Both the position numbers and the translations under genes were made by a program. Below the pieces are notes generated by a model. It saw only the letters and a list, made by a program, of their open reading frames with translations. It was not told the origin of the DNA and did no database searches. From positions 489,402 through 553,401 of the forward strand of contig NZ_BHXQ01000001.1 of NCBI RefSeq assembly GCF_003990915.1: a stretch of DNA of 64,000 bases, in the 5' to 3' direction. Position 1 is the first letter of the stretch; each line of letters starts with the position of its first letter. Positions 1-64,000 of the stretch are shown here, piece after piece. Source of the DNA: Chryseotalea sanaruensis. GTDB taxonomy: Bacteria > Bacteroidota > Bacteroidia > Cytophagales > Cyclobacteriaceae.

Positions 1-420
1 TTTCTCTTTTCCGATACGAATAAACTTGATGTCCCATGGCGTGTTTACAAAAGGAATTTGAACCTTGCTGCCTATATCTTTGATGCTTGCGATAGGATAG
101 TAGTTAATAACCAACTTTATGGTAAAGGCATTGTAAGCGTTAATCCAATATGCCATTTGTTCGTTTTTGGTCCATGTTGTGGGATTGGGTGCATTCTTAC
201 TGATGATTGTTAGGTATTGATTCAACACAACCGAATCTTTTATGAAACCCTTGTAATTCACCCTTCCCTCGGGTGAAACATGCTTTTTTAACAAAGCATC
301 ATAGATGGCATGCGAGGGTGAGCCTGTTTGTGACCAGCTTTCTGTAGATAAGTTGAAAAGTATAAATAACAAAATACTACCTCGTAGGGCGTTACCTATG
401 TTTATTTGAGAATTTATCAT
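1..420 (-). CDS. DUF547 domain protein, N-terminal part (runs off left edge)
   Basis: Reading the minus strand from the ATG at 420 gives 140 uninterrupted codons to the window edge, so the C-terminus is missing. The first 30 or so residues look like a signal peptide: a short polar stretch with Arg13, then a hydrophobic run, ending near SWSQ. Residues about 90-115 contain YWINAYNAFTIKLV followed by YYPIASIKDI, the characteristic core of DUF547 proteins. The family is exported in many Bacteroidota, but its biochemical role is not established. An in-frame ATG five codons upstream (435) is an alternative start. The gene is divergent from the DUF6134-like gene starting at 471, with about 50 bases between them for both promoters. 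Confidence 0.75.
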   Translation of the reverse strand, partial: MINSQINIGNALRGSILLFILFNLSTESWSQTGSPSHAIYDALLKKHVSPEGRVNYKGFIKDSVVLNQYLTIISKNAPNPTTWTKNEQMAYWINAYNAFTIKLVINYYPIASIKDIGSKVQIPFVNTPWDIKFIRIGKEK

Positions 421-470
421 TAGTCTGTTCAACATTGTTGAAGAATACTTAGTTTTGGACGACTGCATAT

Positions 471-1091
471 ATGAGATCACTATTTTTACTAACAACTATA
501 CTTCTATTGGGGTTCAACTTTTATGGCTATTCTCAAAATGATACAATTAACGATGTGCGAAATTTTGACATAAAAGTGGCTGGAGTAATTGTAGGTGAAA
601 TGAAAGCCACCAAAAAGCACGAAGACACAATTACCCATTACACCATTAACAGCAAAGTAAAGTTCTGGTTTTTCGTAACTGTGGCTATTGAGCACACGGC
701 TGAGGTGCTATATTATAATGATAAACTGATTTACTCTAAGTCTACCTCTGTTACTAACAATGGTACTTATCTAAGTACAATAATTTGGAATAAGGATAAA
801 TACGATGTTGAAGTGAATACTTATGATTACGTAAACAAAAGGAGTATTAACAAAGTAATAAAACATAATGTGGCAACGCTCTATTTTGAAGAACCAAAAG
901 CAGTGAAAGAGTTATTATTAGATAGCTTTGGTGAAATGGCTACTGTAACAACAACTAAGGTAGGAACGTATCTGGTTGAAGTAAGTGGGAAAAAAAATTA
1001 CTTTGAATATAAAGATGGAAAGCTTGTACTTGCCAATGTGCATAGCAAATTTAAAAATTATAATGTAGTCGCCCGGGCCTATGACGATTAG
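471..1091 (+). CDS. Secreted DUF6134-like protein
   Basis: A 206-residue protein with an N-terminal signal peptide (about residues 1-21, ending GYSQ). The mature part is rich in beta-strand-forming sequence, with FDIKVAGVIVGEM near the start and alternating polar/hydrophobic stretches afterwards. The pattern recalls DUF6134, a Bacteroidota family of exported proteins of unknown function. This is assigned by recollection of the family style and is not certain. It leads a compact rightward operon: its last 11 bases overlap the start of the glycosyltransferase gene, which suggests translational coupling. Confidence 0.55.
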   Translation: MRSLFLLTTILLLGFNFYGYSQNDTINDVRNFDIKVAGVIVGEMKATKKHEDTITHYTINSKVKFWFFVTVAIEHTAEVLYYNDKLIYSKSTSVTNNGTYLSTIIWNKDKYDVEVNTYDYVNKRSINKVIKHNVATLYFEEPKAVKELLLDSFGEMATVTTTKVGTYLVEVSGKKNYFEYKDGKLVLANVHSKFKNYNVVARAYDD

Positions 1092-1791
1092 CGTTATTAT
1101 TCCAACGGTAAATGAGGATGCGATTATTAGTGAAAGAATTTATTTTATCCGTGAACATGGGGGATCAACTGTAGTAGAGATAATTGTATGCGATGGCGAT
1201 AGTGATGATGAAACTGTTATGCGTGCAGAGAAAGCCGGTGCACGGATTATTCGTTGTGCCGAACGAAACAGGGCCCTGCAGATGAATGCTGGGGCAGAAC
1301 ATGCCAAAGCTGATGTACTTTATTTTGTTCATGCAGATACGCAGTTAAACAGTAGCTTTGTAACAGATATATCAGGTGCTCTGACTAATGGTTTTGTCTC
1401 CGGTTGCTATCGCTATGTATTTGATTCAGAAAAGCTTATGCTAAAAGTAAATGCCTGGTTTACCCGATTCGACCTTATGTTTTGCAGGGGAGGAGATCAG
1501 ACGCTTTTTGTGAAGAAAGAGGTGTTTAGAGCTTTAAATGGCTTCAATGAAAGTTTCGTGATCATGGAAGACTATGAATTTTTAAAGCGTGTGCAACAAC
1601 AAGCCTCATTTCTGATCATTCCAAAATATGTAATTGTTAGTTCGCGTAAATATAATGACAATTCATGGTTAAGGGTTCAGTTCAGTAATCTGGTGGCCTT
1701 TTCCATGTATCGTTTTAAAATGTCACCAAAAAAAATTAAGATTGCCTACAAAAAAATGCTTAACTATCGGCACGATGGAATATGTAATTAG
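1081..1791 (+). CDS. Family 2 glycosyltransferase, TIGR04283 type
   Basis: 236 residues with a GT-A fold glycosyltransferase pattern. It starts SVIIPTVNE, has the nucleotide-sugar region ICDGDSDDET, and carries FVHADTQL as the DxD-like metal/nucleotide motif. The segment GRNRA-like 'CAERNRALQMNAGA' followed by 'VLYFVHADT' and 'FCRGGDQTLFV' is typical of the TIGR04283 family, found in arsenosugar and rSAM/selenodomain contexts. It presumably transfers a sugar from a nucleotide donor, but the acceptor is unknown and no arsenosugar or radical-SAM genes are visible nearby. The start ATG overlaps the upstream gene by 11 bases, and the end overlaps the VOC gene by 17 bases, so the three genes are likely one transcript. 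Confidence 0.8.
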   Translation: MTISVIIPTVNEDAIISERIYFIREHGGSTVVEIIVCDGDSDDETVMRAEKAGARIIRCAERNRALQMNAGAEHAKADVLYFVHADTQLNSSFVTDISGALTNGFVSGCYRYVFDSEKLMLKVNAWFTRFDLMFCRGGDQTLFVKKEVFRALNGFNESFVIMEDYEFLKRVQQQASFLIIPKYVIVSSRKYNDNSWLRVQFSNLVAFSMYRFKMSPKKIKIAYKKMLNYRHDGICN

Positions 1792-2833
1792 TGGAATACA
1801 ACAGGTTGGTATAGGGGTTAGAGATGCTGAAGAGGCGTGGACTTGGTACCGTAAGCATTTTGGTTTTGATGTACCTATTTTTAAGGATGCCGCACGTGCT
1901 TCTTTGATGACACGTTACACATCGGGCATAGCTGAGACCCGTTATGCAATTTTGGCGATGAACCTGCAAGGCGGAGGGGGCTTCGAAATTTGGCAATATA
2001 CCTCTAAGGAGCCCGTTGCAGCATCAGCTAAGCATGTTTTAGGAGACACTGGCATATTTGCGGTTAAACTTAAGTCGAATAATGTAGAACAATCCTATCA
2101 GTCACTTAAGAGTAAAGGCGCACATGTTTTAGGTAAACCAGAGAAATCACCTGATGGCCGGATGCATTTCTTTGTGGAAGATCCATATGGTAATTTATTT
2201 GAAATAACAGAAGGGCACAGTTGGTTTAAGCGTGGTACTTTCCCAAATGGTGGCGTAAGCGGTGTAGTTATTGGCGTATCCGACATGGAAAAAGCACTGC
2301 CACTATATAAGAATATTCTAGGGCACCAGTCTGTATGTTATGACAGCACGCAGAAATTCAGCGATCTGGAGAATCTGGAGGGAGGAAAGGATACTTTCAG
2401 AAGGGTGCTTTTAAAAGTTTCAGGTCCATGCCGAGGTGCATTTGGTAACTTACTGGGTAGTACTGAGATTGAATTGGTTGAGACAAAAGAACGTAAACCA
2501 GCCAAAATTTATGAAAGCAGAAACTGGGGCGACCTGGGTTTTATCCACGTTTGCTTCGATATAAGAGGCATGAAATTGTTGGCGAAGAAATGTACAGAAG
2601 TGGGCAATGCCTTTACAGTCGACAGTAGTAATTCTTTTGATATGGGTAAAGCAGCAGGGCACTTCTCTTACATTGAAGACCCTGATCAAACCCTTATCGA
2701 GTTTGTGGAAACACACAAATTACCAATTATTGAAAAACTTGGTCTTTTCCTGAATATTAAAAACAGAGCTCCTGAAAAGCCGCTACCTAACTGGATGTTG
2801 GGTATGTTGTCGTTAAACAGAGTTAAAGATTAG
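1775..2833 (+). CDS. Two-domain VOC (glyoxalase/dioxygenase fold) protein
   Basis: I chose the ATG at 1775 (MEYVISGIQQVGIGV) because the reading frame upstream of it lies inside the glycosyltransferase gene and adds nothing family-like. The 352-residue product contains two vicinal-oxygen-chelate modules. The first is about residues 1-130: QQVGIGVRDAEEAWTWY, then a terminal HFFVEDPYGNLFEI. The second is about 150-320: GVVIGVSDMEKALPLY, ending HFSYIEDPDQTLIEFVE. The 'DP.G/Q..IE' endings are the usual metal-ligand strand of VOC enzymes. The substrate cannot be told from sequence; possibilities are a lyase, isomerase or ring-cleavage dioxygenase. It is the last gene of the three-gene overlapping operon. 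Confidence 0.75.
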   Translation: MEYVISGIQQVGIGVRDAEEAWTWYRKHFGFDVPIFKDAARASLMTRYTSGIAETRYAILAMNLQGGGGFEIWQYTSKEPVAASAKHVLGDTGIFAVKLKSNNVEQSYQSLKSKGAHVLGKPEKSPDGRMHFFVEDPYGNLFEITEGHSWFKRGTFPNGGVSGVVIGVSDMEKALPLYKNILGHQSVCYDSTQKFSDLENLEGGKDTFRRVLLKVSGPCRGAFGNLLGSTEIELVETKERKPAKIYESRNWGDLGFIHVCFDIRGMKLLAKKCTEVGNAFTVDSSNSFDMGKAAGHFSYIEDPDQTLIEFVETHKLPIIEKLGLFLNIKNRAPEKPLPNWMLGMLSLNRVKD

Positions 2834-3037
2834 TAAGTTATTTCTTAATTAACTGATTATTTGTTTTGTAAGTAACTCAGCCATCTACAAACATTAGTTT
2901 GGTGTAACTTGTTGTTATACTAACTCAAGATATTATTTTCTTGATGATTCGAGCCAGATTTAAGGTATGCAATGTGTACTTTTTTGGTATTGAGAAATAA
3001 TGCTGAGCTTAGTTAAGACATCAATTGCTGTTGATAA

Positions 3038-3574
3038 ATGAATAAAGGTCTGTTAATCTTTTGTCTGTTGCTCACTGGCACAGCAGAAGCTCAAAAATAC
3101 AATTCTACCAAGGGAAGTATTTCCTTTCTATCCGATGCTTTAATTGAAGACATTGCCGCAGAGAACACCGCTGCATTGGCAATCCTTGATGCAAGTTCTC
3201 GACAATTGGCTTTCTCTGTCCCAGTAAATGAATTTCAATTCGAAAAGAAGCTCATGCAAGCGCATTTTAATGAAAAGTACCTGGAAACAGAAAAATATCC
3301 CAAAGCTACTTTTCAAGGTTCACTTTCAGATTTTTCAATGACCAGCAAAGCTTCGCAACAAGTAACAGCCAAAGGTAAACTTACGATACATGGTGTTACT
3401 AAAGATGTTCAGATTCCAGGAACGCTTCTAATAGATGCAAAGAGTGAAATAAAAATCAATGCTGCTTTTGTTGTGGCATTAAAGGATTACAATGTTAAAA
3501 TACCGAAATTGCTTTGGGAGAATATTGCAGAAGAGGTAAATGTTAAAATTGATTTTACACTACAACCTAAATAG
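3038..3574 (+). CDS. YceI-family lipid-binding-like periplasmic protein
   Basis: 178 residues with a signal peptide (residues 1-18, ending AEAQ). The body matches the YceI family: KYNSTKGSISFLSDAL at the N-terminus, the FQFEKKLMQAHFNEKYLETEKYP segment in the middle, and LTIHGVTKDVQIPG followed by a lipocalin-like beta-barrel tail. Characterised YceI-fold proteins bind polyisoprenoid chains in an extended barrel, and family members often sit near isoprenoid or electron-transfer genes. Here the carotenoid island begins about 1 kb downstream on the opposite strand. A link to isoprenoid handling is inference. It is followed after 7 bases by the DUF5777 gene, a pairing common in Bacteroidota. Confidence 0.85.
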   Translation: MNKGLLIFCLLLTGTAEAQKYNSTKGSISFLSDALIEDIAAENTAALAILDASSRQLAFSVPVNEFQFEKKLMQAHFNEKYLETEKYPKATFQGSLSDFSMTSKASQQVTAKGKLTIHGVTKDVQIPGTLLIDAKSEIKINAAFVVALKDYNVKIPKLLWENIAEEVNVKIDFTLQPK

Positions 3575-3581
3575 TTAAGCA

Positions 3582-4478
3582 ATGTCATTGAGTGTTAGGT
3601 CTGCATTAAAATTATTTAGCGTATCTGTTTTATTAATGTTAGTTGTTGATGCTACTGCGCAAGATGACTTACTTAAAGAATTAGAAGAATCAGCGCCAGT
3701 AAAAGCGGTTTACACCGAAGCAACATTTAAAGGAACAAGGGCTGTTAATGGCCACTCAATAGAGACAAAACGAGCAGGGGAGTTAGAATTTTTGATCAGT
3801 CATCGTTTTGGTAGACTTAATTCAGGTGCCTATGAATTTTGGGGACTTGATCAGGCGTTTATCAGGATAGGTTTTGAATATGGTATTAATGATCGCTTAG
3901 GAGTGGGCATTGGACGTAATTCATTTAACAAAATTTATGATGGTTATGTTAAGTACAAAGTACTGCGTCAACAAATTGGTATAAAAAACATTCCTGTCAC
4001 CATCACAGCCTTTTCAAGTTTAGCAATACAATCAGTACCTCGCGCCAGCGATAAGCCTGATATTTTGTTTAGTGACCGACTGGCCTATACTGCGCAATTA
4101 CACATCGGAAGAAAGTTCTCTCAAAATCTATCACTGCAACTATCGCCAACAATTATTCATACCAACTTAGTCGATCAGCAAATATTGAAGAATGATCAAT
4201 ATGCGCTTGGAATAGCTGGAAGATATAAGTTAACCAGAAGTCTTTCACTTAATGCTGAATATTATTACCGTGTAGATCCTGTAGAACAAACGCCTTACTA
4301 CAATTCATTAGCTTTTGGCTTGGATATTGAAACGGGTGGTCATGTATTTCAATTGATTGTCTCTAATACACAAGGTATGGTTGAGCGAACTATTATTAAC
4401 GAAACAGAAGGCGATTTTTTAGCAGGCGATATCCACTTTGGATTTAATATTACACGCACGTTTCAACTTGTTAAATAA
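3582..4478 (+). CDS. DUF5777-type outer-membrane beta-barrel protein
   Basis: 298 residues with an N-terminal signal peptide ending DATAQ (about residue 27). The rest consists of alternating short hydrophobic/polar stretches typical of a beta-barrel, e.g. ELEFLISHRFGRL, FIRIGFEYGINDRLGVGIG and HFGFNITRTFQL at the C-terminus. It is consistent with the DUF5777 barrel family, often annotated in Bacteroidota next to YceI. Such proteins are outer-membrane located by prediction and their cargo is unknown. Only 7 bases separate it from the YceI gene, so the two are likely co-transcribed. The gene converges on the reductase gene, with an AT-rich ATTTGAA-type repeat in between. Confidence 0.75.
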   Translation: MSLSVRSALKLFSVSVLLMLVVDATAQDDLLKELEESAPVKAVYTEATFKGTRAVNGHSIETKRAGELEFLISHRFGRLNSGAYEFWGLDQAFIRIGFEYGINDRLGVGIGRNSFNKIYDGYVKYKVLRQQIGIKNIPVTITAFSSLAIQSVPRASDKPDILFSDRLAYTAQLHIGRKFSQNLSLQLSPTIIHTNLVDQQILKNDQYALGIAGRYKLTRSLSLNAEYYYRVDPVEQTPYYNSLAFGLDIETGGHVFQLIVSNTQGMVERTIINETEGDFLAGDIHFGFNITRTFQLVK

Positions 4479-4508
4479 TTTCAAATTTGAAATTTGAAAT
4501 TTAAAATT
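4479..4508. repeat. ATTTGAA/TTCAAAT intergenic AT-rich repeat
   Basis: The junction of the convergent DUF5777 and reductase genes is made of overlapping ATTTCAAATTTGAAATTTGA units, which are partly self-complementary. Similar stretches occur at about 5529-5560, 20650-20680, 20810-20838 and 49151-49176. They are a lineage-style low-complexity element and can fold into weak hairpins. A terminator role here is possible but unproven. Confidence 0.6.
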
Positions 4509-5520
4509 GAAGAGACACATCCCCGTTAATGGGAAACCCTGTGCATGTTAGTATTCTTCCTTTAGCAAGATCAGCATCGGTCAATACTTCATTGCGTTGC
4601 ATCCACACTTCCCCCTTTGTGCAAGTGGCTGCACAAGCGCCACAACGACCAGCTTCACAACTATAAGGCAAATCGATTCCATTCTCTTTTGCGGCTTGCA
4701 AAATATTAATTGGATATTGAGTAGTTATTTTATGCATTATCCCTTCAAACTGAATAAACACATTATGCCTATTTGTTTCAGGAGGAAGGGTTTGTTGGCG
4801 TGCAGGTGGTGTGTGGAAGACTTCTTTGAATACTTGAGTGGGCGGAATACCTTGAGCAATTAATGTAACTAATGCCATCTGCCGGTAATCTAGTGGGCCA
4901 CATACATAAGCTAAGGTTTTTGAAGGTTGCTCAACATAAATTTGAAAGAGTTCTTCCAATACACTTTTGCCTAATCGCGCACGCATTAAGTTTTTTGCAT
5001 CGCTAAACAAAAATTCTATTTGCAGTCGTTCTAAGAACTTATTTTGCAGTTCTCTTAACTCAGTTAAAAATACGGTACTCTTTTCATCATGGTTACTATA
5101 AATCAAAATCAGTCTCAAGTATGGCTGAAAGTGCAACACTTCTTTTATTATTGAAATCAGAGGCGTGATGCCACTGCCAGCTGCCAATAATAAGACAGTG
5201 TTAAATTGAGTTGTTTGTTTTGGTAAAGTGAATAGACCTGAAGCGCCATTGCTCAATACATGGTCACCCACTTTTAGATCATCAAAAAACCAGCGTGATA
5301 TTTCCCCATTATTGATCCGCTTAACAGTTATGGTAGGGAAGAGATCAAGAACCGGATGCGAGGAGAAAGAATATTGTCTGCGTATTTCTTCCGTTAACCC
5401 TTTTTTAATAATAGTTAAAAACTGACCTGGTTGGTACAATAACTTCTGATGATTTTCGAAAACAAATGACTTTGTATCAGCTGTTTCTTCTCTTATCTCC
5501 TTTACTTTTAATTCAAACAT
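4501..5520 (-). CDS. Flavin/NAD(P)H oxidoreductase with C-terminal 2Fe-2S ferredoxin domain
   Basis: The ATG at 5520 (MFELKVKEI) is preferred over a TTG five codons upstream, giving 339 residues. Domain order is the ferredoxin-NADP reductase type. A FAD-binding barrel comes first, with RQYSFSSHP as the flavin motif (about residues 50-60). A NAD(P)-binding domain follows, with LLLAAGSGITPLISI and YVCGPLDYR. A plant-type 2Fe-2S domain comes last, with the Cys pattern SCEAGRCGACAATC and a distal Cys in LTCTGFP. This matches the PaaK/HcaD-like hybrid reductases that feed electrons from NAD(P)H to oxygenases, desaturases or hydroxylases. It is the distal gene of the carotenoid island, so its partner could be a carotenoid hydroxylase outside the window; that is inference. 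Confidence 0.85.
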   Translation of the reverse strand: MFELKVKEIREETADTKSFVFENHQKLLYQPGQFLTIIKKGLTEEIRRQYSFSSHPVLDLFPTITVKRINNGEISRWFFDDLKVGDHVLSNGASGLFTLPKQTTQFNTVLLLAAGSGITPLISIIKEVLHFQPYLRLILIYSNHDEKSTVFLTELRELQNKFLERLQIEFLFSDAKNLMRARLGKSVLEELFQIYVEQPSKTLAYVCGPLDYRQMALVTLIAQGIPPTQVFKEVFHTPPARQQTLPPETNRHNVFIQFEGIMHKITTQYPINILQAAKENGIDLPYSCEAGRCGACAATCTKGEVWMQRNEVLTDADLAKGRILTCTGFPINGDVSLQF

Positions 5521-5573
5521 CTTTAACAATTTCAAATTACAAATTTCAAACTTGAAACTTGTAATTAATTAAT

Positions 5574-7022
5574 CTATTTACCAAACGCTATTCCCTTAGC
5601 CATTTTAGGAAAGATAAGTCCATGAAAGGGGAGCACGGCATACCAATACAATCGTCCCCAAATACCCAGCGGTCGAAAGGTAGCAGTTTGAATAAGAACT
5701 TTTTTACCTGCATGTATCTTTAGTTTAAATTCAAGCCACGCTTCACCCGGCAATTTCATTTCAGCATATAATAAAAGTCTGCCTTGTTCCTTGTCTGCGA
5801 CCAACACTCTCCAAAAATCCAGAGCATCACCAGGTTTCAAATCGTCTTCACTTCTTCTGCCCCTTCCTAGTCCTACACCACCAACCATTTTATCAGCCAC
5901 ACCACGCAAGCGCCACATCCAGTTTCCAAAGAACCAACCCTTTTCTCCACCAATTCCCCACAGTCTTTTAATAATCACTTCATTTGTATCGGTGTAGGGA
6001 ACAACGCGTTTATCCAGGAAGCATCCAAAATAAGGAACCTCAACATAATTTAAGAACTGCGAGTTAATGGATGGGTTATTGACTGCATCCTTCCAACTTG
6101 AAATTACATTCCGTTGTTGAATCTTACCAAATGCCATTTTAAGTGCTTCCTCGTAAGTAAATAAGTGTATGGGCACAAGTTTTTGTATGGCATCATCCTT
6201 ACACACCACTTCATTACGCAGACTACTTACTAACGTTTTAGCAAGAGTTAAGGAGGTAGAAGTAACAAAATAAAGCCAATGAGAAGAAAGCTTAGGAGAA
6301 AGAACGGGCACAGGAATAATCCAGCGCTTTAACTTTCGGATGCGTGCGTAAGTCATCAGCATATCATGATAACTGAGTACATCTTTACCGCCCACATCAA
6401 AAGTTTGATCATAAACAGCAGGCTTAAGTAGTACACCACGTAGGTATTCAATGATATTGCGTATGCCGATGGGTTGACATTTTGTTTTTAGCCATTTCGG
6501 GGCCACCATTAGCGGTAATTTTTCTACTAAGTCGCGAATAATTTCGAACGAAGCACTACCCGAGCCTATAATAATGGCTGCCCGTAAAACGGTTAGCGGT
6601 GCTTTAGCCGATTTTAGAATTTCTTCAACTCCTTTGCGGGAGCTTAGGTGTTTAGATAGCTTACTGTCATTAGCAATACCGCCTAAGTATATAATTTGTT
6701 GCGCTGAGGTTTTATCGCAATACCTGATAAAATTATTTGCTTGTAAAGCTTCTTGTGATTGAAAAGAACTAAGGTTATTACCCATAGAATGCACCAGGTA
6801 ATAGGCAGCATCAATATCAGTGGTCAAGTGTTGAAGTGAATTGGCATCTGTTAAATCGCCCTCCAGGACTTCAATATTTTTCAGGTGTGCTTCTGAAAAA
6901 TCATCAAAGTCGAAACGTCTTTTATCGCGCACTAAGCAAAGTACATGATGTCCGTCTTCCACCAGTACAGGCAGTAAGCGTCTTCCTATGTAACCAGTTG
7001 ATCCTGTAAGAAGTATTTTCAT
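5574..7022 (-). CDS. SDR-family NAD(P)-binding protein with DUF2867-like C-terminus
   Basis: 482 residues. The N-terminus is a Rossmann fold with the extended/atypical SDR glycine motif TGSTGYIG (residues 6-13), then a YYLVHSMG segment (about 75-82) and QIIYLGGI (about 108-115). After about residue 310 the protein changes to a domain with WFFGNWMWRLRGVADKMVGG and GDALDFWRVL, the pattern of DUF2867 found fused to NmrA-like SDR proteins. The enzymatic reaction is unknown; such proteins are recurrent members of light-inducible clusters with photolyases and MerR/LitR regulators. It lies 47 bases downstream of the photolyase gene on the same strand and is probably part of the same transcript. Confidence 0.8.
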   Translation of the reverse strand: MKILLTGSTGYIGRRLLPVLVEDGHHVLCLVRDKRRFDFDDFSEAHLKNIEVLEGDLTDANSLQHLTTDIDAAYYLVHSMGNNLSSFQSQEALQANNFIRYCDKTSAQQIIYLGGIANDSKLSKHLSSRKGVEEILKSAKAPLTVLRAAIIIGSGSASFEIIRDLVEKLPLMVAPKWLKTKCQPIGIRNIIEYLRGVLLKPAVYDQTFDVGGKDVLSYHDMLMTYARIRKLKRWIIPVPVLSPKLSSHWLYFVTSTSLTLAKTLVSSLRNEVVCKDDAIQKLVPIHLFTYEEALKMAFGKIQQRNVISSWKDAVNNPSINSQFLNYVEVPYFGCFLDKRVVPYTDTNEVIIKRLWGIGGEKGWFFGNWMWRLRGVADKMVGGVGLGRGRRSEDDLKPGDALDFWRVLVADKEQGRLLLYAEMKLPGEAWLEFKLKIHAGKKVLIQTATFRPLGIWGRLYWYAVLPFHGLIFPKMAKGIAFGK

Positions 7023-7069
7023 ATAGTGCGCATCTGCTGTTAGTAACAGCAGATAGCTCGGATAGTTAA

Positions 7070-8398
7070 TTATTCAGCCAAGGCTTCTTTGTACGTTTTT
7101 AAAACACGATCTCGAGCAAAGGTGTGATCAACAATTGGAGTAGGGTAGTCAGGGGTACCAAATTCGGGTACCCATTTTTTAATGTACTCGAATTTGGGAT
7201 CAAATTTTTGGGTTTGCAACGTAGGATTAAACACGCGGAAATAAGGAGCGGCATCGCAACCTGAGCTCGCTGCCCATTGCCAGCCACCATTGTTTGCGGC
7301 CAAATCAAAGTCTAGTAATTTTTTAGCAAAGTATGCTTCGCCCCAACGCCAGTCTATTAATAAATGCTTGGTTAAAAAGCTAGCTACAATCATACGCACA
7401 CGATTATGCATAAAACCAGTAGTATTCAGCTCGCGCATACCGGCATCAACGATAGGGTAACCCGTTTTGCCTTCGCACCATAAGGCAAATCGTTCTTCAT
7501 CTTTGCGCCACGGAATATTGTCGTATGCGGGTTTAAAGGCTTTATCTACAATATGTGGAAAATGCCACAAGATCATGTGGTAAAAGTCGCGCCAAATGAG
7601 TTCGTTTAACCAAACTTCATTTTTCTTCACTGCTATCTGTGCAAGCTTTCTAATACTCACTGTGCCAAAGCGTAAGTGTACACTTAGGCGGGTTGTTCCA
7701 ACTATCGCAGGAAAATTACGTTGCGTATCATATTTTTCAATGATACTTTGTTTGATGATGCGCTCTGGAAAAGTCGCTTCTACATCTTCAAAGCCCAAAC
7801 TTTTTAAAGATGGAATTGAAATAGCTTCGCATTGTTTAAAATGCGAAAAATACTTTTCAGTAGGATAGCTCTTTAAATAAAACTTGTTCAGTTTTGCTTT
7901 CCATTTGCGACTGTATGGTGTAAAAATAGTATAAGGTTTACCATCATCTTTTAATACCTCATCTTTTTCAAAGATCAGTTGATCTTTATAGGTTTTAAAA
8001 TCAATTGCTTTAGTGCTTAAGATATTGCTAACTGTTGCATCACGCTCTAAAGCGTAAGGCTCATAGTCATGATTGGTATAAACAGCTTTAGGATTTAATT
8101 TTTGATAGATGTCTACAGGATTACCATGTAAGACTAATAATGAAGAGCCAAGCTTGATAAGTTCTTCGTGTATTTGCATTAAACTCTGATGAATGAATGC
8201 AACACGTTTATCAGCCTTATCCTCGAGTTTATCCAGGATAGTTGAATCAAAAATGAAGAGTGGAAGAACGGATTTATTTTCTTTGAGTGCGTAATAGAGT
8301 GCCGCGTTGTCCTGCAGGCGCAAATCTCTCCTTAGCCAAACGAGGGTAGTATCTTTGCTGACTAACTTGTTAAGATTTTGAGTTTCTAAGGTTTTCAA
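7070..8398 (-). CDS. phr: Deoxyribodipyrimidine photolyase (class I CPD type)
   Basis: 442 residues reading from a TTG start at 8398; no ATG exists before the conserved LVWLRRDLRLQDN, so a non-ATG start is required. Residues about 18-140 form the Rossmann antenna-chromophore domain. The C-terminal FAD domain contains ELIWRDFYHMILW, GYPIVDAGMRELNTTG, MHNRVRM and NNGGWQWAASSGCDAAPYFR. The Met in NRVRM and the Glu in ELIWRDF are features of cyclobutane-dimer photolyases. The enzyme repairs UV dimers using blue light in the cytoplasm. The first 29 bases overlap the end of the DUF6435 gene, suggesting coupled translation. Its position in a carotenoid island under a B12/light regulator fits a photoprotective role. 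Confidence 0.93.
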   Translation of the reverse strand: MKTLETQNLNKLVSKDTTLVWLRRDLRLQDNAALYYALKENKSVLPLFIFDSTILDKLEDKADKRVAFIHQSLMQIHEELIKLGSSLLVLHGNPVDIYQKLNPKAVYTNHDYEPYALERDATVSNILSTKAIDFKTYKDQLIFEKDEVLKDDGKPYTIFTPYSRKWKAKLNKFYLKSYPTEKYFSHFKQCEAISIPSLKSLGFEDVEATFPERIIKQSIIEKYDTQRNFPAIVGTTRLSVHLRFGTVSIRKLAQIAVKKNEVWLNELIWRDFYHMILWHFPHIVDKAFKPAYDNIPWRKDEERFALWCEGKTGYPIVDAGMRELNTTGFMHNRVRMIVASFLTKHLLIDWRWGEAYFAKKLLDFDLAANNGGWQWAASSGCDAAPYFRVFNPTLQTQKFDPKFEYIKKWVPEFGTPDYPTPIVDHTFARDRVLKTYKEALAE

Positions 8399-8546
8399 TT
8401 TCTTTTTCGAGTTTATCGATGGCTTCCATTTTTACAGCGTATAATTTTAAGTCTCCACTGCGTTGAATATGCATGGCTTCTTCTAAAAGCTTACTACGCT
8501 TTTTCTCAAGGCTTTGCACAGGATTGGATTTGAATAAACCGAACAT
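8370..8546 (-). CDS. Small DUF6435-like protein (58 aa)
   Basis: A short reading frame from ATG 8546 to TAA at 8370, giving a 58-residue protein starting MFGLFKSNPVQSLEKK and ending ENLRNSKS. It is highly charged and predicted almost wholly alpha-helical, with heptad-like Leu/Lys/Glu spacing that suggests a short coiled coil. Length and the start MFGLFKS..P match the DUF6435 (Lacal_2735-like) family of small Bacteroidota proteins of unknown function. It fills the gap between idi and phr in the same direction and overlaps phr by 29 bases in another frame. There is no signal peptide, so a cytoplasmic location is likely. Confidence 0.75.
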   Translation of the reverse strand: MFGLFKSNPVQSLEKKRSKLLEEAMHIQRSGDLKLYAVKMEAIDKLEKEIENLRNSKS

Positions 8547-8571
8547 ATTTTAAAATTTGAAAAGTATAAAA

Positions 8572-9087
8572 TCAAATGGCAATTGCTGCCATTTCAGGAT
8601 GCTGCATGATCAATTTGAACCAGGCTGTGTATTGATCAGGATGCTGGCGTATGTCTTCTTTAAGCTCACTTAAATTTATGTATTTCCAATCTTCAACTTC
8701 ATCAGGGTTGACTTCAGGCACACCATCAAACTGGCCAATAAAAACATGGTCACATTCGTGCTCTGTTAAATTCTTGTCGAGATCGGCTTTATAAATGAAC
8801 TTGTAGGCAAACTCCAAGTCAACCTCAATACCCATTTCTTGCGCAAGCTTACGCTTTGTAGCCTCCTCCATCGTTTCATCTGGAAGGGGATGACTGCAAC
8901 AAGTGTTAGTCCACAAACTACCACTGTGGTATTTACTTGCAGCACGCTTTTGCAATAATAATTCTCCTTTAGAATTGAAAAGTAAAATAGAAAAAGCACG
9001 ATGCAGTAAGGCTTTTTGATGCGCCTCAAGCTTTTCCATTGTTCCAATAGGGCTATCGTTGGTATCTACCAGTACTACGTGCTCCAT
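8572..9087 (-). CDS. idi: Isopentenyl-diphosphate delta-isomerase (type 1)
   Basis: 171 residues of the Nudix-fold type 1 IPP isomerase. Visible are SLWTNTCCSHPLPDE with the catalytic Cys in TNTCCSHP, the Nudix-like stretch ATKRKLAQEMGI, and the second active-site segment TEHECDHVF with the metal/proton Glu. It interconverts isopentenyl and dimethylallyl diphosphate, supplying the allylic primer for isoprenoid and carotenoid synthesis in the cytoplasm. Its ATG overlaps the crtB stop codon by one base (TGATG), so the two are translationally coupled. The start at 9087 is fixed by this overlap and by the conserved LVDTNDSPIG N-terminus. Confidence 0.95.
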   Translation of the reverse strand: MEHVVLVDTNDSPIGTMEKLEAHQKALLHRAFSILLFNSKGELLLQKRAASKYHSGSLWTNTCCSHPLPDETMEEATKRKLAQEMGIEVDLEFAYKFIYKADLDKNLTEHECDHVFIGQFDGVPEVNPDEVEDWKYINLSELKEDIRQHPDQYTAWFKLIMQHPEMAAIAI

Positions 9088-9926
9088 CAGATTAAATTCA
9101 ACTGGTGTTTTACATAAGAATAGGCTAACAAGCGGATTTTATGCCTGTTTTTTACGCGTATTCTATTATTCAATACAATTTCTGAGGGGGCATTTTGAAT
9201 CTTTTTGAACAATGACAAGTAGTAGACATAAGCAACGTAAACGCCAAATCTTGCGCCTTTCGGTAAGTTTTTGATACCGATCAAGGCGTTATCGAAATCT
9301 TGCTGTATGCTATCTTCTATTTGTTGTTTATTCTCTTCATTTAAATTATCAAGTTCCAACTCAGGGAAATAAACACGCCCCATACTAAAGTCTGCTTTTA
9401 GATCACGAAGGAAATTTACTTTTTGAAAAGCTGAACCAAGGCTCATGGCCGCTGGCTTCAATTGTTCGTATAAAGCATTGTCACCTTTACAAAAAACACG
9501 AAGACTCATTAGGCCTACAACTTCAGCAGAGCCGAGTATGTATTCCTTCATGCTTTGTTCATCGTAAATCGTTTTTGAAAGATCCCATTCCATACTTCTT
9601 AAAAAAGTATCGGTAAGTTCCTTCTCAATTTTGTAAGTATTAACAGTATGTTGAAAGCTATTAAGAATTGGATTTAAACTGATTCCTTCTTCAATGGCCT
9701 GATAAGTATCTTTGCGAAAACGCTCCAGCAAAGTCTTTTTATCAAAGTCGTGAAAAGTGTCTACAATTTCATCGGCAAACCTAACCCAGCCATAAAGTGC
9801 ATAAATTGGATCGCGGTATTCGGGTTTTAAACAGAAAATACCCAGGGAGAAAGAGGTGCTATAGGCACGGGTAGTCATACGACTTGTGCGAATAGATACT
9901 TTATCGAAGAGTTGTTTAGAGGTCAT
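9087..9926 (-). CDS. crtB: Phytoene/squalene synthase family, phytoene synthase
   Basis: 279 residues. It shows both Asp-rich substrate-binding motifs of the head-to-head prenyl synthases: DEIVD in VRFADEIVDTFHDF (about residues 51-55) and DLKAD in NFLRDLKADFSMGRVYFP (about 172-176). The start RTTRAYSTSFSLG-like segment (MTTRAYSTSFS) is typical. The enzyme condenses two geranylgeranyl diphosphates to phytoene, the first committed carotenoid step. It follows crtI by 20 bases and is coupled to idi downstream. Squalene synthase activity is excluded only by context (adjacent crtI), not by a diagnostic residue. Confidence 0.94.
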   Translation of the reverse strand: MTSKQLFDKVSIRTSRMTTRAYSTSFSLGIFCLKPEYRDPIYALYGWVRFADEIVDTFHDFDKKTLLERFRKDTYQAIEEGISLNPILNSFQHTVNTYKIEKELTDTFLRSMEWDLSKTIYDEQSMKEYILGSAEVVGLMSLRVFCKGDNALYEQLKPAAMSLGSAFQKVNFLRDLKADFSMGRVYFPELELDNLNEENKQQIEDSIQQDFDNALIGIKNLPKGARFGVYVAYVYYLSLFKKIQNAPSEIVLNNRIRVKNRHKIRLLAYSYVKHQLNLI

Positions 9927-9946
9927 TTGTTATAAGTTAGCCAATT

Positions 9947-11416
9947 TTATCGATCTCTTTTCATCAATTCTTCTGCAACAACCTGTCCAGAGATCAATGA
10001 AGGGGGAACTCCGGGGCCGGGAACAGTGAGTTGACCCGTATAGAACAAGTTATTTAGCTTTTTGTTTAAGATCGAGGGCTTAAGATTGGCCGTTTGTTTA
10101 AGGGTATTCGCCAAACCATAGGCATTTCCTTTAAAAGCGTTGTAATCAGAGATAAAATCCCTATGGGCATAGCTTCTCTTATAAACAATATTGTCCCTAA
10201 GGCCTTCTCCAGTCAGCTTTTCCAATCGATCAAGCACCATATAAAAGTACTTTTCACGTATAGCCTCATTGTCTTCTAAATCTGGTGCTACAGGTACTAA
10301 AATGAAAACATTCTCATGACCTGCAGGGGCTACAGTATCGTCAGATTTTGATGTACAGCATACATAAAAAAGCGGATTGCTAGGCCAGCTTGGGTCATCG
10401 TAAATCTCAACGGCATGCTTACTAAAATCCTGATCAAAGAAAAGATTGTGATGTAAAAGCTTATTTAATTTCTTATTTACCCCTAGGTAAAAAATGAGTG
10501 ATGAAGGCGCCATCACGCGCTTATCCCAGTAAGCCTCTGTATAACGTCTATAGGCCGGGGGTAATAAAGTCTGTTCTACGTGATGGTAATCGGCACCAGC
10601 TACAACATAATCGAAAGGTGCGAAGGTACCATTTACCGTAACACCTTTAACCTTGTTGCCTTCTGTATCAATAGCTTGAACCCCGCTGTTAAATTCGAAT
10701 TTTACTCCCTGCTCTTTAGCAACGCTCACCATACCTTCCACAATTTTATGCATGCCTCCTTCCGGATACCAAGTGCCTAATGCTAGGTCGGCATAATTCA
10801 TTAAGCTGTAAAGCGCAGGAGTATTTTCAGGAGTAGCACCTAAAAACAAAACAGGAAACTCCAACAATTGAACGAGTTGGGGATGCTTGAAATATTTCTT
10901 GACGTATGTACTAATAGACTCGAAAACATGAAGTTTGAAGAGCCCTTTAAAAAGATCTATATCAAATAATTCAGTAAGGGAAAGCCCAGGCTTTCTTACT
11001 AATTTATTGATACCTACTTCGTATTTGAACTTGCCTTCTGCTATGAATTTCTTAAGATGTACACTGCTACCTGGCTCCAGCTTGTCAAACATTTTATACA
11101 ATGCCTCTAATCCTGCAGGTACGTCAAGCACTTCTTCTTTACTGTAGTAAATCCGATAGGAGGGGTCTAACCTTTTAAGGGTGTAAAAGTCAGAAGCTTT
11201 TTTACCAAAGAAGTTAAAGTAGCTCTCGAACACATCAGGCATCCAATACCAGCTTGGCCCCATGTCAAACATATAACCATCTACTTCAAACTTACGCGCG
11301 CGACCGCCAGCACCCTCATTCTTCTCAAAAACAGTAACATCGTAACCAGCCTTAGCTAAAGTGCTGGCTGCAGATAATCCCGCAAAACCAGAACCTATTA
11401 CAGCAATTTTCTTCAT
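9947..11416 (-). CDS. crtI: Phytoene desaturase
   Basis: 489 residues. The N-terminal dinucleotide-binding motif is VIGSGFAGLSAASTLAKAGY (residues 5-24), followed by VFEKNEGAGGRARKF. The C-terminus has the CrtI signature around NLFYTGQLTVPGPGVPPSLISG. This FAD enzyme desaturates phytoene stepwise, usually to lycopene in Bacteroidota; the number of steps cannot be read from sequence. It starts 22 bases after the ECF sigma gene and precedes crtB, giving the common crtI-crtB order. No lycopene cyclase, ketolase or hydroxylase lies in this window, so the final pigment is unknown. Confidence 0.95.
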   Translation of the reverse strand: MKKIAVIGSGFAGLSAASTLAKAGYDVTVFEKNEGAGGRARKFEVDGYMFDMGPSWYWMPDVFESYFNFFGKKASDFYTLKRLDPSYRIYYSKEEVLDVPAGLEALYKMFDKLEPGSSVHLKKFIAEGKFKYEVGINKLVRKPGLSLTELFDIDLFKGLFKLHVFESISTYVKKYFKHPQLVQLLEFPVLFLGATPENTPALYSLMNYADLALGTWYPEGGMHKIVEGMVSVAKEQGVKFEFNSGVQAIDTEGNKVKGVTVNGTFAPFDYVVAGADYHHVEQTLLPPAYRRYTEAYWDKRVMAPSSLIFYLGVNKKLNKLLHHNLFFDQDFSKHAVEIYDDPSWPSNPLFYVCCTSKSDDTVAPAGHENVFILVPVAPDLEDNEAIREKYFYMVLDRLEKLTGEGLRDNIVYKRSYAHRDFISDYNAFKGNAYGLANTLKQTANLKPSILNKKLNNLFYTGQLTVPGPGVPPSLISGQVVAEELMKRDR

Positions 11417-11438
11417 TCAAAATGTTTTCGGGAAGATA

Positions 11439-11939
11439 CTAATAACCCTCCAACTGTTTTTGAATCTCTTTGCGTGCATGAAAGATTCTGTTTTTAACAG
11501 TACCGATAGGAATATTCAAATGATCAGCGATCTCATTATACTTATACCCTGAAGTATGCATCTTGAATGGGATCAACAATTCATCTTTCACGGTCTCAAT
11601 CTTCTTCCAGGCATCTTTGTATTCGTAGCTGGAGTCAGGTGAATTAAAAGTATGATCATCTTTCACGTTCAGAAAGTATAACTCCTTGGTAGTATCGTGC
11701 GATGTTTTAGCACGTTGATTTTTTCTGTAGTTGTTAATAAAGGTGTTACGCATGATGGTGAACAACCAACCTTTTAGGTTAGTGTCATCGCGAAATTTGT
11801 CCTTATACATCAGGGCCTTCATAATAGTGTCCTGAACTAAGTCCTGCGATTCTTCGCGGCTTGATGTGAACCTGCGTGTAAAAGTCTGGAGCGTTGGACG
11901 CAAACCAGCAACTTTGTGTGAGAATTCGATGGCGGTCAT
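11439..11939 (-). CDS. ECF-type RNA polymerase sigma factor
   Basis: The ATG at 11939 (MTAIEFSHKV) is preferred over a TTG 16 codons upstream, giving 166 residues. Region 2 is visible as SQDLVQDTIMKALMYKDKF and LKGWLFTIMRNTFINNYRK. Region 4 is seen as PFKMHTSGYKYNEIADHLNIPIGTVKNRIFHARKEI, with the helix-turn-helix GTVKNRIF. It directs RNA polymerase to a small regulon. No anti-sigma gene is adjacent. Instead it heads the crtI-crtB-idi train and sits beside a CarH-like regulator, resembling the arrangement in which a light-controlled repressor governs a carotenoid sigma factor. Repeated TTGTTTAA-type sites lie directly upstream. Confidence 0.92.
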   Translation of the reverse strand: MTAIEFSHKVAGLRPTLQTFTRRFTSSREESQDLVQDTIMKALMYKDKFRDDTNLKGWLFTIMRNTFINNYRKNQRAKTSHDTTKELYFLNVKDDHTFNSPDSSYEYKDAWKKIETVKDELLIPFKMHTSGYKYNEIADHLNIPIGTVKNRIFHARKEIQKQLEGY

Positions 11940-11953
11940 ATGCTTCTTTGTTT

Positions 11954-12053
11954 TTTGTTTAACAAATATGCGATATAAGTTGAACAAAACAAAAGAATAC
12001 TGAATTATATACCATATTTTGTTTAATAATTTTATGAATGGTATTAAACAAAA
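11954..12053. promoter_or_regulatory. Cluster of TTGTTTAA/TTAAACAA-type sites upstream of the ECF sigma gene
   Basis: Four related elements lie in 100 bases: TTTGTTTAACAAA at 11954-11966, GTTGAACAAAA at 11979-11989, TTTTGTTTAAT at 12017-12027, and ATTAAACAAAA at 12043-12053. The last two form a perfect 11-bp inverted repeat with a 15-bp spacer. A minus-strand element CATATTTG (11963-11970), one base off the Bacteroidota -7 consensus TAnnTTTG, overlaps the first site, and a TTTG lies 19 bases upstream of it. The layout suggests a repressor operator over the carotenoid-island promoter. The CarH-like regulator encoded next door is the natural candidate ligand; this is inference. Confidence 0.45.
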
Positions 12054-12054
12054 A

Positions 12055-12074
12055 AAAGAGGCGTATGCCTCTTT
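12055..12074 (-). terminator. Rho-independent terminator after the MerR/CarH-like gene
   Basis: A perfect 8-bp stem AAAGAGGC/GCCTCTTT with a 4-base loop GTAT. On the minus strand it is followed by a run of T (the A-run at 12051-12057 on the plus strand). It lies 31 bases beyond the stop of the leftward regulator gene. Confidence 0.8.
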
Positions 12075-12105
12075 CGTTTGACCGTCAATACTTTGTACTG
12101 ATATC

Positions 12106-12975
12106 TTAAAGTAAATCTTTCAGTGCTAAGGCATTTTTAAACAAAATGACGTTTTCAGGAATAGGACCTGTGTAATTTGCGAGCTGCATTCCTGAGATAA
12201 AAAGCTTATTTTGAGGAAAATCAGCAGAAAGTTTACTTAAGTAAGCCTCCATTGTAATCAATTCGCTGCCACTGGTAATTGAAGTAATCAGTATTTCCGG
12301 CTTATGTTGTTGAACTACTTGGAATAAATCCTCGTGTGGTACGTTCTGGCCCAGATAATAAGTTCGGTAACCATTCTTTCTTACTACATAATGGTAGAAT
12401 AGTAATCCAATCTCATGCAATTCCTTTTCTCTTAAATAAAGTACAACACGCTTCGATTCATGGGGTGGGATGGCTAAACCGTCAATAGCCACAATCATCT
12501 TTTGTCTGATCAGGTTTGAAATGAAGTGCTCCTGTGCCGGGCTGATGTTTTGCGTTTGCCACAACACACCTATTTTTTCAAGGAAGGGGTAGGTTATTTC
12601 TGTAATAGTCTTTTCAAAACCATAACGTAAAATTAAGTTAGAGAGTATTTTTTCGAATTGCTCTTCTTCCATATCAATCATAGCCATTACCAATTGGTCT
12701 ATGTGTATGGACAAATCGCTTTTAAGCTCACTGATCTCGAGCACCTTTTTGTAAAGGTCGTCATTGCTCATGTCAGCAATTTTGGAAATCTTGATACCGT
12801 TGTTATTTAACAGCGATACACTGATGATCTTCTTTAATTCTGCATCAGAATAATAACGTATGTTCGTATCGGTTCTGGCGGGCTCAATTATTCTGTGCCG
12901 TTTCTCCCAGATGCGTATGGTATGGGCTTTAATTCCCGACAGTTGTTCCAGCTCTTTAATTGAATATGATCCCAT
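12106..12975 (-). CDS. CarH/LitR-like MerR-family regulator with B12-binding domain
   Basis: 289 residues. Residues 1-70 are a MerR winged helix (YSIKELEQLSGIKAHTIRIWEKR). Residues about 85-165 form the helical cap with the exact W-x9-EH motif: W139, then E149-H150. Residues about 176-289 form a cobalamin-binding Rossmann domain with ELHEIG (H187 in the place of the lower axial ligand, ExHxxG) and YYLGQNVP. In the CarH family these features bind adenosylcobalamin; light breaks the Co-C bond and releases DNA, inducing carotenoid genes. All key positions are present here, so light sensing is plausible though untested. It lies upstream of and in line with the ECF/crt genes, separated by a terminator. 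Confidence 0.9.
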   Translation of the reverse strand: MGSYSIKELEQLSGIKAHTIRIWEKRHRIIEPARTDTNIRYYSDAELKKIISVSLLNNNGIKISKIADMSNDDLYKKVLEISELKSDLSIHIDQLVMAMIDMEEEQFEKILSNLILRYGFEKTITEITYPFLEKIGVLWQTQNISPAQEHFISNLIRQKMIVAIDGLAIPPHESKRVVLYLREKELHEIGLLFYHYVVRKNGYRTYYLGQNVPHEDLFQVVQQHKPEILITSITSGSELITMEAYLSKLSADFPQNKLFISGMQLANYTGPIPENVILFKNALALKDLL

Positions 12976-13074
12976 TGGTTTGTTGGTTCAAGAAATTTGT
13001 TGGATAAACTTTGCTTTTAGCCAATCTTTAACCTTCTATAACAGTAAGTACTCTGTAATGTTTAAACCTTCATT

Positions 13075-15537
13075 ATGCCCACCAAGTTAAGCCATAGTTC
13101 TGATTTGCTCAAACATGGTACCGATTGGTTTGATTCCAAGGGCTGGAAACCTTTCGCTTTTCAAACTGATACATGGCAGGCATACCTGAATGGCGAAAGT
13201 GGTTTAGTAAACGCACCAACAGGTAGTGGGAAGACTTATTCATTGTTAGTTCCGATAGCACTCGAGTATATTCGAACTCACCCTAATTATAAAAAGGATA
13301 ACCCACAGGGTTTGCAAGCCATTTGGGTTACTCCCATACGTGCGCTATCTAAGGAGATTTATTTGTCGGCCAACAGAATGATGGAAGGCATGGAAATACC
13401 CTGGCAAGTGGGTATACGTTCTGGCGATACGAGCATTAAAGAACGGGAGAAGCAAAAGCAAAAACCACCTCAGCTGTTAATTACTACCCCAGAGAGCTTG
13501 CATTTGCTATTGGCACAGAAAGATCATGCTACATTATTTTCCGATTTAAAAGTAGTGGTGGTTGATGAATGGCATGAGTTGATGGGTTCAAAGCGTGGTG
13601 TTCAAGTCGAGCTTGCGCTTTCTCGTTTTAAAAAGTTATCACCTTCTTTAAAGATCTGGGGTATATCAGCCACCATTGGCAATATGGACCAGGCAGTAGA
13701 AGCCTTGCTGGGAAACACATTGGCAGTACCTGGTAAAATTATTCGCGCTGATATTAAGAAGAAAATTGAAGTCGTATCCGTTATGCCTGATGCATTGGAA
13801 AAAATGCCTTGGGCCGGTCATTTGGGTATTCATCTGCTGATGAAGGTGATTGACATTGTGAAAGCGAGTAAGACGACACTTATTTTCACGAATACCCGAT
13901 CTTTTGCAGAAATATGGTATCAAAAGATGCTGGATGCAGCACCAGAGTTATCCGGATTGATTGCCATGCACCACGGTTCTATATCACAAGACTTGCGTAA
14001 TTGGGTTGAAGAACAATTGCATGAAGGTAAATTAAAGGCAGTGGTTTGTACATCAAGTCTTGATTTAGGGGTAGATTTCCGACCAGTTGAAACGGTAATA
14101 CAAATTGGTGCACCTAAAGGCATTGCACGTTTTCTACAAAGAGCGGGCAGGAGTGGACACCAACCTGGTGCTACCAGTAAAATCCATTTTGTGCCAACGC
14201 ACTCCCTTGAACTTATGGAGGCCGCTGCCATTCGTGAAGCATTGGAACGTAACATTGTTGAAGACAGATTTCCTTATATCAGATCATTTGATGTATTGGT
14301 TCAATACTTAATCACGCTGGCCGTAGGTGGAGGTTTTACATCAGAGGATACTTTTCAAGAAGTAAAGAGTACCTTCAGTTATGCTTCAATTAGTGATGAA
14401 GAATGGGAATGGCTGCTCGCTTTTATAGTAACTGGAGGAGATTCTTTACAAGCTTATGATGAATACAGAAAAGTAGTTGTAGAAGAAGATGTATATAAAG
14501 TAGACAACAGGAAAATTGCCATGCGTCACCGTATGTCTATTGGAACTATTGTTGGTGATACTGCCATACTTATAAAATACCAGTCCGGAAAATTTTTAGG
14601 AACAATAGAGGAGTACTTTATTTCAAGACTAAAACCAGGAGATGTATTCTGGTTTGCTGGCAGAAATCTGGAGCTTATTCGTATGCAGGGCATGGAGGCA
14701 CATGTGCGTAACTCCAAAAAGAAAACTGGTTTGGTGCCTTCCTGGCAAGGTGGACGTATGCCTTTGTCATCGCAGTTGAGCGAACTAATTCGTAACAAGA
14801 TTCATGAAATGGTTACGGGCACAGATCATGATGAAGAGATGACTTTCCTTAAACCGCTATTTCAGTTACAGCAAGAAAGATCGCATGTGCCCAATAAGTC
14901 TGAGTTTCTAATTGAATATTTTGAAACCAAAGAAGGATATCATTTAGTAATGTATCCTTTCGAAGGACGTTTTGTACATGAAGGTATGGGGGCTTTAATG
15001 GCTTATCGCATTTCACAAATACAAGCCATTACATTCTCCATTGCCATGAATGATTACGGTTTTGAGTTGTTAAGTGATCAGCCTATCCCTATTGAACAAG
15101 CACTGGAAGAAAATCTTTTTGATACTGAAAAATTACTAAAGGATATTCAGGCCAGTATTAACGCTACAGAGATGGCCAGAAGAAAATTCAGAGACATAGC
15201 AGCCATTGCAGGTTTAGTGTTTAAAGGCTACCCCGGTCAGCCAATTAAAGACAGACATTTACAATCGAGTACACAGCTCTTCTTCAATGTTTTTAACGAT
15301 TATGAAGCACACAACTTACTGCTACGCCAAGCTTTTGAAGAAGTAATGGATTTTCAGCTTGAAGAAGGTAGGTTAAGAAAAGCTTTGGATAGAATTAATA
15401 GCCAGAAAATTATTCTTAAAAGTCCAGAGAAACCAACACCTTTTGCTTTCCCAATTATGGTGGACCGCTTAAGAGAGAAAATCAGTAACGAAAAACTAGA
15501 AGATCAGGTGAGAAGAATGGTACTTCAGTACGAGTAA
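13075..15537 (+). CDS. Lhr-like DEXH-box ATP-dependent DNA helicase (ligase-associated type)
   Basis: 820 residues of a superfamily 2 helicase. Visible are the Q-like FAFQTDTW, Walker A APTGSGKT (about residues 40-47), ITTPESLHLLL, the DEWH box VVVDEWHELMG, motif III ISATIG, TSSLDLGVDF and motif VI QRAGRSGHQPG. The C-terminal half matches the Lhr core winged-helix and beta regions. Length and style fit the 'ligase-associated DEXH box helicase' family, which in many bacteria sits with an ATP-dependent DNA ligase, an exonuclease and a phosphoesterase. None of those is adjacent here. It probably acts in DNA repair. It is divergent from the MerR gene across 99 bases. Confidence 0.9.
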   Translation: MPTKLSHSSDLLKHGTDWFDSKGWKPFAFQTDTWQAYLNGESGLVNAPTGSGKTYSLLVPIALEYIRTHPNYKKDNPQGLQAIWVTPIRALSKEIYLSANRMMEGMEIPWQVGIRSGDTSIKEREKQKQKPPQLLITTPESLHLLLAQKDHATLFSDLKVVVVDEWHELMGSKRGVQVELALSRFKKLSPSLKIWGISATIGNMDQAVEALLGNTLAVPGKIIRADIKKKIEVVSVMPDALEKMPWAGHLGIHLLMKVIDIVKASKTTLIFTNTRSFAEIWYQKMLDAAPELSGLIAMHHGSISQDLRNWVEEQLHEGKLKAVVCTSSLDLGVDFRPVETVIQIGAPKGIARFLQRAGRSGHQPGATSKIHFVPTHSLELMEAAAIREALERNIVEDRFPYIRSFDVLVQYLITLAVGGGFTSEDTFQEVKSTFSYASISDEEWEWLLAFIVTGGDSLQAYDEYRKVVVEEDVYKVDNRKIAMRHRMSIGTIVGDTAILIKYQSGKFLGTIEEYFISRLKPGDVFWFAGRNLELIRMQGMEAHVRNSKKKTGLVPSWQGGRMPLSSQLSELIRNKIHEMVTGTDHDEEMTFLKPLFQLQQERSHVPNKSEFLIEYFETKEGYHLVMYPFEGRFVHEGMGALMAYRISQIQAITFSIAMNDYGFELLSDQPIPIEQALEENLFDTEKLLKDIQASINATEMARRKFRDIAAIAGLVFKGYPGQPIKDRHLQSSTQLFFNVFNDYEAHNLLLRQAFEEVMDFQLEEGRLRKALDRINSQKIILKSPEKPTPFAFPIMVDRLREKISNEKLEDQVRRMVLQYE

Positions 15538-15815
15538 TTTTCTTGGTCGTTGCTAAGCTTATTTCTAATTAAGAACTTTTTCATGAGTTATCTGATCTTA
15601 TTAGAATAGTTTACACTCTAATCTATTTGAGTCTACTGTTTACATACCAACATTGTCTGGAATAATTTTAGTTGTCTACCCTTTGTATACGCCATTTTTT
15701 AGGCTTTACCTTGTATTGATAGCAAATTGCTTCATCAAAATATTTTTGATCAGTGATGGCAAACGTATTTTGATATTGGGTATTTCGGTTTAGTAAGACG
15801 CATACCTTTTAACAT

Positions 15816-15893
15816 TACCTTCCGGTAGCGGGTAGATCTTTGTTTCCTGTGGGGGGGGCATCTGCAGGCAACCGCCCGCTATCAGGTAAGGTA
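15816..15893 (+). ncRNA. Candidate structured RNA (family not recognised)
   Basis: Nested complementarity can be traced by eye. The outer stem is TACCTT (15816-15821) with AAGGTA (15888-15893). An internal loop follows, then TAGCGGG (15826-15832) with CCCGCTA (15875-15881). An inner GTT-CCTG/CAGG-AAC hairpin encloses a run of eight G. A T-rich hairpin terminator follows at 15941-15967 on the same strand, so a short plus-strand transcript is conceivable. The strand is assumed from the terminator. I do not recognise a known RNA family; it could also be a DNA-level palindrome. Confidence 0.3.
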
Positions 15894-15940
15894 TTGTTAT
15901 TAATGATTGATTGACCAACCAACCATACTTTTCTGCAAAC

Positions 15941-15967
15941 AAAATGCCGGACTTAATCCGGCATTTT
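15941..15967 (+). terminator. Strong hairpin terminator with CCGGACTTAATCCGG core
   Basis: A perfect 11-bp stem AAAATGCCGGA/TCCGGCATTTT with loop CTTAA, followed by a T run. It could end transcripts from the helicase gene (about 400 bases upstream) or from the candidate RNA. Because the A-tract mirrors the T-tract it may work in both directions. Confidence 0.8.
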
Positions 15968-15978
15968 TTTTAAAATTT

Positions 15979-16090
15979 AACCGCAAAGCTTGCAGAGATT
16001 CGCGGAGTTATTGACTTCTTTTTCTTTGCGAATCTTAGCGTACTCTGCGGTTTAAAAAGCTAACCGCAAAGATCGCTGAGGTTTGCAGAG
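15979..16090. repeat. Three copies of a 29-nt AACCGCAAAG...-type repeat
   Basis: Copies lie at 15979-16007 (forward), 16024-16052 (reverse complement) and 16062-16090 (forward). Each starts AACCGCA(A/G)AG and continues with alternating GC(A/T)-AAG/GAG-type triplets, differing at several positions. The first two form a large imperfect hairpin. The element looks like a dispersed intergenic repeat of the 'CGCAGAG/CGCAAAG' style seen in Bacteroidota and related phyla. It has no coding potential. Confidence 0.7.
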
Positions 16091-16151
16091 TGATTGTCTT
16101 TATATGAATACGTCTCCTTAATGGGCAAGAAAAATGATGCGCATAAAAAAA

Positions 16152-16168
16152 GCCGGACTTAATCCGGC
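16152..16168 (-). terminator. Rho-independent terminator after lepB
   Basis: The stem GCCGGA/TCCGGC has loop CTTAA and is flanked by an A-tract on the left, which reads as a T-tract on the minus strand. It lies 25 bases past the lepB stop codon. The core is identical to the hairpin at 15941-15967. Confidence 0.82.
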
Positions 16169-16192
16169 ATTTTTATTTCAAACTTTTTAATG

Positions 16193-17335
16193 TTAGTGAA
16201 TAAGATTAAAAAACCTGCTCCACCTGATTTTATTAAAGAAGCTGGCGTTACTGTCTAACGACAACCAGATAAAGAAAGCTTTACCAACAATGTGATCCTC
16301 CGGCACAAAACCCCAATAACGTGAGTCGAGAGAATTATGACGGTTATCACCCATCATAAAATAATAATTTTGCTTAAAAGTGTAGGTGCTTAATTCTTTG
16401 CCGTCTATAAATAGTTTACCATTCTCCATTTTAACATCTTCATTATACTCATAACGCTCAATCATTTTACCATAAAGCGTAAGTGTTGTTGAATCAATGT
16501 TAATGGTCATGCCTTCCTTAGGTACAACCAGAGGCCCGAAGAAGTCACCACTCCATGGAAATTTAGCAGCATCAGGGTAAATGTTAAACTCTACGTTCTT
16601 TCTAGTTTCGAAAACGACTGAGTCAATGAAGGGAAGTTTTTTTAACTCTTCTGCAGTTTCTTGCGTGAGGGGCATGGCATACCTTACCTGATTATCTGTG
16701 TTGCTTAAGATTTGAAATCCATCGATTTCATACTTATCTAATATCCTGTCGTTGATCTGACTTTTAGCATAAACAGAATAATCATGTTGTAAACCAGGTT
16801 CCTGCTCGGATAATGTTCCGTTAATATAAACCTGATGATCTTTAATCTGCAAAGTATCACCGGCAATGGCTACACAGCGTTTGATGTAGTTAGTCTTCAA
16901 ATCGACAGGATAATCTATCCATTTAGATTTGGGTAAGTACAAATTGTTTTCTTCTATACCGGGTACATTAAATACAACAACATCGTTACGCTTTACACTT
17001 GATATTCCGGGTAAGCGATATTGCGGTAGCTGAATGGCCTTGCTATAAGAAGGGATATTAGTGAACCAGATTTTCTGGTGCGTAAGCGGTAACTGCAATG
17101 GTGTTTTAGGCGTACGTGTACCATAATGGAACTTGCTAACGAACAGGAAGTCGCCCACTAACAATGATTTCTCCATTGAAGGTGTAGGAATGGTGTATGC
17201 CTCCATAATCAACCAACGGATTAGGGTAGCTGCAACTACTGCGAAAGCGATAGCGTCAACCCACTCACGTACTTTTGATTTAGGTTGTACTTCTTTCTTT
17301 TCCTCTTTGTTCTTTTTCCAAAACTGCCAGTTCAT
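16193..17335 (-). CDS. lepB: Signal peptidase I
   Basis: The ATG at 17335 (MNWQFWKKNK) is preferred to a TTG two codons upstream; the product has 380 residues. A cytoplasmic basic N-terminus is followed by one membrane segment (about residues 25-46) and the catalytic Ser in TIPTPSMEKSLLVGD (S53). The general-base Lys lies in NYIKRCVAIAGD, and the late signature GDNRHNSLDSRYWGFVP is present. The enzyme cleaves signal peptides at the outer face of the inner membrane. A long insertion between the Lys box and the GDNR box makes it larger than the E. coli enzyme, as usual in Bacteroidota. It is the last gene of the parA-parB-DUF5683-dapB-lepB series and is followed by a terminator. Confidence 0.95.
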   Translation of the reverse strand: MNWQFWKKNKEEKKEVQPKSKVREWVDAIAFAVVAATLIRWLIMEAYTIPTPSMEKSLLVGDFLFVSKFHYGTRTPKTPLQLPLTHQKIWFTNIPSYSKAIQLPQYRLPGISSVKRNDVVVFNVPGIEENNLYLPKSKWIDYPVDLKTNYIKRCVAIAGDTLQIKDHQVYINGTLSEQEPGLQHDYSVYAKSQINDRILDKYEIDGFQILSNTDNQVRYAMPLTQETAEELKKLPFIDSVVFETRKNVEFNIYPDAAKFPWSGDFFGPLVVPKEGMTINIDSTTLTLYGKMIERYEYNEDVKMENGKLFIDGKELSTYTFKQNYYFMMGDNRHNSLDSRYWGFVPEDHIVGKAFFIWLSLDSNASFFNKIRWSRFFNLIH

Positions 17336-17451
17336 AATCAAATATCAGATTGCAAATAAAGTTAAATCTTTTGAAAACACGACTTTTAAGGGAAAGTACC
17401 TCATTTTAAATGAATGGCATCTTTACAGGAATATAGGTCGCTAATACCTTT

Positions 17452-18165
17452 CTATAATTTCAAAAAGTCATCCATATTTAGAAGACCTTGTTTCTTTTCT
17501 TGCACAATCCAGGTAGCCACCTCTATAGCGCCTAAGGCAAAACCTTCTCGCGTATGTGCAGTGTGTTTAATTTCAATATCATCGATAACTGAAGTGTACT
17601 TAACACTGTGGGTGCCAGGCGCGGGATCTATGCGGTGCGAGACAATAGAGAGTTGCTCATCATTTTCTTCGCTCTTATTTATCCAGCTGTTTTTGCGTTG
17701 CAGGTTTTTAAGAATGTCTTCTGCTATTGTAATGGCCGTTCCACTAGGCGCGTCCTTTTTCTGCGTGTGATGAATCTCGTCTACTATTACATTGTATCCA
17801 GGAAATCCATTCATGAGTTTGGCCAGGTGAGCATTCACCTTAAAAAAGATATTAACACCAACACTGAAATTTGAGGCGTAAAAAAAAGTGCCTTGTTGCT
17901 GTTCACAAAGTGCTTCAATTTCCTTTTTCTGCTCCAACCAACCAGTTGTGCCGCATACAACGGGTAGCTTCCTTTCGATACACCGTTTTACATTTTCGTA
18001 GGCTGCTTCGGGTCTTGAAAACTCGATAGCAACATCGGCTTCAATGTGTTTAATCTCCTCCTGATTATGAATGTCGATGATTCCAGCAATGCGATGTCCT
18101 TTTTTTACGGCCAGACTTTCAATGGTTTTACCCATCTTACCATAACCAATGAGTAGAATATTCAT
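17452..18165 (-). CDS. dapB: 4-hydroxy-tetrahydrodipicolinate reductase
   Basis: 237 residues. The N-terminal nucleotide-binding motif is LLIGYGKMGK (residues 4-13), and the active-site signature is IHHTQKKDAPSGTA (from residue 131), containing the catalytic His and Lys. It reduces the dihydrodipicolinate precursor with NAD(P)H in the diaminopimelate/lysine pathway. It is shorter than the E. coli enzyme, consistent with the compact Bacteroidota form. It starts 2 bases after the DUF5683 gene stop, so it is tightly linked in the operon. dapD, another gene of this pathway, lies at 51031. Confidence 0.95.
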   Translation of the reverse strand: MNILLIGYGKMGKTIESLAVKKGHRIAGIIDIHNQEEIKHIEADVAIEFSRPEAAYENVKRCIERKLPVVCGTTGWLEQKKEIEALCEQQQGTFFYASNFSVGVNIFFKVNAHLAKLMNGFPGYNVIVDEIHHTQKKDAPSGTAITIAEDILKNLQRKNSWINKSEENDEQLSIVSHRIDPAPGTHSVKYTSVIDDIEIKHTAHTREGFALGAIEVATWIVQEKKQGLLNMDDFLKL

Positions 18166-18167
18166 AT

Positions 18168-18818
18168 TTAGAATCTAATTGAAACTGTAAAACCACTTTG
18201 TCGTCCAAGCAGCATGTCTTGTTTAAAGCTTGGCTCGACCCTTACCTGAAGGTTTGGATTAATGTCGAACTCTTTTAGATGAGAATCGACATGTGCGTCT
18301 ACAATCTGTAAGGCATACCATAACCCTGTCAGGATAATAAAGAAATCACGTTCTCTGCGATATCGATCAGTAATAGTTCTTAAGCTAGGCCTGGGTAGAC
18401 CAACTGAATTTGTGCCTGTATTTAGGTCTTTAAACAATTCACCACGATAGAAACGGTAGTTATCATTGTAGAAATCTATGTAGTAACCGAGAAAAACAAA
18501 ACCGCCATAAACGAGTGGCACTTTCCAATATTTCTTATTGTAAACCTGACCTGAACCTGGTAAAATAGCCGCATATAATAGGGCTTTTTGTGGATTGAAG
18601 CGTTTAGCAATATAGGCCATTCTAGCAGAGTCGGCCTTGGTTTGAGCTTCTTGTTGAATGATAGCAGGGGAGGTATTGATAACCGTATTTCCCAAGCTAT
18701 CCTGAGCCTGCATCGATGTGGGTAAGCTCAAAAACAAACAAATAGAAAGACTTGCAGTCACCATTTTTAGGGTCGCTGACAGATTCATTCTAAAATGCTT
18801 TTTGATACTGTTACACAT
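18168..18818 (-). CDS. DUF5683 membrane-associated protein
   Basis: The longest frame starts at a GTG (18836) inside parB; I choose the ATG at 18818, and another ATG at 18788 also remains possible. A signal-like hydrophobic segment (SLSICLFLSLPTSMQAQ) is followed by FNPQKALLYAAILPGSGQVYNKKYWKVPLVYGG, the DUF5683 signature with small membrane-associated helices, and GYYIDFYNDNYRFYR. The function is unknown. The position between parB and dapB is conserved in Bacteroidota. It presumably acts at the envelope. Confidence 0.85.
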   Translation of the reverse strand: MCNSIKKHFRMNLSATLKMVTASLSICLFLSLPTSMQAQDSLGNTVINTSPAIIQQEAQTKADSARMAYIAKRFNPQKALLYAAILPGSGQVYNKKYWKVPLVYGGFVFLGYYIDFYNDNYRFYRGELFKDLNTGTNSVGLPRPSLRTITDRYRRERDFFIILTGLWYALQIVDAHVDSHLKEFDINPNLQVRVEPSFKQDMLLGRQSGFTVSIRF

Positions 18819-18825
18819 TGAGGCG

Positions 18826-19743
18826 CTAAGATACACGAAGAATGTCGAGTATGCGATTCAAATCTTCAACCGACACGAAAGGTATTTTAATCTCGCCTTT
18901 TCTACCATCACTTTTTACCATTACCCTTGTACTGAAGTGCGATGATAGTTTAGATTGAAGCTGAGACATTTCTTTAGCAGCTGCACTGCCACCCGCCTGA
19001 ATTTGGGCAGGGGCACTTTCGGTTTTAGCGCCACTCATTTCGCGCACCAATTCTTCTACTTTACGTACCGACAATTCTTCAGCCAAGGTCTTCTTAAAGA
19101 TGTACAATTGCTGATCGGCACTGTCTACGTTAATGATAGCACGGGCATGCCCCATGGTTATACGGTTATCTCGTACTGCGATCTGAATATCAGGTGGGAG
19201 TTTAAGCAGACGCAAGTAGTTGGTTACTGTAGCCCGGTTTTTACCTACACGTTCTCCCAATTGTTCTTGCTTAAGATTACATTCTGTTAATAAACGCTGG
19301 TAGCTAAGGGCAATTTCAATGGCATTCAGGTTTTCACGCTGAATGTTTTCGATCAAAGCCATCTCCAGCATCTGCTGATCATCGGCAGCACGGATGTAGG
19401 CAGGAATCATTTCAAGGCCTGCTAGTTTAGAGGCCTGAAAGCGTCTTTCACCCGAAATCAATTGGTATTGATTGTGCGCTAAGCGTCTTACGGTTATTGG
19501 CTGAATAATGCCATGAACTTTAATTGATTCCGCCAATTCCAGCAAAGCATCTTCATCAAAATGGGTGCGGGGCTGAAAGGGGTTAGTTTCAATTTCAGAA
19601 ATAAGAATTTCATTAATACCACTTCTGGGGCTACTTGGTGGGGCAACATTGGCTACTGCCATTTCTGCTTCCAGACGGTCGGTCGTATCATTATCGCTCA
19701 ACAGAGCGTTGAGTCCACGGCCTAAAGCTTTTTTCTTACTCAT
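18826..19743 (-). CDS. parB: Chromosome-partitioning protein ParB
   Basis: 305 residues. The N-terminal KKALGRGLNALLSD start is typical of ParB/Spo0J. The ParB/Srx CTPase core has NPFQPRTHFDEDALLELAESI and the GERRFQASKLAGL box (CTP-binding GERRxRA). The helix-turn-helix lies around QEQLGERVGKNRATVTNYLRLLKLP. The C-terminal dimerisation domain ends in GEIKIPF..EDLNRILDIL. It loads on parS and spreads as a clamp to organise the origin region. Its ATG overlaps the parA stop by 4 bases (ATGA). Confidence 0.96.
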   Translation of the reverse strand: MSKKKALGRGLNALLSDNDTTDRLEAEMAVANVAPPSSPRSGINEILISEIETNPFQPRTHFDEDALLELAESIKVHGIIQPITVRRLAHNQYQLISGERRFQASKLAGLEMIPAYIRAADDQQMLEMALIENIQRENLNAIEIALSYQRLLTECNLKQEQLGERVGKNRATVTNYLRLLKLPPDIQIAVRDNRITMGHARAIINVDSADQQLYIFKKTLAEELSVRKVEELVREMSGAKTESAPAQIQAGGSAAAKEMSQLQSKLSSHFSTRVMVKSDGRKGEIKIPFVSVEDLNRILDILRVS

Positions 19744-20516
19744 TTCGACTTACCATTTTTCTTTAAAATCTCATTTGCCAGGTTCAGGTAGCTGATAGCC
19801 CCCTTACTTTCCGCATCATGCACAATTGCTGGTAAACCAAAACTGGGCGATTCACTTAACTTAACGTTACGCGGTATGATTGTAGCGAAAGTCATTTTCT
19901 GGAAATGTGTTCTTACTTCTTCTACCACTTGATTACCCAAACTTGTGCGTGAGTCATAAAGTGTTAATAAAATACCTTCAATTTCCAGGCCAGGGTTTAA
20001 CCGGGTTTGAATAATTTTAATGGTATTCAACAATTTGCCTAATCCTTCTAATGCAAAATATTCGCATTGTACAGGTATAATAATTGAATCTGCTGCCGTT
20101 AGCGCGTTGATGGTAATCAAGCCCAGGGACGGAGAGCAGTCAATGATAACGTAATCGTAATCGTTTTTAATCAGTTTAAGGGCTTCACGCATTTTTTCTT
20201 CTCTGCGTTCTATGCTCACCATTTCTACTTCTGCGCCCACCAGGTCAATATGCGAAGGGATAATATCAAGCATTTTCAATTGCTCATTTTTTACAATGGC
20301 ATCTTGTGCTTTCACCCCGTCAACCATGCATTCGTAAATTCCGTTTTCAACATCTTTTGGGTTAATCCCCAAACCAGAAGTTGAGTTTGCTTGTGGGTCG
20401 GCATCAATAAGTAGCGTTCTTTGTTCAAGCACTGCTAAACTGGCTGCCAGGTTGATGGCGGTGGTGGTTTTGCCTACGCCTCCTTTTTGATTCGCAATCG
20501 CGATGATTTTTCCCAT
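19740..20516 (-). CDS. parA: Chromosome-partitioning ATPase ParA/Soj
   Basis: 258 residues with the deviant Walker A motif KGGVGKTTTAINLA (residues 10-23), the switch region DADPQANST and the Walker B-like YVIIDCSPSLG. It moves ParB-bound origin DNA along the nucleoid. It is the first gene of the five-gene operon. The upstream 320 bases carry a DnaA-box-like sequence and parS-like half-sites, which would fit proximity to the replication origin, but this is not demonstrated. Confidence 0.96.
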   Translation of the reverse strand: MGKIIAIANQKGGVGKTTTAINLAASLAVLEQRTLLIDADPQANSTSGLGINPKDVENGIYECMVDGVKAQDAIVKNEQLKMLDIIPSHIDLVGAEVEMVSIERREEKMREALKLIKNDYDYVIIDCSPSLGLITINALTAADSIIIPVQCEYFALEGLGKLLNTIKIIQTRLNPGLEIEGILLTLYDSRTSLGNQVVEEVRTHFQKMTFATIIPRNVKLSESPSFGLPAIVHDAESKGAISYLNLANEILKKNGKSK

Positions 20517-20542
20517 TGTGCGGATAGAATAAGTAAAAAATA

Positions 20543-20575
20543 AAGCCCTGACGTCTCAAGATTTCGTCAGGGCTT
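20543..20575 (-). terminator. Hairpin terminator for the pyrG-yidC transcript
   Basis: A perfect 11-bp stem AAGCCCTGACG/CGTCAGGGCTT with an 11-base loop. On the minus strand it is followed by a T-rich stretch (TTTATTTTTTA). It lies between the yidC end and the parA start, separating the two leftward operons. Confidence 0.75.
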
Positions 20576-20591
20576 CAAATATAGATGATTT

Positions 20592-20642
20592 GTTATGTGG
20601 TGGATATTTTATGTTCCACAAACGTTCCACGCTTTATCCACA
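20592..20642. promoter_or_regulatory. DnaA-box and parS-like half-sites
   Basis: TTATCCACA at 20634-20642 equals the classic DnaA box, and an inverted approximate copy (GGTGGATAT, from 20599) lies 30 bases away. Between them are TGTTCCAC (20612-20619) and GTTCCACG (20624-20631), which resemble half-sites of the bacterial parS palindrome (TGTTCCACGTGGAACA type), but here in direct orientation, so not a complete parS. The location just upstream of parAB makes a replication or partition role possible. Confidence 0.3.
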
Positions 20643-20717
20643 ATCAGACAATTCAAAATTTCAAATATTAAATTGCAAATTAAGTGTCTGGTATTCAGTT
20701 GATTAAAATTTTATGAA

Positions 20718-20809
20718 CAATGTCGTTTAGTTAATCCTTCTTTATGGCCTCACCTCCAGTCCTCTCCAGAAGAAGAGGATGACCATGGAGGCTTAACTAA
20801 ACGACATTG
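20718..20809. repeat. 90-bp palindromic intergenic repeat, copy 1
   Basis: Outer arms AATGTCGTTTAGTTAA (20719-20734) and its exact complement (20793-20808) form a perfect 16-bp inverted repeat. Inside is CACCTCCAGTCCTCTCC followed by a partly complementary AGAGGATGACCATGGAGG. The same element in opposite orientation lies at 42430-42514. It has no coding potential and resembles a MITE- or REP-like dispersed element. Confidence 0.8.
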
Positions 20810-20839
20810 AATTTCAAATCTGAAATCTGAAATCTTAAA

Positions 20840-22669
20840 TTACTTCTTCTTTGTCTTCTTAGCCTCATCCGCTTTTTTCCTCGCTTCTTCGCTAGCCTTC
20901 ATCGCATTTTCAAGTTTACTCATGAATTTAGATTTAGTACCACCACCAGCGGCAATCTTCTTCCGGTTCTCGTCCATTACCGATCTAATCTTGTCCTCAT
21001 CAACAAAACGCTTGATAACGACTTGCTGTACAATGGTAGCCATGGTTGAAACAAAGTAATAGAAGCTTAGCGCTGCAGGAAATGAGTTCAATACAAAAAT
21101 GAATACTACCGGCATGATATACCCTAATGATTTCATCGGGCCTTGTACTGTAGTCATTTGGTTATTCTGCCAGGTATAGTAAAGTGTGGCAGCTGTCATT
21201 AATAACACAAACAAGCTGACGTGATTACCATAGAATGGAATGGTAAATGGTAATGTTAGAATAGAATCATAAGAAGACAAGTCTTCGGCCCACCACAAAC
21301 TTTCCTGACGCAATTCTATGCTGTTCGGGAACAAATAGAACATGGCCATTAAGATTGGTAATTGAAGCAACACAGGAATACAACCACTGATTGGATTGAC
21401 ACCCACTTGTTGGTAAAGCTTCATTTGCTCTTGCTGAGCCTTAGCCATATCATCAGGGAATTTCTCCTTAATTTCATCCAGCTCTGGCTTTAATACCTTC
21501 ATCTTAGCCATGCTCAGGTTAGAGCTGTAGGAGAGGGGCAGCAATACAAGACGTAAAATGATTACCAATACCAGAATTACTAAACCGTAATTCATGTTGA
21601 AATCAACCAACACATTAAACAGCGGGCGAATAGCAAACTTGTTAATGTATTTAATAGGTGCCCAACCGAGGTAAACGTTTTCGTTAAAACCTGTTGTTAC
21701 TTTTTCTAATTGGTTGTAATCGTTAGGACCGAAATAGAAAGTGAAGTCGGCTTTACTATCGGTTACAGCTTTTAAAGGAATAAATAATTTAGCATGAGCA
21801 CGTTTTACAACTGAGGTATCAGATTGGTTAACAGATGTTTGCACCTCACCACCGGCAAAACTTTCTTTAGCAATAATGGAGGCCAGGAAGAATTTCTGTT
21901 TGAAACTGATCCACTTCAATGGGTCGGCAAATGTTTCTGTTTCTGTGTCGGTAGAGCGCTCGCTGATGTAATCGAATTCACCAGCTACCGTATAAGAATT
22001 GATCGTGGTGTTATTACGGCTGTCAGCTAAATCCTTTTCCAGAGGACGAAGTATGTTAGTCCAGTTCAATGTAAGTTGCTCTGTGCTGAGCTGTTCTGCC
22101 AAGCCGCCATTTTTTAGACTATAACCAATTTCATAACCAACGGGTGGAATGCTATAGGTTTGGGTAAATGATCCAGTCTCATTACGCAAAGAGAAAGTTA
22201 CTATGGTAGTGTCATTCTTCTTGCTGACCTGAGAACCGTAGTAAAGTGTGTAGAGGTCAAGTGGTTCACCTTTTACCTTTGTTGATAATTCAAAAGCGTT
22301 TGAACGTGGCTCAACTAAAACCAATGGCTTACCAAAATAGGTTTTATAATTTTTTAGCTCCAGGTATTTGATAACACCACCTTTGGTAGAGAATTCAACT
22401 TTAAGATCCTGTGTTTCAACACTTACCTTTTCCTCACGACCTGTTGCAAAAGTTCCAAATCCCTGCAAAGCAGAAAGTTTAGCGCTATCAAACTGTGAGG
22501 CGGTATTAGTTGATGTTGTGCTGTCCCCCGTAGTTGATGCAGACGCAGTGGCTAACTCAGTAGTAGCTGCAGGTATTGCTTCTGGCTTAGGCGTGGGACT
22601 AAACCAATAAAAATAAACTAGTAAGAGGGCGCCCATGAGGGTCATCCCGATCGCGGTGTTTCTATCCAT
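20840..22669 (-). CDS. yidC: Membrane protein insertase YidC
   Basis: 609 residues. The start [25 protein letters not shown] gives the N-terminal membrane anchor. A long periplasmic beta-sandwich domain follows (about residues 70-340). The conserved 60KD_IMP core has NYGLVILVLVIILRLVLLPL, the SGCIPVLLQLPILMAMFYLFP loop, and further membrane segments around YIMPVVFIFVLNSFPAALSFYYF. The C-terminus is Lys-rich (AKKTKKK), suited to ribosome contact. It inserts inner-membrane proteins alone or with SecYEG. Its ATG overlaps the pyrG stop by one base (TAATG), indicating coupled translation. Confidence 0.96.
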   Translation of the reverse strand: MDRNTAIGMTLMGALLLVYFYWFSPTPKPEAIPAATTELATASASTTGDSTTSTNTASQFDSAKLSALQGFGTFATGREEKVSVETQDLKVEFSTKGGVIKYLELKNYKTYFGKPLVLVEPRSNAFELSTKVKGEPLDLYTLYYGSQVSKKNDTTIVTFSLRNETGSFTQTYSIPPVGYEIGYSLKNGGLAEQLSTEQLTLNWTNILRPLEKDLADSRNNTTINSYTVAGEFDYISERSTDTETETFADPLKWISFKQKFFLASIIAKESFAGGEVQTSVNQSDTSVVKRAHAKLFIPLKAVTDSKADFTFYFGPNDYNQLEKVTTGFNENVYLGWAPIKYINKFAIRPLFNVLVDFNMNYGLVILVLVIILRLVLLPLSYSSNLSMAKMKVLKPELDEIKEKFPDDMAKAQQEQMKLYQQVGVNPISGCIPVLLQLPILMAMFYLFPNSIELRQESLWWAEDLSSYDSILTLPFTIPFYGNHVSLFVLLMTAATLYYTWQNNQMTTVQGPMKSLGYIMPVVFIFVLNSFPAALSFYYFVSTMATIVQQVVIKRFVDEDKIRSVMDENRKKIAAGGGTKSKFMSKLENAMKASEEARKKADEAKKTKKK

Positions 22670-24291
22670 TATTTCTCTACTTCTTTCTTATGATTAATAG
22701 CTGCTTCAACAAATTTTACAAACAGCGGATGAGGGTTCATTACGGTGCTTTTTAACTCAGGGTGGTATTGCACACCAACAAACCAAGGGTGATCTTTTAA
22801 TTCAACAATTTCAACAAGACCAGAATCGGGGTTTATGCCAGAAGCTTTCAAACCAGCATCTTCAATTTTATCGAAATACTTATTGTTGAATTCGTAGCGA
22901 TGACGGTGACGCTCTTGTATAGATGTTTCACCGTATATGGCGTACGCTTTAGTTCCTTTCTTGATTTTACAAGCATAGGCACCTAAACGCATGGTACCAC
23001 CTTTGGTGGTTATTTTTTTCTGTTCCTCCATCATGTCAATAACAGGATGTTTGGAGGCAGGATTTAATTCAGTAGAGCTGGCATCTGCCCAACCTAATAC
23101 GTGGCGGGAGAATTCAATAACGCAGCATTGCATGCCTAAACAGATACCGAAGAATGGTATTTTGTTTTCGCGCACAAATCGGATGGCTTCAATTTTACCT
23201 TCCATGCCACGCTCGCCAAAACCAGGGGCCACCAGCACACCATCAAGTCCTTTCAGGGTTTCTGCAACGCTTTCCTTATTAATATCTTCTGAAGAAATCC
23301 ACTTCACGTTTACCTTACAATCGTTCTCGGCACCGGCATGTACAAAAGCCTCAGCAATAGACTTATAGGCATCAGGTAGGGAAACATATTTCCCCACAAG
23401 TCCAACAGTTACTTCTTCATCCGGGTTTTTGAGTTTACCCAGAAAATCCTTCCAGCCTTCTAAGTCAGGTTCACCTTTTATAGGAATTTTAAGTTTAGAA
23501 AGTACTCGTTCGTCCAACTTCTCTTTACGCATAAGTAGAGGCACATCGTAAATCGTGTCTGCATCCATCGCTTCTATTACAGAGTTGATGTTTACGTTGC
23601 AGAACAGTGCCAATTTCTTACGAATATCCATTGGCAAGGGTCTGTCGGTACGACAAACCAATATATCAGGCTGAATACCAGCCTCTAAGAGTTCTTTTAC
23701 AGAGTGTTGTGTTGGCTTTGTTTTTAATTCTTTGGCGGCAGCCAGATAAGGCACAAGCGTTAAATGAATCACCAATGAATTGCCGGGACCCAATTCCCAC
23801 TTCACCTGACGCACTGCTTCTATAAAGGGAAGTGACTCGATATCACCCACAGTTCCGCCTAACTCAGTGATAATGAAGTCGTACTTGTCATCTTGCCCAA
23901 GCAACATGATGTTACGCTTAATTTCATCGGTTATGTGCGGGATAACTTGAACAGTTTTACCTAGATATTCGCCTTTGCGCTCTTTTGTGATAACATTATT
24001 ATAGATGCGGCCGGTAGTAACGTTGTTTGCCTGAGAGGTAGGTACATTCAGGAAACGTTCGTAATGACCAAGATCAAGGTCGGTTTCAGCACCATCATCG
24101 GTCACATAACATTCGCCATGTTCGTATGGGTTTAAGGTACCTGGGTCGATGTTAATGTAAGGGTCAAACTTCTGAATAGTAACACGATAGCCCCTGGCTT
24201 GGAGCAAGCGCGCCAGGGAAGCAGCGATAATACCCTTTCCGAGGGAGGAGGTTACCCCTCCGGTAACAAAAATGTACTTAACGTTAGACAT
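22669..24291 (-). CDS. pyrG: CTP synthase
   Basis: 540 residues. The N-terminal synthetase domain starts [17 protein letters not shown] and has [21 protein letters not shown]. The C-terminal class I glutamine amidotransferase domain has the nucleophile Cys in [15 protein letters not shown] and the His-Glu of VQYHPELKS near the end. It makes CTP from UTP, ATP and glutamine. It is the first gene of the pyrG-yidC pair, a common Bacteroidota arrangement. The 228 bases upstream are shared with the divergent giant gene. Confidence 0.97.
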
Positions 24292-24430
24292 GCGTGGTTG
24301 TGAAAGCAGTAAAAAATCGCGTGCAAAGGTAGGCTTTTAAGGGGAATGCCGAAACTGAAAACGAGATTTCGTGTAGGCCTAGGGTTAGAAATTAAAAGAC
24401 CCCTCTTATGTTAGCTTTTCAGCACATTAT

Positions 24431-24464
24431 TTTGACTTTTAGCTTATATTGGAGCTTATTTTTG
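24431..24464 (+). promoter_or_regulatory. Bacteroidota-type promoter of the giant repeat gene
   Basis: TTTG at 24431-24434 and TATTTTTG at 24457-24464 match the -33 (TTTG) and -7 (TAnnTTTG) elements of the phylum, with 22 bases between. This would place the transcription start about 50 bases before the ATG at 24520. Found by eye; AT-rich DNA gives such matches by chance at some rate. Confidence 0.45.
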
Positions 24465-24519
24465 GTTACACACTTGGCTTTTTGATTATTAACCACTCGT
24501 AAACCTGTACTGCCTCCGC

Positions 24520-27500
24520 ATGAGATTACTTTATAACGCACTTCTAGTAGTATTACTTACTATCGGATTATATTCCTCGGCTTATTCTCAGGCAGTACCT
24601 ACACCGATTGCCCCTAGAACCTATTCGATATTTCACGAAACAGATAATCAACAGGTAATCACAATTACCTGGAATAGCAATGTAACCATCACTGGTGCTG
24701 CAGGTTGGACGATCACAGTTGGAGGTGTTCCGGTAGTTCCATCTGGAAGCGTTAGTGCTGGAACCACAACGAACATTATTTTGTCTTCAGCCATTTTGCC
24801 CGGCCAAGCGGTTACAGTTCAATGGAGTGGTGGGAACGGTGCAGATCCTTTTGGTCCCTCAGCTTCTCAAAATAATAAACGTATTTTATGCACTGATTTT
24901 ACCTTTGCAGCATTGAACGGTAATACACCACCTTGTGCTCCCGTGGATCCAAATAATCAAATGGTTTTTAAAGTAAATCCAGCAGCAAGGAATTCAAGCT
25001 TTTGGGATCTTTCCAGGGTTACAGGAAGGGTAACATGGATAAACGAATTTGCTGCTCCATTTTCGGTTTTGGGAGCAACAGAGACTAATTTATCAGGGAC
25101 TGCGCTTGCAAATGGAGGTTTTGTCGCTTTTGATTCTGAGAGTGTGCCTCTTGCTGCATCCTCTCAGCCTGGTGATTACATTTACCCGGCCAATGATCCT
25201 GTATGTGGGTACACTTCTAATTGGTATGTAAGACTTACGTATCCGGTTGCACAAGGTGAAACGACTAATTGTCCGCGCACTTCTCCTAACCAAACGATTG
25301 TTTACGCCTCTCATAATAATGATGATTCAGGAGTAGGGGGAGATGTTAGAATGCCAGCAACGATCGCTAACTCCGACCTTGTTTGTTTAGGAACAAACGT
25401 GAACATGACATTTACTGATAATACGGATTTAAATTGTAATCCCACGACTACTCCAATACCAACTAATAACGGAAGAAGATGGGTGAGGGTGGTTTACGGT
25501 TCTACAGATCTTGGAGGAGGGAATACTGCTGCGGATAATATTCCAAATATACATGTAGATGGCGTAGAAGTAACAGATGCAAATGGTAACCTGCTTTTCC
25601 CTGGAGGATATATACCTTCCGCCTATCCCTTTGCAGGCGTGCCGGATGCTTTTGGTGTAGTGGAGATTCCTGCCACTGTGGATCTACCTCGTGGTATTTT
25701 AAATTTAATTACAACAACATCCCCTACAGGTCAGGCAGTTGGTCAGCGATTTTGGGTGAGGTTAGATTACTGGAATGGATGCAATGCTTATGATGGGATT
25801 GGAGATGCGTTGAATCTAAGAAGGTCAGTAGAAAACGAAATTGAAATTATTGGGAAACCCGTTGCCCTTACAACCACAGGTTTATCTACATGTTATGATG
25901 CAACTAATAATTTAACAGGTATTAATTTCACAACAACCAGTACCCTTGGCGGACTTCGCACGGGTGTAAATTGGTATGCGTCTTTAGCCAATGTTGGAAC
26001 AACAACAAAAATACCAAACGGAGTAAATAACTTATCACTCCCTGCAAGTGCCTACACAACAGCGAATGGTACTTCAGTGAATTTCAGAACTGACAATACT
26101 GGTGGACGATATTATTCTGTGTGGACTACACAGGTTCAAGGAGCAACCAATACTTGTGAGAGTGATCCGGTTGAGGTAGTCATCTATCAACAACCAAGAA
26201 TAAGTGTTGCCCCAGATTTACCCACAACACCAGTTGGTGACAATTCAGTTTGTATAGATGCCGTAGAAATTTATACTACAAGTGCACCAGGTACTAAAAC
26301 AATCGCTGCAACAAACTCAACTAATGGGGCAGCAATCAATTTTCAACTAGAGAATTTGTGGAGTGATGGATTTGGTGCGGATGTTTCCGTATCGCCCACA
26401 GCTACAACAACGAATTCAACGACTGCCACCTTCAGTTTTGGTGCACAACCCAATCCATCTGTTACCAATAATATTAGTGTTAGAAGAAGGTACAGGGCTA
26501 CAGTCGCTGATGCTGTCAGTGTAATTAGCCCGCTTCCAGCTCCATTTACATTACCAACTTACCTTATTACTCCCCAGACCTGCCAAACAAATGCGGTAAA
26601 TCTATCCGTTACCGTTTTTGGTGAAAGTAATGGTGGTACCATTAATGGAAGTCCGACTATATGTGATGGTGTAAGCACTGGTAATATGACCCTAACAGGG
26701 CAACGTGGCGCAGTATTGCAATGGGAGAGAAGTTATGATGATTTTGGGGCAGCTCCAGCTACACCGTTTATCGCAATAGTTGGGACAACAGGACTAACAA
26801 CTTATAGCGAAGTACCCCCTAATGGTCCCGGTACTTATAAATACAGAGTATTAGTGCAAAACCAGAATGCAAGTGGTCCTTGTGCCGCTGCCTATACCAT
26901 AGTGGCGAATCAGAATACTGTAACAGTTAATCCTGTACCACCTAAGCCAACGATAACCCCAAGTGGTATAACTACTTTTTGTGTGGGTTCGAACGTTACT
27001 TTGTCTTCAAGCACAAATGATGCAGATAGTTATCAATGGTTTAGAAATGGTGTGTCAGTTGTTGGGGCGACAGGCCAAAATATTGTCCTCTCTACAGTTG
27101 CGCAAAGTGGAGACTATACTGTGCAAACAAGAGGTATCGCACCTACTGTTTGTTTAAGCACAATCTCAGACCCGGTAACAGTAACGATCAACCCGCTTCC
27201 TACGGCTTCAAATCCAGTAGGAGGAGGCTCAGTTTGTAATGGCACAGCTGCCCCTGATATCGAATGGACCTTGTCAGGCACACCGCCATTTGATTTTACA
27301 ATAACACGTTCTGTGGAGGGTCCATTAGTTGTATCAGGTCATGGCAGCACCACCTATACTATTGTTGCACCCAACCCGGCTTCTTCTCAAACATATCAAA
27401 TCACTTCATTAACTGATGCAAATGGATGTTCTGCGACAGCATTAGGTACTGCTGCCACCGTTAATGTCATAGCAACACCACCGCCTTCAGTAGAACTATT

Positions 27501-30500
27501 TACAGGAACAGCTGCAGTTTGTGACGATGGCGGTACAACCAATCCACCAGATGCTTTGCTGGATTTGCTTCCTAACCAAGTTGAGACTTATAGCATTAGG
27601 TATCGACTAAGAAATTTATTAACATCTGTTGATGGTCCGATTATCCATATCCCTTCAATTGCATCTGACGTAAACGGTGTAATTACTATTTCACCAACCT
27701 ATGCTCAAATGGGTGGAGTTCCATTGGAGGATGGCTATCAAGTTATTATTACAGAGATTTTTAACACTACAACATTATGTGCTGGTGCTGTCCCTATTTT
27801 TGGTCCTACTTTAATAGTTAATGAAAGACCAGTTGCACCAACATCTAATGGTAATGTTATTGCCTGCTCGGATGTAGTGGCTACCACAGCCATTAGTGTT
27901 GTGGCGCCCGGTGCTGGTTTTGAAATAGATTGGTATGCTAATGCTTCTGGTGGCGGGGCATTATTATCAAATAACAATTCATTTACACCTGGTGCAGCTG
28001 GCACCTACCATGCTGAGATGCGTAATGCTACAACTGGCTGTGTAAGCAGTTCGCGTACCGCTGTAGAGCTGATTTCTGATGCAAGACCAACTGACCCGAC
28101 AGTGGGAGGTAACTTCGATACCTGTAGCGATGCCGCTGTACTTTCGGGTAGCGTACCTGACAATGGTGGCACAGGAACCTGGACGGTCGGTAGTGCTATT
28201 TACAACCAGACATTTTCCAGTGCAGAAAATAATATAGGACTTAATGGTACAACAGTTGGTTCGCCAGCTACCCTTGTTCGACCTGATTGGACTTTAACTG
28301 TCGATCCATCACTGTACAGTGCTACTGATGCCAATGATTATTTTAAAGTTACAGGTGGTGTATTCTCAGGGCAGGATTTGAACGATGGTACTATGACCTG
28401 GGAAAGCCGGGCAATTGATATCACAGCATTCTCAAATGTAAAAGTCTCTGTTCGTCTCGCTGAATTTGGGGCACAGGGAGGGGCAGATTTTATTCGAGCT
28501 ACTTATACCATTGACGGAGGCGCTCCTCAGTTAATTGGTGAAATTGTTGACGATGCTACTGATGGTGTATTTCAAAACTTTTCTGTAACCACAGCCCCGG
28601 CAGGTACAACTTTAAAAATTTATGTCTCTGTGCATAATAATGGAAATAGCGATCATCACGATTTTGACGATGTTCAGGTGTTTGCGACAACCACCACAGC
28701 AGTCCCAGTTATCGCAGATGTAAACAATCCTGCATCAGCTGTTACTAATTTGCAAGACGGACCGAATGTTTTCACATGGACAGTTAACAGTGTCTTAGGC
28801 GCATGTACTGTACCTCCTGCAGTACTCACTATCACAAAAAATCCCCAACCCATCACACAAGACATCAATTTTGACTTGTGTGAAACAACGGAAGGAACAC
28901 TTGATCATTTAAACTATGATCTTACAGTTCATAATCTGGCAGTGGCCGATGGAGATCTTACAGACAGGGCAGTAACCTGGTTTACAAATGCGCTACTGAC
29001 TATTGCTGTACCTGATGCTACGGATGTAACCGTGAGTGATGGAGATGTCTTCTACGCACGCGTAGAAAATACAGTTACTGGTTGTACGAATGTTACTCCT
29101 ATCCTAAATCCTGGCTCTGTTACTTTCAATGTCAATCCTTTGCCAGTTGCCAACGATCAGGATGATACAAATACTGAAACTGTTTATTGCGAAGAGTTTC
29201 CTGTTGGCAGTGGTGTAGCTAATAATATTGACCTTACTATTCTTAATGACAATGTAATTGGTGGCGTTGTGCCCAACAGAACGGTTGCCTGGTTTGAGGC
29301 TGATGGTACTACGCCCGTACTTACTCCGACTGATGTAGATGCCGTAACGGATGGGAGAATTTATGTAGCCCGTGTTACAAATACGTTGACCAACTGTATT
29401 AATACAGCGCAGGTGGAAATCACCGTCAACCCGCTTCCTTTGGATAATGCCATTATCACCCCAAGCGGAACAACCCCGGCAACATTCACTGTCTGTGCCA
29501 GTACAACCATTTTGTTATTCCAGGTTAGCCCCACATTAAATTCAGGTTCAACTTACTCTTGGTCAATACCAACCGCTGCAGGAGAGTTTGAACAGTTTGG
29601 TGGAGGTGGTGTAAACGACTTCTTCGTTTTATTAAGATTTCCTAATGCAGTGCCAGGTGGCTTACCGATCACAGTAACAGAAACTTCTGCTGATGGTTGC
29701 GTGGGTAATGTAAATACATTGACTATCATTGTTGACAGCGCACCTGCTGCTCCTGTAATTGTAGGGGATAACAACGTATGTGCAACGGAAAACAATGTCA
29801 GCTATACGATTGCTGCTCCCGGTATATCGACCTATACCTGGACAGTGCCTGGTACCTTGGGTTCTATTGTCAGTGGTCAGGGTACGGATGAGATTATTGT
29901 TAACATCAGTAATACCAGTGGAAATATTACGGTAATTGAAACGAATGCAACAGGCTGTGTGAGCCCCGCAGCCGCTCCCTTTAACGTAACGGTTAATGCA
30001 AGACCTACTATTACATCATTAAATACTGTAGACATTTGTAGTGGCGAAGTAGTTAATGCTAATCATACCATAACGGCAGTGCCTGCACTTGGCACAGTCT
30101 TCGATTGGGTAGTAACAGCAAAAGTCGGCCCCGTTGGTGGTGCCAGTGTTGGTAACAGTGGTACAGGGCAGATTAATCAGACCTTAACCAATACATCCGC
30201 ATCATTAGGTCAGATCATTTATGATATAACCCCTAAGATAGATATAGACCCAACAGCAGGTGTTGAATTTTGTAACGGCCCTACACAAACCTTTACAGTA
30301 AACGTTTATCCGGAACCTGTTGGTAATGACCAAGCCCTGAACATTTGCAGTGATAATCTCTTTACTTATGATCTTCAGGTAACGAACATTGATGGATTAG
30401 GTAATGGACTTCCTACCGTGTTTGAATATTTAGTTACTTCCTCTAATTCAGGTGCTGTGCCTGCAGAGCCAAATCGTGTGGCAGCAACGAATCTACCGAT

Positions 30501-33500
30501 CAGCCATACTTACACCAACACAACAACAGCTAACGTAACAATCACTTATATTGTCTTTCCATTCTATGACGATCCACAGGCATGTGCCGGAGAAGATTTT
30601 ACAATAACCTTAACTGTACAACCTGAACCACAAGGTATTGATGATGCCGATATTGTTTGCGGAAGCGCGGCTGTGGGCTATGACCTTGTAGCTAATATAG
30701 CAGCAGGTAATAACCTTACTGCAGGAACAACTTTTAGCTGGGTTGCTGCAGATAATCCGGATGTAACAGGGGAGAGTCTTGTACCTCAAACGGGTAATAC
30801 CATCACTGATGTGATAACCAATGTTACAACAGGAAACGAAGATGTGGTTTATACAGTCACTCCAATTAGTGCATCTGGTTGCTCAGGTAATACTTTTACA
30901 GTTACAATAACAGTTAGACCTACTCCCGTAGGTGCCAATAATTCTATTGTAAGATGTAGTGACGAGAATGTGGGGATTATTTTATCAACCAATCCAGCTG
31001 CTGTTGCTGCAGCAACTTATACAATAGCAGTAAATGCAAATGGTTTAACACTTAGCGGTGGAGTTGATAGTAACGGACCACTAAAACTAGCCAACGAAAT
31101 TAATGACGATGCATGGTTGAACAACACATTAAATCCTGTTAATGTAGTCTACACCATCACACCTGTAAGTGCCGATGGTTGCCCTGGTGTTAGTTTTACG
31201 CTAACCGTTCAGGTTAATCCAGAACCTATTGGTATTGGTAACGCAGTAACAAGATGCAGTGGAGAAGCTGCGGCTGTAAACCTAACAAGTAACGTTGCAG
31301 CTGTAGCTGCAGCCACTTATAACATTAGTGTTAACGCCAACGGACTTATACTCGAATCGGGTACAGACAGCAATGGAAACGGAAAAGCTTCCAATGAATT
31401 AGCAGATGATTTTTGGAGAAACACAGGTTTAAGTCCTGTGAATGTAGTTTATACTGTTATTCCGGTTAGTGCTGTTGGTTGCTTGGGTAATGCAGTAGTT
31501 GTTACGGTAACTGTTAATCCTGAACCTGCAGGTGTAGATAGTGGTTCATCGTTCTGTAGTGATGATGCCCTTGGCATTAACATTTCAACTTCGGGCACTT
31601 CAGTTGCTGCGGCTACTTATAACATTGTAGTTAACCCTAACGGTTTAATTCAAAGCAGTGGCACTGGCAGTGGTGGTAACAATAAATTAGCCAATGAACT
31701 GGCAGCTGATGCCTGGAGAAATATTGGATTATTGCCTGTAGATGTTGAATACACCATAACTCCAGTAAGTGCAGATGGTTGTGCCGGTGATAACTTTGTG
31801 ATTACGGCAACAATTAATCCTGAGCCTGTAGGTAATACCAGTGCAGCAACAGTATGTAGTGATTCCCCTGTGGGTGTAACAATTACAACGGCCGGTACTT
31901 CAGTGGCAGCTGCGACTTATAACATTTCAGTAAATGCTAATGGTCTAATCTTAAGCGCGGGTACAGATAGCAATGGTAATGGAAAGGCTGCTAATGAAAT
32001 AGCGGACGATCAGTGGACTAACACAGGATTAAGCCCTGTTAATGTAGTCTACACGATTATCCCAGTAAGTGCGGCTCCCGAAAGCTGTTTAGGTGATCAA
32101 TTTACGATTACTGTAACGATAAACCCTGAACCAGTTGGTGTGGTTGCTGCGGCCACACGTTGCAGTGATCAGGCTGTAGGATTAAATATTACTAGTAATG
32201 CTGGATCTGTTCCGGCAACCAGTTATAATATAGTTGTTAATAACAATGGCCTTACGTTAAGCGATGGTACTAATAGCAACGGAATTAATAGGGCAGCAAG
32301 TGAAATTGCAGACGATGAATGGACAAATACGGGATTACTCCCAGTAAATGTAGTTTATACAATTAATCCTGTTACCGCTGCTGGCTGTATTGGTGATGCT
32401 TTTACTATTACAATAACTATAAATCCAGAACCAGTCGTCAACAATGTTGTAGATACGAAATGTAGTGACGAGGTATTGGGGATAACACTTTCAGGTGTTG
32501 GCACCTCAGTAGCAGCAGATAATTACACTATTGCTGTGGCTAATAACGGACTAATACAAAGCGGTGGTACTGCCAGTGCTGGTGCATTAAAGGCAGCAAA
32601 TGAATTAGCAGATGATATTTGGCGTAACACAGGATTGCTTCCTGTGGATGTTGTTTATACGATCACACCCGTAAGCGCAGATGGTTGTTCTGGTAATAGT
32701 TTTACGGTTACAGTTACTATTAATCCGGAACCAGTTGGTGCAAATAGTGCAGTTACAGTTTGTAGCGATAATGCTGTGGCTACCAACTTAACAACCAGTG
32801 GTTTTGCTGTAGCAGCCTCATCGTACAACATAGTAGTTACAGATAATGGACTTACACTTGCTTCAGGTACGCCAAGTGGTGGTAATGCAAAAGCTGCCAA
32901 TGAAATTGCCGATGATGTATGGCATAACGAGAGTAATGGCGCTGTTAATGTAATTTATACTGTTACGCCCATTAGTGCGGATGGTTGTGAAGGCAATCCT
33001 TTTACGGTTACAGTAACTGTTAATCCAGAACCTGTATTAGCGGCTGGACTTAATGATACAGTTTGTAGTGATGCTATCGTTGATTTAGTACTAAATACAA
33101 ATGGCGCAAGCGTATCAGCGTCCGGGTATAATATTCTAAACAGAACAGTTGCAGGCGGACTAACTCCTGTTGCACAAGTAACTGTGCCTACCAATGGTGT
33201 GGCAGCCAATTATTTGCGAAACGAAGTGTATAGAAATACAACAAATGGAGCTCTGACTGTTACTTATCGTGTAGAACCTGTTAGTAGTATCGGTGCTTGT
33301 TTGGGTAATTTTCAAGATATTATTATTACTATTAATCCTGAACCTGTTGTCGCAGCTACTTTAAATAACAATGCTTGTAGTGACTCACCAATAAATCTAA
33401 TCCTTAGCGTTGGCCCGGGCAGTGTTCCTGCTGTTGACTATAACTTGGTGAATAGAATTGTGGCACCAGGTCTTATCCCTGTAGTTCAGCAGCCGATTAC

Positions 33501-36500
33501 CAATAATGTTGCAGCCAATTATTTACAAACTGAAGTGTACAGAAATACAACCAATGCTGCGCTTACAGTTCAGTATATTGTAGAGGCTACAGGTTCCATT
33601 GGAGCATGCGTTGGTGATCAACGTACTATTACGATTACAATCGATCCGGAACCAGTTATTGCTACTACTTTAGATGCTAACCGATGTAGTGATGCAACTA
33701 TAGGCTTGGTTTTAAATACCAATGGAACAAGTATAGGTGCACTTGATTATAATATTGTTAGTCGTGTAGTTGCACCTGGATTAACACCTGTGGCGCAAGC
33801 GGCTGTTCCAGCCAATGCAGTGTCGGCTACACATCTCCAAAGTGAAATTTATAGAAATGAAACTGCAGGACCGTTAACCGTTACATACGTAGTTGAAGCA
33901 AGAGGTACAATAGGCAATTGTCTGGGTGATCAACGCACGATTACAATTACAATCGATCCTGAACCGATTGTATCCTCAACTTTAAGTGCAGCTCGATGCA
34001 GCGATAGCATTGTGAATCTGATATTAGATACACAAGCAGGAAGTGTAGCCGCTGTTAACTACAACATAGTGAGCAGAACAGTGCCGGTAGGTCTTACTGT
34101 GGTCAGTCAGGCTATTGTTCCAGCCAATGCGGTTTCAACTACCTATCTGCAAAATGAAATTTACAGAAATACAACCAATGGTTCTATAACTGTTCAATAT
34201 GTAGTAGAAGCAGTAAGTTCAATAAATGGTTGCTTAAGCAACCCTAGAACTATTAATATTTCAATTGATCCTGAGCCTGTAATTTCCACAACTTTAGATA
34301 ATACAGTTTGCAGCGATGCAAATGTTGGTTTAGTGCTTAATACTAATCCAGGTAGTGTTTTGGCAGCCAGTTATAATATTGTCAGCAGAACGGTAGCGGC
34401 TGGTCTTACCCCATTAAATCAGGTTGTAGTGCCAGCGAATGCAGTGGGCGACAATTATTTACAGGCTGAGCTTTATAATAATGTAACCAACGGACCACTT
34501 ACGGTTCAATATGTAGTAGAAGCTACCGGAACTATTAATGGCTGTCCTGGTGATCAACGTACTATTACAATTACCGTTAATCCGGAACCTGTAATTTCGC
34601 CTTCTTTAAACAGTAATGTCTGTAGCGATAATGCAATAGGTTTAATACTGAATACAAATGGCAGCAGTGTTACTGCACTAAATTATAACATTGCTGGCCG
34701 TGTAGTGGGAGCAGGATTAACACCAGTGACACAGGTAATAGTGCCGGCCTTGGGTGTATCAAGTAATTATTTACAAACTGAACGATATATCAACACTACT
34801 GGTGCACCCATTACAGTAACCTATACTGTGAATGCAATAGGTACAGTCAATAGTTGCCCTGGTAATGACAGAATTATTACCATTACCATAGATCCTGAAC
34901 CAGTAGTGGCTACCACACTTGATGATGATATCTGTAGTGATCAGCCCATAAATTTAGTGCTAAACACAAACGGAACAAGTATTGGAGCCTCTTCGTATAA
35001 TATTCTCAGCAGATCTGTTGGTGCAGGTTTAACAGGAGTAAGCCAGGTATTGGTACCTGCGGCTGCCGTTTCTGATACCTACTTGCAAAATGAAATTTAC
35101 CGTAACACAACAAACGCATCAATCGATGTTGTTTATGTTGTAGAAGCAAGAGGAACTATTAATAATTGTCTTGGTAAAACAAGAACCATCACCATTACAA
35201 TAGATCCTGAGCCGGTAGTGTCTGCTACTTTAAATGATAATACATGTAGTGGTGAAGATGTAGGTCTGATACTTAATACAAATGGTATAAGTATCGGTGC
35301 GGCTTCTTATAATATTGTGAGCAGAACAATGGCCGGTGGTCTTACCCCGATTTCACAAGTTGTTGTTCCATTCACTGGTGTTGTCAATAATTATCTGGAA
35401 ACAGAGGCTTATGAAAATACTACCAATTCTGCCCTTACGGTGGAGTATGTGGTTGAAGCTACAGGAACTATCAATGGTTGTGTGGGTGATCAGCGTACCA
35501 TTGTTATAACAGTAGATCCACAGCCAGTTATTTCTCCAACGCTGAATGCATCAGTTTGTAGCGATACCCCCGTTAATTTAGTACTGAATACAAATGGAAC
35601 AAGTGTCAATGCGCTTAATTACAACGTGCTTAGCAGAAATGTTGGTGCTGGACTTATTCCAGTAAATCAAGTGGCAGTAGCGAACGGAGTTTCTGCGACT
35701 CATTTGCAAAGCGAACAATACATAAATCGTACTAACGCTTCGATTCCTGTTACTTATGAAATTCAAGCAAGAGGTTCAATTAATGGATGTTTGGGTGATC
35801 CGGTGTTCATTACCATTACTATTGATCCGGAACCTGTTATTGCTACTACTTTAGATGAGGATGTTTGTTCTGATAACGTTGTAGGGTTAATCTTGACTAC
35901 AAACGGAACAAGTATTTCAGCAGCTAACTATAATTTTTCAAATAAAATAGTAGCCGGTGGCTTAACACCTGTTGCGCAGGTACTTATACCCGCAAATGGA
36001 GTGGCCGCTAATTATGTTGAAAACGAAGTTTATAATAACACGACAAATGGACCTTTAACAGTACAGTATTTTGTTACCCCAGTAGGCACAATCAATGCTT
36101 GTTTAGGTCAATCGAAAACAATTATCATAACTGTTAATCCAGAGCCGGTTCTATCTACAACACTAGATGATGCAATTTGTAGTGATGAAGAAATTAACCT
36201 TGTTTTGAATACCAACGGAACAAGTATCGCTGCATTAAACTATAATGTTATTAGCAGAACAGTTGGTGGTGGCTTAACACCTATTGCAGAAGTTGGGGCA
36301 CCTGCTTTGGGTGTTTCAACAACCTATTTCCAAGATGATATTTATCAAAATACAGGAGCGCTTTCTGCATCAGTAGTTTATGTAGTGGAGGCGGTAGGCA
36401 CAATAGATAATTGTTTAAGCAACCCAAGAACCATTACGCTAACCATAAATCCTGAGCCTGTAATGTCTCCTACACTTGACATAGCTGGTATTTGTAGTGA

Positions 36501-39500
36501 CCTACCTACCAACCTTACGTTAAATACAAATGGTACTTCTGTAGCGGCAAGTGAGTATAATATAGTAGGTATATCGGTACCAGGAGGTTTAACGGCTAAT
36601 GCTGCAAATACGATTGTTCCCTCAAACAACGAATTGGACAACTATTTGCAGAACCACCGATTTAACAATACAGGTTCAACTGATTTAGTAGTAGAGTATA
36701 ATGTGATCCCTGTCAGTGCCGCTGGGTGTTTTGGAAATGCCTTAACAATTGATGTAACGATCAATCCTGAACCTGTTGTGGATACTAACCTTGATGAGAT
36801 ACAGTGTAGCGATATTGCTTATGGTAATTTGTTAATAACAAATGGCACTTCAATTGGTGCTGCAACGTTTGATGTTACCGCATTGGTTGAAGCTGGCTTA
36901 ACAGGAGCAGCGAGTACAGGTTTAGCTCAACCTGCCAACCTCATTCAAAACGATGCCTTTACTAATCTTACAGCCACTCAGTTGAAGGTCACCTACTCAG
37001 TTATTCCAAATGGTACAAACGGATGTATTGGAGAAGCAAGAGCAATTGAATTTAAGGTTAACCCGGAACCGGTGTTGGATGTGCCGGCACCAGATGCTAT
37101 CTGTAGTAACAATACAAATCAGCCAGATCAGACTGAAATTGTATTAAGTACAAATGGTACTTCGGTTAACGCTACTAACTACAGATTATTGAATGTAGAG
37201 TATAGTGATGGCGGACCTTTTTCAACGATAGCACCTGCAGGTTTATCACCTAATCCAAGTAATCGATCTATAAGTGCAGTTAGTGGTGTAAATCTTGTAA
37301 GAGCCGATAGGTATAATAACATATCTTTAAATGCGATAACAGTTCGGTATACCGTAGAGCCAATTGGACCTACCGTTGGAGCCTTTACTTGTTTGGGAGA
37401 TTCGGACATCATTGAAGTAGTGGTTAATCCAGAACCTGAAATTGATCCAAGCATTAGCCCGACCGCAGTGTGTAGTGATGTGCCAGCAGGTATATCTGCA
37501 GAACTGGGTGAAAGTCCTTCATCCATTGCCATTGCTACTTATATCATTAAAGCAATTAATTTCCCTGACCTTACTGCAGGAACATCTAACACTGGTATAG
37601 GAAATAACAAGCCATTCAATGCTTTAGTGAATGACAGTTATACAAATGTTTCTGAAGTTCAGCGTGCAGCTACATATACGATTGCACCCGTTTCAGCTGC
37701 TGGCTGTACAGGTTTGGATGATCAGATTGTGTTAACGATCGATCCTGCACCAAACTTGGCAGATAACTTAAGCCGTATTGTATGTAATGATGCTACAGCG
37801 AGTATTACTCTGGCTGTAAGCACAACAGTGGATGCGAACGGTGGTTTTGATATACTTGACATTGACACAAATGGAGGTCAGAATAGTTTAACACCTAATG
37901 GCGGAAATGCAGTTGTGGTAAATGGAAGCCCTGCTAACATATTAGCAGGAGATCGATTTGTGAATACTTCTGGTGCTACAGACACAGTTCGTTATGGAAT
38001 TAAGCCAGTTTCGGCTGCAGGTTGTAAAGGACCTCGTGAAGTGGTTACACTAATTGTAGAACCTCAAATTCAGATGAATGTAGGTTCGGACATAGAAATA
38101 TGTAGCAATGGTTCAACAAACTTTACGCTAACCTCACCAACTGTTGCATCGGCTGGAAGTATTACATTTAACTATTCTGCGTCATCAACGTCTCCTCAAC
38201 TTTCTGGTTTTAGTGTTTTCCAAAATAGCTTACCGAATAACCATACGATAAATGATTTATTGACAAACAACGCTAATGCTGCGCACACGGTTACTTACAA
38301 CGTTACACCACGTGCAGAATCCGCTGCAAATGGTGTAGGTTGTGCAGGTACCTTAAGCCAATTCTTAGCCAGGGTCCAGCCAAAGCCAAAGCTTGTACCA
38401 GTACCTGCATCATTCACCATTTGTGAAGGTGAGCCATTAGGTGTCGATTTATCAACAGCATCTTCACCTACAAATGGAACGGCAGTACCTATTCCGGTTT
38501 CCTTCAATTTATTAAGAGTTGAAGAGGAGTCAGGAAATATACCAGATTCTGTTCTTGGATTTACTAGTGTTTGGCCAACTGCTTTTAATCCTGGTATTGA
38601 TGTGTTGAATGAAGTATTGACAAATATTGATACAGTGCAACGGACAATACGCTATTTCTTTGAACCTCGTTTTGATATAGTGGCAGGAACTTGTCTTGGT
38701 GATGAAACAAGCATTTTGGTTACTGTAAATCCACGTGCGCAAGTTGTGGGTTTAACTGATGTAGAGGTATGTAGTGGGGAAGAGTTTACGCAGAACATTG
38801 CGGTAACTGGTGCTGAAACTGCATCCACCCTTATTACATGGACCAGAACTACACCACCACCAACTGGTTTGACGGGTTCTTCTAATGGGGCAGGAAATAT
38901 TATTACGCAAGTGCTATTCAATAATAATAATTCCAACGCTTCAATTACCTACACGTTTACTCCACAATCATTTAATTGTGTGGGTACAGCAGCTTCATTT
39001 GTCACAACCATTTTACCTACCCCAAAAATTGTAGGACTTGCTTCATCTTTTAACATCTGTAACGATGCAGATTTTGAGATTAACCTTGATAATTTTAGTC
39101 CGACTACAAATGCTATCTTTAACTGGACAGTCGATAATACTGATCCTCTTCTTTTAGGATCAGTAGGGGGTAATGGACTAGCAATTGACGACACATGGTC
39201 GAATGCTACAGGTTCATTAGCAACAGCCACTTACACTATTACGCCAATCGTTGAGAAAACGGATGGCTCCGATTGTATAGGCCCTGAAAAAATTGTCAGT
39301 CTTAATGTTGCGCCAGAGGTAGGGGCAACCCTATTTAGTTCTACAGGAGATAATGATGATTACTTGTGTGAAGGTAGCAAGGGTTTCTTGTTCTTCGAAA
39401 ATACAGGTCTGCCATCTTTTGATATGACGTATCGTGTAGATGATGGAACAAGCAGCAATGATATTACTCTGACAAAACAAGGCATTATTAAGCTGTTAGA

Positions 39501-41379
39501 AGTTCAACCTGCTGTTACAACTACTTACACCATCTTATCTGTTAAAGATGCTTTTGGTTGTGAGTTTAATCCAACTAGCGATAATGTTGTAGTTGTAAAT
39601 GTTGGCGATACTGACGCAAACTTTAGTATTGTTGGAGATCCTGTCAACTGTAGTCCTTTCCCAGTAGATTTCGAATACAATCAGCAAAGCGGTGTAGTCT
39701 ATAACTGGAAGTGGTTTGATGGAGAGCCTGACTCAACATATACCGCTGGTACAGATGTCACAGATCAGATAGTAAGACATACCTTCTTTAATCCTGCACC
39801 AGGCGCAACGGTTAAATACAAAGTATTTTTAGAGACTGCTTTTGCGGATGCTGCTGATCCGGATGACAATTATCCGGGTGCTTGTTTTAATACAACGTTC
39901 AGAGAGGTACAGGTATATCCTACAGTTGCTACAGCTGTTTTCCCTGATAAAACAGAAATCTGTAGTGGCGATGAGGTTAGATTCGTCAATACATCGCAAG
40001 GCGTAAGAGAAGATAAGTGGTTCTACCGTGTTCAAGGTTCTGGTGGTGAGTTGGAGTCACGCACAGGTTCATATACTCCTCCGCAACGACCTGCTACTAG
40101 CCAGATTTATAATTTGGAAAATATTACATCCACTGATCCGATTATTATAGAAGTCGTTTATCAGGCTGCTAATTTAAATTGTCCTGCAGCTGATGTTGTA
40201 ATACCAATCACCGTTTACCGAGGTGTTGTCGCAAACTTCGAAACAAGTACACCAACTGAATTTGTAGGTGGTCACTCATTTGTAGATGTTACAAACACTT
40301 CAACTCCGATTGACGCTACTGACTTTACATACGAGTGGAATTTCGGAATTGATGCAGCACCCGCTGATTTGAATGGCACCACACCACCAAATCCGATTGA
40401 TTATACTACTCCAGGTTTAAAAGAGATTTCATTACTGGTTACGAATATCGATGCCTTGGCGAACGGTCTGGTGTGTTCAAGTGAAATTCGTAAGACAATT
40501 GAGATTGTGGTTCCTCCATTGTTGGCAAACTTCAGGGCTATACCATTAGCGGCATGTTATCCGGTGGATATAACGGTAGTGGAGAACCTTGCCACTGGTG
40601 ATGAGTTTGAGTGGACTGTAATTGATGAAGCGGGTAGAATTTCTGCAACATCTAATGCTAACCTACCAGTATTTGCCATACCGAATCCAGGTAAGTACAC
40701 TATCATACTCGTAACAACTAACTCTTTCACTGGCCAACAAAGTCCACCAAGCGTGAGAGACATCGAGATATTTGAAAGTCCGGTTGCCTCATTTGAAGTA
40801 AGACCAACCACAGTATTTATTCCGGATCAGGAGATTACGACCTTTAACTTTAGCAGTGGGGCGAATCAATACGATTGGGATTTTGGCGATGGTAATACCT
40901 CTATCGACTTTGAACCAAAAATTACTTATCGAATTGAAGGCGAGTACCCAATCACGCTGGTAGCCGGATTTAATAATGGATCGCGGGATATTGATGGAGA
41001 TGGTATATCAGATGGAAGTATTGTATGCTACGATACGTTAACCCGAACTGTACAAGCACGTGACGGTGGTTTAACCAGAATACCAAACTCATTTACACCT
41101 AATCCGAACGGACCTGGTGGTAGCGGAGGCAACGGTGGAGCTGGTTCTTTCAACGATGTATTCTTGCCAATTACAAAAGGTGTAGAAGAATTTATGATGC
41201 AGATTTTTGATCGATGGGGTTCACTGGTTTTTGAAAGCAGGGATAAAAATCAAGGTTGGGATGGTTACGACAGAAACAGAAATCTTTTGCCAGCAGGTGT
41301 TTATGTGTATAAGCTGGAGTTACGCTTGTCTAATGGAGACAGAACGACACAAGTTGGAGATATAACCCTCATTCGCTAA
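24520..41379 (+). CDS. Giant T9SS-exported repeat protein (5619 aa) with PKD-like domains and type B C-terminal domain
   Basis: A single uninterrupted frame. It has a signal peptide (about residues 1-24, ending AYSQ). A non-repetitive N-terminal region and divergent Ig/PKD-like modules follow. At about 1225-1394 a beta-rich block seems inserted inside one module. Residues about 2146-2848 hold seven units of about 100 residues, and about 2849-4095 hold twelve units of about 104. Each unit carries a CSD-type motif and ends in NPEPV or DPEPV. Less regular modules follow, then a classic PKD domain with YDWDFGDGNTS (about 5450). The last 100 residues match the gliding-motility-associated/type B sorting domain: PNSFTPN, FDRWGSLVFES, GWDGYDRN, LPAGVYVYKLEL. 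It is probably a surface adhesin or SprB-like filament secreted through T9SS. The exact ligand is unknown. Confidence 0.9.
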   Translation: MRLLYNALLVVLLTIGLYSSAYSQAVPTPIAPRTYSIFHETDNQQVITITWNSNVTITGAAGWTITVGGVPVVPSGSVSAGTTTNIILSSAILPGQAVTVQWSGGNGADPFGPSASQNNKRILCTDFTFAALNGNTPPCAPVDPNNQMVFKVNPAARNSSFWDLSRVTGRVTWINEFAAPFSVLGATETNLSGTALANGGFVAFDSESVPLAASSQPGDYIYPANDPVCGYTSNWYVRLTYPVAQGETTNCPRTSPNQTIVYASHNNDDSGVGGDVRMPATIANSDLVCLGTNVNMTFTDNTDLNCNPTTTPIPTNNGRRWVRVVYGSTDLGGGNTAADNIPNIHVDGVEVTDANGNLLFPGGYIPSAYPFAGVPDAFGVVEIPATVDLPRGILNLITTTSPTGQAVGQRFWVRLDYWNGCNAYDGIGDALNLRRSVENEIEIIGKPVALTTTGLSTCYDATNNLTGINFTTTSTLGGLRTGVNWYASLANVGTTTKIPNGVNNLSLPASAYTTANGTSVNFRTDNTGGRYYSVWTTQVQGATNTCESDPVEVVIYQQPRISVAPDLPTTPVGDNSVCIDAVEIYTTSAPGTKTIAATNSTNGAAINFQLENLWSDGFGADVSVSPTATTTNSTTATFSFGAQPNPSVTNNISVRRRYRATVADAVSVISPLPAPFTLPTYLITPQTCQTNAVNLSVTVFGESNGGTINGSPTICDGVSTGNMTLTGQRGAVLQWERSYDDFGAAPATPFIAIVGTTGLTTYSEVPPNGPGTYKYRVLVQNQNASGPCAAAYTIVANQNTVTVNPVPPKPTITPSGITTFCVGSNVTLSSSTNDADSYQWFRNGVSVVGATGQNIVLSTVAQSGDYTVQTRGIAPTVCLSTISDPVTVTINPLPTASNPVGGGSVCNGTAAPDIEWTLSGTPPFDFTITRSVEGPLVVSGHGSTTYTIVAPNPASSQTYQITSLTDANGCSATALGTAATVNVIATPPPSVELFTGTAAVCDDGGTTNPPDALLDLLPNQVETYSIRYRLRNLLTSVDGPIIHIPSIASDVNGVITISPTYAQMGGVPLEDGYQVIITEIFNTTTLCAGAVPIFGPTLIVNERPVAPTSNGNVIACSDVVATTAISVVAPGAGFEIDWYANASGGGALLSNNNSFTPGAAGTYHAEMRNATTGCVSSSRTAVELISDARPTDPTVGGNFDTCSDAAVLSGSVPDNGGTGTWTVGSAIYNQTFSSAENNIGLNGTTVGSPATLVRPDWTLTVDPSLYSATDANDYFKVTGGVFSGQDLNDGTMTWESRAIDITAFSNVKVSVRLAEFGAQGGADFIRATYTIDGGAPQLIGEIVDDATDGVFQNFSVTTAPAGTTLKIYVSVHNNGNSDHHDFDDVQVFATTTTAVPVIADVNNPASAVTNLQDGPNVFTWTVNSVLGACTVPPAVLTITKNPQPITQDINFDLCETTEGTLDHLNYDLTVHNLAVADGDLTDRAVTWFTNALLTIAVPDATDVTVSDGDVFYARVENTVTGCTNVTPILNPGSVTFNVNPLPVANDQDDTNTETVYCEEFPVGSGVANNIDLTILNDNVIGGVVPNRTVAWFEADGTTPVLTPTDVDAVTDGRIYVARVTNTLTNCINTAQVEITVNPLPLDNAIITPSGTTPATFTVCASTTILLFQVSPTLNSGSTYSWSIPTAAGEFEQFGGGGVNDFFVLLRFPNAVPGGLPITVTETSADGCVGNVNTLTIIVDSAPAAPVIVGDNNVCATENNVSYTIAAPGISTYTWTVPGTLGSIVSGQGTDEIIVNISNTSGNITVIETNATGCVSPAAAPFNVTVNARPTITSLNTVDICSGEVVNANHTITAVPALGTVFDWVVTAKVGPVGGASVGNSGTGQINQTLTNTSASLGQIIYDITPKIDIDPTAGVEFCNGPTQTFTVNVYPEPVGNDQALNICSDNLFTYDLQVTNIDGLGNGLPTVFEYLVTSSNSGAVPAEPNRVAATNLPISHTYTNTTTANVTITYIVFPFYDDPQACAGEDFTITLTVQPEPQGIDDADIVCGSAAVGYDLVANIAAGNNLTAGTTFSWVAADNPDVTGESLVPQTGNTITDVITNVTTGNEDVVYTVTPISASGCSGNTFTVTITVRPTPVGANNSIVRCSDENVGIILSTNPAAVAAATYTIAVNANGLTLSGGVDSNGPLKLANEINDDAWLNNTLNPVNVVYTITPVSADGCPGVSFTLTVQVNPEPIGIGNAVTRCSGEAAAVNLTSNVAAVAAATYNISVNANGLILESGTDSNGNGKASNELADDFWRNTGLSPVNVVYTVIPVSAVGCLGNAVVVTVTVNPEPAGVDSGSSFCSDDALGINISTSGTSVAAATYNIVVNPNGLIQSSGTGSGGNNKLANELAADAWRNIGLLPVDVEYTITPVSADGCAGDNFVITATINPEPVGNTSAATVCSDSPVGVTITTAGTSVAAATYNISVNANGLILSAGTDSNGNGKAANEIADDQWTNTGLSPVNVVYTIIPVSAAPESCLGDQFTITVTINPEPVGVVAAATRCSDQAVGLNITSNAGSVPATSYNIVVNNNGLTLSDGTNSNGINRAASEIADDEWTNTGLLPVNVVYTINPVTAAGCIGDAFTITITINPEPVVNNVVDTKCSDEVLGITLSGVGTSVAADNYTIAVANNGLIQSGGTASAGALKAANELADDIWRNTGLLPVDVVYTITPVSADGCSGNSFTVTVTINPEPVGANSAVTVCSDNAVATNLTTSGFAVAASSYNIVVTDNGLTLASGTPSGGNAKAANEIADDVWHNESNGAVNVIYTVTPISADGCEGNPFTVTVTVNPEPVLAAGLNDTVCSDAIVDLVLNTNGASVSASGYNILNRTVAGGLTPVAQVTVPTNGVAANYLRNEVYRNTTNGALTVTYRVEPVSSIGACLGNFQDIIITINPEPVVAATLNNNACSDSPINLILSVGPGSVPAVDYNLVNRIVAPGLIPVVQQPITNNVAANYLQTEVYRNTTNAALTVQYIVEATGSIGACVGDQRTITITIDPEPVIATTLDANRCSDATIGLVLNTNGTSIGALDYNIVSRVVAPGLTPVAQAAVPANAVSATHLQSEIYRNETAGPLTVTYVVEARGTIGNCLGDQRTITITIDPEPIVSSTLSAARCSDSIVNLILDTQAGSVAAVNYNIVSRTVPVGLTVVSQAIVPANAVSTTYLQNEIYRNTTNGSITVQYVVEAVSSINGCLSNPRTINISIDPEPVISTTLDNTVCSDANVGLVLNTNPGSVLAASYNIVSRTVAAGLTPLNQVVVPANAVGDNYLQAELYNNVTNGPLTVQYVVEATGTINGCPGDQRTITITVNPEPVISPSLNSNVCSDNAIGLILNTNGSSVTALNYNIAGRVVGAGLTPVTQVIVPALGVSSNYLQTERYINTTGAPITVTYTVNAIGTVNSCPGNDRIITITIDPEPVVATTLDDDICSDQPINLVLNTNGTSIGASSYNILSRSVGAGLTGVSQVLVPAAAVSDTYLQNEIYRNTTNASIDVVYVVEARGTINNCLGKTRTITITIDPEPVVSATLNDNTCSGEDVGLILNTNGISIGAASYNIVSRTMAGGLTPISQVVVPFTGVVNNYLETEAYENTTNSALTVEYVVEATGTINGCVGDQRTIVITVDPQPVISPTLNASVCSDTPVNLVLNTNGTSVNALNYNVLSRNVGAGLIPVNQVAVANGVSATHLQSEQYINRTNASIPVTYEIQARGSINGCLGDPVFITITIDPEPVIATTLDEDVCSDNVVGLILTTNGTSISAANYNFSNKIVAGGLTPVAQVLIPANGVAANYVENEVYNNTTNGPLTVQYFVTPVGTINACLGQSKTIIITVNPEPVLSTTLDDAICSDEEINLVLNTNGTSIAALNYNVISRTVGGGLTPIAEVGAPALGVSTTYFQDDIYQNTGALSASVVYVVEAVGTIDNCLSNPRTITLTINPEPVMSPTLDIAGICSDLPTNLTLNTNGTSVAASEYNIVGISVPGGLTANAANTIVPSNNELDNYLQNHRFNNTGSTDLVVEYNVIPVSAAGCFGNALTIDVTINPEPVVDTNLDEIQCSDIAYGNLLITNGTSIGAATFDVTALVEAGLTGAASTGLAQPANLIQNDAFTNLTATQLKVTYSVIPNGTNGCIGEARAIEFKVNPEPVLDVPAPDAICSNNTNQPDQTEIVLSTNGTSVNATNYRLLNVEYSDGGPFSTIAPAGLSPNPSNRSISAVSGVNLVRADRYNNISLNAITVRYTVEPIGPTVGAFTCLGDSDIIEVVVNPEPEIDPSISPTAVCSDVPAGISAELGESPSSIAIATYIIKAINFPDLTAGTSNTGIGNNKPFNALVNDSYTNVSEVQRAATYTIAPVSAAGCTGLDDQIVLTIDPAPNLADNLSRIVCNDATASITLAVSTTVDANGGFDILDIDTNGGQNSLTPNGGNAVVVNGSPANILAGDRFVNTSGATDTVRYGIKPVSAAGCKGPREVVTLIVEPQIQMNVGSDIEICSNGSTNFTLTSPTVASAGSITFNYSASSTSPQLSGFSVFQNSLPNNHTINDLLTNNANAAHTVTYNVTPRAESAANGVGCAGTLSQFLARVQPKPKLVPVPASFTICEGEPLGVDLSTASSPTNGTAVPIPVSFNLLRVEEESGNIPDSVLGFTSVWPTAFNPGIDVLNEVLTNIDTVQRTIRYFFEPRFDIVAGTCLGDETSILVTVNPRAQVVGLTDVEVCSGEEFTQNIAVTGAETASTLITWTRTTPPPTGLTGSSNGAGNIITQVLFNNNNSNASITYTFTPQSFNCVGTAASFVTTILPTPKIVGLASSFNICNDADFEINLDNFSPTTNAIFNWTVDNTDPLLLGSVGGNGLAIDDTWSNATGSLATATYTITPIVEKTDGSDCIGPEKIVSLNVAPEVGATLFSSTGDNDDYLCEGSKGFLFFENTGLPSFDMTYRVDDGTSSNDITLTKQGIIKLLEVQPAVTTTYTILSVKDAFGCEFNPTSDNVVVVNVGDTDANFSIVGDPVNCSPFPVDFEYNQQSGVVYNWKWFDGEPDSTYTAGTDVTDQIVRHTFFNPAPGATVKYKVFLETAFADAADPDDNYPGACFNTTFREVQVYPTVATAVFPDKTEICSGDEVRFVNTSQGVREDKWFYRVQGSGGELESRTGSYTPPQRPATSQIYNLENITSTDPIIIEVVYQAANLNCPAADVVIPITVYRGVVANFETSTPTEFVGGHSFVDVTNTSTPIDATDFTYEWNFGIDAAPADLNGTTPPNPIDYTTPGLKEISLLVTNIDALANGLVCSSEIRKTIEIVVPPLLANFRAIPLAACYPVDITVVENLATGDEFEWTVIDEAGRISATSNANLPVFAIPNPGKYTIILVTTNSFTGQQSPPSVRDIEIFESPVASFEVRPTTVFIPDQEITTFNFSSGANQYDWDFGDGNTSIDFEPKITYRIEGEYPITLVAGFNNGSRDIDGDGISDGSIVCYDTLTRTVQARDGGLTRIPNSFTPNPNGPGGSGGNGGAGSFNDVFLPITKGVEEFMMQIFDRWGSLVFESRDKNQGWDGYDRNRNLLPAGVYVYKLELRLSNGDRTTQVGDITLIR
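30955..33063 (+). repeat. Repeat block A inside the giant gene: 7 units of about 300 nt
   Basis: Measured at the codon for the conserved Cys, units begin at 30955, 31255, 31555, 31855, 32161, 32461 and 32761, spaced 300, 300, 300, 306, 300 and 300 bases. Each unit has a (R/V/K/F)CS(D/G) start, an 'N(A/P/N)NGL' centre, 'A(N/S)E(I/L)ADD.W.N', 'PV(N/D)V.YTI.PV(S/T)A' and ends NPEP. Synonymous sites differ a lot between units, so the duplications are old or gene conversion is weak. Confidence 0.9.
33064..36804 (+). repeat. Repeat block B inside the giant gene: 12 units of about 312 nt
   Basis: Conserved Cys codons lie at 33064, 33376, 33685, 33997, 34309, 34621, 34933, 35245, 35557, 35866, 36178 and 36493, with the next module at 36805. 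Spacings are 309-315 bases, mostly exactly 312. The units share '(V/L)LNTNG.S', 'YNI(V/L)SR.V..GL.P', 'NYLQ.E.Y.N.T', 'VTY.V.A.GTI..C.G..R.ITITI' and end (N/D)PEPV. They differ from block A in the centre (NRTVAGGL in place of NNGL), so the protein has two related but distinct registers. Confidence 0.9.
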
Positions 41380-41385
41380 TTTTCA

Positions 41386-42417
41386 ATGATGAAGAGAATT
41401 TTAATAAGTCTGCTTTGTTTACTAATGATTGGAGAGCTTGCAGCGCAAGATCCTCAGTTCTCACAGTACTACCAGGCACCACTTTATCTTAATCCCGGCT
41501 TCACCGGAATTACACCTCAGCAACGCTTGGTGGTTAATCATCGTGTGCAATGGCCAAACTTGCCGCAAGCATTTTCTACCTATGCAGCTTCTTACGATAT
41601 TTTTGTAGATGAACTGCGAAGTGGTTTTGGTATTTTAGCAACAACCGATAAAATGGGATCAGCAGGTTGGCGCACAACCACAGCAGGATTACTTTATTCA
41701 TTTAAAGTAAAGCTTACTGATAACATTGTTTTCTCTCCTGGTTTGTATTTTGGTTATGGTACTAACGGTTTGGATAGAAACCTATTAACACTAGGGGATG
41801 GGTTAGAATTTCAGGGTCAATCATTAGATCCGGAATTGAATAAATTAGGCAGACAGGATTATTTTGATTTTGGTTCGGGCTTTCTTTTCTATAACAGGAA
41901 TTTATGGTTAGGCGCTGCCTTTCACCATATGAACCAACCTAACCTTTCTGTTTTGGGTGATGTTAGCAGATTGCCAATGAAAACTTCCATTCATGGTGGC
42001 GCCAGGCTATCTTTATACAATGGGCCTCGTACCCTTGCTAAGGTTTCGTATTTAACACCATCATTTATATTGCGCAAACAAGGCAAGTCATTTACACAGT
42101 TAGATGTTGGTATTAACTATCATATTGATCCCGTATCAGTAGGCTTCTGGTATAGGGGAAAACCATTTGAGAAAACGGTGATTAATTCTGTTGCACAGGA
42201 TGCGCTCATTCTCTCATTAGGTATGTATTTCAAAAATTTATCAGTTGGGTATAGTTATGATTTTACAGTATCAGAACTTCAAACTGCCGGTGGTGGCGCG
42301 CATGAGATTGCCCTTACGTACGAGTTTGTAGCAAAGCCCTTAAATAGAAATATCAAGCGGAAATACAGAATGATACCATGCCCATCCTTTAATAGCAAAG
42401 AGGGCTTTTGGAATTAG
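41386..42417 (+). CDS. PorP/SprF-family T9SS outer-membrane protein
   Basis: 343 residues with a signal peptide (about residues 1-20, ending ELAAQ). The family hallmark QDPQFSQYYQAPLYLNPGFTG follows immediately, then VQWPNLPQAFSTYAASYD, and beta-barrel strands to the C-terminus. PorP/SprF proteins are outer-membrane components needed for export or anchoring of specific type B T9SS substrates and are usually encoded next to them. Only 6 bases separate it from the giant gene, so the two are almost certainly co-transcribed and the giant protein is its likely client. It is not the core PorP of the general machinery by context; it is one of the substrate-linked paralogues. Confidence 0.93.
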   Translation: MMKRILISLLCLLMIGELAAQDPQFSQYYQAPLYLNPGFTGITPQQRLVVNHRVQWPNLPQAFSTYAASYDIFVDELRSGFGILATTDKMGSAGWRTTTAGLLYSFKVKLTDNIVFSPGLYFGYGTNGLDRNLLTLGDGLEFQGQSLDPELNKLGRQDYFDFGSGFLFYNRNLWLGAAFHHMNQPNLSVLGDVSRLPMKTSIHGGARLSLYNGPRTLAKVSYLTPSFILRKQGKSFTQLDVGINYHIDPVSVGFWYRGKPFEKTVINSVAQDALILSLGMYFKNLSVGYSYDFTVSELQTAGGGAHEIALTYEFVAKPLNRNIKRKYRMIPCPSFNSKEGFWN

Positions 42418-42429
42418 AACAGCAATATC

Positions 42430-42514
42430 AGTTAGTTAAGCTTCCTTGGTCATCCTCTCCTTTGGAGAGGACTGGAGGTGAGTCCACTAAGGAAGCTTAG
42501 CGAAACGACATTGA
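42430..42514. repeat. 90-bp palindromic intergenic repeat, copy 2 (inverted)
   Basis: Read on the minus strand it gives CAATGTCGTTTCGCTAAG, then CACCTCCAGTCCTCTCC, then GAGGATGACCA, closely following copy 1 at 20718-20809. Here the perfect arms are TTAAGCTTCCTT (left) and AAGGAAGCTTAG (right) with the conserved central hairpin. It lies downstream of the PorP/SprF gene and may end its transcript. Confidence 0.78.
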
Positions 42515-42587
42515 ATTAGAATAGAGCCTTCTCATCTTATAAATCCTTGTCGTAAATTGCACCAAACCTGGTGTAACTATTTAGTCC

Positions 42588-44006
42588 ATGAATTTAGCTG
42601 AATCAATACAAGATCCTGTTTTTAAGACAGTTAGCCGCTGTGCTCAAGAATCAGGTGTAAGAGCTTTTGTAGTGGGGGGTTATGTTCGTGATCTCATTTT
42701 GAAAAGACCTTCGAAGGACATAGATTTTGTATGCGTAGGGAGTGGTATTGAACTGGCGGAACGAGTTGCAAAAGCCCTGGGACCAAATGTACATGTCAAC
42801 GTTTTTAAGAATTTCGGAACAGCACATATACCCTTTCAAGACTTTGATCTTGAGTTTGTAGGAGCACGAAAAGAGTCGTACCGATCCGATTCCCGCAAAC
42901 CTATTGTAGAAGATGGAAGTTTAGAAGACGATCAGAAGAGGCGAGACTTTACGATAAATGCTTTTGCCATAAGCCTGAGTGTTGAAAACTATGGTGACTT
43001 AATTGATCCTTTTAATGGTTTAGTTGATCTTGAGAATAAGATAATCCGCACACCACTGGAGCCGGGTATAACTTTTTCTGACGATCCATTGAGAATGATG
43101 CGCGCGATTCGTTTTGCCTCTCAACTCAATTTTGACATTGAAGCGGATACTTTTAATGCAATTATTCAACAAGCTGAACGACTTGCCATTATATCGCAGG
43201 AGCGTATCATCGATGAACTTAATAAAATTGTTTTAAGTAAAACACCATCTTACGGTTTCAAGCTTTTGTTCCAGAGTAAATTACTCCATCAGTTTTTTCC
43301 TGAACTGGTTGCTTTGCAAGGAGTAGAGTACGTAGGGGGGAATGCGCATAAAGATAATTTTTATCATACACTTCAAGTGTTAGATAATGTATCGAAAGTA
43401 TCGGATGACCTTTGGCTGAGGTGGGCCGCCATTATGCATGATATTGCCAAGCCTGCGACAAAGCGATACGATCCTAAGGTTGGCTTTACTTTCCATGGTC
43501 ATGAAGAAAAGGGAGCACGCATGACGCCAAAAATATTCAGAAGGTTAAAGTTGCCTTTAAATGACCGGATGGATTTCGTTCAAAAACTGGTGAGATTACA
43601 TCTTCGTCCGATTTCCCTTGTTAAAAATGTGACAGATTCTGCCATTAGACGCCTTCTCTTTGAAGCAGGCAATGATGTAGATGCGCTTATGATGTTGTGC
43701 AGAGCAGACATCACTTCTAAAAACCACGAAAAAGTATCACGCTTCCTTAATAATTTTGATAAGGTAGAGGTGAAGATGAAAGAAGTAGAGGCCAAGGATA
43801 GCGTACGCAATTTTCAACCACCTATCTCCGGAGAAGAAATCATCAAAATTTTTGAATTACAGCCGGGCCCACTTATCGGAGAGATAAAAGAGTATATCAA
43901 AGAAGCAATCCTGGAAGGAGAAATCAAAAATGATTATGAAGAAGCGAAAGCATTGATGATAAAATTTGCTTCGACCAAAGGATTACAAGTGAAGGGAGGA
44001 GTTTGA
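42588..44006 (+). CDS. cca: CCA-adding tRNA nucleotidyltransferase with HD domain
   Basis: 472 residues. The class II nucleotidyltransferase head has FVVGGYVRDLILKRPSKDIDFV with the catalytic DxD pair, and RRDFTINAFAISL downstream. The ERI-DELNKI stretch (IISQERIIDELNKI) marks the neck domain. A C-terminal HD domain follows with WAAIMHDIAKPATK and FTFHGHEEKGA, giving the metal-binding His/Asp residues. It adds or repairs the 3' CCA of tRNAs; the HD domain can give phosphatase/phosphodiesterase activity. Whether it is a full CCA or an A-adding enzyme cannot be told by eye. It stands alone, with repeat elements on both sides. Confidence 0.93.
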   Translation: MNLAESIQDPVFKTVSRCAQESGVRAFVVGGYVRDLILKRPSKDIDFVCVGSGIELAERVAKALGPNVHVNVFKNFGTAHIPFQDFDLEFVGARKESYRSDSRKPIVEDGSLEDDQKRRDFTINAFAISLSVENYGDLIDPFNGLVDLENKIIRTPLEPGITFSDDPLRMMRAIRFASQLNFDIEADTFNAIIQQAERLAIISQERIIDELNKIVLSKTPSYGFKLLFQSKLLHQFFPELVALQGVEYVGGNAHKDNFYHTLQVLDNVSKVSDDLWLRWAAIMHDIAKPATKRYDPKVGFTFHGHEEKGARMTPKIFRRLKLPLNDRMDFVQKLVRLHLRPISLVKNVTDSAIRRLLFEAGNDVDALMMLCRADITSKNHEKVSRFLNNFDKVEVKMKEVEAKDSVRNFQPPISGEEIIKIFELQPGPLIGEIKEYIKEAILEGEIKNDYEEAKALMIKFASTKGLQVKGGV

Positions 44007-44047
44007 TGTGATGATTCGTTGATTAGTTGATTCGTTAATTGATTTGA

Positions 44048-44072
44048 AGACCTGCCTACCGCAGGCAGGTCT
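44048..44072. terminator. Hairpin AGACCTGCCT/AGGCAGGTCT downstream of cca
   Basis: A perfect 10-bp stem with a 5-base loop ACCGC, 42 bases after the cca stop. It is followed by TAATTTGATAATTTG low-complexity sequence, not a clean T run. CCTGCC-type palindromes are common intergenic elements in this phylum, so it may be a repeat as well as a terminator. Confidence 0.5.
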
Positions 44073-44246
44073 GATAATTTGATAATTTGAAAATGAATGA
44101 CCGTGTTTGCGAAACGAACAACCAACAACCAGCATATCTTCTCACCTCTAACTACTAACCTCTCGTTCTCAATAAAATTCTCTTAATTTTTCCTTATCCA
44201 TGCAACCCTTTAATTGTTATCTTGTCTTTAAAGGCAAACTAAGCGC

Positions 44247-44789
44247 TTGACTGATTATCAACATCTTCATCAGGATTTAATTGATCGCTGCAAAAATGGC
44301 GATGACCGTGCTTTTCAGTCATTGTATAAGCTTTATGCCAAAGCCATGTACAATGTCAGCTTCAGGATTACCGCCAGAGAAGAGGATGCACAAGACGCTG
44401 TGCAAGAGTCATTTATCAGTGCCTATCGTAATATTCAACACTATCGAGGGGATTCCTCCTTTGGTGCCTGGATAAAGCGGATTGTAGTGAACAGGTCTAT
44501 CAACATTATTAGAACAAAGAAAGCAGAGCTATGGCCTGAGGATGAGCGTTTTGATATTGAGGAGCAGGAAGCGCCTGAGGTCTACAAGGAAGACATGACG
44601 GTGGAACGTATTCGCATGGCTATTATGAATTTGCCTGATGGCTATCGGTCTGTAGTTAGTTTGTACTTATTAGAAGGCTATGACCACGAAGAAATTGCCA
44701 CCATTTTAGGTATTTCAGAATCTACATCAAAGTCGCAACTTAATAGGGCTAAAGCACGCTTACGGGAACAGCTAACAATGAAAGTATGA
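44247..44789 (+). CDS. ECF-type RNA polymerase sigma factor
   Basis: 180 residues starting from a TTG at 44247; no ATG precedes the conserved region, so the TTG is needed. Region 2 is seen as DRAFQSLYKLYAKAMYNVSFRIT, EDAQDAVQESFISAYRNI and FGAWIKRIVVNRSINIIR. Region 4 is LPDGYRSVVSLYLLEGYDHEEIATILGISESTSKSQLNRAKARL. The stop overlaps the next ATG by 4 bases (ATGA), and that gene encodes a small membrane protein that looks like its anti-sigma factor. The likely role is envelope-stress or surface-state control; no target is visible. Confidence 0.92.
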   Translation: MTDYQHLHQDLIDRCKNGDDRAFQSLYKLYAKAMYNVSFRITAREEDAQDAVQESFISAYRNIQHYRGDSSFGAWIKRIVVNRSINIIRTKKAELWPEDERFDIEEQEAPEVYKEDMTVERIRMAIMNLPDGYRSVVSLYLLEGYDHEEIATILGISESTSKSQLNRAKARLREQLTMKV

Positions 44790-45289
44790 AAGACGAATTG
44801 AAGGATTTTATGGAGCAGAACAGGGGCGCTTTTGATACAAAAGAAGTTCCTGAAAAAGTATGGACAAATGTTAGTCAACATTTGTTTGGGAGACAGCAAT
44901 TTTGGCAACCCATCCGCTATTGGCAGGCAGCTGCTGTGGTGTTTTTTGCATTATCCTCCTTTCTTTTTTTACAAGATAAGGTGGGCTTGAAACAACAAGC
45001 AAGCATGAAAGAGTTTAGGGCCACTGAAGCATTTTACATAGAAGAGATTTCGGAAAAAAAGAAGATGATTCATGCTGTAAGTGCCAATGACCTGAACGGT
45101 TTTACGCAGGACTTTCAGCAGTTGGAAGCCATGTATATGGTTTTGAAAGAGGAGATGAATCAGAAACCCAGTGAAAAGGTTAAGGATGCACTTATCCTTA
45201 ACCTGATTATCCGGATTAACTTATTAAATAAACAACTTCACGAAGTGGAAGAATCTTCCAGGGCTGAAGATGAAGCTGTTATCAGTTAA
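44786..45289 (+). CDS. Putative anti-sigma factor, single membrane span
   Basis: 167 residues. A cytoplasmic N-terminal part (MKDELKDFMEQNRGAFDTKEVPEKVW, about residues 1-45) precedes one membrane helix WQAAAVVFFALSSFLFL (about 47-63). A periplasmic alpha-helical tail follows with coiled-coil character (FRATEAFYIEEISEKKKMI, QLEAMYMVLKEEM). No zinc-finger HxxxCxxC motif of classic ZAS anti-sigmas is visible. The assignment rests on overlap with the ECF gene and topology, the standard arrangement in Bacteroidota. It overlaps the convergent permease gene by 8 bases. Confidence 0.65.
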   Translation: MKDELKDFMEQNRGAFDTKEVPEKVWTNVSQHLFGRQQFWQPIRYWQAAAVVFFALSSFLFLQDKVGLKQQASMKEFRATEAFYIEEISEKKKMIHAVSANDLNGFTQDFQQLEAMYMVLKEEMNQKPSEKVKDALILNLIIRINLLNKQLHEVEESSRAEDEAVIS

Positions 45290-46154
45290 TTGCGCGTACT
45301 AATTTTCGTTTTAAAATACCGTGGGTAGGTGAGAAGACAAAGGCTAATGCAAAGAGCAAACCACACATTGTGGCTATAGCCGCTGCAATGGAACCGTCCA
45401 TCCAAACCGCCAAGTAATATCCTGAGGCCGATGCCACAACGCCAACACCACTGGAAATTAGCAGCATACGTTTAAAATTATCGGTAAGTAAGTAGGCTGT
45501 CGCGGGTGGTACAATCAGCAAGGCCACCACTAAAATTGCTCCGACAGATTCGAAAGAAGCAACTGTTGTGGCAGACACCATACCCATAAGTAAGTAATGC
45601 CAAAAAGCGGTTGAGAAACCTAAGGCAGTGGCATAACCCGGATCGAAAGAAGTCACCAATAATTCTTTGTAGAAAAAGTATATCACCAATAAAATACTGA
45701 TAAGCACGCAACTCATGACTACAATAGCTTTAGGAGCTAATAAATAACCACCCTCAAGTATAATCATGTCAAGTGGCGTGTAGGCAATCTCTCCATACAA
45801 AACGCAATCCTGGTCTAAGTCAACCTTCCCAGCAAAAAGTGAGATTAACACTACACCAATAGCAAAGAGCCAGGTAAATGTTACACCAATGGCAGCATCA
45901 CTTTGCAGTTTTGCTTTTTTGTGAAAGAACTCGATTAGAAAGGTAGTAATCAAGCCAAGCAGACCTGCACCAATTACCATCGTTAATGAATCCCTTGACC
46001 CTGAAAATAGAAAAGCCAATACGATTCCAGGTAACACAGCATGCGAGATTGCATCGCCCACCAAAGCCATTCTTCTTAAGATAAGAAAGCAGCCTAACAG
46101 CGCACATGAAATGGCTACTAAAGAACCTGTAAGAATAATCCAAAAGTCGTTCAT
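45282..46154 (-). CDS. Metal-ion ABC transporter permease (ABC-3 family)
   Basis: 290 residues, almost entirely hydrophobic, with about eight or nine membrane helices. Family features are SCALLGCFLILRRMALVGDAISHAVLPGIVLAFL near the N-terminus (the conserved D-SHAVLPG metal-path motif), a later GALLVV-like ESVGAILVVALLIVPPATAYLL, and SGYYLAVWMDGSIAAAIA. It forms part of the inner-membrane pore of a Mn/Zn/Fe-type importer. It is the last gene of the operon and starts one base after the stop of the first permease. The two permeases probably form a heterodimer. Confidence 0.92.
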   Translation of the reverse strand: MNDFWIILTGSLVAISCALLGCFLILRRMALVGDAISHAVLPGIVLAFLFSGSRDSLTMVIGAGLLGLITTFLIEFFHKKAKLQSDAAIGVTFTWLFAIGVVLISLFAGKVDLDQDCVLYGEIAYTPLDMIILEGGYLLAPKAIVVMSCVLISILLVIYFFYKELLVTSFDPGYATALGFSTAFWHYLLMGMVSATTVASFESVGAILVVALLIVPPATAYLLTDNFKRMLLISSGVGVVASASGYYLAVWMDGSIAAAIATMCGLLFALAFVFSPTHGILKRKLVRAIN

Positions 46155-46155
46155 G

Positions 46156-47442
46156 TCAGTAAGGAATTTTTGTTTTATGAGGATCTACAACCGGGTAATT
46201 CAAAATCTGTTCTAAATCTGCTTCAAGCTCAGGTGTAAGAAAGTGTTCGATGGTATCTGCATCTTCATGCACATGATCAGGTGCAATGTGTACGTGTGTT
46301 GTTAAATATAATTCCCATAGCCTGTGAATTTTTACAATTCGTTGTGCCCTGGTTTTACCCTCTTGAGTTAATACACAAAGCTTACCTATTTTTTCAAGGT
46401 AGCCCTGGCTACATAATCGTTGAATCGATCTGTGCAATCCCTTTTTATCAAAACTACGCTTGCGAATAATTTCATCTGCATAACGTTGCACGAAAAAGTT
46501 TTTACTACTTTCTCCCAATTGATACAAAACTTTTAAAACGTTTTCATCTTGTATGGTTCTGCGGAACCTTCTTTGTTTAAAATAACGATTCAGTATTCCT
46601 TTTTTGGGCGCTATCATAAACGAAAGCAGTGCAAGGGTAGAAACAACAATGACGATCCACGGGCCTGTAGGCATAGACGGTGCAGTGTAAGAGATGTATG
46701 CTCCTGCCAGCCCACTAAACGCACCCACCAGTGCTGCAATTATAAACATAATGCGTATTGAGTTGGTCCAGAAGCGCGCAACCGCAGCAGGGGTAATTAA
46801 CACTGCAGCCATCAACACTACACCTACGGCTTGTATGCCTACTACGACTGCCAAAACAATCATGGAAGTCAAGAGTAGCTCTAGTCTTTTTACCGGTAAG
46901 CCCAATGCCACAGCATAATTGCGATCAAATACCAGAAGTTTAAACTCTTTGAAAAATAAAAGCGTAAAAGTTATTAGCAGAATGGAGACAATCGAAAATG
47001 TAATTAAATCTGCACCCACTAAAGATGCAGCTTTACCAAAAATGAAATGATCTAAGCCAGATTGATTTGCATTACCACTTTTTTGAATATAGGTTAAGAG
47101 CAAAATACCGAAACCAAAAAACACGGACAGAATTAATCCAATGGCAGTGTCTTCTTTAATCCGACTTTTTGCAATTATATATTGAATGGCATAAAGCGAT
47201 AGCCATCCCGTTATAAAGGCTCCAGCAATCAAGTAAAGTGGATTCTTGGTGCCACTTAATAAAAAACCTAGACAGATGCCCGGCAATACGGCATGCGCAA
47301 TGGCATCACCAATTAATGATTTCTTATTCAGAAAAGTAAAAGAACCAACCAACGCAGAACTTGCCGTTATTAATACAGCTCCTGCCGTAACGTAACGCAC
47401 ATTAGGATCTGAAAAGGAAAAGAAGTCAGTGAAGTTACTCAT
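46156..47442 (-). CDS. Metal-ion ABC transporter permease fused to a DtxR/MntR-like C-terminal domain
   Basis: 428 residues. About residues 1-290 are an ABC-3 permease (NKKSLIGDAIAHAVLPGICLGFLLSG; about nine helices). The remaining 135 residues are soluble. A winged helix (VLKVLYQLGESSKNFFVQ, GLHRSIQRLCSQGYLEKIGKLCVLTQEGKTRA) is followed by HRLWELYLTTHVHIAPDHVHEDADTIEHFLTPELEADLEQIL and YPVVDPHKTKIPY. This tail closely parallels the metal-sensing domain of the DtxR/MntR regulator in the same operon (HRLWETFLVEKLG, VHDVAEQLEHI, YPTADPHGHPIP). A cytoplasmic metal-sensing or inhibitory module is inferred. ATGA overlap with the ATPase gene. Confidence 0.88.
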   Translation of the reverse strand: MSNFTDFFSFSDPNVRYVTAGAVLITASSALVGSFTFLNKKSLIGDAIAHAVLPGICLGFLLSGTKNPLYLIAGAFITGWLSLYAIQYIIAKSRIKEDTAIGLILSVFFGFGILLLTYIQKSGNANQSGLDHFIFGKAASLVGADLITFSIVSILLITFTLLFFKEFKLLVFDRNYAVALGLPVKRLELLLTSMIVLAVVVGIQAVGVVLMAAVLITPAAVARFWTNSIRIMFIIAALVGAFSGLAGAYISYTAPSMPTGPWIVIVVSTLALLSFMIAPKKGILNRYFKQRRFRRTIQDENVLKVLYQLGESSKNFFVQRYADEIIRKRSFDKKGLHRSIQRLCSQGYLEKIGKLCVLTQEGKTRAQRIVKIHRLWELYLTTHVHIAPDHVHEDADTIEHFLTPELEADLEQILNYPVVDPHKTKIPY

Positions 47443-48239
47443 AATACTTTCTCCTCGCGGTTTGGAAAATTCTCTCTGCGAATTAAATCGCCCACATCCG
47501 ATAGTAGTGTAAGTTTACCACCATATGTTTCCTGAAGTTTATCCTGCGTAAAGGTGCTTGTTGTTGGTCCGTTTGCAACCAATCTTGTGTTTAACAGAAT
47601 CACCCAATCAAAGTAACTGCTTACTGATTGTAAATCGTGATGCACCACAATAACAGTTTTATTAGCTGCTGTCATTGTGCGTAATAAATTGATGATGGCT
47701 TTTTCTGTTGCGGCATCCACACCTGCAAAAGGTTCATCCATAAAATAGATATCTGCCTGTTGTGCCAATGCACGAGCAAGAAAAGTTCTTTGCTGTTGTC
47801 CACCCGATAGTTGGGCTATCTGTCGGTTAGCAAAAGATTCCATACCTACTTTTCTAAGGCAATCCATGGCTACATCTAAATCTGCTTTACGAGGTCGCTT
47901 GAGTAAACCAAGTTTACCATAACGTCCCATCATAACCACATCCAGCACCGATACCGGAAAATCCCAATCCACTGATTCACGTTGTGGCACATAAGATATG
48001 CGATGTCTCACATCATCAATCTTCTCATCAAATATTTTACAATAACCACTGCTAAGTGGCAGCAAGCCCATAACCGATTTGATCAAGGTAGATTTACCGG
48101 CACCATTCGGACCAATAATACCAACTAGTTTTCCCTGGGGTATTTCAAGGTCGATATTCCACAATACAGGCTTGCGATCGAAAGCAACAGTAAGGTCGTG
48201 TACTTCAAGTGCTGATACCGCACTAATATTCTTATTCAT
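47439..48239 (-). CDS. Metal-ion ABC transporter ATP-binding protein
   Basis: The ATG at 48239 (MNKNISAVSALEV) is chosen over a GTG five codons upstream that overlaps the binding-protein gene; the product has 266 residues. Walker A is GPNGAGKSTL, the Q-loop YVPQRESVDWDFP, the signature LSGGQQQRTFLARAL, Walker B DIYFMDEPFAGVD, and the switch His is in VVHHDL. The SVDWDFP stretch is typical of Mn/Zn importer ATPases. It powers import through the two permeases. It overlaps the first permease gene by 4 bases. Confidence 0.94.
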   Translation of the reverse strand: MNKNISAVSALEVHDLTVAFDRKPVLWNIDLEIPQGKLVGIIGPNGAGKSTLIKSVMGLLPLSSGYCKIFDEKIDDVRHRISYVPQRESVDWDFPVSVLDVVMMGRYGKLGLLKRPRKADLDVAMDCLRKVGMESFANRQIAQLSGGQQQRTFLARALAQQADIYFMDEPFAGVDAATEKAIINLLRTMTAANKTVIVVHHDLQSVSSYFDWVILLNTRLVANGPTTSTFTQDKLQETYGGKLTLLSDVGDLIRRENFPNREEKVL

Positions 48240-48240
48240 A

Positions 48241-49185
48241 TTATTGGAGAGCACTCACAATGGTGCTCACATTTTTACTAACCATGCCAATGTAAGTTCC
48301 TTCAGGTGTGTTGGCTTCACCCATGGCGTCTGAGTATAGGCTTCCACCTATACTTACTTGCCAACCTTTATTCTGACAACCCTCAATTACTGCATTAATT
48401 GATTTTTCAGATACCGATGTTTCTACAAAAATTGCTTTGATCTTTCTGCTGATGATAAAGTCAACTAGTTCAGTTACATCCTTCAATCCAAACTCTGAAA
48501 CTGTTGAAATACCTTGTAAACCTCTAACTTCCATAGCATAAGCATCACCGAAATACCCAAAAGCATCGTGGGCAGTAATAAGCACCCGCTGTGTTGCGGG
48601 TATAGTTTGAATTTGCTGAGAAACTGCGTTGTCGAGCGAATCTAATTGTGTTAAGTAGCGTGCAGCATTTACTTTGTACACATGTTGTTTTGCAGAGTCT
48701 ACTGTACTTAAATTTTTTTCAACTTCAACCACCGCATTTTTCCAAAGCTTTACATCAAACCAAATGTGTGGGTCATGTATGCCCTCCGTTATTAATCTGA
48801 GCTCATTTTCCTGAATAGCTTGGGTTACGGGAATTACCGTTTTTGTTCTGCCCAATTTCTCCAGTACTTCTGCCATTTTTCCTTCGAGATGTAGCCCGTT
48901 ATAAAAAATAACATCTGCATCTGTTAATTTTTGTAGATCACCCTGTGTGGCTTTATAAAGATGAGGATCAACACCAGCGCCCATCAGTGAAATAACGTCA
49001 GCGCCATCGCCAGTTACATTCTTGACTGCATCAGCAATCATCCCGGTAGTCGTTACAATCATTAAGCGTTCACGCAGCTCACCTTTTTGCTTTGGCTTAC
49101 AAGCTATTACCAGCGTAAACACCAGAAAAAATGGAAGTGTTGCATTTAAGAATTTGAAATTTGAAATTTGAAATTTATATAACAT
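48241..49185 (-). CDS. Metal-binding lipoprotein of the ABC importer (TroA/ZnuA-like)
   Basis: 314 residues. The N-terminus is a lipoprotein signal ending FLVFTLVIACKPK, with the lipobox Cys. Candidate metal ligands are the His of GAGVDPHLYKATQGD, the His of HDPHIWFDVKLW, the region ITAHDAFGYFGD, and an Asp in LYSDAMGEANTPEGTY. GLQGISTVSEFG is typical of the Mn/Fe/Zn binding proteins of cluster 9. The metal cannot be decided by eye. The first residues after Met (LYKFQISNFKF) are encoded by the ATTTGAA repeat. The start lies 3 bases from the regulator stop, so the operon is tight. Confidence 0.9.
   Translation of the reverse strand: MLYKFQISNFKFLNATLPFFLVFTLVIACKPKQKGELRERLMIVTTTGMIADAVKNVTGDGADVISLMGAGVDPHLYKATQGDLQKLTDADVIFYNGLHLEGKMAEVLEKLGRTKTVIPVTQAIQENELRLITEGIHDPHIWFDVKLWKNAVVEVEKNLSTVDSAKQHVYKVNAARYLTQLDSLDNAVSQQIQTIPATQRVLITAHDAFGYFGDAYAMEVRGLQGISTVSEFGLKDVTELVDFIISRKIKAIFVETSVSEKSINAVIEGCQNKGWQVSIGGSLYSDAMGEANTPEGTYIGMVSKNVSTIVSALQ
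49151..49178. repeat. ATTTGAA repeat inside the start of the metal-binding lipoprotein gene
   Basis: Three or more AATTTGA units lie in the first codons of the lipoprotein gene and encode its KFQISNFKF segment. The same unit is intergenic elsewhere in the window. It probably inserted or expanded at the gene boundary and was absorbed into the signal peptide. Confidence 0.6.
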
Positions 49186-49188
49186 AGT

Positions 49189-49845
49189 CTATTCTTTTAC
49201 TAAGATGTTTTCTGCAGCCTCACGTGAAATCAGCTGTGGCTTTTTATTTTGAATACTTACTTCAAGTGAACCATCAAACTCAATGCGTTCGCGCACCGTG
49301 ATGGACACACCAATAGATACTCCTATTTTACTGAGATATTGAAGAAAAGGAGAGGAGCCATTGCGCACAGCACAAACAACAAGGGGTTTATTGACAAGTG
49401 CTTCTTTTAGTACAATTTGCTTCTCTTGCTTAATTTTGCCATGTTTATCCGGAATAGGATGGCCATGTGGATCAGCAGTCGGGTAGTCTAGAAACGCATC
49501 AAGCTTTTCAATTAACAAGCTCGAGTTAATGTGTTCCAGTTGTTCGGCCACATCATGTACCTCATCCCAGGCAAATCCAAGTTTTTCTACTAAAAAGGTT
49601 TCCCATAAGCGGTGCTTGCGTACAATGGTCAATGCATGCGCTTTGCCTTTTTTAGTAACATTTACTCCATAATATTTCTCATAAGTGATAAACTCCTTCA
49701 ACGAAAGCTTTTTTATCATGTCAGTAACAGTGGCCGCTTTGGTAAGCAAAGAGGCGGCTATTTCGTTGGTGAGCACCGATTTATGCCCGCCTTCCGACAA
49801 GTGATAGATGGTTTTTAGATAGTTTTCTTCAGTGTAGCTAAGCAT
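49189..49845 (-). CDS. DtxR/MntR-family metal-dependent transcriptional regulator
   Basis: 218 residues. An N-terminal winged helix (LSYTEENYLKTIYHLSEGGHKSVLTNEIAASLLTKAATVTDMIKKL) is followed by the metal-binding and dimerisation domain (HRLWETFLVEKLGFAWDEVHDVAEQLEHINSSLLIEKLDAFL, YPTADPHGHPIP). A C-terminal SH3-like FeoA-type domain occupies about residues 145-218. Regulators of this family repress metal importers when Mn or Fe is bound. It is the first gene of the importer operon, and a palindrome TTTAGACTAATCTAAA lies 35 bases upstream of its ATG over the promoter, so it most likely represses its own operon. Confidence 0.92.
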   Translation of the reverse strand: MLSYTEENYLKTIYHLSEGGHKSVLTNEIAASLLTKAATVTDMIKKLSLKEFITYEKYYGVNVTKKGKAHALTIVRKHRLWETFLVEKLGFAWDEVHDVAEQLEHINSSLLIEKLDAFLDYPTADPHGHPIPDKHGKIKQEKQIVLKEALVNKPLVVCAVRNGSSPFLQYLSKIGVSIGVSITVRERIEFDGSLEVSIQNKKPQLISREAAENILVKE

Positions 49846-49867
49846 ATCTTTTAATATAAACGATATG

Positions 49868-49895
49868 CAAAAATAAAAGTTTAGACTAATCTAAA
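49868..49895 (-). promoter_or_regulatory. Promoter -7 element with DtxR/MntR-like operator
   Basis: On the minus strand the -7 element TATTTTTG (49868-49875) matches TAnnTTTG. Immediately upstream is the palindrome TTTAGACTAATCTAAA (49880-49895), with 6-bp perfect arms TTTAGA/TCTAAA. It has the general layout of DtxR/MntR-family boxes (TTAGGTTAGCCTAA type). It lies between the likely -33 and -7, so a bound repressor would block polymerase. Confidence 0.65.
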
Positions 49896-49902
49896 AAAAA
49901 TT

Positions 49903-51003
49903 TTAAAGAGAATCTATTATCTTAAAAAGCTGTTTTTCGGTGAATCTCCAGAAATGAGCATCGGGTAAGGACTTGCTAATCGGTAAACTGATGATTTTGG
50001 TCAGCACTTCTGTTATACTTTCATCACCATCAAGTACCCAGCCTAAACCGAATTCATCAACCATGTTGGCAATAGCTTGGTCATTCCAGGTGAGTATTGG
50101 TAAGTTCAACGAACTGTATTCATAAAACTTGGTGGGCATGCGACCGGCAGTATGTTTAGCAGGTGGATAATAAATGAAACCGATATCTGCCTGGTGTATA
50201 GCTTCAACGATGGCGCTATGCGAAACCTGAGTTTCATTGCCTTTCAATGAAATATAGTCCAAGCCAGTACAAGCAGCCTTAATCTGCAACTGCTCTTTTA
50301 CCGAAGGGGCAAAGCCACAAATAGTCAGGTTTACAGTTGAATCAATAGAATGGAGTGCTTTAACAAGTTCGATAACTTTATAAAGCCCTGTACTCTCAGC
50401 CAGGGTGCCTGTGAAAAGCCATTTGCTATAACCCTGCTTTTTTCCAGGAGTAGTCACAGGTTCGGCTACTGTATTGGGTATAATACTATAAGCTCTTTTA
50501 GTAAAACCAAGCTGTTCAACATAAACACTTTCTGCCAGGAAAAAATGATCTATGAAAGTTGCTGACAGATTTTCTTTTAGCCTTGTATAAAAAGCTATTG
50601 GAAAGCGAATGATGGCAGGAAATGCTGAAGTGTGTAATACATTCAGGTAGTAGTTCTCTTGTACATCGTAAATCAGTTTTACTGGTTTTAAGAGTTTGTA
50701 AATCAGCGCCACCATCAATAGCTCATGAGTACATATTATCAATATGGCTGGTTTAACGGTAAACCATTTACGTAACAAATGCCAGGGAATGATCAGGCGC
50801 TGTAAGCTCAGCCTTTTTTTTAAGCTGTGATCATGCAGCGTTATAGTGCTGTGCTGAGATACTTGTGTGGCAGAACTTCCGTAAACATACACATCATGAC
50901 CACGACCTGCCAATGAAGTAGCCATTTTACCGTACATGCGAGTTTCATCGACAGGTTTTAATACTGAAGCGATTACAATTTTCTTTTTTTTTCTTTCTTG
51001 CAT
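49903..51003 (-). CDS. Glycosyltransferase, GT-B fold (family 4-like)
   Basis: 366 residues starting MQERKKKKIVIASVLKPVDETRMYGKMATSLAGRGHDVYVYG, a GT4-type N-terminal Rossmann start. The C-terminal half has the donor-binding pattern KWLFTGTLAESTGLYKVIELV, LTICGFAPSVKEQL, and ADIGFIYYPPAKHTAGRMPTKFYEYSSLNLPIL, where the last Glu corresponds to the EX7E-like site. It likely adds a sugar to an envelope glycan or glycolipid. It is a single leftward gene, divergent from dapD with 27 bases between the starts. Confidence 0.85.
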   Translation of the reverse strand: MQERKKKKIVIASVLKPVDETRMYGKMATSLAGRGHDVYVYGSSATQVSQHSTITLHDHSLKKRLSLQRLIIPWHLLRKWFTVKPAILIICTHELLMVALIYKLLKPVKLIYDVQENYYLNVLHTSAFPAIIRFPIAFYTRLKENLSATFIDHFFLAESVYVEQLGFTKRAYSIIPNTVAEPVTTPGKKQGYSKWLFTGTLAESTGLYKVIELVKALHSIDSTVNLTICGFAPSVKEQLQIKAACTGLDYISLKGNETQVSHSAIVEAIHQADIGFIYYPPAKHTAGRMPTKFYEYSSLNLPILTWNDQAIANMVDEFGLGWVLDGDESITEVLTKIISLPISKSLPDAHFWRFTEKQLFKIIDSL

Positions 51004-51030
51004 GCTTAATTCAATCGAAAGATAAAAGAA

Positions 51031-51837
51031 ATGAGAGAACTAATAGAAAAGGCCTGGGAAGACAGAAGCATGTTGCAGGATGTAAGCGTACAAAAGACTA
51101 TCAGAGAAGTAATTGAGCAACTAGATAAGGGTGTTTTGCGTGTTGCTGAACCAGTAGACAATGAGTGGAAGGTGAATGACTGGGTAAAAAAAGCTGTGAT
51201 TTTATACTTTCCAATTCAAAAGATGGAAACCATTGAAGTAGGCCCGTTTGAATTCCATGATAAAATGGCGCTTAAGAAAAATTATGCTGCCCTGGGCGTA
51301 CGTGTAGTTCCTCATGCTGTAGCACGTTACGGAGCTTACCTTAGCAAAGGGGTAATTATGATGCCTTCTTATGTAAACATTGGCGCATATGTTGATGAAG
51401 GTACTATGGTAGACACATGGGCAACAGTAGGAAGTTGTGCACAGATTGGCAAAAATGTGCATTTGAGTGGTGGTGTTGGTATTGGTGGGGTATTAGAGCC
51501 GGTACAAGCCGCACCAGTAATTATTGAAGACAATGCATTTTTGGGTTCCCGCAGCATAGTTGTTGAAGGGGTGAGGGTTGGTAAAGAAGCTGTCTTGGGA
51601 GCAAATGTTGTACTTACAGCCAGTTCTAAAATCATAGACGTAACAGGATCATCTCCAGTGGAGTATAAGAGTTATGTTCCTGAGCGCTCGGTGGTTATCC
51701 CTGGGTCTTATACAAAGAAATTCCCCGCGGGAGACTTTCAGGTACCCTGTGCATTGATTATAGGCAAGCGTAAAGAAAGCACCGATAAGAAAACATCACT
51801 AAATGATGCTTTGCGTGAAAACAATGTTGCGGTTTAA
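51031..51837 (+). CDS. dapD: 2,3,4,5-tetrahydropyridine-2,6-dicarboxylate N-succinyltransferase
   Basis: 268 residues. An N-terminal helical domain (ELIEKAWEDRSMLQD) is followed by a left-handed beta-helix of hexapeptide repeats (GVIMMPSYVNIGAYVDEGTMVDTWATVGSCAQIGKNVHLSGG, GIGGVLEP, VIIEDNAFLGSRSIVVEGVRVGKEAVLGANVVL). The segment VRVVPHAVARYGAYL is diagnostic for DapD. It transfers succinyl from succinyl-CoA in the diaminopimelate pathway. It complements dapB at 17452 but is encoded far away. It has no obvious operon partner. Confidence 0.96.
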   Translation: MRELIEKAWEDRSMLQDVSVQKTIREVIEQLDKGVLRVAEPVDNEWKVNDWVKKAVILYFPIQKMETIEVGPFEFHDKMALKKNYAALGVRVVPHAVARYGAYLSKGVIMMPSYVNIGAYVDEGTMVDTWATVGSCAQIGKNVHLSGGVGIGGVLEPVQAAPVIIEDNAFLGSRSIVVEGVRVGKEAVLGANVVLTASSKIIDVTGSSPVEYKSYVPERSVVIPGSYTKKFPAGDFQVPCALIIGKRKESTDKKTSLNDALRENNVAV

Positions 51838-52025
51838 TCGCAACGTTGTTTTACCTTTTCACAGCTATTAAGCGGCAATTTCAAGCACTTGTCAGTTTTA
51901 CAGTGTTAAATCAAGTGGGAAGTTGTAAAATTATGTGTTTTCTTGATTTGGCATCTCTTTTGTAAAATGGTAAAGATCAGATCATCTACGCTTTGAACAG
52001 AATCCTTAATTTTACGCCCAGTTAT

Positions 52026-52841
52026 ATGTTTAAGATACGGATACTGTTACTTTATGCTATTCTTTTATTCGGTTTTACTACCGAAAAGGAAGAGATTTAT
52101 CCAACGGTAAAAAACGACAGTTTTAAAAGAGGCGAGTTTATTAAATATAAACTCACTTACGGAATTTTCAATGTAGGCCGGGGTCATGCTGTAATCAGCG
52201 ATAAATATTATAGTTTAAATGGGCGATCGTGTTTTAAACTGGATGCATATGGCACCACTGCCGGTATGCTGAGCTGGGTTACAAACGTAGATGATCATTG
52301 GGGAGCTTACATTGATACTATATCAATACTTCCTGAGGTTTCTTACCGGATTATAAGAGAGGGTAATTATAAGTTAGACGAGTACACCTACTTTGATCAT
52401 GAGAACAAAAGAGTAGCTGTAAAAGTAATTGATAAAAATACAGGTAAGTTTAAAGAACCAAAGGAGTATGAAACCACCCTACATACCCGCGATATGGTGG
52501 CAGGTTTTCTTTACATGCGTACACTCGATTTTACTAATATGCAGAAAGGTGATACCGTTGTGATAAAAGGGTTCTTTGAAGATACCTTTTACAAACAAGC
52601 TATTGTATATTATGGAAAGGATGTTGTAAAAATGAAATTTGGAAAAGTAAGGGCACTAAAGTTTAAGCCTGTAATGCCTGATAATAAATTATTTGATGGC
52701 GAAAATTCAATTACTGCCTGGTTCTCAGACGATAGAAATAGAATACCTCTAAAAATTGATGCTGAGATGTTTATAGGCTCTGCAGGAGTGGAGCTAACCG
52801 ATTACGGAAAACTGAAACATCCCCTGAATTTAGTTAAATGA
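52026..52841 (+). CDS. DUF3108 family exported protein
   Basis: The ATG at 52026 (MFKIRILLLYAILLFGF) is preferred to a TTG 11 codons upstream because a signal peptide starts there; the product has 271 residues. It shows FKRGEFIKYKLTYGIFNVGRGHAVISDKYYS, then KLDEYTYFDHENKRVAVKV and HTRDMVAGFLYMRTLDFTNMQKGDTVVI, the typical DUF3108 pattern. The structure resembles periplasmic lipid-carrier-like beta folds; function unknown. It overlaps the convergent response-regulator gene by 12 bases. Confidence 0.8.
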   Translation: MFKIRILLLYAILLFGFTTEKEEIYPTVKNDSFKRGEFIKYKLTYGIFNVGRGHAVISDKYYSLNGRSCFKLDAYGTTAGMLSWVTNVDDHWGAYIDTISILPEVSYRIIREGNYKLDEYTYFDHENKRVAVKVIDKNTGKFKEPKEYETTLHTRDMVAGFLYMRTLDFTNMQKGDTVVIKGFFEDTFYKQAIVYYGKDVVKMKFGKVRALKFKPVMPDNKLFDGENSITAWFSDDRNRIPLKIDAEMFIGSAGVELTDYGKLKHPLNLVK

Positions 52842-53240
52842 TTTTTCAATAAGCTCTTTAAAGCCTTCCCTTGATATAGGTTTTATAATATAGTCCTCAA
52901 CCGATTGATTGCTTTTTGCACGATTCATATCAACAGGATCTATAGATGAACTCACCATATAGATTTTAATTTTCTTAGTTAGCTTTCCCTTTAGATGCGC
53001 ATAGTCATTTAGGAACATCCAGCCATCTACATGGGGCATGTTAATATCCAACAATAGTATATCGGGCAATTTATTATCTTCTGCTGAGTGATCATTCAGA
53101 TATCGGAGAGCTTCTTCACCATTCGAAAATTGTAATACATTTGCTGAAGCATCGGCAGCTTTTAGTAAGCGTGATGCTGTTAACTGAAAAATGTAATCAT
53201 CATCAACTAAAGCAACAATTAGAGCGGGGGCTTCTACCAT
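52830..53240 (-). CDS. Single-domain response regulator
   Basis: 136 residues, a receiver domain only. The acidic pair is VDDDYIFQL, the phospho-acceptor Asp lies in ILLLDINMPHVDGW, the conserved Ser/Thr in IYMVSSSID, and the Lys in DYIIKPIS. There is no output domain, so it probably acts as a phospho-relay or by protein contact (CheY/Rcp1-like). No histidine kinase is adjacent. The start is an ATG after a T-rich spacer. Confidence 0.92.
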   Translation of the reverse strand: MVEAPALIVALVDDDYIFQLTASRLLKAADASANVLQFSNGEEALRYLNDHSAEDNKLPDILLLDINMPHVDGWMFLNDYAHLKGKLTKKIKIYMVSSSIDPVDMNRAKSNQSVEDYIIKPISREGFKELIEKSFN

Positions 53241-53421
53241 AGACTATCAAATTTAATAAAATCAATACGCTATGTATACCTTATTTTTTGGGTACTTTCA
53301 AAATAAAGAACATTTTAAAAGTAAACATTTATTGCCCAATTATTGCCCAATAGCGTTGGAGCACGATTTTGCACTTTGGCTGTAATTGCTTAAAATTAGC
53401 GTAAGAACAAACCTGAACACT

Positions 53422-53802
53422 ATGTTAAAAGAATTCAAAACCTTTGCCCTGCGGGGTAATGTTGTAGACTTGGCTGTTGGTGTTATTATCGGTGCTGCTT
53501 TTAGTACTATAGTTAACTCATTAATTGCCGATGTGCTCACACCTTTGTTATTAAAGCCGGCCCTGGATGCAGCGCAATTGAGTAAATTAGAAGACCTCAC
53601 TATTTTTGGTGCAGTTAAGTATGGCAAATTTATATCAGCCACTTTTAACTTTGTTATTGTAGCCTTTGTTTTGTTTTTAATTGTAAAGGGCATCAATGCC
53701 ACCAAGAAAAAAGAAGAGGCAAAACCTGCACCTATTGCTGAACTCCCTGCCGACATTATGTTGCTGACTGAAATTCGTGATCTGTTAAAGTTAAAGCAGT
53801 AA
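53422..53802 (+). CDS. mscL: Large-conductance mechanosensitive channel MscL
   Basis: The ATG at 53422 (MLKEFKTFALRGNVVDLAVGVIIG) is chosen over a TTG 12 codons upstream because it matches the conserved MscL N-terminus; the product has 126 residues. TM1 is DLAVGVIIGAAFSTIVNSLIADVLTPLL, TM2 is ATFNFVIVAFVLFLIVKGIN, and a charged C-terminal helix ends LPADIMLLTEIRDLLK. It opens under hypo-osmotic membrane tension. Stand-alone gene. Confidence 0.95.
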   Translation: MLKEFKTFALRGNVVDLAVGVIIGAAFSTIVNSLIADVLTPLLLKPALDAAQLSKLEDLTIFGAVKYGKFISATFNFVIVAFVLFLIVKGINATKKKEEAKPAPIAELPADIMLLTEIRDLLKLKQ

Positions 53803-53857
53803 TTACTTAATTAGTGGCAACATTAAACCTTCTTATCATTCCTGTTGTTGAAGTTTT

Positions 53858-54298
53858 ATGAAATGGATAGATGTGTTGCAATGGGCAACTAAAGGTAATT
53901 TAACACCACCCCAACGCGTTGAAAAAACGGATGAAGAGTGGCGAAAAATCCTATCGCCTGAAGAGTTTGCTGTAACCAGAAATAAAGGAACAGAAAGACC
54001 TTGGACGGGAGAGTATTGTGAAGCACACGAGCCAGGGTTGTATGCCTGTCGCTGTTGTGCTACGCCTTTATTTGATTCTAGAACTAAGTTTGAATCGGGT
54101 ACCGGATGGCCAAGTTTTGCTGCACCGGTAGAAGACAATGTTATTAAGTATACGAAAGACACTAGTTATGGTATGACAAGGGTAGAGGTAGAATGCAGTG
54201 TATGTGACGGACATTTAGGACACGTTTTTCCCGATGGACCAGAACCAACTGGTTTGCGGTATTGCATTAATTCAGCGTCAATTAAGTTGGTGGGTTAG
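53858..54298 (+). CDS. msrB: Peptide-methionine (R)-S-oxide reductase
   Basis: 146 residues. Zinc-binding Cys pairs lie in CRCCATPLF and CSVCDGHLGHVFPDGP. The catalytic Cys lies in GLRYCINSASIKL near the C-terminus, and TGWPSFAAPV is the substrate loop. There is no signal peptide, so it is probably cytoplasmic. It repairs methionine-R-sulfoxide in proteins. It is monocistronic in appearance and follows mscL by 55 bases. Confidence 0.95.
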   Translation: MKWIDVLQWATKGNLTPPQRVEKTDEEWRKILSPEEFAVTRNKGTERPWTGEYCEAHEPGLYACRCCATPLFDSRTKFESGTGWPSFAAPVEDNVIKYTKDTSYGMTRVEVECSVCDGHLGHVFPDGPEPTGLRYCINSASIKLVG

Positions 54299-54502
54299 AG
54301 TGTTAAAGGGTTGAAGTTCTGAGGGGGCCAAGTCTTTGGGCAAACCTTGGTTAATAATTCATTTCTCTTAACCTGCCACAGATGACTCGCAGCTAATCCC
54401 TCGAAGCTCGCAGTTTTAAAGGTTTATTGAATAATATCTATCTATCTATTTCTCTATCAGATTCTTATAAAGATTTTTCTCTTATTTATCCATTAGTATA
54501 AC

Positions 54503-54538
54503 TTTTGTAAAAGATATCCGTATATTAGTTTTACAAAA
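54503..54538. promoter_or_regulatory. Inverted repeat upstream of the PadR gene
   Basis: TTTTGTAAAA (54503-54512) and its exact complement TTTTACAAAA (54529-54538) flank a 16-base spacer and end 9 bases before the PadR ATG. PadR proteins usually bind palindromes over their own promoters. It is the only clear dyad in this spacer and a candidate autoregulatory operator. Confidence 0.5.
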
Positions 54539-54547
54539 CATATACAA

Positions 54548-54880
54548 ATGAGTAAAGAATACCTTGGTGAGTTCGAAGAGCTTGTCTTGATGATGGTTGG
54601 CATTTTGCAGGAAGATGCTTATGGCAATGCAGTAGTTGAGCTGATAAAAGAGAGGGTGGGAAGAGAAGTTAACCTCAGCGCTGTACATGTTACGCTTTAT
54701 CGTCTGGAAGATAAAGGACTTGTTAAATCAGAAATGGGCGGAGCTACACAATTGCGTGGCGGCAGACGTAAGCGCATCTTTAAAATTACCAATGCGGGTT
54801 TGGCAATGCTGCAAACCATGAAAGAGATGCGAATCGATTTGTGGAAACTGGTCCCTCAATTAAAAATGGTGGGCATCTAA
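54548..54880 (+). CDS. PadR-family transcriptional regulator
   Basis: 110 residues of the PadR winged helix: EYLGEFEELVLMMVGILQEDAYGNAVVELI, VNLSAVHVTLYRLEDKGLVKSE and RRKRIFKITNAGLAML. There is no extended C-terminal domain, so it belongs to the short PadR-s2 class. It lies 31 bases upstream of a large FtsX-type permease gene, an arrangement frequent in Bacteroidota, and presumably represses it. The inducing signal is unknown. A perfect dyad sits over its promoter. Confidence 0.9.
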   Translation: MSKEYLGEFEELVLMMVGILQEDAYGNAVVELIKERVGREVNLSAVHVTLYRLEDKGLVKSEMGGATQLRGGRRKRIFKITNAGLAMLQTMKEMRIDLWKLVPQLKMVGI

Positions 54881-54911
54881 ACCATTTTTATTGTCAAGAC
54901 ATCTTTTATCC

Positions 54912-57584
54912 ATGCATAAAAACTCCTCTAATCATACGGCACCTGCCTGGTCACTTCGCTTTTTGCAATGGTATTGTCCTGATTACCTGTTGGAAAGTAT
55001 AGAGGGTGATTTGGAAGAGCAATTCGAACAGGACGTTTCTTCTATAGGGCTCAGAAAGGCGAGACTTCAGTATACAAAAAACGTATTCCTGTTTTTCAGA
55101 CCAGGCATAGTACTCCGAAATAAGTTTTCATTACAATTATTCAATTCAAGTATGTTGCAAAATTATTGGAAAGTAGCAATTCGTAATATGGCCAGGCGTA
55201 AGCTCTATGCTTTTATTAACTCTTTCGGTTTAAGCATTGCCATTGCTTGTTGTGTGTTGATTTATCTCTATGTGATGGACGAACTCAGTTTTGATCAGTT
55301 CCATGAAAATAAGGATAGAATCGTGCGTATCCATAGCACTTCTTTTGATGAAGAAAAGTATAAAGAGGGCGATCCATTACCATACAACACCAGTGCGTGG
55401 TTGCCTGGTGTACTTGCGGATGTAATGCAAGATGAATTGGCTGAAGTTGAGTATGTAACACGCTTTAATAGTGGAACCGAAGGTGTGATGCAGCATGATG
55501 ATAAAATATTTAAACAATCAACGGCATTTGTGGATAGCGGTTTTTTCAGGATGTTTTCTTTTCCGGTTATAAAAGGATCCACTCATAAAATCTTTCGCCA
55601 TACGAATGAAGCCGTTTTAACGTCAGCAGTGGCAGAGAAATTTTTTGGTAAGGAAGATCCTATTGGTAAAACTTTTAGTTTTTTTATTAATGAAAAAGCT
55701 GATTATGTTGTAGCAGCAGTAATTGAAGCACCTCCGGCAAATTCCAGCATTGACTTTGAAATGATTTTGCCTTCAAGTTCAAGACCTTATTTTGAAAATA
55801 GTGCAAAACAGTGGAATAACTTCTCTTATCCGACTTTCGTTCAGCTCAGGAAAACATCGGATCTTGTTACCTTTAAGCCTCACCTCGACTCGTTGATACA
55901 AAAATACATGGGGCCAAGTTATGATCGTACGCGGGTACGTGAGAAAATCCCTGCTGAAATTAAAGTGGGTGAGTTTGATTATATTCCGCTTACAAAAATA
56001 CACTTAGCCCCACACATCAGTTGGCATAAAGTAAGTGATAAAAAATATTCCTGGATATTGGCCGGCATAGGATTACTTATTCTCATTATCGCTTGTATTA
56101 ACTATATCGTTTTATCGCTGGCAACATCTAACGCTCGCAAAACTGAAATTGGTGTGCGTAAGGTCGTGGGAGCCAGGCCTGGACAATTGATTAATCAATT
56201 TTCCTTTGAATCCCTACTGCTCTCCTTTATGGCCATGTTTACCGGTATTGTTCTGGTAGTCACCTTACTACCCATGTTTAATGAATACACTGCTAAATCT
56301 ATTGTACTCACTTTTGGTAATATGTCAACCGTGCTTGCAATGATGCTAATATTAACAATTACCATTGGATTGACAGCTGGCTTTTATCCGGCCTTTATAC
56401 TCTCTTCATTTAAACCAGTAACAATTCTGAAGGGTAAGAATAGTGCCAGACTGCAAACACCTTTTGCAAAAGCCATGGTTGTTTTGCAATTCACCTTGTC
56501 TACACTATTAATTGTCAGTTCAGTGATTATGTACCGGCAGATGGAGTACATTACCAGCAAAGATTTGGGCTACGATGCTGATAAAGTGATAGCCATTGAA
56601 ACAAACGCAGGTTGGAATAGAACCTCTGATGAAATGATTCCGCTTTTCAGAAATGCCTTAAGCCAAGAGCGCGATGTTATTTCTGTTGCCGGAACTTCGG
56701 CATCTTTTAACAGAGGTTGGTCCCGTTACGGTTGGCAAGTAGCAGATGAAAATAAGTGGGCTTATGTCTTTCGTGTAGATGAAGCATATCTGGATCTGTT
56801 TAGTATTGAATTATTGGAGGGTAGAAATTTTGATAACACAGCTGACTCCAGTGCGGTGATTGTTAATGAAGCTTTTGTTAGGGATATGGGTTGGACTGAT
56901 CCTTTGTCTGAATACGTGAACTGGCAGGAAGACACTGTAGGTAAAGGTTCACCAGTGATTGGCGTGATGAAGGATTACAATTTTCTATCATTGGAAAGCG
57001 AAGTTGAGCCTCTCTTTTTGGGTTCTAAACGACCTGATTTCGGAAGACTTACTACTATTTTAGTAAAACTTGGTCCTGGTAAAACACCAGAACAGTTAAG
57101 TAAAGTTGAGCAGAAGTGGAAGCAGACCTTCCCTGATAAACCATTTGAATACTCTTTTGTAGATGAGGATGTCGCAAGGCAGTATCAATCCCACGAACGT
57201 TGGATGAAAATTATGGGCATTTCTACAAGCTTTGCTATTATTATCTCTTGTCTAGGTTTATTTGGCTTGGCAGGAATAGAATCGCTTAACCGTGTAAAAG
57301 AAGTTGGCATACGAAAAGTGATGGGGGCTTCAGTCTTTCAATTAATGGTTTTATTGAACAGAAAATACATCATGCTTGCCTTCATCGCATTTGCAATTGC
57401 TGCCCCCATTTCATGGTGGATGATGAAACAATGGCTCGATGCATTCAAATACAGGATTACGCTTTCCTGGGAGCTTTTTGGTATTACTTTATTAACGGGT
57501 CTGGCAATAGCACTGATTACCGTAAGTTATCATGCTTTGAAAGCTGCCAGAACTAACCCTGCCGATACGCTTAAGTACGAATAA
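54912..57584 (+). CDS. MacB/FtsX-type ABC permease with permease-prefix domain
   Basis: The ATG at 54912 (MHKNSSNHTAP) is chosen over a TTG seven codons upstream; the product has 890 residues. The N-terminal SLRFLQWYCPDYLLESIEGDLEEQFEQD matches the permease-prefix domain 2. After it come NYWKVAIRNMARRKLYAFINSFGLSIAIACCVLIYLY (first membrane helix), a periplasmic MacB-type domain, and two FtsX segments: ILAGIGLLILIIACINYIVLSLATSNARKTEIGVRKVVGA and the later GIRKVMGASVFQLMVLL. Such proteins act in export or lipoprotein-type transport or as mechanotransmission pumps. No ATPase gene is adjacent. It is likely co-transcribed with padR. Confidence 0.88.
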   Translation: MHKNSSNHTAPAWSLRFLQWYCPDYLLESIEGDLEEQFEQDVSSIGLRKARLQYTKNVFLFFRPGIVLRNKFSLQLFNSSMLQNYWKVAIRNMARRKLYAFINSFGLSIAIACCVLIYLYVMDELSFDQFHENKDRIVRIHSTSFDEEKYKEGDPLPYNTSAWLPGVLADVMQDELAEVEYVTRFNSGTEGVMQHDDKIFKQSTAFVDSGFFRMFSFPVIKGSTHKIFRHTNEAVLTSAVAEKFFGKEDPIGKTFSFFINEKADYVVAAVIEAPPANSSIDFEMILPSSSRPYFENSAKQWNNFSYPTFVQLRKTSDLVTFKPHLDSLIQKYMGPSYDRTRVREKIPAEIKVGEFDYIPLTKIHLAPHISWHKVSDKKYSWILAGIGLLILIIACINYIVLSLATSNARKTEIGVRKVVGARPGQLINQFSFESLLLSFMAMFTGIVLVVTLLPMFNEYTAKSIVLTFGNMSTVLAMMLILTITIGLTAGFYPAFILSSFKPVTILKGKNSARLQTPFAKAMVVLQFTLSTLLIVSSVIMYRQMEYITSKDLGYDADKVIAIETNAGWNRTSDEMIPLFRNALSQERDVISVAGTSASFNRGWSRYGWQVADENKWAYVFRVDEAYLDLFSIELLEGRNFDNTADSSAVIVNEAFVRDMGWTDPLSEYVNWQEDTVGKGSPVIGVMKDYNFLSLESEVEPLFLGSKRPDFGRLTTILVKLGPGKTPEQLSKVEQKWKQTFPDKPFEYSFVDEDVARQYQSHERWMKIMGISTSFAIIISCLGLFGLAGIESLNRVKEVGIRKVMGASVFQLMVLLNRKYIMLAFIAFAIAAPISWWMMKQWLDAFKYRITLSWELFGITLLTGLAIALITVSYHALKAARTNPADTLKYE

Positions 57585-57621
57585 GTATAAGGATTACCTG
57601 ACTATATTTGTTGAAAGCAAT

Positions 57622-58014
57622 ATGGCTAGCGTTTTCTATCATTCAATTTTGGTTAAGTCCGAAGACATTGATAACATGAATCATGTTAATAATGTAGTCT
57701 ACTTACGCTATGCACAAGAAGTAGCCGAAGCCCATTGGTTTGCCAAAGGAACAGAGGAGATTCGTAAGCGATTTTTATGGGTAGTGCTAAGGCACGAAAT
57801 CGATTATTTGACACCGGCAGCATTAGGACATGAAATACAGGGTAAGACTTGGGTTGATGATCCGGAAGGTCCTAAAATTGTGCGTAACGTTGAGTTGTTT
57901 AATGTTACTCTAAACAAAGTGAGCGCCCGAATCAAAACAACCTGGTGTCTATTAGATGCTAACAGTTTGCGGCCTAAAAGAATTGAAGGCGAAATGATTG
58001 ACTTTTTTAAATAA
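57622..58014 (+). CDS. Acyl-CoA thioesterase (hotdog, 4HBT type)
   Basis: 130 residues. The start SEDIDNMNHVNNVVYLRYAQEVAEAHW has the D-x-NHVNN hotdog signature with the catalytic Asp. WVVLRHEIDYLTPAALGHEIQGKTWV follows. It hydrolyses acyl-CoA or a related thioester in the cytoplasm; chain preference unknown. The next gene, folC, starts 32 bases later on the same strand, but the two are functionally unrelated, so co-transcription is uncertain. Confidence 0.88.
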   Translation: MASVFYHSILVKSEDIDNMNHVNNVVYLRYAQEVAEAHWFAKGTEEIRKRFLWVVLRHEIDYLTPAALGHEIQGKTWVDDPEGPKIVRNVELFNVTLNKVSARIKTTWCLLDANSLRPKRIEGEMIDFFK

Positions 58015-58046
58015 GATCAATTTTCCGCAGCTATCTTTGCGGCCGA

Positions 58047-59348
58047 ATGCCAAAAATTGCTACCTATAAAGAAGCTGTCGACTATCTCTACAGCAACCTC
58101 CCGATGTTTCAGCGGGTAGGATCAGTGGCTTTCAAGAAAGACTTAACCAATACCCTGGCACTCTGCGAAGTGTTGGGCAATCCACAAAACAAATTTAAGT
58201 CGGTTCATATTGCCGGCACCAATGGCAAGGGTAGTACCTCGCATATGCTCGCTTCTGTTTTACAGGAGGCGGGCTATACAACAGGTTTATATACATCTCC
58301 TCACTTAAAAGATTTTACAGAACGCATTCGAATCAATGGCGTAACGGTTGATCAACAATTCGTCATATCCTTCATCAATAAACTTCAAGAGATCATTGAA
58401 AAAATCAAGCCGTCTTTTTTCGAAATAACTGTAGCGATGGCTTTTGATTACTTCGCACAGCAAGGTGTTGAAGTGGCCGTAGTTGAAGTAGGCTTGGGCG
58501 GAAGACTGGACTCTACCAATGTAATCATGCCAGAGTTGTCGCTGATTACCAACATTGGTTGGGATCACATGGATTTGCTTGGCGATAGCCTCGATAAGAT
58601 CGCTTACGAGAAGGCAGGAATTATTAAAAATAAGGTGCCTGTCATTATCAGCGAAAGGCAAGCCGACATTGAAGAAGTATTTAAGCACAAGGCAGAAGGA
58701 GAGGAGGCACCCATTTGTTTCGCGGAAGACTTTTATGAAGTGGTATTAAACAGTGATCATGCCTTTAATGGCTTCAAAGTATATTGGAACAAAGCATTTT
58801 TCCTTGAACTAAATACCTTTCCCTTAGGTGGAATATATCAACGTAATAATATTCAGGGTGTATTAATGGCAGCTGAAATATTGAATGAACAAGGTTTTAT
58901 TATTCCCGTAACGGCTTTGCAAAATGGTCTGAGTAAAGTAGTAGACAATACCGGATTAAGAGGACGTTGGCAAAAGTTGGGCGACAAGCCAATGATCATT
59001 TGTGACACAGGTCATAACAAAGATGGTATTCAACAAGTGTTAAAGCAGCTTACTTTATTATCCTATAACAAACTGCATATTGTAATGGGCATGGTGAAGG
59101 GTAAAGAACCTGAAGCTGTTTTAGCCATTATGCCCAAAGATGCCACCTACTATTTTTGTGAAGCAAAAATACCAAGAGCCGAAAAAGCACAAACACTTGC
59201 TGAACAGGCAAAGGTATTCGGATTACATGGTCAAGTAATTCCTGATGTTAATGAAGCATTAGCAGTGGCAAGGTCGAACGCCAGCGAAGCAGATGTCATT
59301 TTTATTGGAGGCAGTACTTTTGTAGTAGCCGAGTTGAATGACTTGTAA
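58047..59348 (+). CDS. folC: Folylpolyglutamate/dihydrofolate synthase
   Basis: 433 residues. The Mur-ligase-like P-loop is SVHIAGTNGKGSTSHMLASVL, the folate loop LYTSPHLKDFTERIRING, and a Mg/ATP region is VEVGLGGRLDSTNVI. ITNIGWDHMDLLGDSLDKIAYEKAGIIK is diagnostic of FolC. The C-terminal domain has GRWQKLGDKPMIICDTGHNKDGI. It adds glutamate to dihydropteroate and/or folates. Only one copy is seen in the window. The gene is followed by trmB after 35 bases. Confidence 0.95.
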   Translation: MPKIATYKEAVDYLYSNLPMFQRVGSVAFKKDLTNTLALCEVLGNPQNKFKSVHIAGTNGKGSTSHMLASVLQEAGYTTGLYTSPHLKDFTERIRINGVTVDQQFVISFINKLQEIIEKIKPSFFEITVAMAFDYFAQQGVEVAVVEVGLGGRLDSTNVIMPELSLITNIGWDHMDLLGDSLDKIAYEKAGIIKNKVPVIISERQADIEEVFKHKAEGEEAPICFAEDFYEVVLNSDHAFNGFKVYWNKAFFLELNTFPLGGIYQRNNIQGVLMAAEILNEQGFIIPVTALQNGLSKVVDNTGLRGRWQKLGDKPMIICDTGHNKDGIQQVLKQLTLLSYNKLHIVMGMVKGKEPEAVLAIMPKDATYYFCEAKIPRAEKAQTLAEQAKVFGLHGQVIPDVNEALAVARSNASEADVIFIGGSTFVVAELNDL

Positions 59349-59383
59349 AAGCAAATTAAATAATTAAGATAGCATATACATAA

Positions 59384-60043
59384 GTGAAAAGGAAGAAAGA
59401 AAGATTCAAGATAATTGAAGAGCGAGCCAATGTAATTGAGCCCACCAAGGAAAACTATCACGATATTAAAGGTGAATGGAATAAGCAATACTTTAAAAAA
59501 GAGCATCCGATTACCATAGAATTAGCTTGTGGCCGTGGTGAGTATACTGTTGGTTTAGCAGCTTTGTTTCCGGATCGCAATTACATCGGTATTGATATGA
59601 AGGGAGAGCGCATTTGGAAGGGGAGTAGCTGGGCAGTAGAACGCAACCTTACGAATGTAGCCTTTTTGAGAACACACATTTTGATGATCGAAAACTTCTT
59701 CGCACAAAACGAAATAGATGAAATCTGGATTACTTTTCCAGACCCGCGCCCGAGGATACGTGATATGAAAAGAAGAATTACGAGTCCACGTTTTCTGGAT
59801 ATGTACAAGCAGTTTATCAGACCGGGTGGTTATGTAAGGTTAAAAACTGACAATACTTCTCTATATCAGTACACACTCGAGGTATTAGCCGGGCGTAACG
59901 ACATCGAAGATCTTCAACACAGCAATGAAGTTTACAATTCTCCATTAAGCCCCGAAGTATTTAATATCAAGACCAAGTACGAAATGATGTTCGCTGAGAA
60001 AGGAGAGACGATTAAGTATTTGCGGTTTAGGTTTAAGTCTTAA
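59384..60043 (+). CDS. trmB: tRNA (guanine-N7-)-methyltransferase
   Basis: 219 residues from a GTG start at 59384; no ATG lies in frame nearby. The SAM-binding motif is ITIELACGRGEYTVGLAALFPDRNYIGIDMKGERIW, the NVAFLR stretch is motif-like, and WITFPDPRPRIRDMKRRITSPRFL is the TrmB catalytic/RNA-binding region (PDP). It methylates G46 of tRNAs. The Arg after PDP replaces the Trp seen in many homologues. It follows folC closely. Confidence 0.92.
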   Translation: MKRKKERFKIIEERANVIEPTKENYHDIKGEWNKQYFKKEHPITIELACGRGEYTVGLAALFPDRNYIGIDMKGERIWKGSSWAVERNLTNVAFLRTHILMIENFFAQNEIDEIWITFPDPRPRIRDMKRRITSPRFLDMYKQFIRPGGYVRLKTDNTSLYQYTLEVLAGRNDIEDLQHSNEVYNSPLSPEVFNIKTKYEMMFAEKGETIKYLRFRFKS

Positions 60044-60196
60044 CCTGCTTGTGCAATACTTGACTTGTCTATTAGTTCGATTGGTTAGTTCAGTGAAGAC
60101 GAAATGAGGATGTAGCCAATTAATAATTAGGGTTATTAACTGCTAGCTTCTTGAAATACCATGAGCAAGAGGGTATCATAATAATGTTTGATCAAC

Positions 60197-60227
60197 AAAT
60201 ACAGCATCCTTGGAGAACGCTGTATTT
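60197..60227. terminator. Inverted repeat AAATACAGC/GCTGTATTT
   Basis: A perfect 9-bp stem with a 13-base loop, between trmB and the convergent secreted-protein gene. The following T content is low, so it is only a possible terminator. Confidence 0.4.
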
Positions 60228-60269
60228 ATAGACTCTTTATAATCTTTGCTTTACAGAATAGAAGTTAAA

Positions 60270-60926
60270 CTACCATGCATATCTTGTTTTAATTATTGAG
60301 ATTCCCCATTGCGTGAACGATACCTCGGCAGGAAACCCTGTTGATTCACTAAAATCCTTTTGTTTTGTTTCTTTAAGGTTGGTTTGAAAGCGTAGTTTAT
60401 AGAGATTGGTTTTCTTTATTACAAAACTTACCTCAGCCATTGCGGACGGTAAAGCATAAATTACACCAATTCCGCTGGCTATTGGAGCCTCAGTATAACC
60501 TGCTATTGTTTGATAGCCAATGCCTATTGCTGCACCTACTTTCTTTTCAAATGTAGTGCTTTTGCTCCATGTAGCATCCGTTCCAGTTTTTAAAGTAATG
60601 AATATTGGGATGTCTGCATGCACACCATAACCACCAGTTAAACTAATGCCAACACCAATATTTGGATTGAAGCCTATTGAAGTATGATCTGCTAATATTA
60701 AAATAGGAAAATTCCATCCTGAGTAACCAATCAATCCATAAGATGATTTGGCATCAAGCTCGTTATAAGTTGGATTCGAAATAGGGTCGGGAATGGCAAA
60801 ACCTTTATATTGATTGTAGTTAAGTCCTATACCTGTATCACGCTGTTTTGCGTAATCGTAGAAACTTTGAGAATAAAGGTTTGTCCAGCTGACGAAAGTT
60901 GTTACAATCACCAGAAAAGTTTTCAT
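60270..60926 (-). CDS. Exported protein, predicted outer-membrane barrel, family not recognised
   Basis: 218 residues with a signal peptide (about residues 1-19, MKTFLVIVTTFVSWTNLYSQ). The mature part has alternating short beta-like strands (NIGVGISLTGGYGVHADIPIFITLKTG, AAIGIGYQTIAGYTE, AEVSFVIKKTNLYKLRFQTNL) and ends in aromatic ISIIKTRYAW, which would suit an outer-membrane barrel. I do not recognise a family. It lies 10 bases downstream of another unrecognised exported-protein gene on the same strand, so the two probably work together. Confidence 0.6.
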   Translation of the reverse strand: MKTFLVIVTTFVSWTNLYSQSFYDYAKQRDTGIGLNYNQYKGFAIPDPISNPTYNELDAKSSYGLIGYSGWNFPILILADHTSIGFNPNIGVGISLTGGYGVHADIPIFITLKTGTDATWSKSTTFEKKVGAAIGIGYQTIAGYTEAPIASGIGVIYALPSAMAEVSFVIKKTNLYKLRFQTNLKETKQKDFSESTGFPAEVSFTQWGISIIKTRYAW

Positions 60927-60936
60927 GTGTGTTAGT

Positions 60937-61488
60937 TTATTTTAATTTGTATTTCCTTTTTACTTGTTTAATAAGCGCTTTTTTCATCAGGCCTGTATAA
61001 TAGTAAACAAAGTTCTCACTCACGTTATCAATTATATAAGTATCAGTAGTAGTTAAATCATAAATATATAGTGGAAAATAAACGGTCACTTTTGTAGTTG
61101 AATGTCTAATACCTTGCCTGATATCTACAAAAGGCTTGAAATCTAATACGTATTTATACCCCAGTTCTTTATAAGCGAGAACATTCTCTCTTGAGGTTAT
61201 GACGTATTCAAAGGGATACTCTTTTGCTGCAGTTCTTAACTGCAAATTGGATCCAGCAACATTGGTATTGTGATTTTTTTTAAGGGCATGCCTTATTTTT
61301 TCGTCTTGACCCTGGCCTCTGGGCTTTTCAGGTTCAACTTCTGTAGAATCATGCTTTAAGAAAATGATCTTAGAAACATTTAAGTCATCAGGTAGTCCCT
61401 TGAATTGTTTTTGTGCTAAAACTGGTCTTTGAGTGAGAAATACAATACTAAAACAAGATAGAATTAAGAGGAAATTCTGTTTACACAT
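60937..61488 (-). CDS. Exported protein of unknown function
   Basis: 183 residues with a signal peptide ending VLAQ (about residue 26). Features are a Pro/Glu/Lys-rich linker (EVEPEKPRGQGQDEK, about residues 50-64) and then a compact C-terminal part with AYKELGYKYVLDFKPFVDI and VYFPLYIYDLTTTDTYIIDNVSENFVYYY. It ends in a very basic tail KKALIKQVKRKYKLK. No family was recognised. It is the upstream partner of the barrel-like gene 10 bases later; a two-component secreted system is possible but unproven. Confidence 0.6.
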   Translation of the reverse strand: MCKQNFLLILSCFSIVFLTQRPVLAQKQFKGLPDDLNVSKIIFLKHDSTEVEPEKPRGQGQDEKIRHALKKNHNTNVAGSNLQLRTAAKEYPFEYVITSRENVLAYKELGYKYVLDFKPFVDIRQGIRHSTTKVTVYFPLYIYDLTTTDTYIIDNVSENFVYYYTGLMKKALIKQVKRKYKLK

Positions 61489-61590
61489 AGGGTATAGAGT
61501 TGGAATTAGGCAATTAAATACTAAAGTGATCTTAGTTGTTAACTAAACAATAAGATTAAAAAAGAATTTAGACTAAGAGCTTACAAAGTA

Positions 61591-62811
61591 TTAGACAAAA
61601 GCCGGTATACCCGTAATCTTATTACCCAATATCAACAGGTGAATATCATGTGTACCTTCGTAAGTCACTACCGATTCAAGGTTCATCATGTGGCGCATAA
61701 TGGAGTATTCTCCAGTAATACCCATACCACCATGTATCTGTCTTGCTTCTCTGGCTATTTCTAAAGCAACGGCCACATTGTTCCTTTTCGCTAATGAAAT
61801 CTGTGGCGTAGTTGCTTTGCCTTCGTTCATTAACACACCAAGTCTCCAGTTTAATAACTGAGCTTTGGTTATCTCGCTAAGCATTTCTGCTAATTTCTTT
61901 TGTATTAACTGGAATGAAGCTATTGGCTTACCAAACTGTATACGCTCAGCCGCGTAACGTCTTGCGCTTTCATAGCAATCCATAGCAGCACCTATTGCAC
62001 CCCAGGCTATTCCATAACGCGCTGAGTCAAGGCACATCATCGGTGCACCTAAACCGCTCTTACCTGGTAATAGGTTTTCCTTAGGTACTTTTACATTATC
62101 AAATACTAACTCGCCAGTAGCACTAGCGCGTAACGACCATTTGCCATGTGTTTCTGGTGTCGAGAAACCTTCCATGCCACGCTCTACAATCAAACCATGA
62201 ATACGACCTTCTTCATTCTTTGCCCAAACGACAGCAACATCTGCTCTAGGTGAATTGGAAATCCACATTTTCGCGCCATTCAGCAGATAATGGTCACCCA
62301 TATCTTTAAAATTAGTCACCATCCCGCTAGGGTTTGAACCATGATCTGGTTCGGTCAATCCAAAGCAACCCAACCACTCGCCAGAAGCAAGCTTTGGTAA
62401 GTACTTTTTACGCTGAGCTTCAGATCCGAATTTGTAAATCGGGTACATAACTAACGACCCTTGCACTGAAGCTGTCGAGCGCATGCCTGAATCGCCACGT
62501 TCAATCTCCTGCATGATAATGCCGTAAGAGATGTAATCCAGGCCACCGCAACCATACTCTACGGGCAGCGTAGGGCCAAAGGCACCAACATCACCAAATT
62601 TCTTAACGATTTCGTATGGAAAGTGTGCACGCTGTGCCCAGTCTTCAATGTATGGGGAAATCTCCTTTTTAACGAATTGACGAACGCTGGTTCTGATCAA
62701 TTTATGCTCTTCCGTCAGAAGATCATCAATTTCGTAGAAGTCAGGGTGTTCGTATAAATCTTGTTTTAACGATTTTTTAGTATGTGTACCATTTTCGGTC
62801 GCGTTAGCCAT
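61591..62811 (-). CDS. Acyl-CoA dehydrogenase, glutaryl-CoA dehydrogenase-like
   Basis: The ATG at 62811 (MANATENGTHTKKSLK) is chosen over a TTG 11 codons upstream; the product has 406 residues. It shows RSTASVQGSLVMYPIYKFG, GCFGLTEPDHGSNPSGM, KMWISNSPRADVAVVWAK and the catalytic Glu region VTYEGTHDIHLL. The first segment, containing the Arg that binds the distal carboxylate in glutaryl-CoA dehydrogenases, is closer to that enzyme than to general fatty-acyl dehydrogenases. It would convert glutaryl-CoA to crotonyl-CoA with FAD. It is divergent from kynA with 55 bases between; glutaryl-CoA is a product of lysine and tryptophan breakdown. Confidence 0.85.
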   Translation of the reverse strand: MANATENGTHTKKSLKQDLYEHPDFYEIDDLLTEEHKLIRTSVRQFVKKEISPYIEDWAQRAHFPYEIVKKFGDVGAFGPTLPVEYGCGGLDYISYGIIMQEIERGDSGMRSTASVQGSLVMYPIYKFGSEAQRKKYLPKLASGEWLGCFGLTEPDHGSNPSGMVTNFKDMGDHYLLNGAKMWISNSPRADVAVVWAKNEEGRIHGLIVERGMEGFSTPETHGKWSLRASATGELVFDNVKVPKENLLPGKSGLGAPMMCLDSARYGIAWGAIGAAMDCYESARRYAAERIQFGKPIASFQLIQKKLAEMLSEITKAQLLNWRLGVLMNEGKATTPQISLAKRNNVAVALEIAREARQIHGGMGITGEYSIMRHMMNLESVVTYEGTHDIHLLILGNKITGIPAFV

Positions 62812-62866
62812 AGGTTTGACGTTTATGCGTAATTTTCGGAGCAATTTACTACATAATCCTTAACTG

Positions 62867-63817
62867 ATGCCAACCACATCCTTTGATCCAGTACTGATTG
62901 AGCAATTAAAAAAGCTTCAGGAGAAATACGCTGTTATGGGACAGGACTTATCCAGCTATCTGGATGGTTTGCTGCATTCCGATTATCTCACTTATTGGGA
63001 TTATATACATGTGGATACACTATTGAGTTTACAAAATCCCAAGACCAGTTTTCCAGATGAAGAAGTGTTTATTATGTACCATCAGGTCACTGAATTGTAC
63101 TTTAAAATGATCTTACATGAGATGGGTCAAATAGGTAATAATCAGCAACTTAATGCTACCTTCTTCATGACAAGGATTGATCGCATTATTCGTTACTTCC
63201 GTCAATTGGAAAACTCATTTGATATCATGGTGGATGGCATGGAAAAGGAGCAATTCCTGAAATTCCGGATGTCATTATTACCCGCTAGTGGCTTTCAATC
63301 GGCACAATACAGAATGATCGAAATTGCCTCGACTTCTTTGGTGAATCTATTGGATGACGAAAGCAGAAAACAGGTAAAATCAACTGATACCATTCGCCAG
63401 CAAATGGAAAAAATCTATTGGCGAAGTGGAGCAACTGAATTAGCCTCCGGCAAGAAAACACTTACACTTCAGCAATTTGAAGAGAAATACCTGGATGATT
63501 TTTGCGAACAGGCAGAAAGATGCAAGGATACAAATCTCTTTACTATTTATCAGAAACACTTTGCAACATCTGATGTAGCTGAGGCTATAAAAGATCGTTT
63601 ACGCGAATTGGATGTGTTGGCAAATGTTAAATGGCGTTTGGCGCATCTTCGTTCTGCGGGTCGCTACTTGCAGAAAAGTCCTGAGGATATTAAAGCAACC
63701 GGAGGTACCAATTGGCAGAAGTATTTACCGCCTCGCTTTCAGCGAATCATGTTCTTTCCTGAACTCTGGTCTGAAGAAGAAAAGAGCAATTGGGGTCGTG
63801 CGGCTTTTGAGCAATAG
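62867..63817 (+). CDS. kynA: Tryptophan 2,3-dioxygenase
   Basis: 316 residues. Family hallmarks are YLTYWDYIHVDTLLSLQ, EVFIMYHQVTELYFKMILHEM (containing the substrate-contact His and Arg/Glu region) and FLKFRMSLLPASGFQSAQYRMIEI. The C-terminal part has WRLAHLRSAGRYLQKSPE and FFPELWSEEEKSNWG. It opens the indole ring of tryptophan with heme iron and O2, giving N-formylkynurenine, the first step of the kynurenine route. No other kynurenine genes are in the window. The divergent glutaryl-CoA dehydrogenase-like gene suggests a shared amino-acid breakdown context. Confidence 0.95.
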   Translation: MPTTSFDPVLIEQLKKLQEKYAVMGQDLSSYLDGLLHSDYLTYWDYIHVDTLLSLQNPKTSFPDEEVFIMYHQVTELYFKMILHEMGQIGNNQQLNATFFMTRIDRIIRYFRQLENSFDIMVDGMEKEQFLKFRMSLLPASGFQSAQYRMIEIASTSLVNLLDDESRKQVKSTDTIRQQMEKIYWRSGATELASGKKTLTLQQFEEKYLDDFCEQAERCKDTNLFTIYQKHFATSDVAEAIKDRLRELDVLANVKWRLAHLRSAGRYLQKSPEDIKATGGTNWQKYLPPRFQRIMFFPELWSEEEKSNWGRAAFEQ

Positions 63818-63870
63818 ACATCAATCCGCTATACACTGTTTTTTCGTAAATTGCTCATAATTAGTGTGCT

Positions 63871-64000
63871 ATGCGTTTAATAACTGTCTTCCTGCTATTT
63901 ATTATAACACTTCCACAAAGTGCTGTAGCGCAGCTTTATAATCGCACCAGTTATCACGACCTCGAAAAGCGTCATATAAAGGAATTCTATCAGGTAAAAG
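63871..64000 (+). CDS. Start of an exported protein (cut by right edge)
   Basis: From ATG 63871 the frame stays open to the window end (43 codons). It starts MRLITVFLLFIITLPQSAVAQ, a clear signal peptide with cleavage after VAQ. The mature start is LYNRTSYHDLEKRHIKEFYQVK. The fragment is too short to assign a family. Confidence 0.6.
   Translation, partial: MRLITVFLLFIITLPQSAVAQLYNRTSYHDLEKRHIKEFYQVK

Follow-up and report, generated by a model that had tools for sequence, protein, structure and literature searches.

The window, a stretch of 64,000 nucleotides of the Chryseotalea sanaruensis genome [RefSeq assembly GCF_003990915.1, contig NZ_BHXQ01000001.1], carries an operon for a metal ABC importer on its minus strand. 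Reading 5′ to 3′, the genes encode a separate MntR regulator, a binding protein, an ATPase, a permease fused to an additional C-terminal domain (here called the tail), and a second permease that has no tail. The order binding protein, ATPase, fused permease, second permease is found in the window, in locus L103 and in most Bacteroidota loci. The features are listed below, with positions counted from the first letter of the window.

45282..46154, minus strand: second ABC-3 permease (TroD-like), without a tail
46156..47442, minus strand: fused permease, 428 aa plus stop; ABC-3 (TroC/PsaC-like) permease with a C-terminal tail of predicted DtxR fold
46609..47442, minus strand: permease part, residues 1-278; PF00950 at 15-277; full model matches PsaC 7kyp
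46549..46608, minus strand: short basic linker, residues 279-298, predicted within a single helix (283-313)
46330..46548, minus strand: winged-helix (HTH) half of the tail, approximately residues 299-371, with N301 at the helix-1 ligand position
46162..46368, minus strand: metal-binding/dimerisation half of the tail, residues 359-427 by Pfam
Metal-half residues in the fusion: H373, E377, H392, D396, E399 and H400, and DPH at 420-422
47439..48254, minus strand: ABC ATPase (TroB-like)
48241..49185, minus strand: TroA-type metal-binding protein (ZnuA family; TroA E 6e-83)
49189..49845, minus strand: separate MntR with DtxR HTH, metal and FeoA domains
49880..49895, unstranded: palindrome TTTAGATTAGTCTAAA, likely MntR operator, upstream of mntR

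A sigma-factor-like gene and a second small gene, recognised by reading the sequence at 44247-45289, lie on the plus strand and converge on the operon. The tail is present on just one of the two window permeases, and the tail and MntR carry the two Fe_dep_repr_C domains detected in this genome. A TroA-like binding protein would fit Mn or Zn as the transported metal; the chlamydial tail described below is reported to respond to Fe.

In the fused permease, an ABC-3 domain at residues 15-277 (Pfam E 2.9e-68) is followed by an Fe_dep_repr_C domain at 359-427 (E 3.3e-21; 75.5 bits, cut-off 27), and Pfam finds the same succession on one chain in L166 and L103. A DtxR/MntR-fold domain makes up the last ∼130 residues of the 428 aa protein. 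It is 33% identical to the operon MntR over 132 columns (E 5e-18 in a single comparison; 34%, E 1.3e-13 in a search of 296 genomes), and the motifs HRLWE (373-377), VHEDADTIEH (391-400) and YPVVDPH (416-422) are all found in MntR also. Together with the Fe_dep_repr_C match and the predicted fold, these features bear out the original prediction that the C-terminus of the permease repeats the pattern of the regulator encoded in the same operon. On its own, the tail sequence finds SloR (E 2.9e-13) among chains of solved structure, along with others of the DtxR family. PF01325, the Pfam model for the DtxR DNA-binding half, has no match up to E 0.01 in the window tail, or at E 0.01 in 8 other scanned tails with a metal half (L166 included), and is matched by the operon MntR. 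No FeoA domain was found in the window tail by Pfam.

A model of the tail alone (mean pLDDT 90.2, 25 sequences) adopts the DtxR fold, with a TM of 0.84 and a VIA Z of 18.3 to DR2539 and a VIA Z of 18.6 to DtxR (131 aligned residues at 2.0 Å). The predicted tail has a winged helix and a metal/dimerisation fold as in the DtxR/MntR family. In the full-length model (mean pLDDT 87.7, 55 sequences), the permease matches PsaC in the PsaBC structure of Streptococcus pneumoniae (7kyp, TM by target 0.91), and one predicted helix, 283-313, joins the membrane end to helix 1 of the tail. The matched PsaBC chains end near the permease (272-290 residues) and have no tail, whereas the window permease is tailed. 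Residues 278-300 include 8 K/R and 2 D/E, and under the positive-inside rule this basic stretch fits the cytoplasmic side of the membrane. The domain with the metal-ligand residues would then follow a basic, presumably cytoplasmic, permease end. The tail resembles MntR, SloR and DR2539 in predicted fold and metal ligands, but differs from them in being fused to a membrane protein, in lacking FeoA and in the weak conservation of its DNA-reading segment.

For comparison of the metal-binding sites, SloR D7, H76, E80, H95, E99, E102 and H103, which we take to be the primary and ancillary metal ligands, were used as the reference. With N/H/D/M accepted at position 7 and E/D/C at position 99, every one of the 51 Bacteroidota and 42 Chlamydiota first-permease tails analysed has a ligand-type residue at all seven positions, so that the finding which would have counted against the original prediction, ligands missing from most homologues, does not occur. 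Position 7 is N or H and position 99 is D or E in the tails of these two phyla, and the other five are identical throughout. The set is also complete in 5 of 6 other first-permease tails and 5 of 5 second-permease tails; the first tail of L090 has lost H95 and the DPH His. These counts cover tails retrieved because they resemble the window tail or Fe_dep_repr_C, a selection that under-represents degenerate tails; those of L097, L098 and L107, which were unmatched by the queries, fall outside the counts. Across 55 aligned full-length fusions, 17 of the 31 invariant columns are in the metal half of the tail.

Fusions were detected in at least 23 of 296 sampled Bacteroidota genomes (frames over 400 aa, among the matches listed), Bacteroidota being the GTDB phylum, which includes Chlorobi- and Kapabacteria-type loci (L049, L051, L108). 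A further DtxR-family (Fe_dep_repr_C) domain is present in 21 of these 23 listed genomes, and in G204 and G220 the fusion is the sole domain of the family. Fe_dep_repr_C was found in 73 of 79 Chlamydiota genomes, always in a frame of 413 aa or more; 65 of the 73 genomes yielded no other match, and the remaining 8 a second, smaller one. A 51-locus search adds Chthoniobacterales, Eisenbacteria, Myxococcales and one Parachlamydiaceae record. Since many genomes encode the fusion as an uninterrupted frame, and it recurs in the Bacteroidota and Chlamydiota genomes counted above, an annotation or frameshift artefact and an assembly artefact were both ruled out.

The nearest named relatives of the window protein are Cyclobacteriaceae and Fulvivirgaceae records, with 87% identity over the whole protein for L063 and 59-72% for the next. 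Tail and MntR share one locus in 24 named relatives, and MntR is encoded elsewhere in the genome in the three Parapedobacter genomes examined. Five Firmicutes loci (L099, L101, L102, L104 and L105) have a permease without a tail. In L052, L053 and L056 the tail sits on the second permease, and the second-permease fusions of L052 (652-2136) and L056 (661-2148), both from other Bacteroidota, have a longer MntR-like tail with a FeoA domain. DtxR-like tails occur on both permeases of the operon in L089 (249-2938) and L090 (5998-8621), from Myxococcales and Eisenbacteria records, and a tail-tail pair inside one transporter is thus possible there. The tails of L098 (5962-8257; Anaerolineae), L097 (5962-7299; Melghirimyces) and L107 (5402-6664; Alphaproteobacteria) read as winged-helix-like or remnant sequences whose metal half is lost or degenerate, and a Pfam scan found no metal-domain match in L098.

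Merging of identical sequences left 104 tails from 117 fusion rows and 83 of 92 MntR-like rows, and a quick tree of 127 columns was built from 127 of 189 rows, those over 75% identical or short being dropped. One branch (SH-aLRT 97) separates 73 tail rows from 54 others, and this split, which places tails from all phyla and from both permeases apart from standalone MntRs, is the only part of the tree used, since 72 of 124 inner forks are open and four long end branches were flagged. L111, L128 and L129 were first labelled MntR but fall in the tail group; they are fusion pieces cut by the end of a locus or contig. A recent duplication of the operon MntR onto the permease is ruled out by this grouping and by the identities: the window tail shares 68% of its residues with the G186 tail and 34% with the MntR of its own operon. 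Ten Bacteroidota MntR-like proteins of 337-345 aa form a branch of their own in the tree, and are found beside an ordinary MntR in L058, L060 and L062. The one scanned (L060, 813-1826) has Fe_dep_repr_C and two FeoA stretches, and no PF01325 match.

The closest studied system is Chlamydia trachomatis YtgCR (CT069/CTL0325), part of the YtgABCD importer, which is the same fusion of an ABC-3 permease with a C-terminal DtxR-fold tail. Its tail is homologous to that of the window and shares the ligand positions, and both operons include a binding protein, an ATPase and the fused permease; L103 adds a second permease after it. The window operon differs in having its own MntR and an MntR-type palindrome, and the HTH half of window-type tails is without the constraint seen in Chlamydiaceae YtgCR-type tails. 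L166 has 66 leucines, 2.44% tryptophan and a WWW motif, and is probably YtgCR, for which one paper gives the same figures (PMC7755916). Residues 24-427 of the window protein are 28% identical to L166 (E 8e-63). According to three papers (PMC6504234, PMC7755916, PMC5599777), the tail, YtgR, is cleaved off during infection and regulates ytgABCD and trpRBA. YtgR consists of the C-terminal 139 residues and reportedly functions as an iron-dependent repressor (PMC6504234); one earlier study, as described in PMC5599777, found zinc dependence instead of iron. The statement in the original prediction that the role of the fusion was not established therefore holds only in part, a role having been reported for YtgCR. 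Permease-DtxR fusions were already known from YtgCR, and the comparison in Bacteroidota is the new part. The permease-repressor and YtgCR articles found in the open-licence literature all concern Chlamydia or intracellular pathogens by title. Neither a Bacteroidota branch whose members have an MntR of their own nor the unequal constraint on the two tail halves, described below, was met in the available portions of the open-licence literature searched; likewise, neither a DtxR domain tied to trans-inhibition of a manganese ABC transporter nor, under that description, a DtxR-permease C-terminal fusion in metal uptake was found in open-licence literature.

The Treponema TroABCD system resembles the window in its TroA-type binding protein, two permeases, one ATPase and separate DtxR-family regulator. 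To our knowledge, the TroABCD regulator stands alone, and neither permease has been described with a tail. TroR, encoded in troABCDR, is named as the DtxR-family regulator in PMC5599777.

The two halves of the tail have evolved differently. In the 24 loci with both a tail and MntR, mean pairwise identity in the metal half is 0.771 for the tail and 0.791 for MntR, against 0.375 and 0.581 over the whole HTH and 0.391 and 0.648 in the recognition segment (SloR 33-50). The recognition segments were also compared at a matched metal-half identity of 0.65-0.75. For this, 69 of the 83 MntR-like rows were kept, those omitted being 3 truncated fusion pieces and 11 MntR-like proteins longer than 260 aa. 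The compared pairs share sequences and are not independent; the bootstrap resamples sequences. In this bin the segment is 0.284 identical in Bacteroidota tails (362 pairs; bootstrap 0.263-0.308), 0.594 in standalone MntRs (624 pairs; 0.572-0.621), and 0.592 in Chlamydiaceae tails (29 pairs; 0.528-0.663), the last being an author-chosen set of 10 tails, 8 with the WWW motif plus L150 and L167. Other Chlamydiota tails gave 0.253 (148 pairs), or 0.280 (bootstrap 0.258-0.303) when only columns filled in both rows are counted, which leaves the other three values unchanged. The recognition segment of Bacteroidota tails is therefore not constrained as in DNA-binding relatives (0.284 versus 0.592 and 0.594). 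By this measure, the Chlamydiaceae tails, for which repressor activity is reported, look like a DNA reader and the Bacteroidota tails do not.

Codon comparisons gave a similar division. Mean nonsynonymous change between close pairs was 0.182 in the tail HTH and 0.048 in the tail metal half (24 pairs), and 0.070 in the MntR HTH and 0.044 in the MntR metal half (14 of these pairs). The pairs were picked by the authors and share genomes, and because dS is saturated in many of them the usable dN/dS values number 13 for the tail HTH, 8 for the tail metal half and 4 for each half of MntR. The median dN/dS of the tail HTH, 0.10 over its 13 usable pairs, indicates purifying selection, so the HTH has some role, perhaps in protein contact, perhaps in DNA binding. 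A decaying tail was ruled out, as the metal half is conserved as in MntR and the dN/dS of the HTH is well under 1. Among the 42 Chlamydiota tails, six (L144, L145, L148, L156, L161 and L172) keep full ligand sets with an HTH stretch of just 46-58 residues, compared with 67-76 in the other 36; in 1 of 51 Bacteroidota tails it has 60. Chlamydiota outside Chlamydiaceae mostly have the fusion as their sole family member, yet the recognition segment drifts. Redundancy with MntR thus cannot explain the weak HTH constraint everywhere, given these genomes and G204 and G220.

The palindrome TTTAGATTAGTCTAAA has its sole exact match in the genome at this locus. The pattern TTAGN6CTAA was found upstream in 31 of 31 Bacteroidota operons checked, the window included; after dinucleotide shuffling of these 31 regions it occurred on average in 0.24 of them and never in more than 3. 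In the window and all 24 related Bacteroidota loci it precedes mntR, and in all 6 Parapedobacter operons it precedes the gene for the binding protein. None of the 4 upstream regions from other phyla (L090, L095, L106, L109) has it, giving 31 of 35 overall. Of 35 regions upstream of MntR, from 32 genomes where no fusion was seen, 21 (in 18 genomes) have the pattern and 14 do not, and hence it goes with MntR. A genome scan allowing up to 2 mismatches gave 17 places versus 13 for the control, near background. In Chlamydiota, 0 of 21 regions have a TTAGN6CTAA-like site within 260 bases before the binding-protein gene, a range in which start codons are unsure; the promoter may be further up, as a small gene overlaps the binding-protein gene in L190 and other regions are similar. 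In L190 (3400-4568; one Chlamydiota genome), this small gene is itself preceded by a P-loop ATPase gene, whose product is presumably Mrp/ApbC-like and would link the importer to iron-sulfur metabolism. It is strongly suggested by the sequences that MntR controls transcription of the operon via the conserved TTAGN6CTAA operator. As the operator is constant and the tail HTH drifts, MntR rather than the tail would read it, and we infer that the tail does not.

A membrane-tethered metal sensor acting on the transporter, with MntR controlling transcription, is the reading favoured here for the tail, held with a confidence about evenly divided between acceptance and doubt. The tail would stay at the cytoplasmic face of the transporter, bind an Mn2+/Fe2+-type metal when cytoplasmic levels are high, and then change conformation or pair via its metal/dimerisation half, slowing or stopping transport (trans-inhibition). 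Transporter activity would thereby be curbed quickly, and transcription more slowly by MntR. The regulatory domains of MetNI and ModABC are carried on the ATPase subunit and are not known to be DtxR folds. Both are ABC importers with substrate-sensing trans-inhibition, according to PMC10710835, and the likeness to the window lies in the proposed logic, in which a cytoplasmic substrate-binding domain brakes the importer; inhibition is shown there, and for the window it would be by analogy. The trans-inhibition reading draws on the retained ligands, the conserved metal half, the drifting recognition segment, the shortened HTH of some Chlamydiota tails, the constant operator, the further DtxR-family domain in most listed Bacteroidota fusion genomes and this precedent. 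Direct metal sensing, one of the roles raised by the original prediction, is thus favoured by the constraint pattern for the Bacteroidota version, while metal binding, cytoplasmic position and inhibition by the tail are things we infer, the last by analogy. With one tailed permease per window transporter, a dimer of the DtxR kind involving the tail could form only across two transporters, with MntR as the partner, or if the permease were a homodimer; this counts against trans-inhibition. So do the purifying selection on the HTH, the genomes in which the fusion is the sole family domain, the upstream regions without the palindrome (14 of 35 before MntR where no fusion was seen, and 4 of 4 from other phyla), the reported cleavage of the closest studied homologue to a repressor, and the loss of the metal half or of ligands in some tails outside the two main phyla (L090, L097, L098, L107).

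The tail could instead be cut from the permease, as YtgR is reported to be, and repress the operon or other genes together with MntR. Homology of the window fusion to YtgCR (28% to L166, E 8e-63), the report of iron-dependent repression by YtgR (PMC6504234), the supported branch that sets all tails apart in the quick tree (SH-aLRT 97) and a predicted fold that is still that of DNA-binding DtxR all agree with such a released repressor. It is nonetheless unlikely, as the recognition segment drifts among Bacteroidota tails before a constant operator and MntR is already there for repression; the missing PF01325 match at E 0.01 points the same way, though L166 also has no match, so that DNA binding is not excluded by this alone. 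If metal-dependent mixed dimers of tail and MntR formed, as the original prediction also raised, they could hold MntR at the membrane and tune repression to the number of transporters. The dimerisation half common to both proteins (33% identity), their shared locus in 24 named relatives and a dimer face that the single tailed permease may leave free would suit such a partnership, which is made improbable by the location of MntR elsewhere in three Parapedobacter genomes and by the 65 of 73 Chlamydiota fusion genomes that have no second family domain, yet complete ligands. It is similarly doubtful that the tail, with no sensing, takes up metal as it exits the permease or helps to keep the transporter stable; conserved ligands and a tail that starts directly at the permease end via a continuous predicted helix are consistent with this, but the full DtxR ligand set and dimerisation-half motifs that are kept would seem to exceed what a simple buffer needs.

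If the tail is a trans-inhibitory sensor, a broader and more tentative proposal, to which we give somewhat less than even weight, is that a DtxR-fold domain turned allosteric metal brake is the older and widespread role, in Bacteroidota, Chlamydiota and others, and that the chlamydial repressor YtgR is a later re-use. The re-use would be visible in the constraint on the recognition segment, present in Chlamydiaceae alone among the tail groups compared. A known repressor fold would then have a second life as a transporter brake, and one metal importer would be controlled at two levels by two versions of one sensor. Chlamydial YtgCR would be recast, its membrane-bound repressor explained as a sensor domain already on the pump and the repressor role of YtgR as derived. 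Bacteroidota with both proteins, such as Marivirga and Reichenbachiella, with fusion and MntR in one locus, and Parapedobacter, with MntR elsewhere, would make the idea testable outside an obligate intracellular bacterium.
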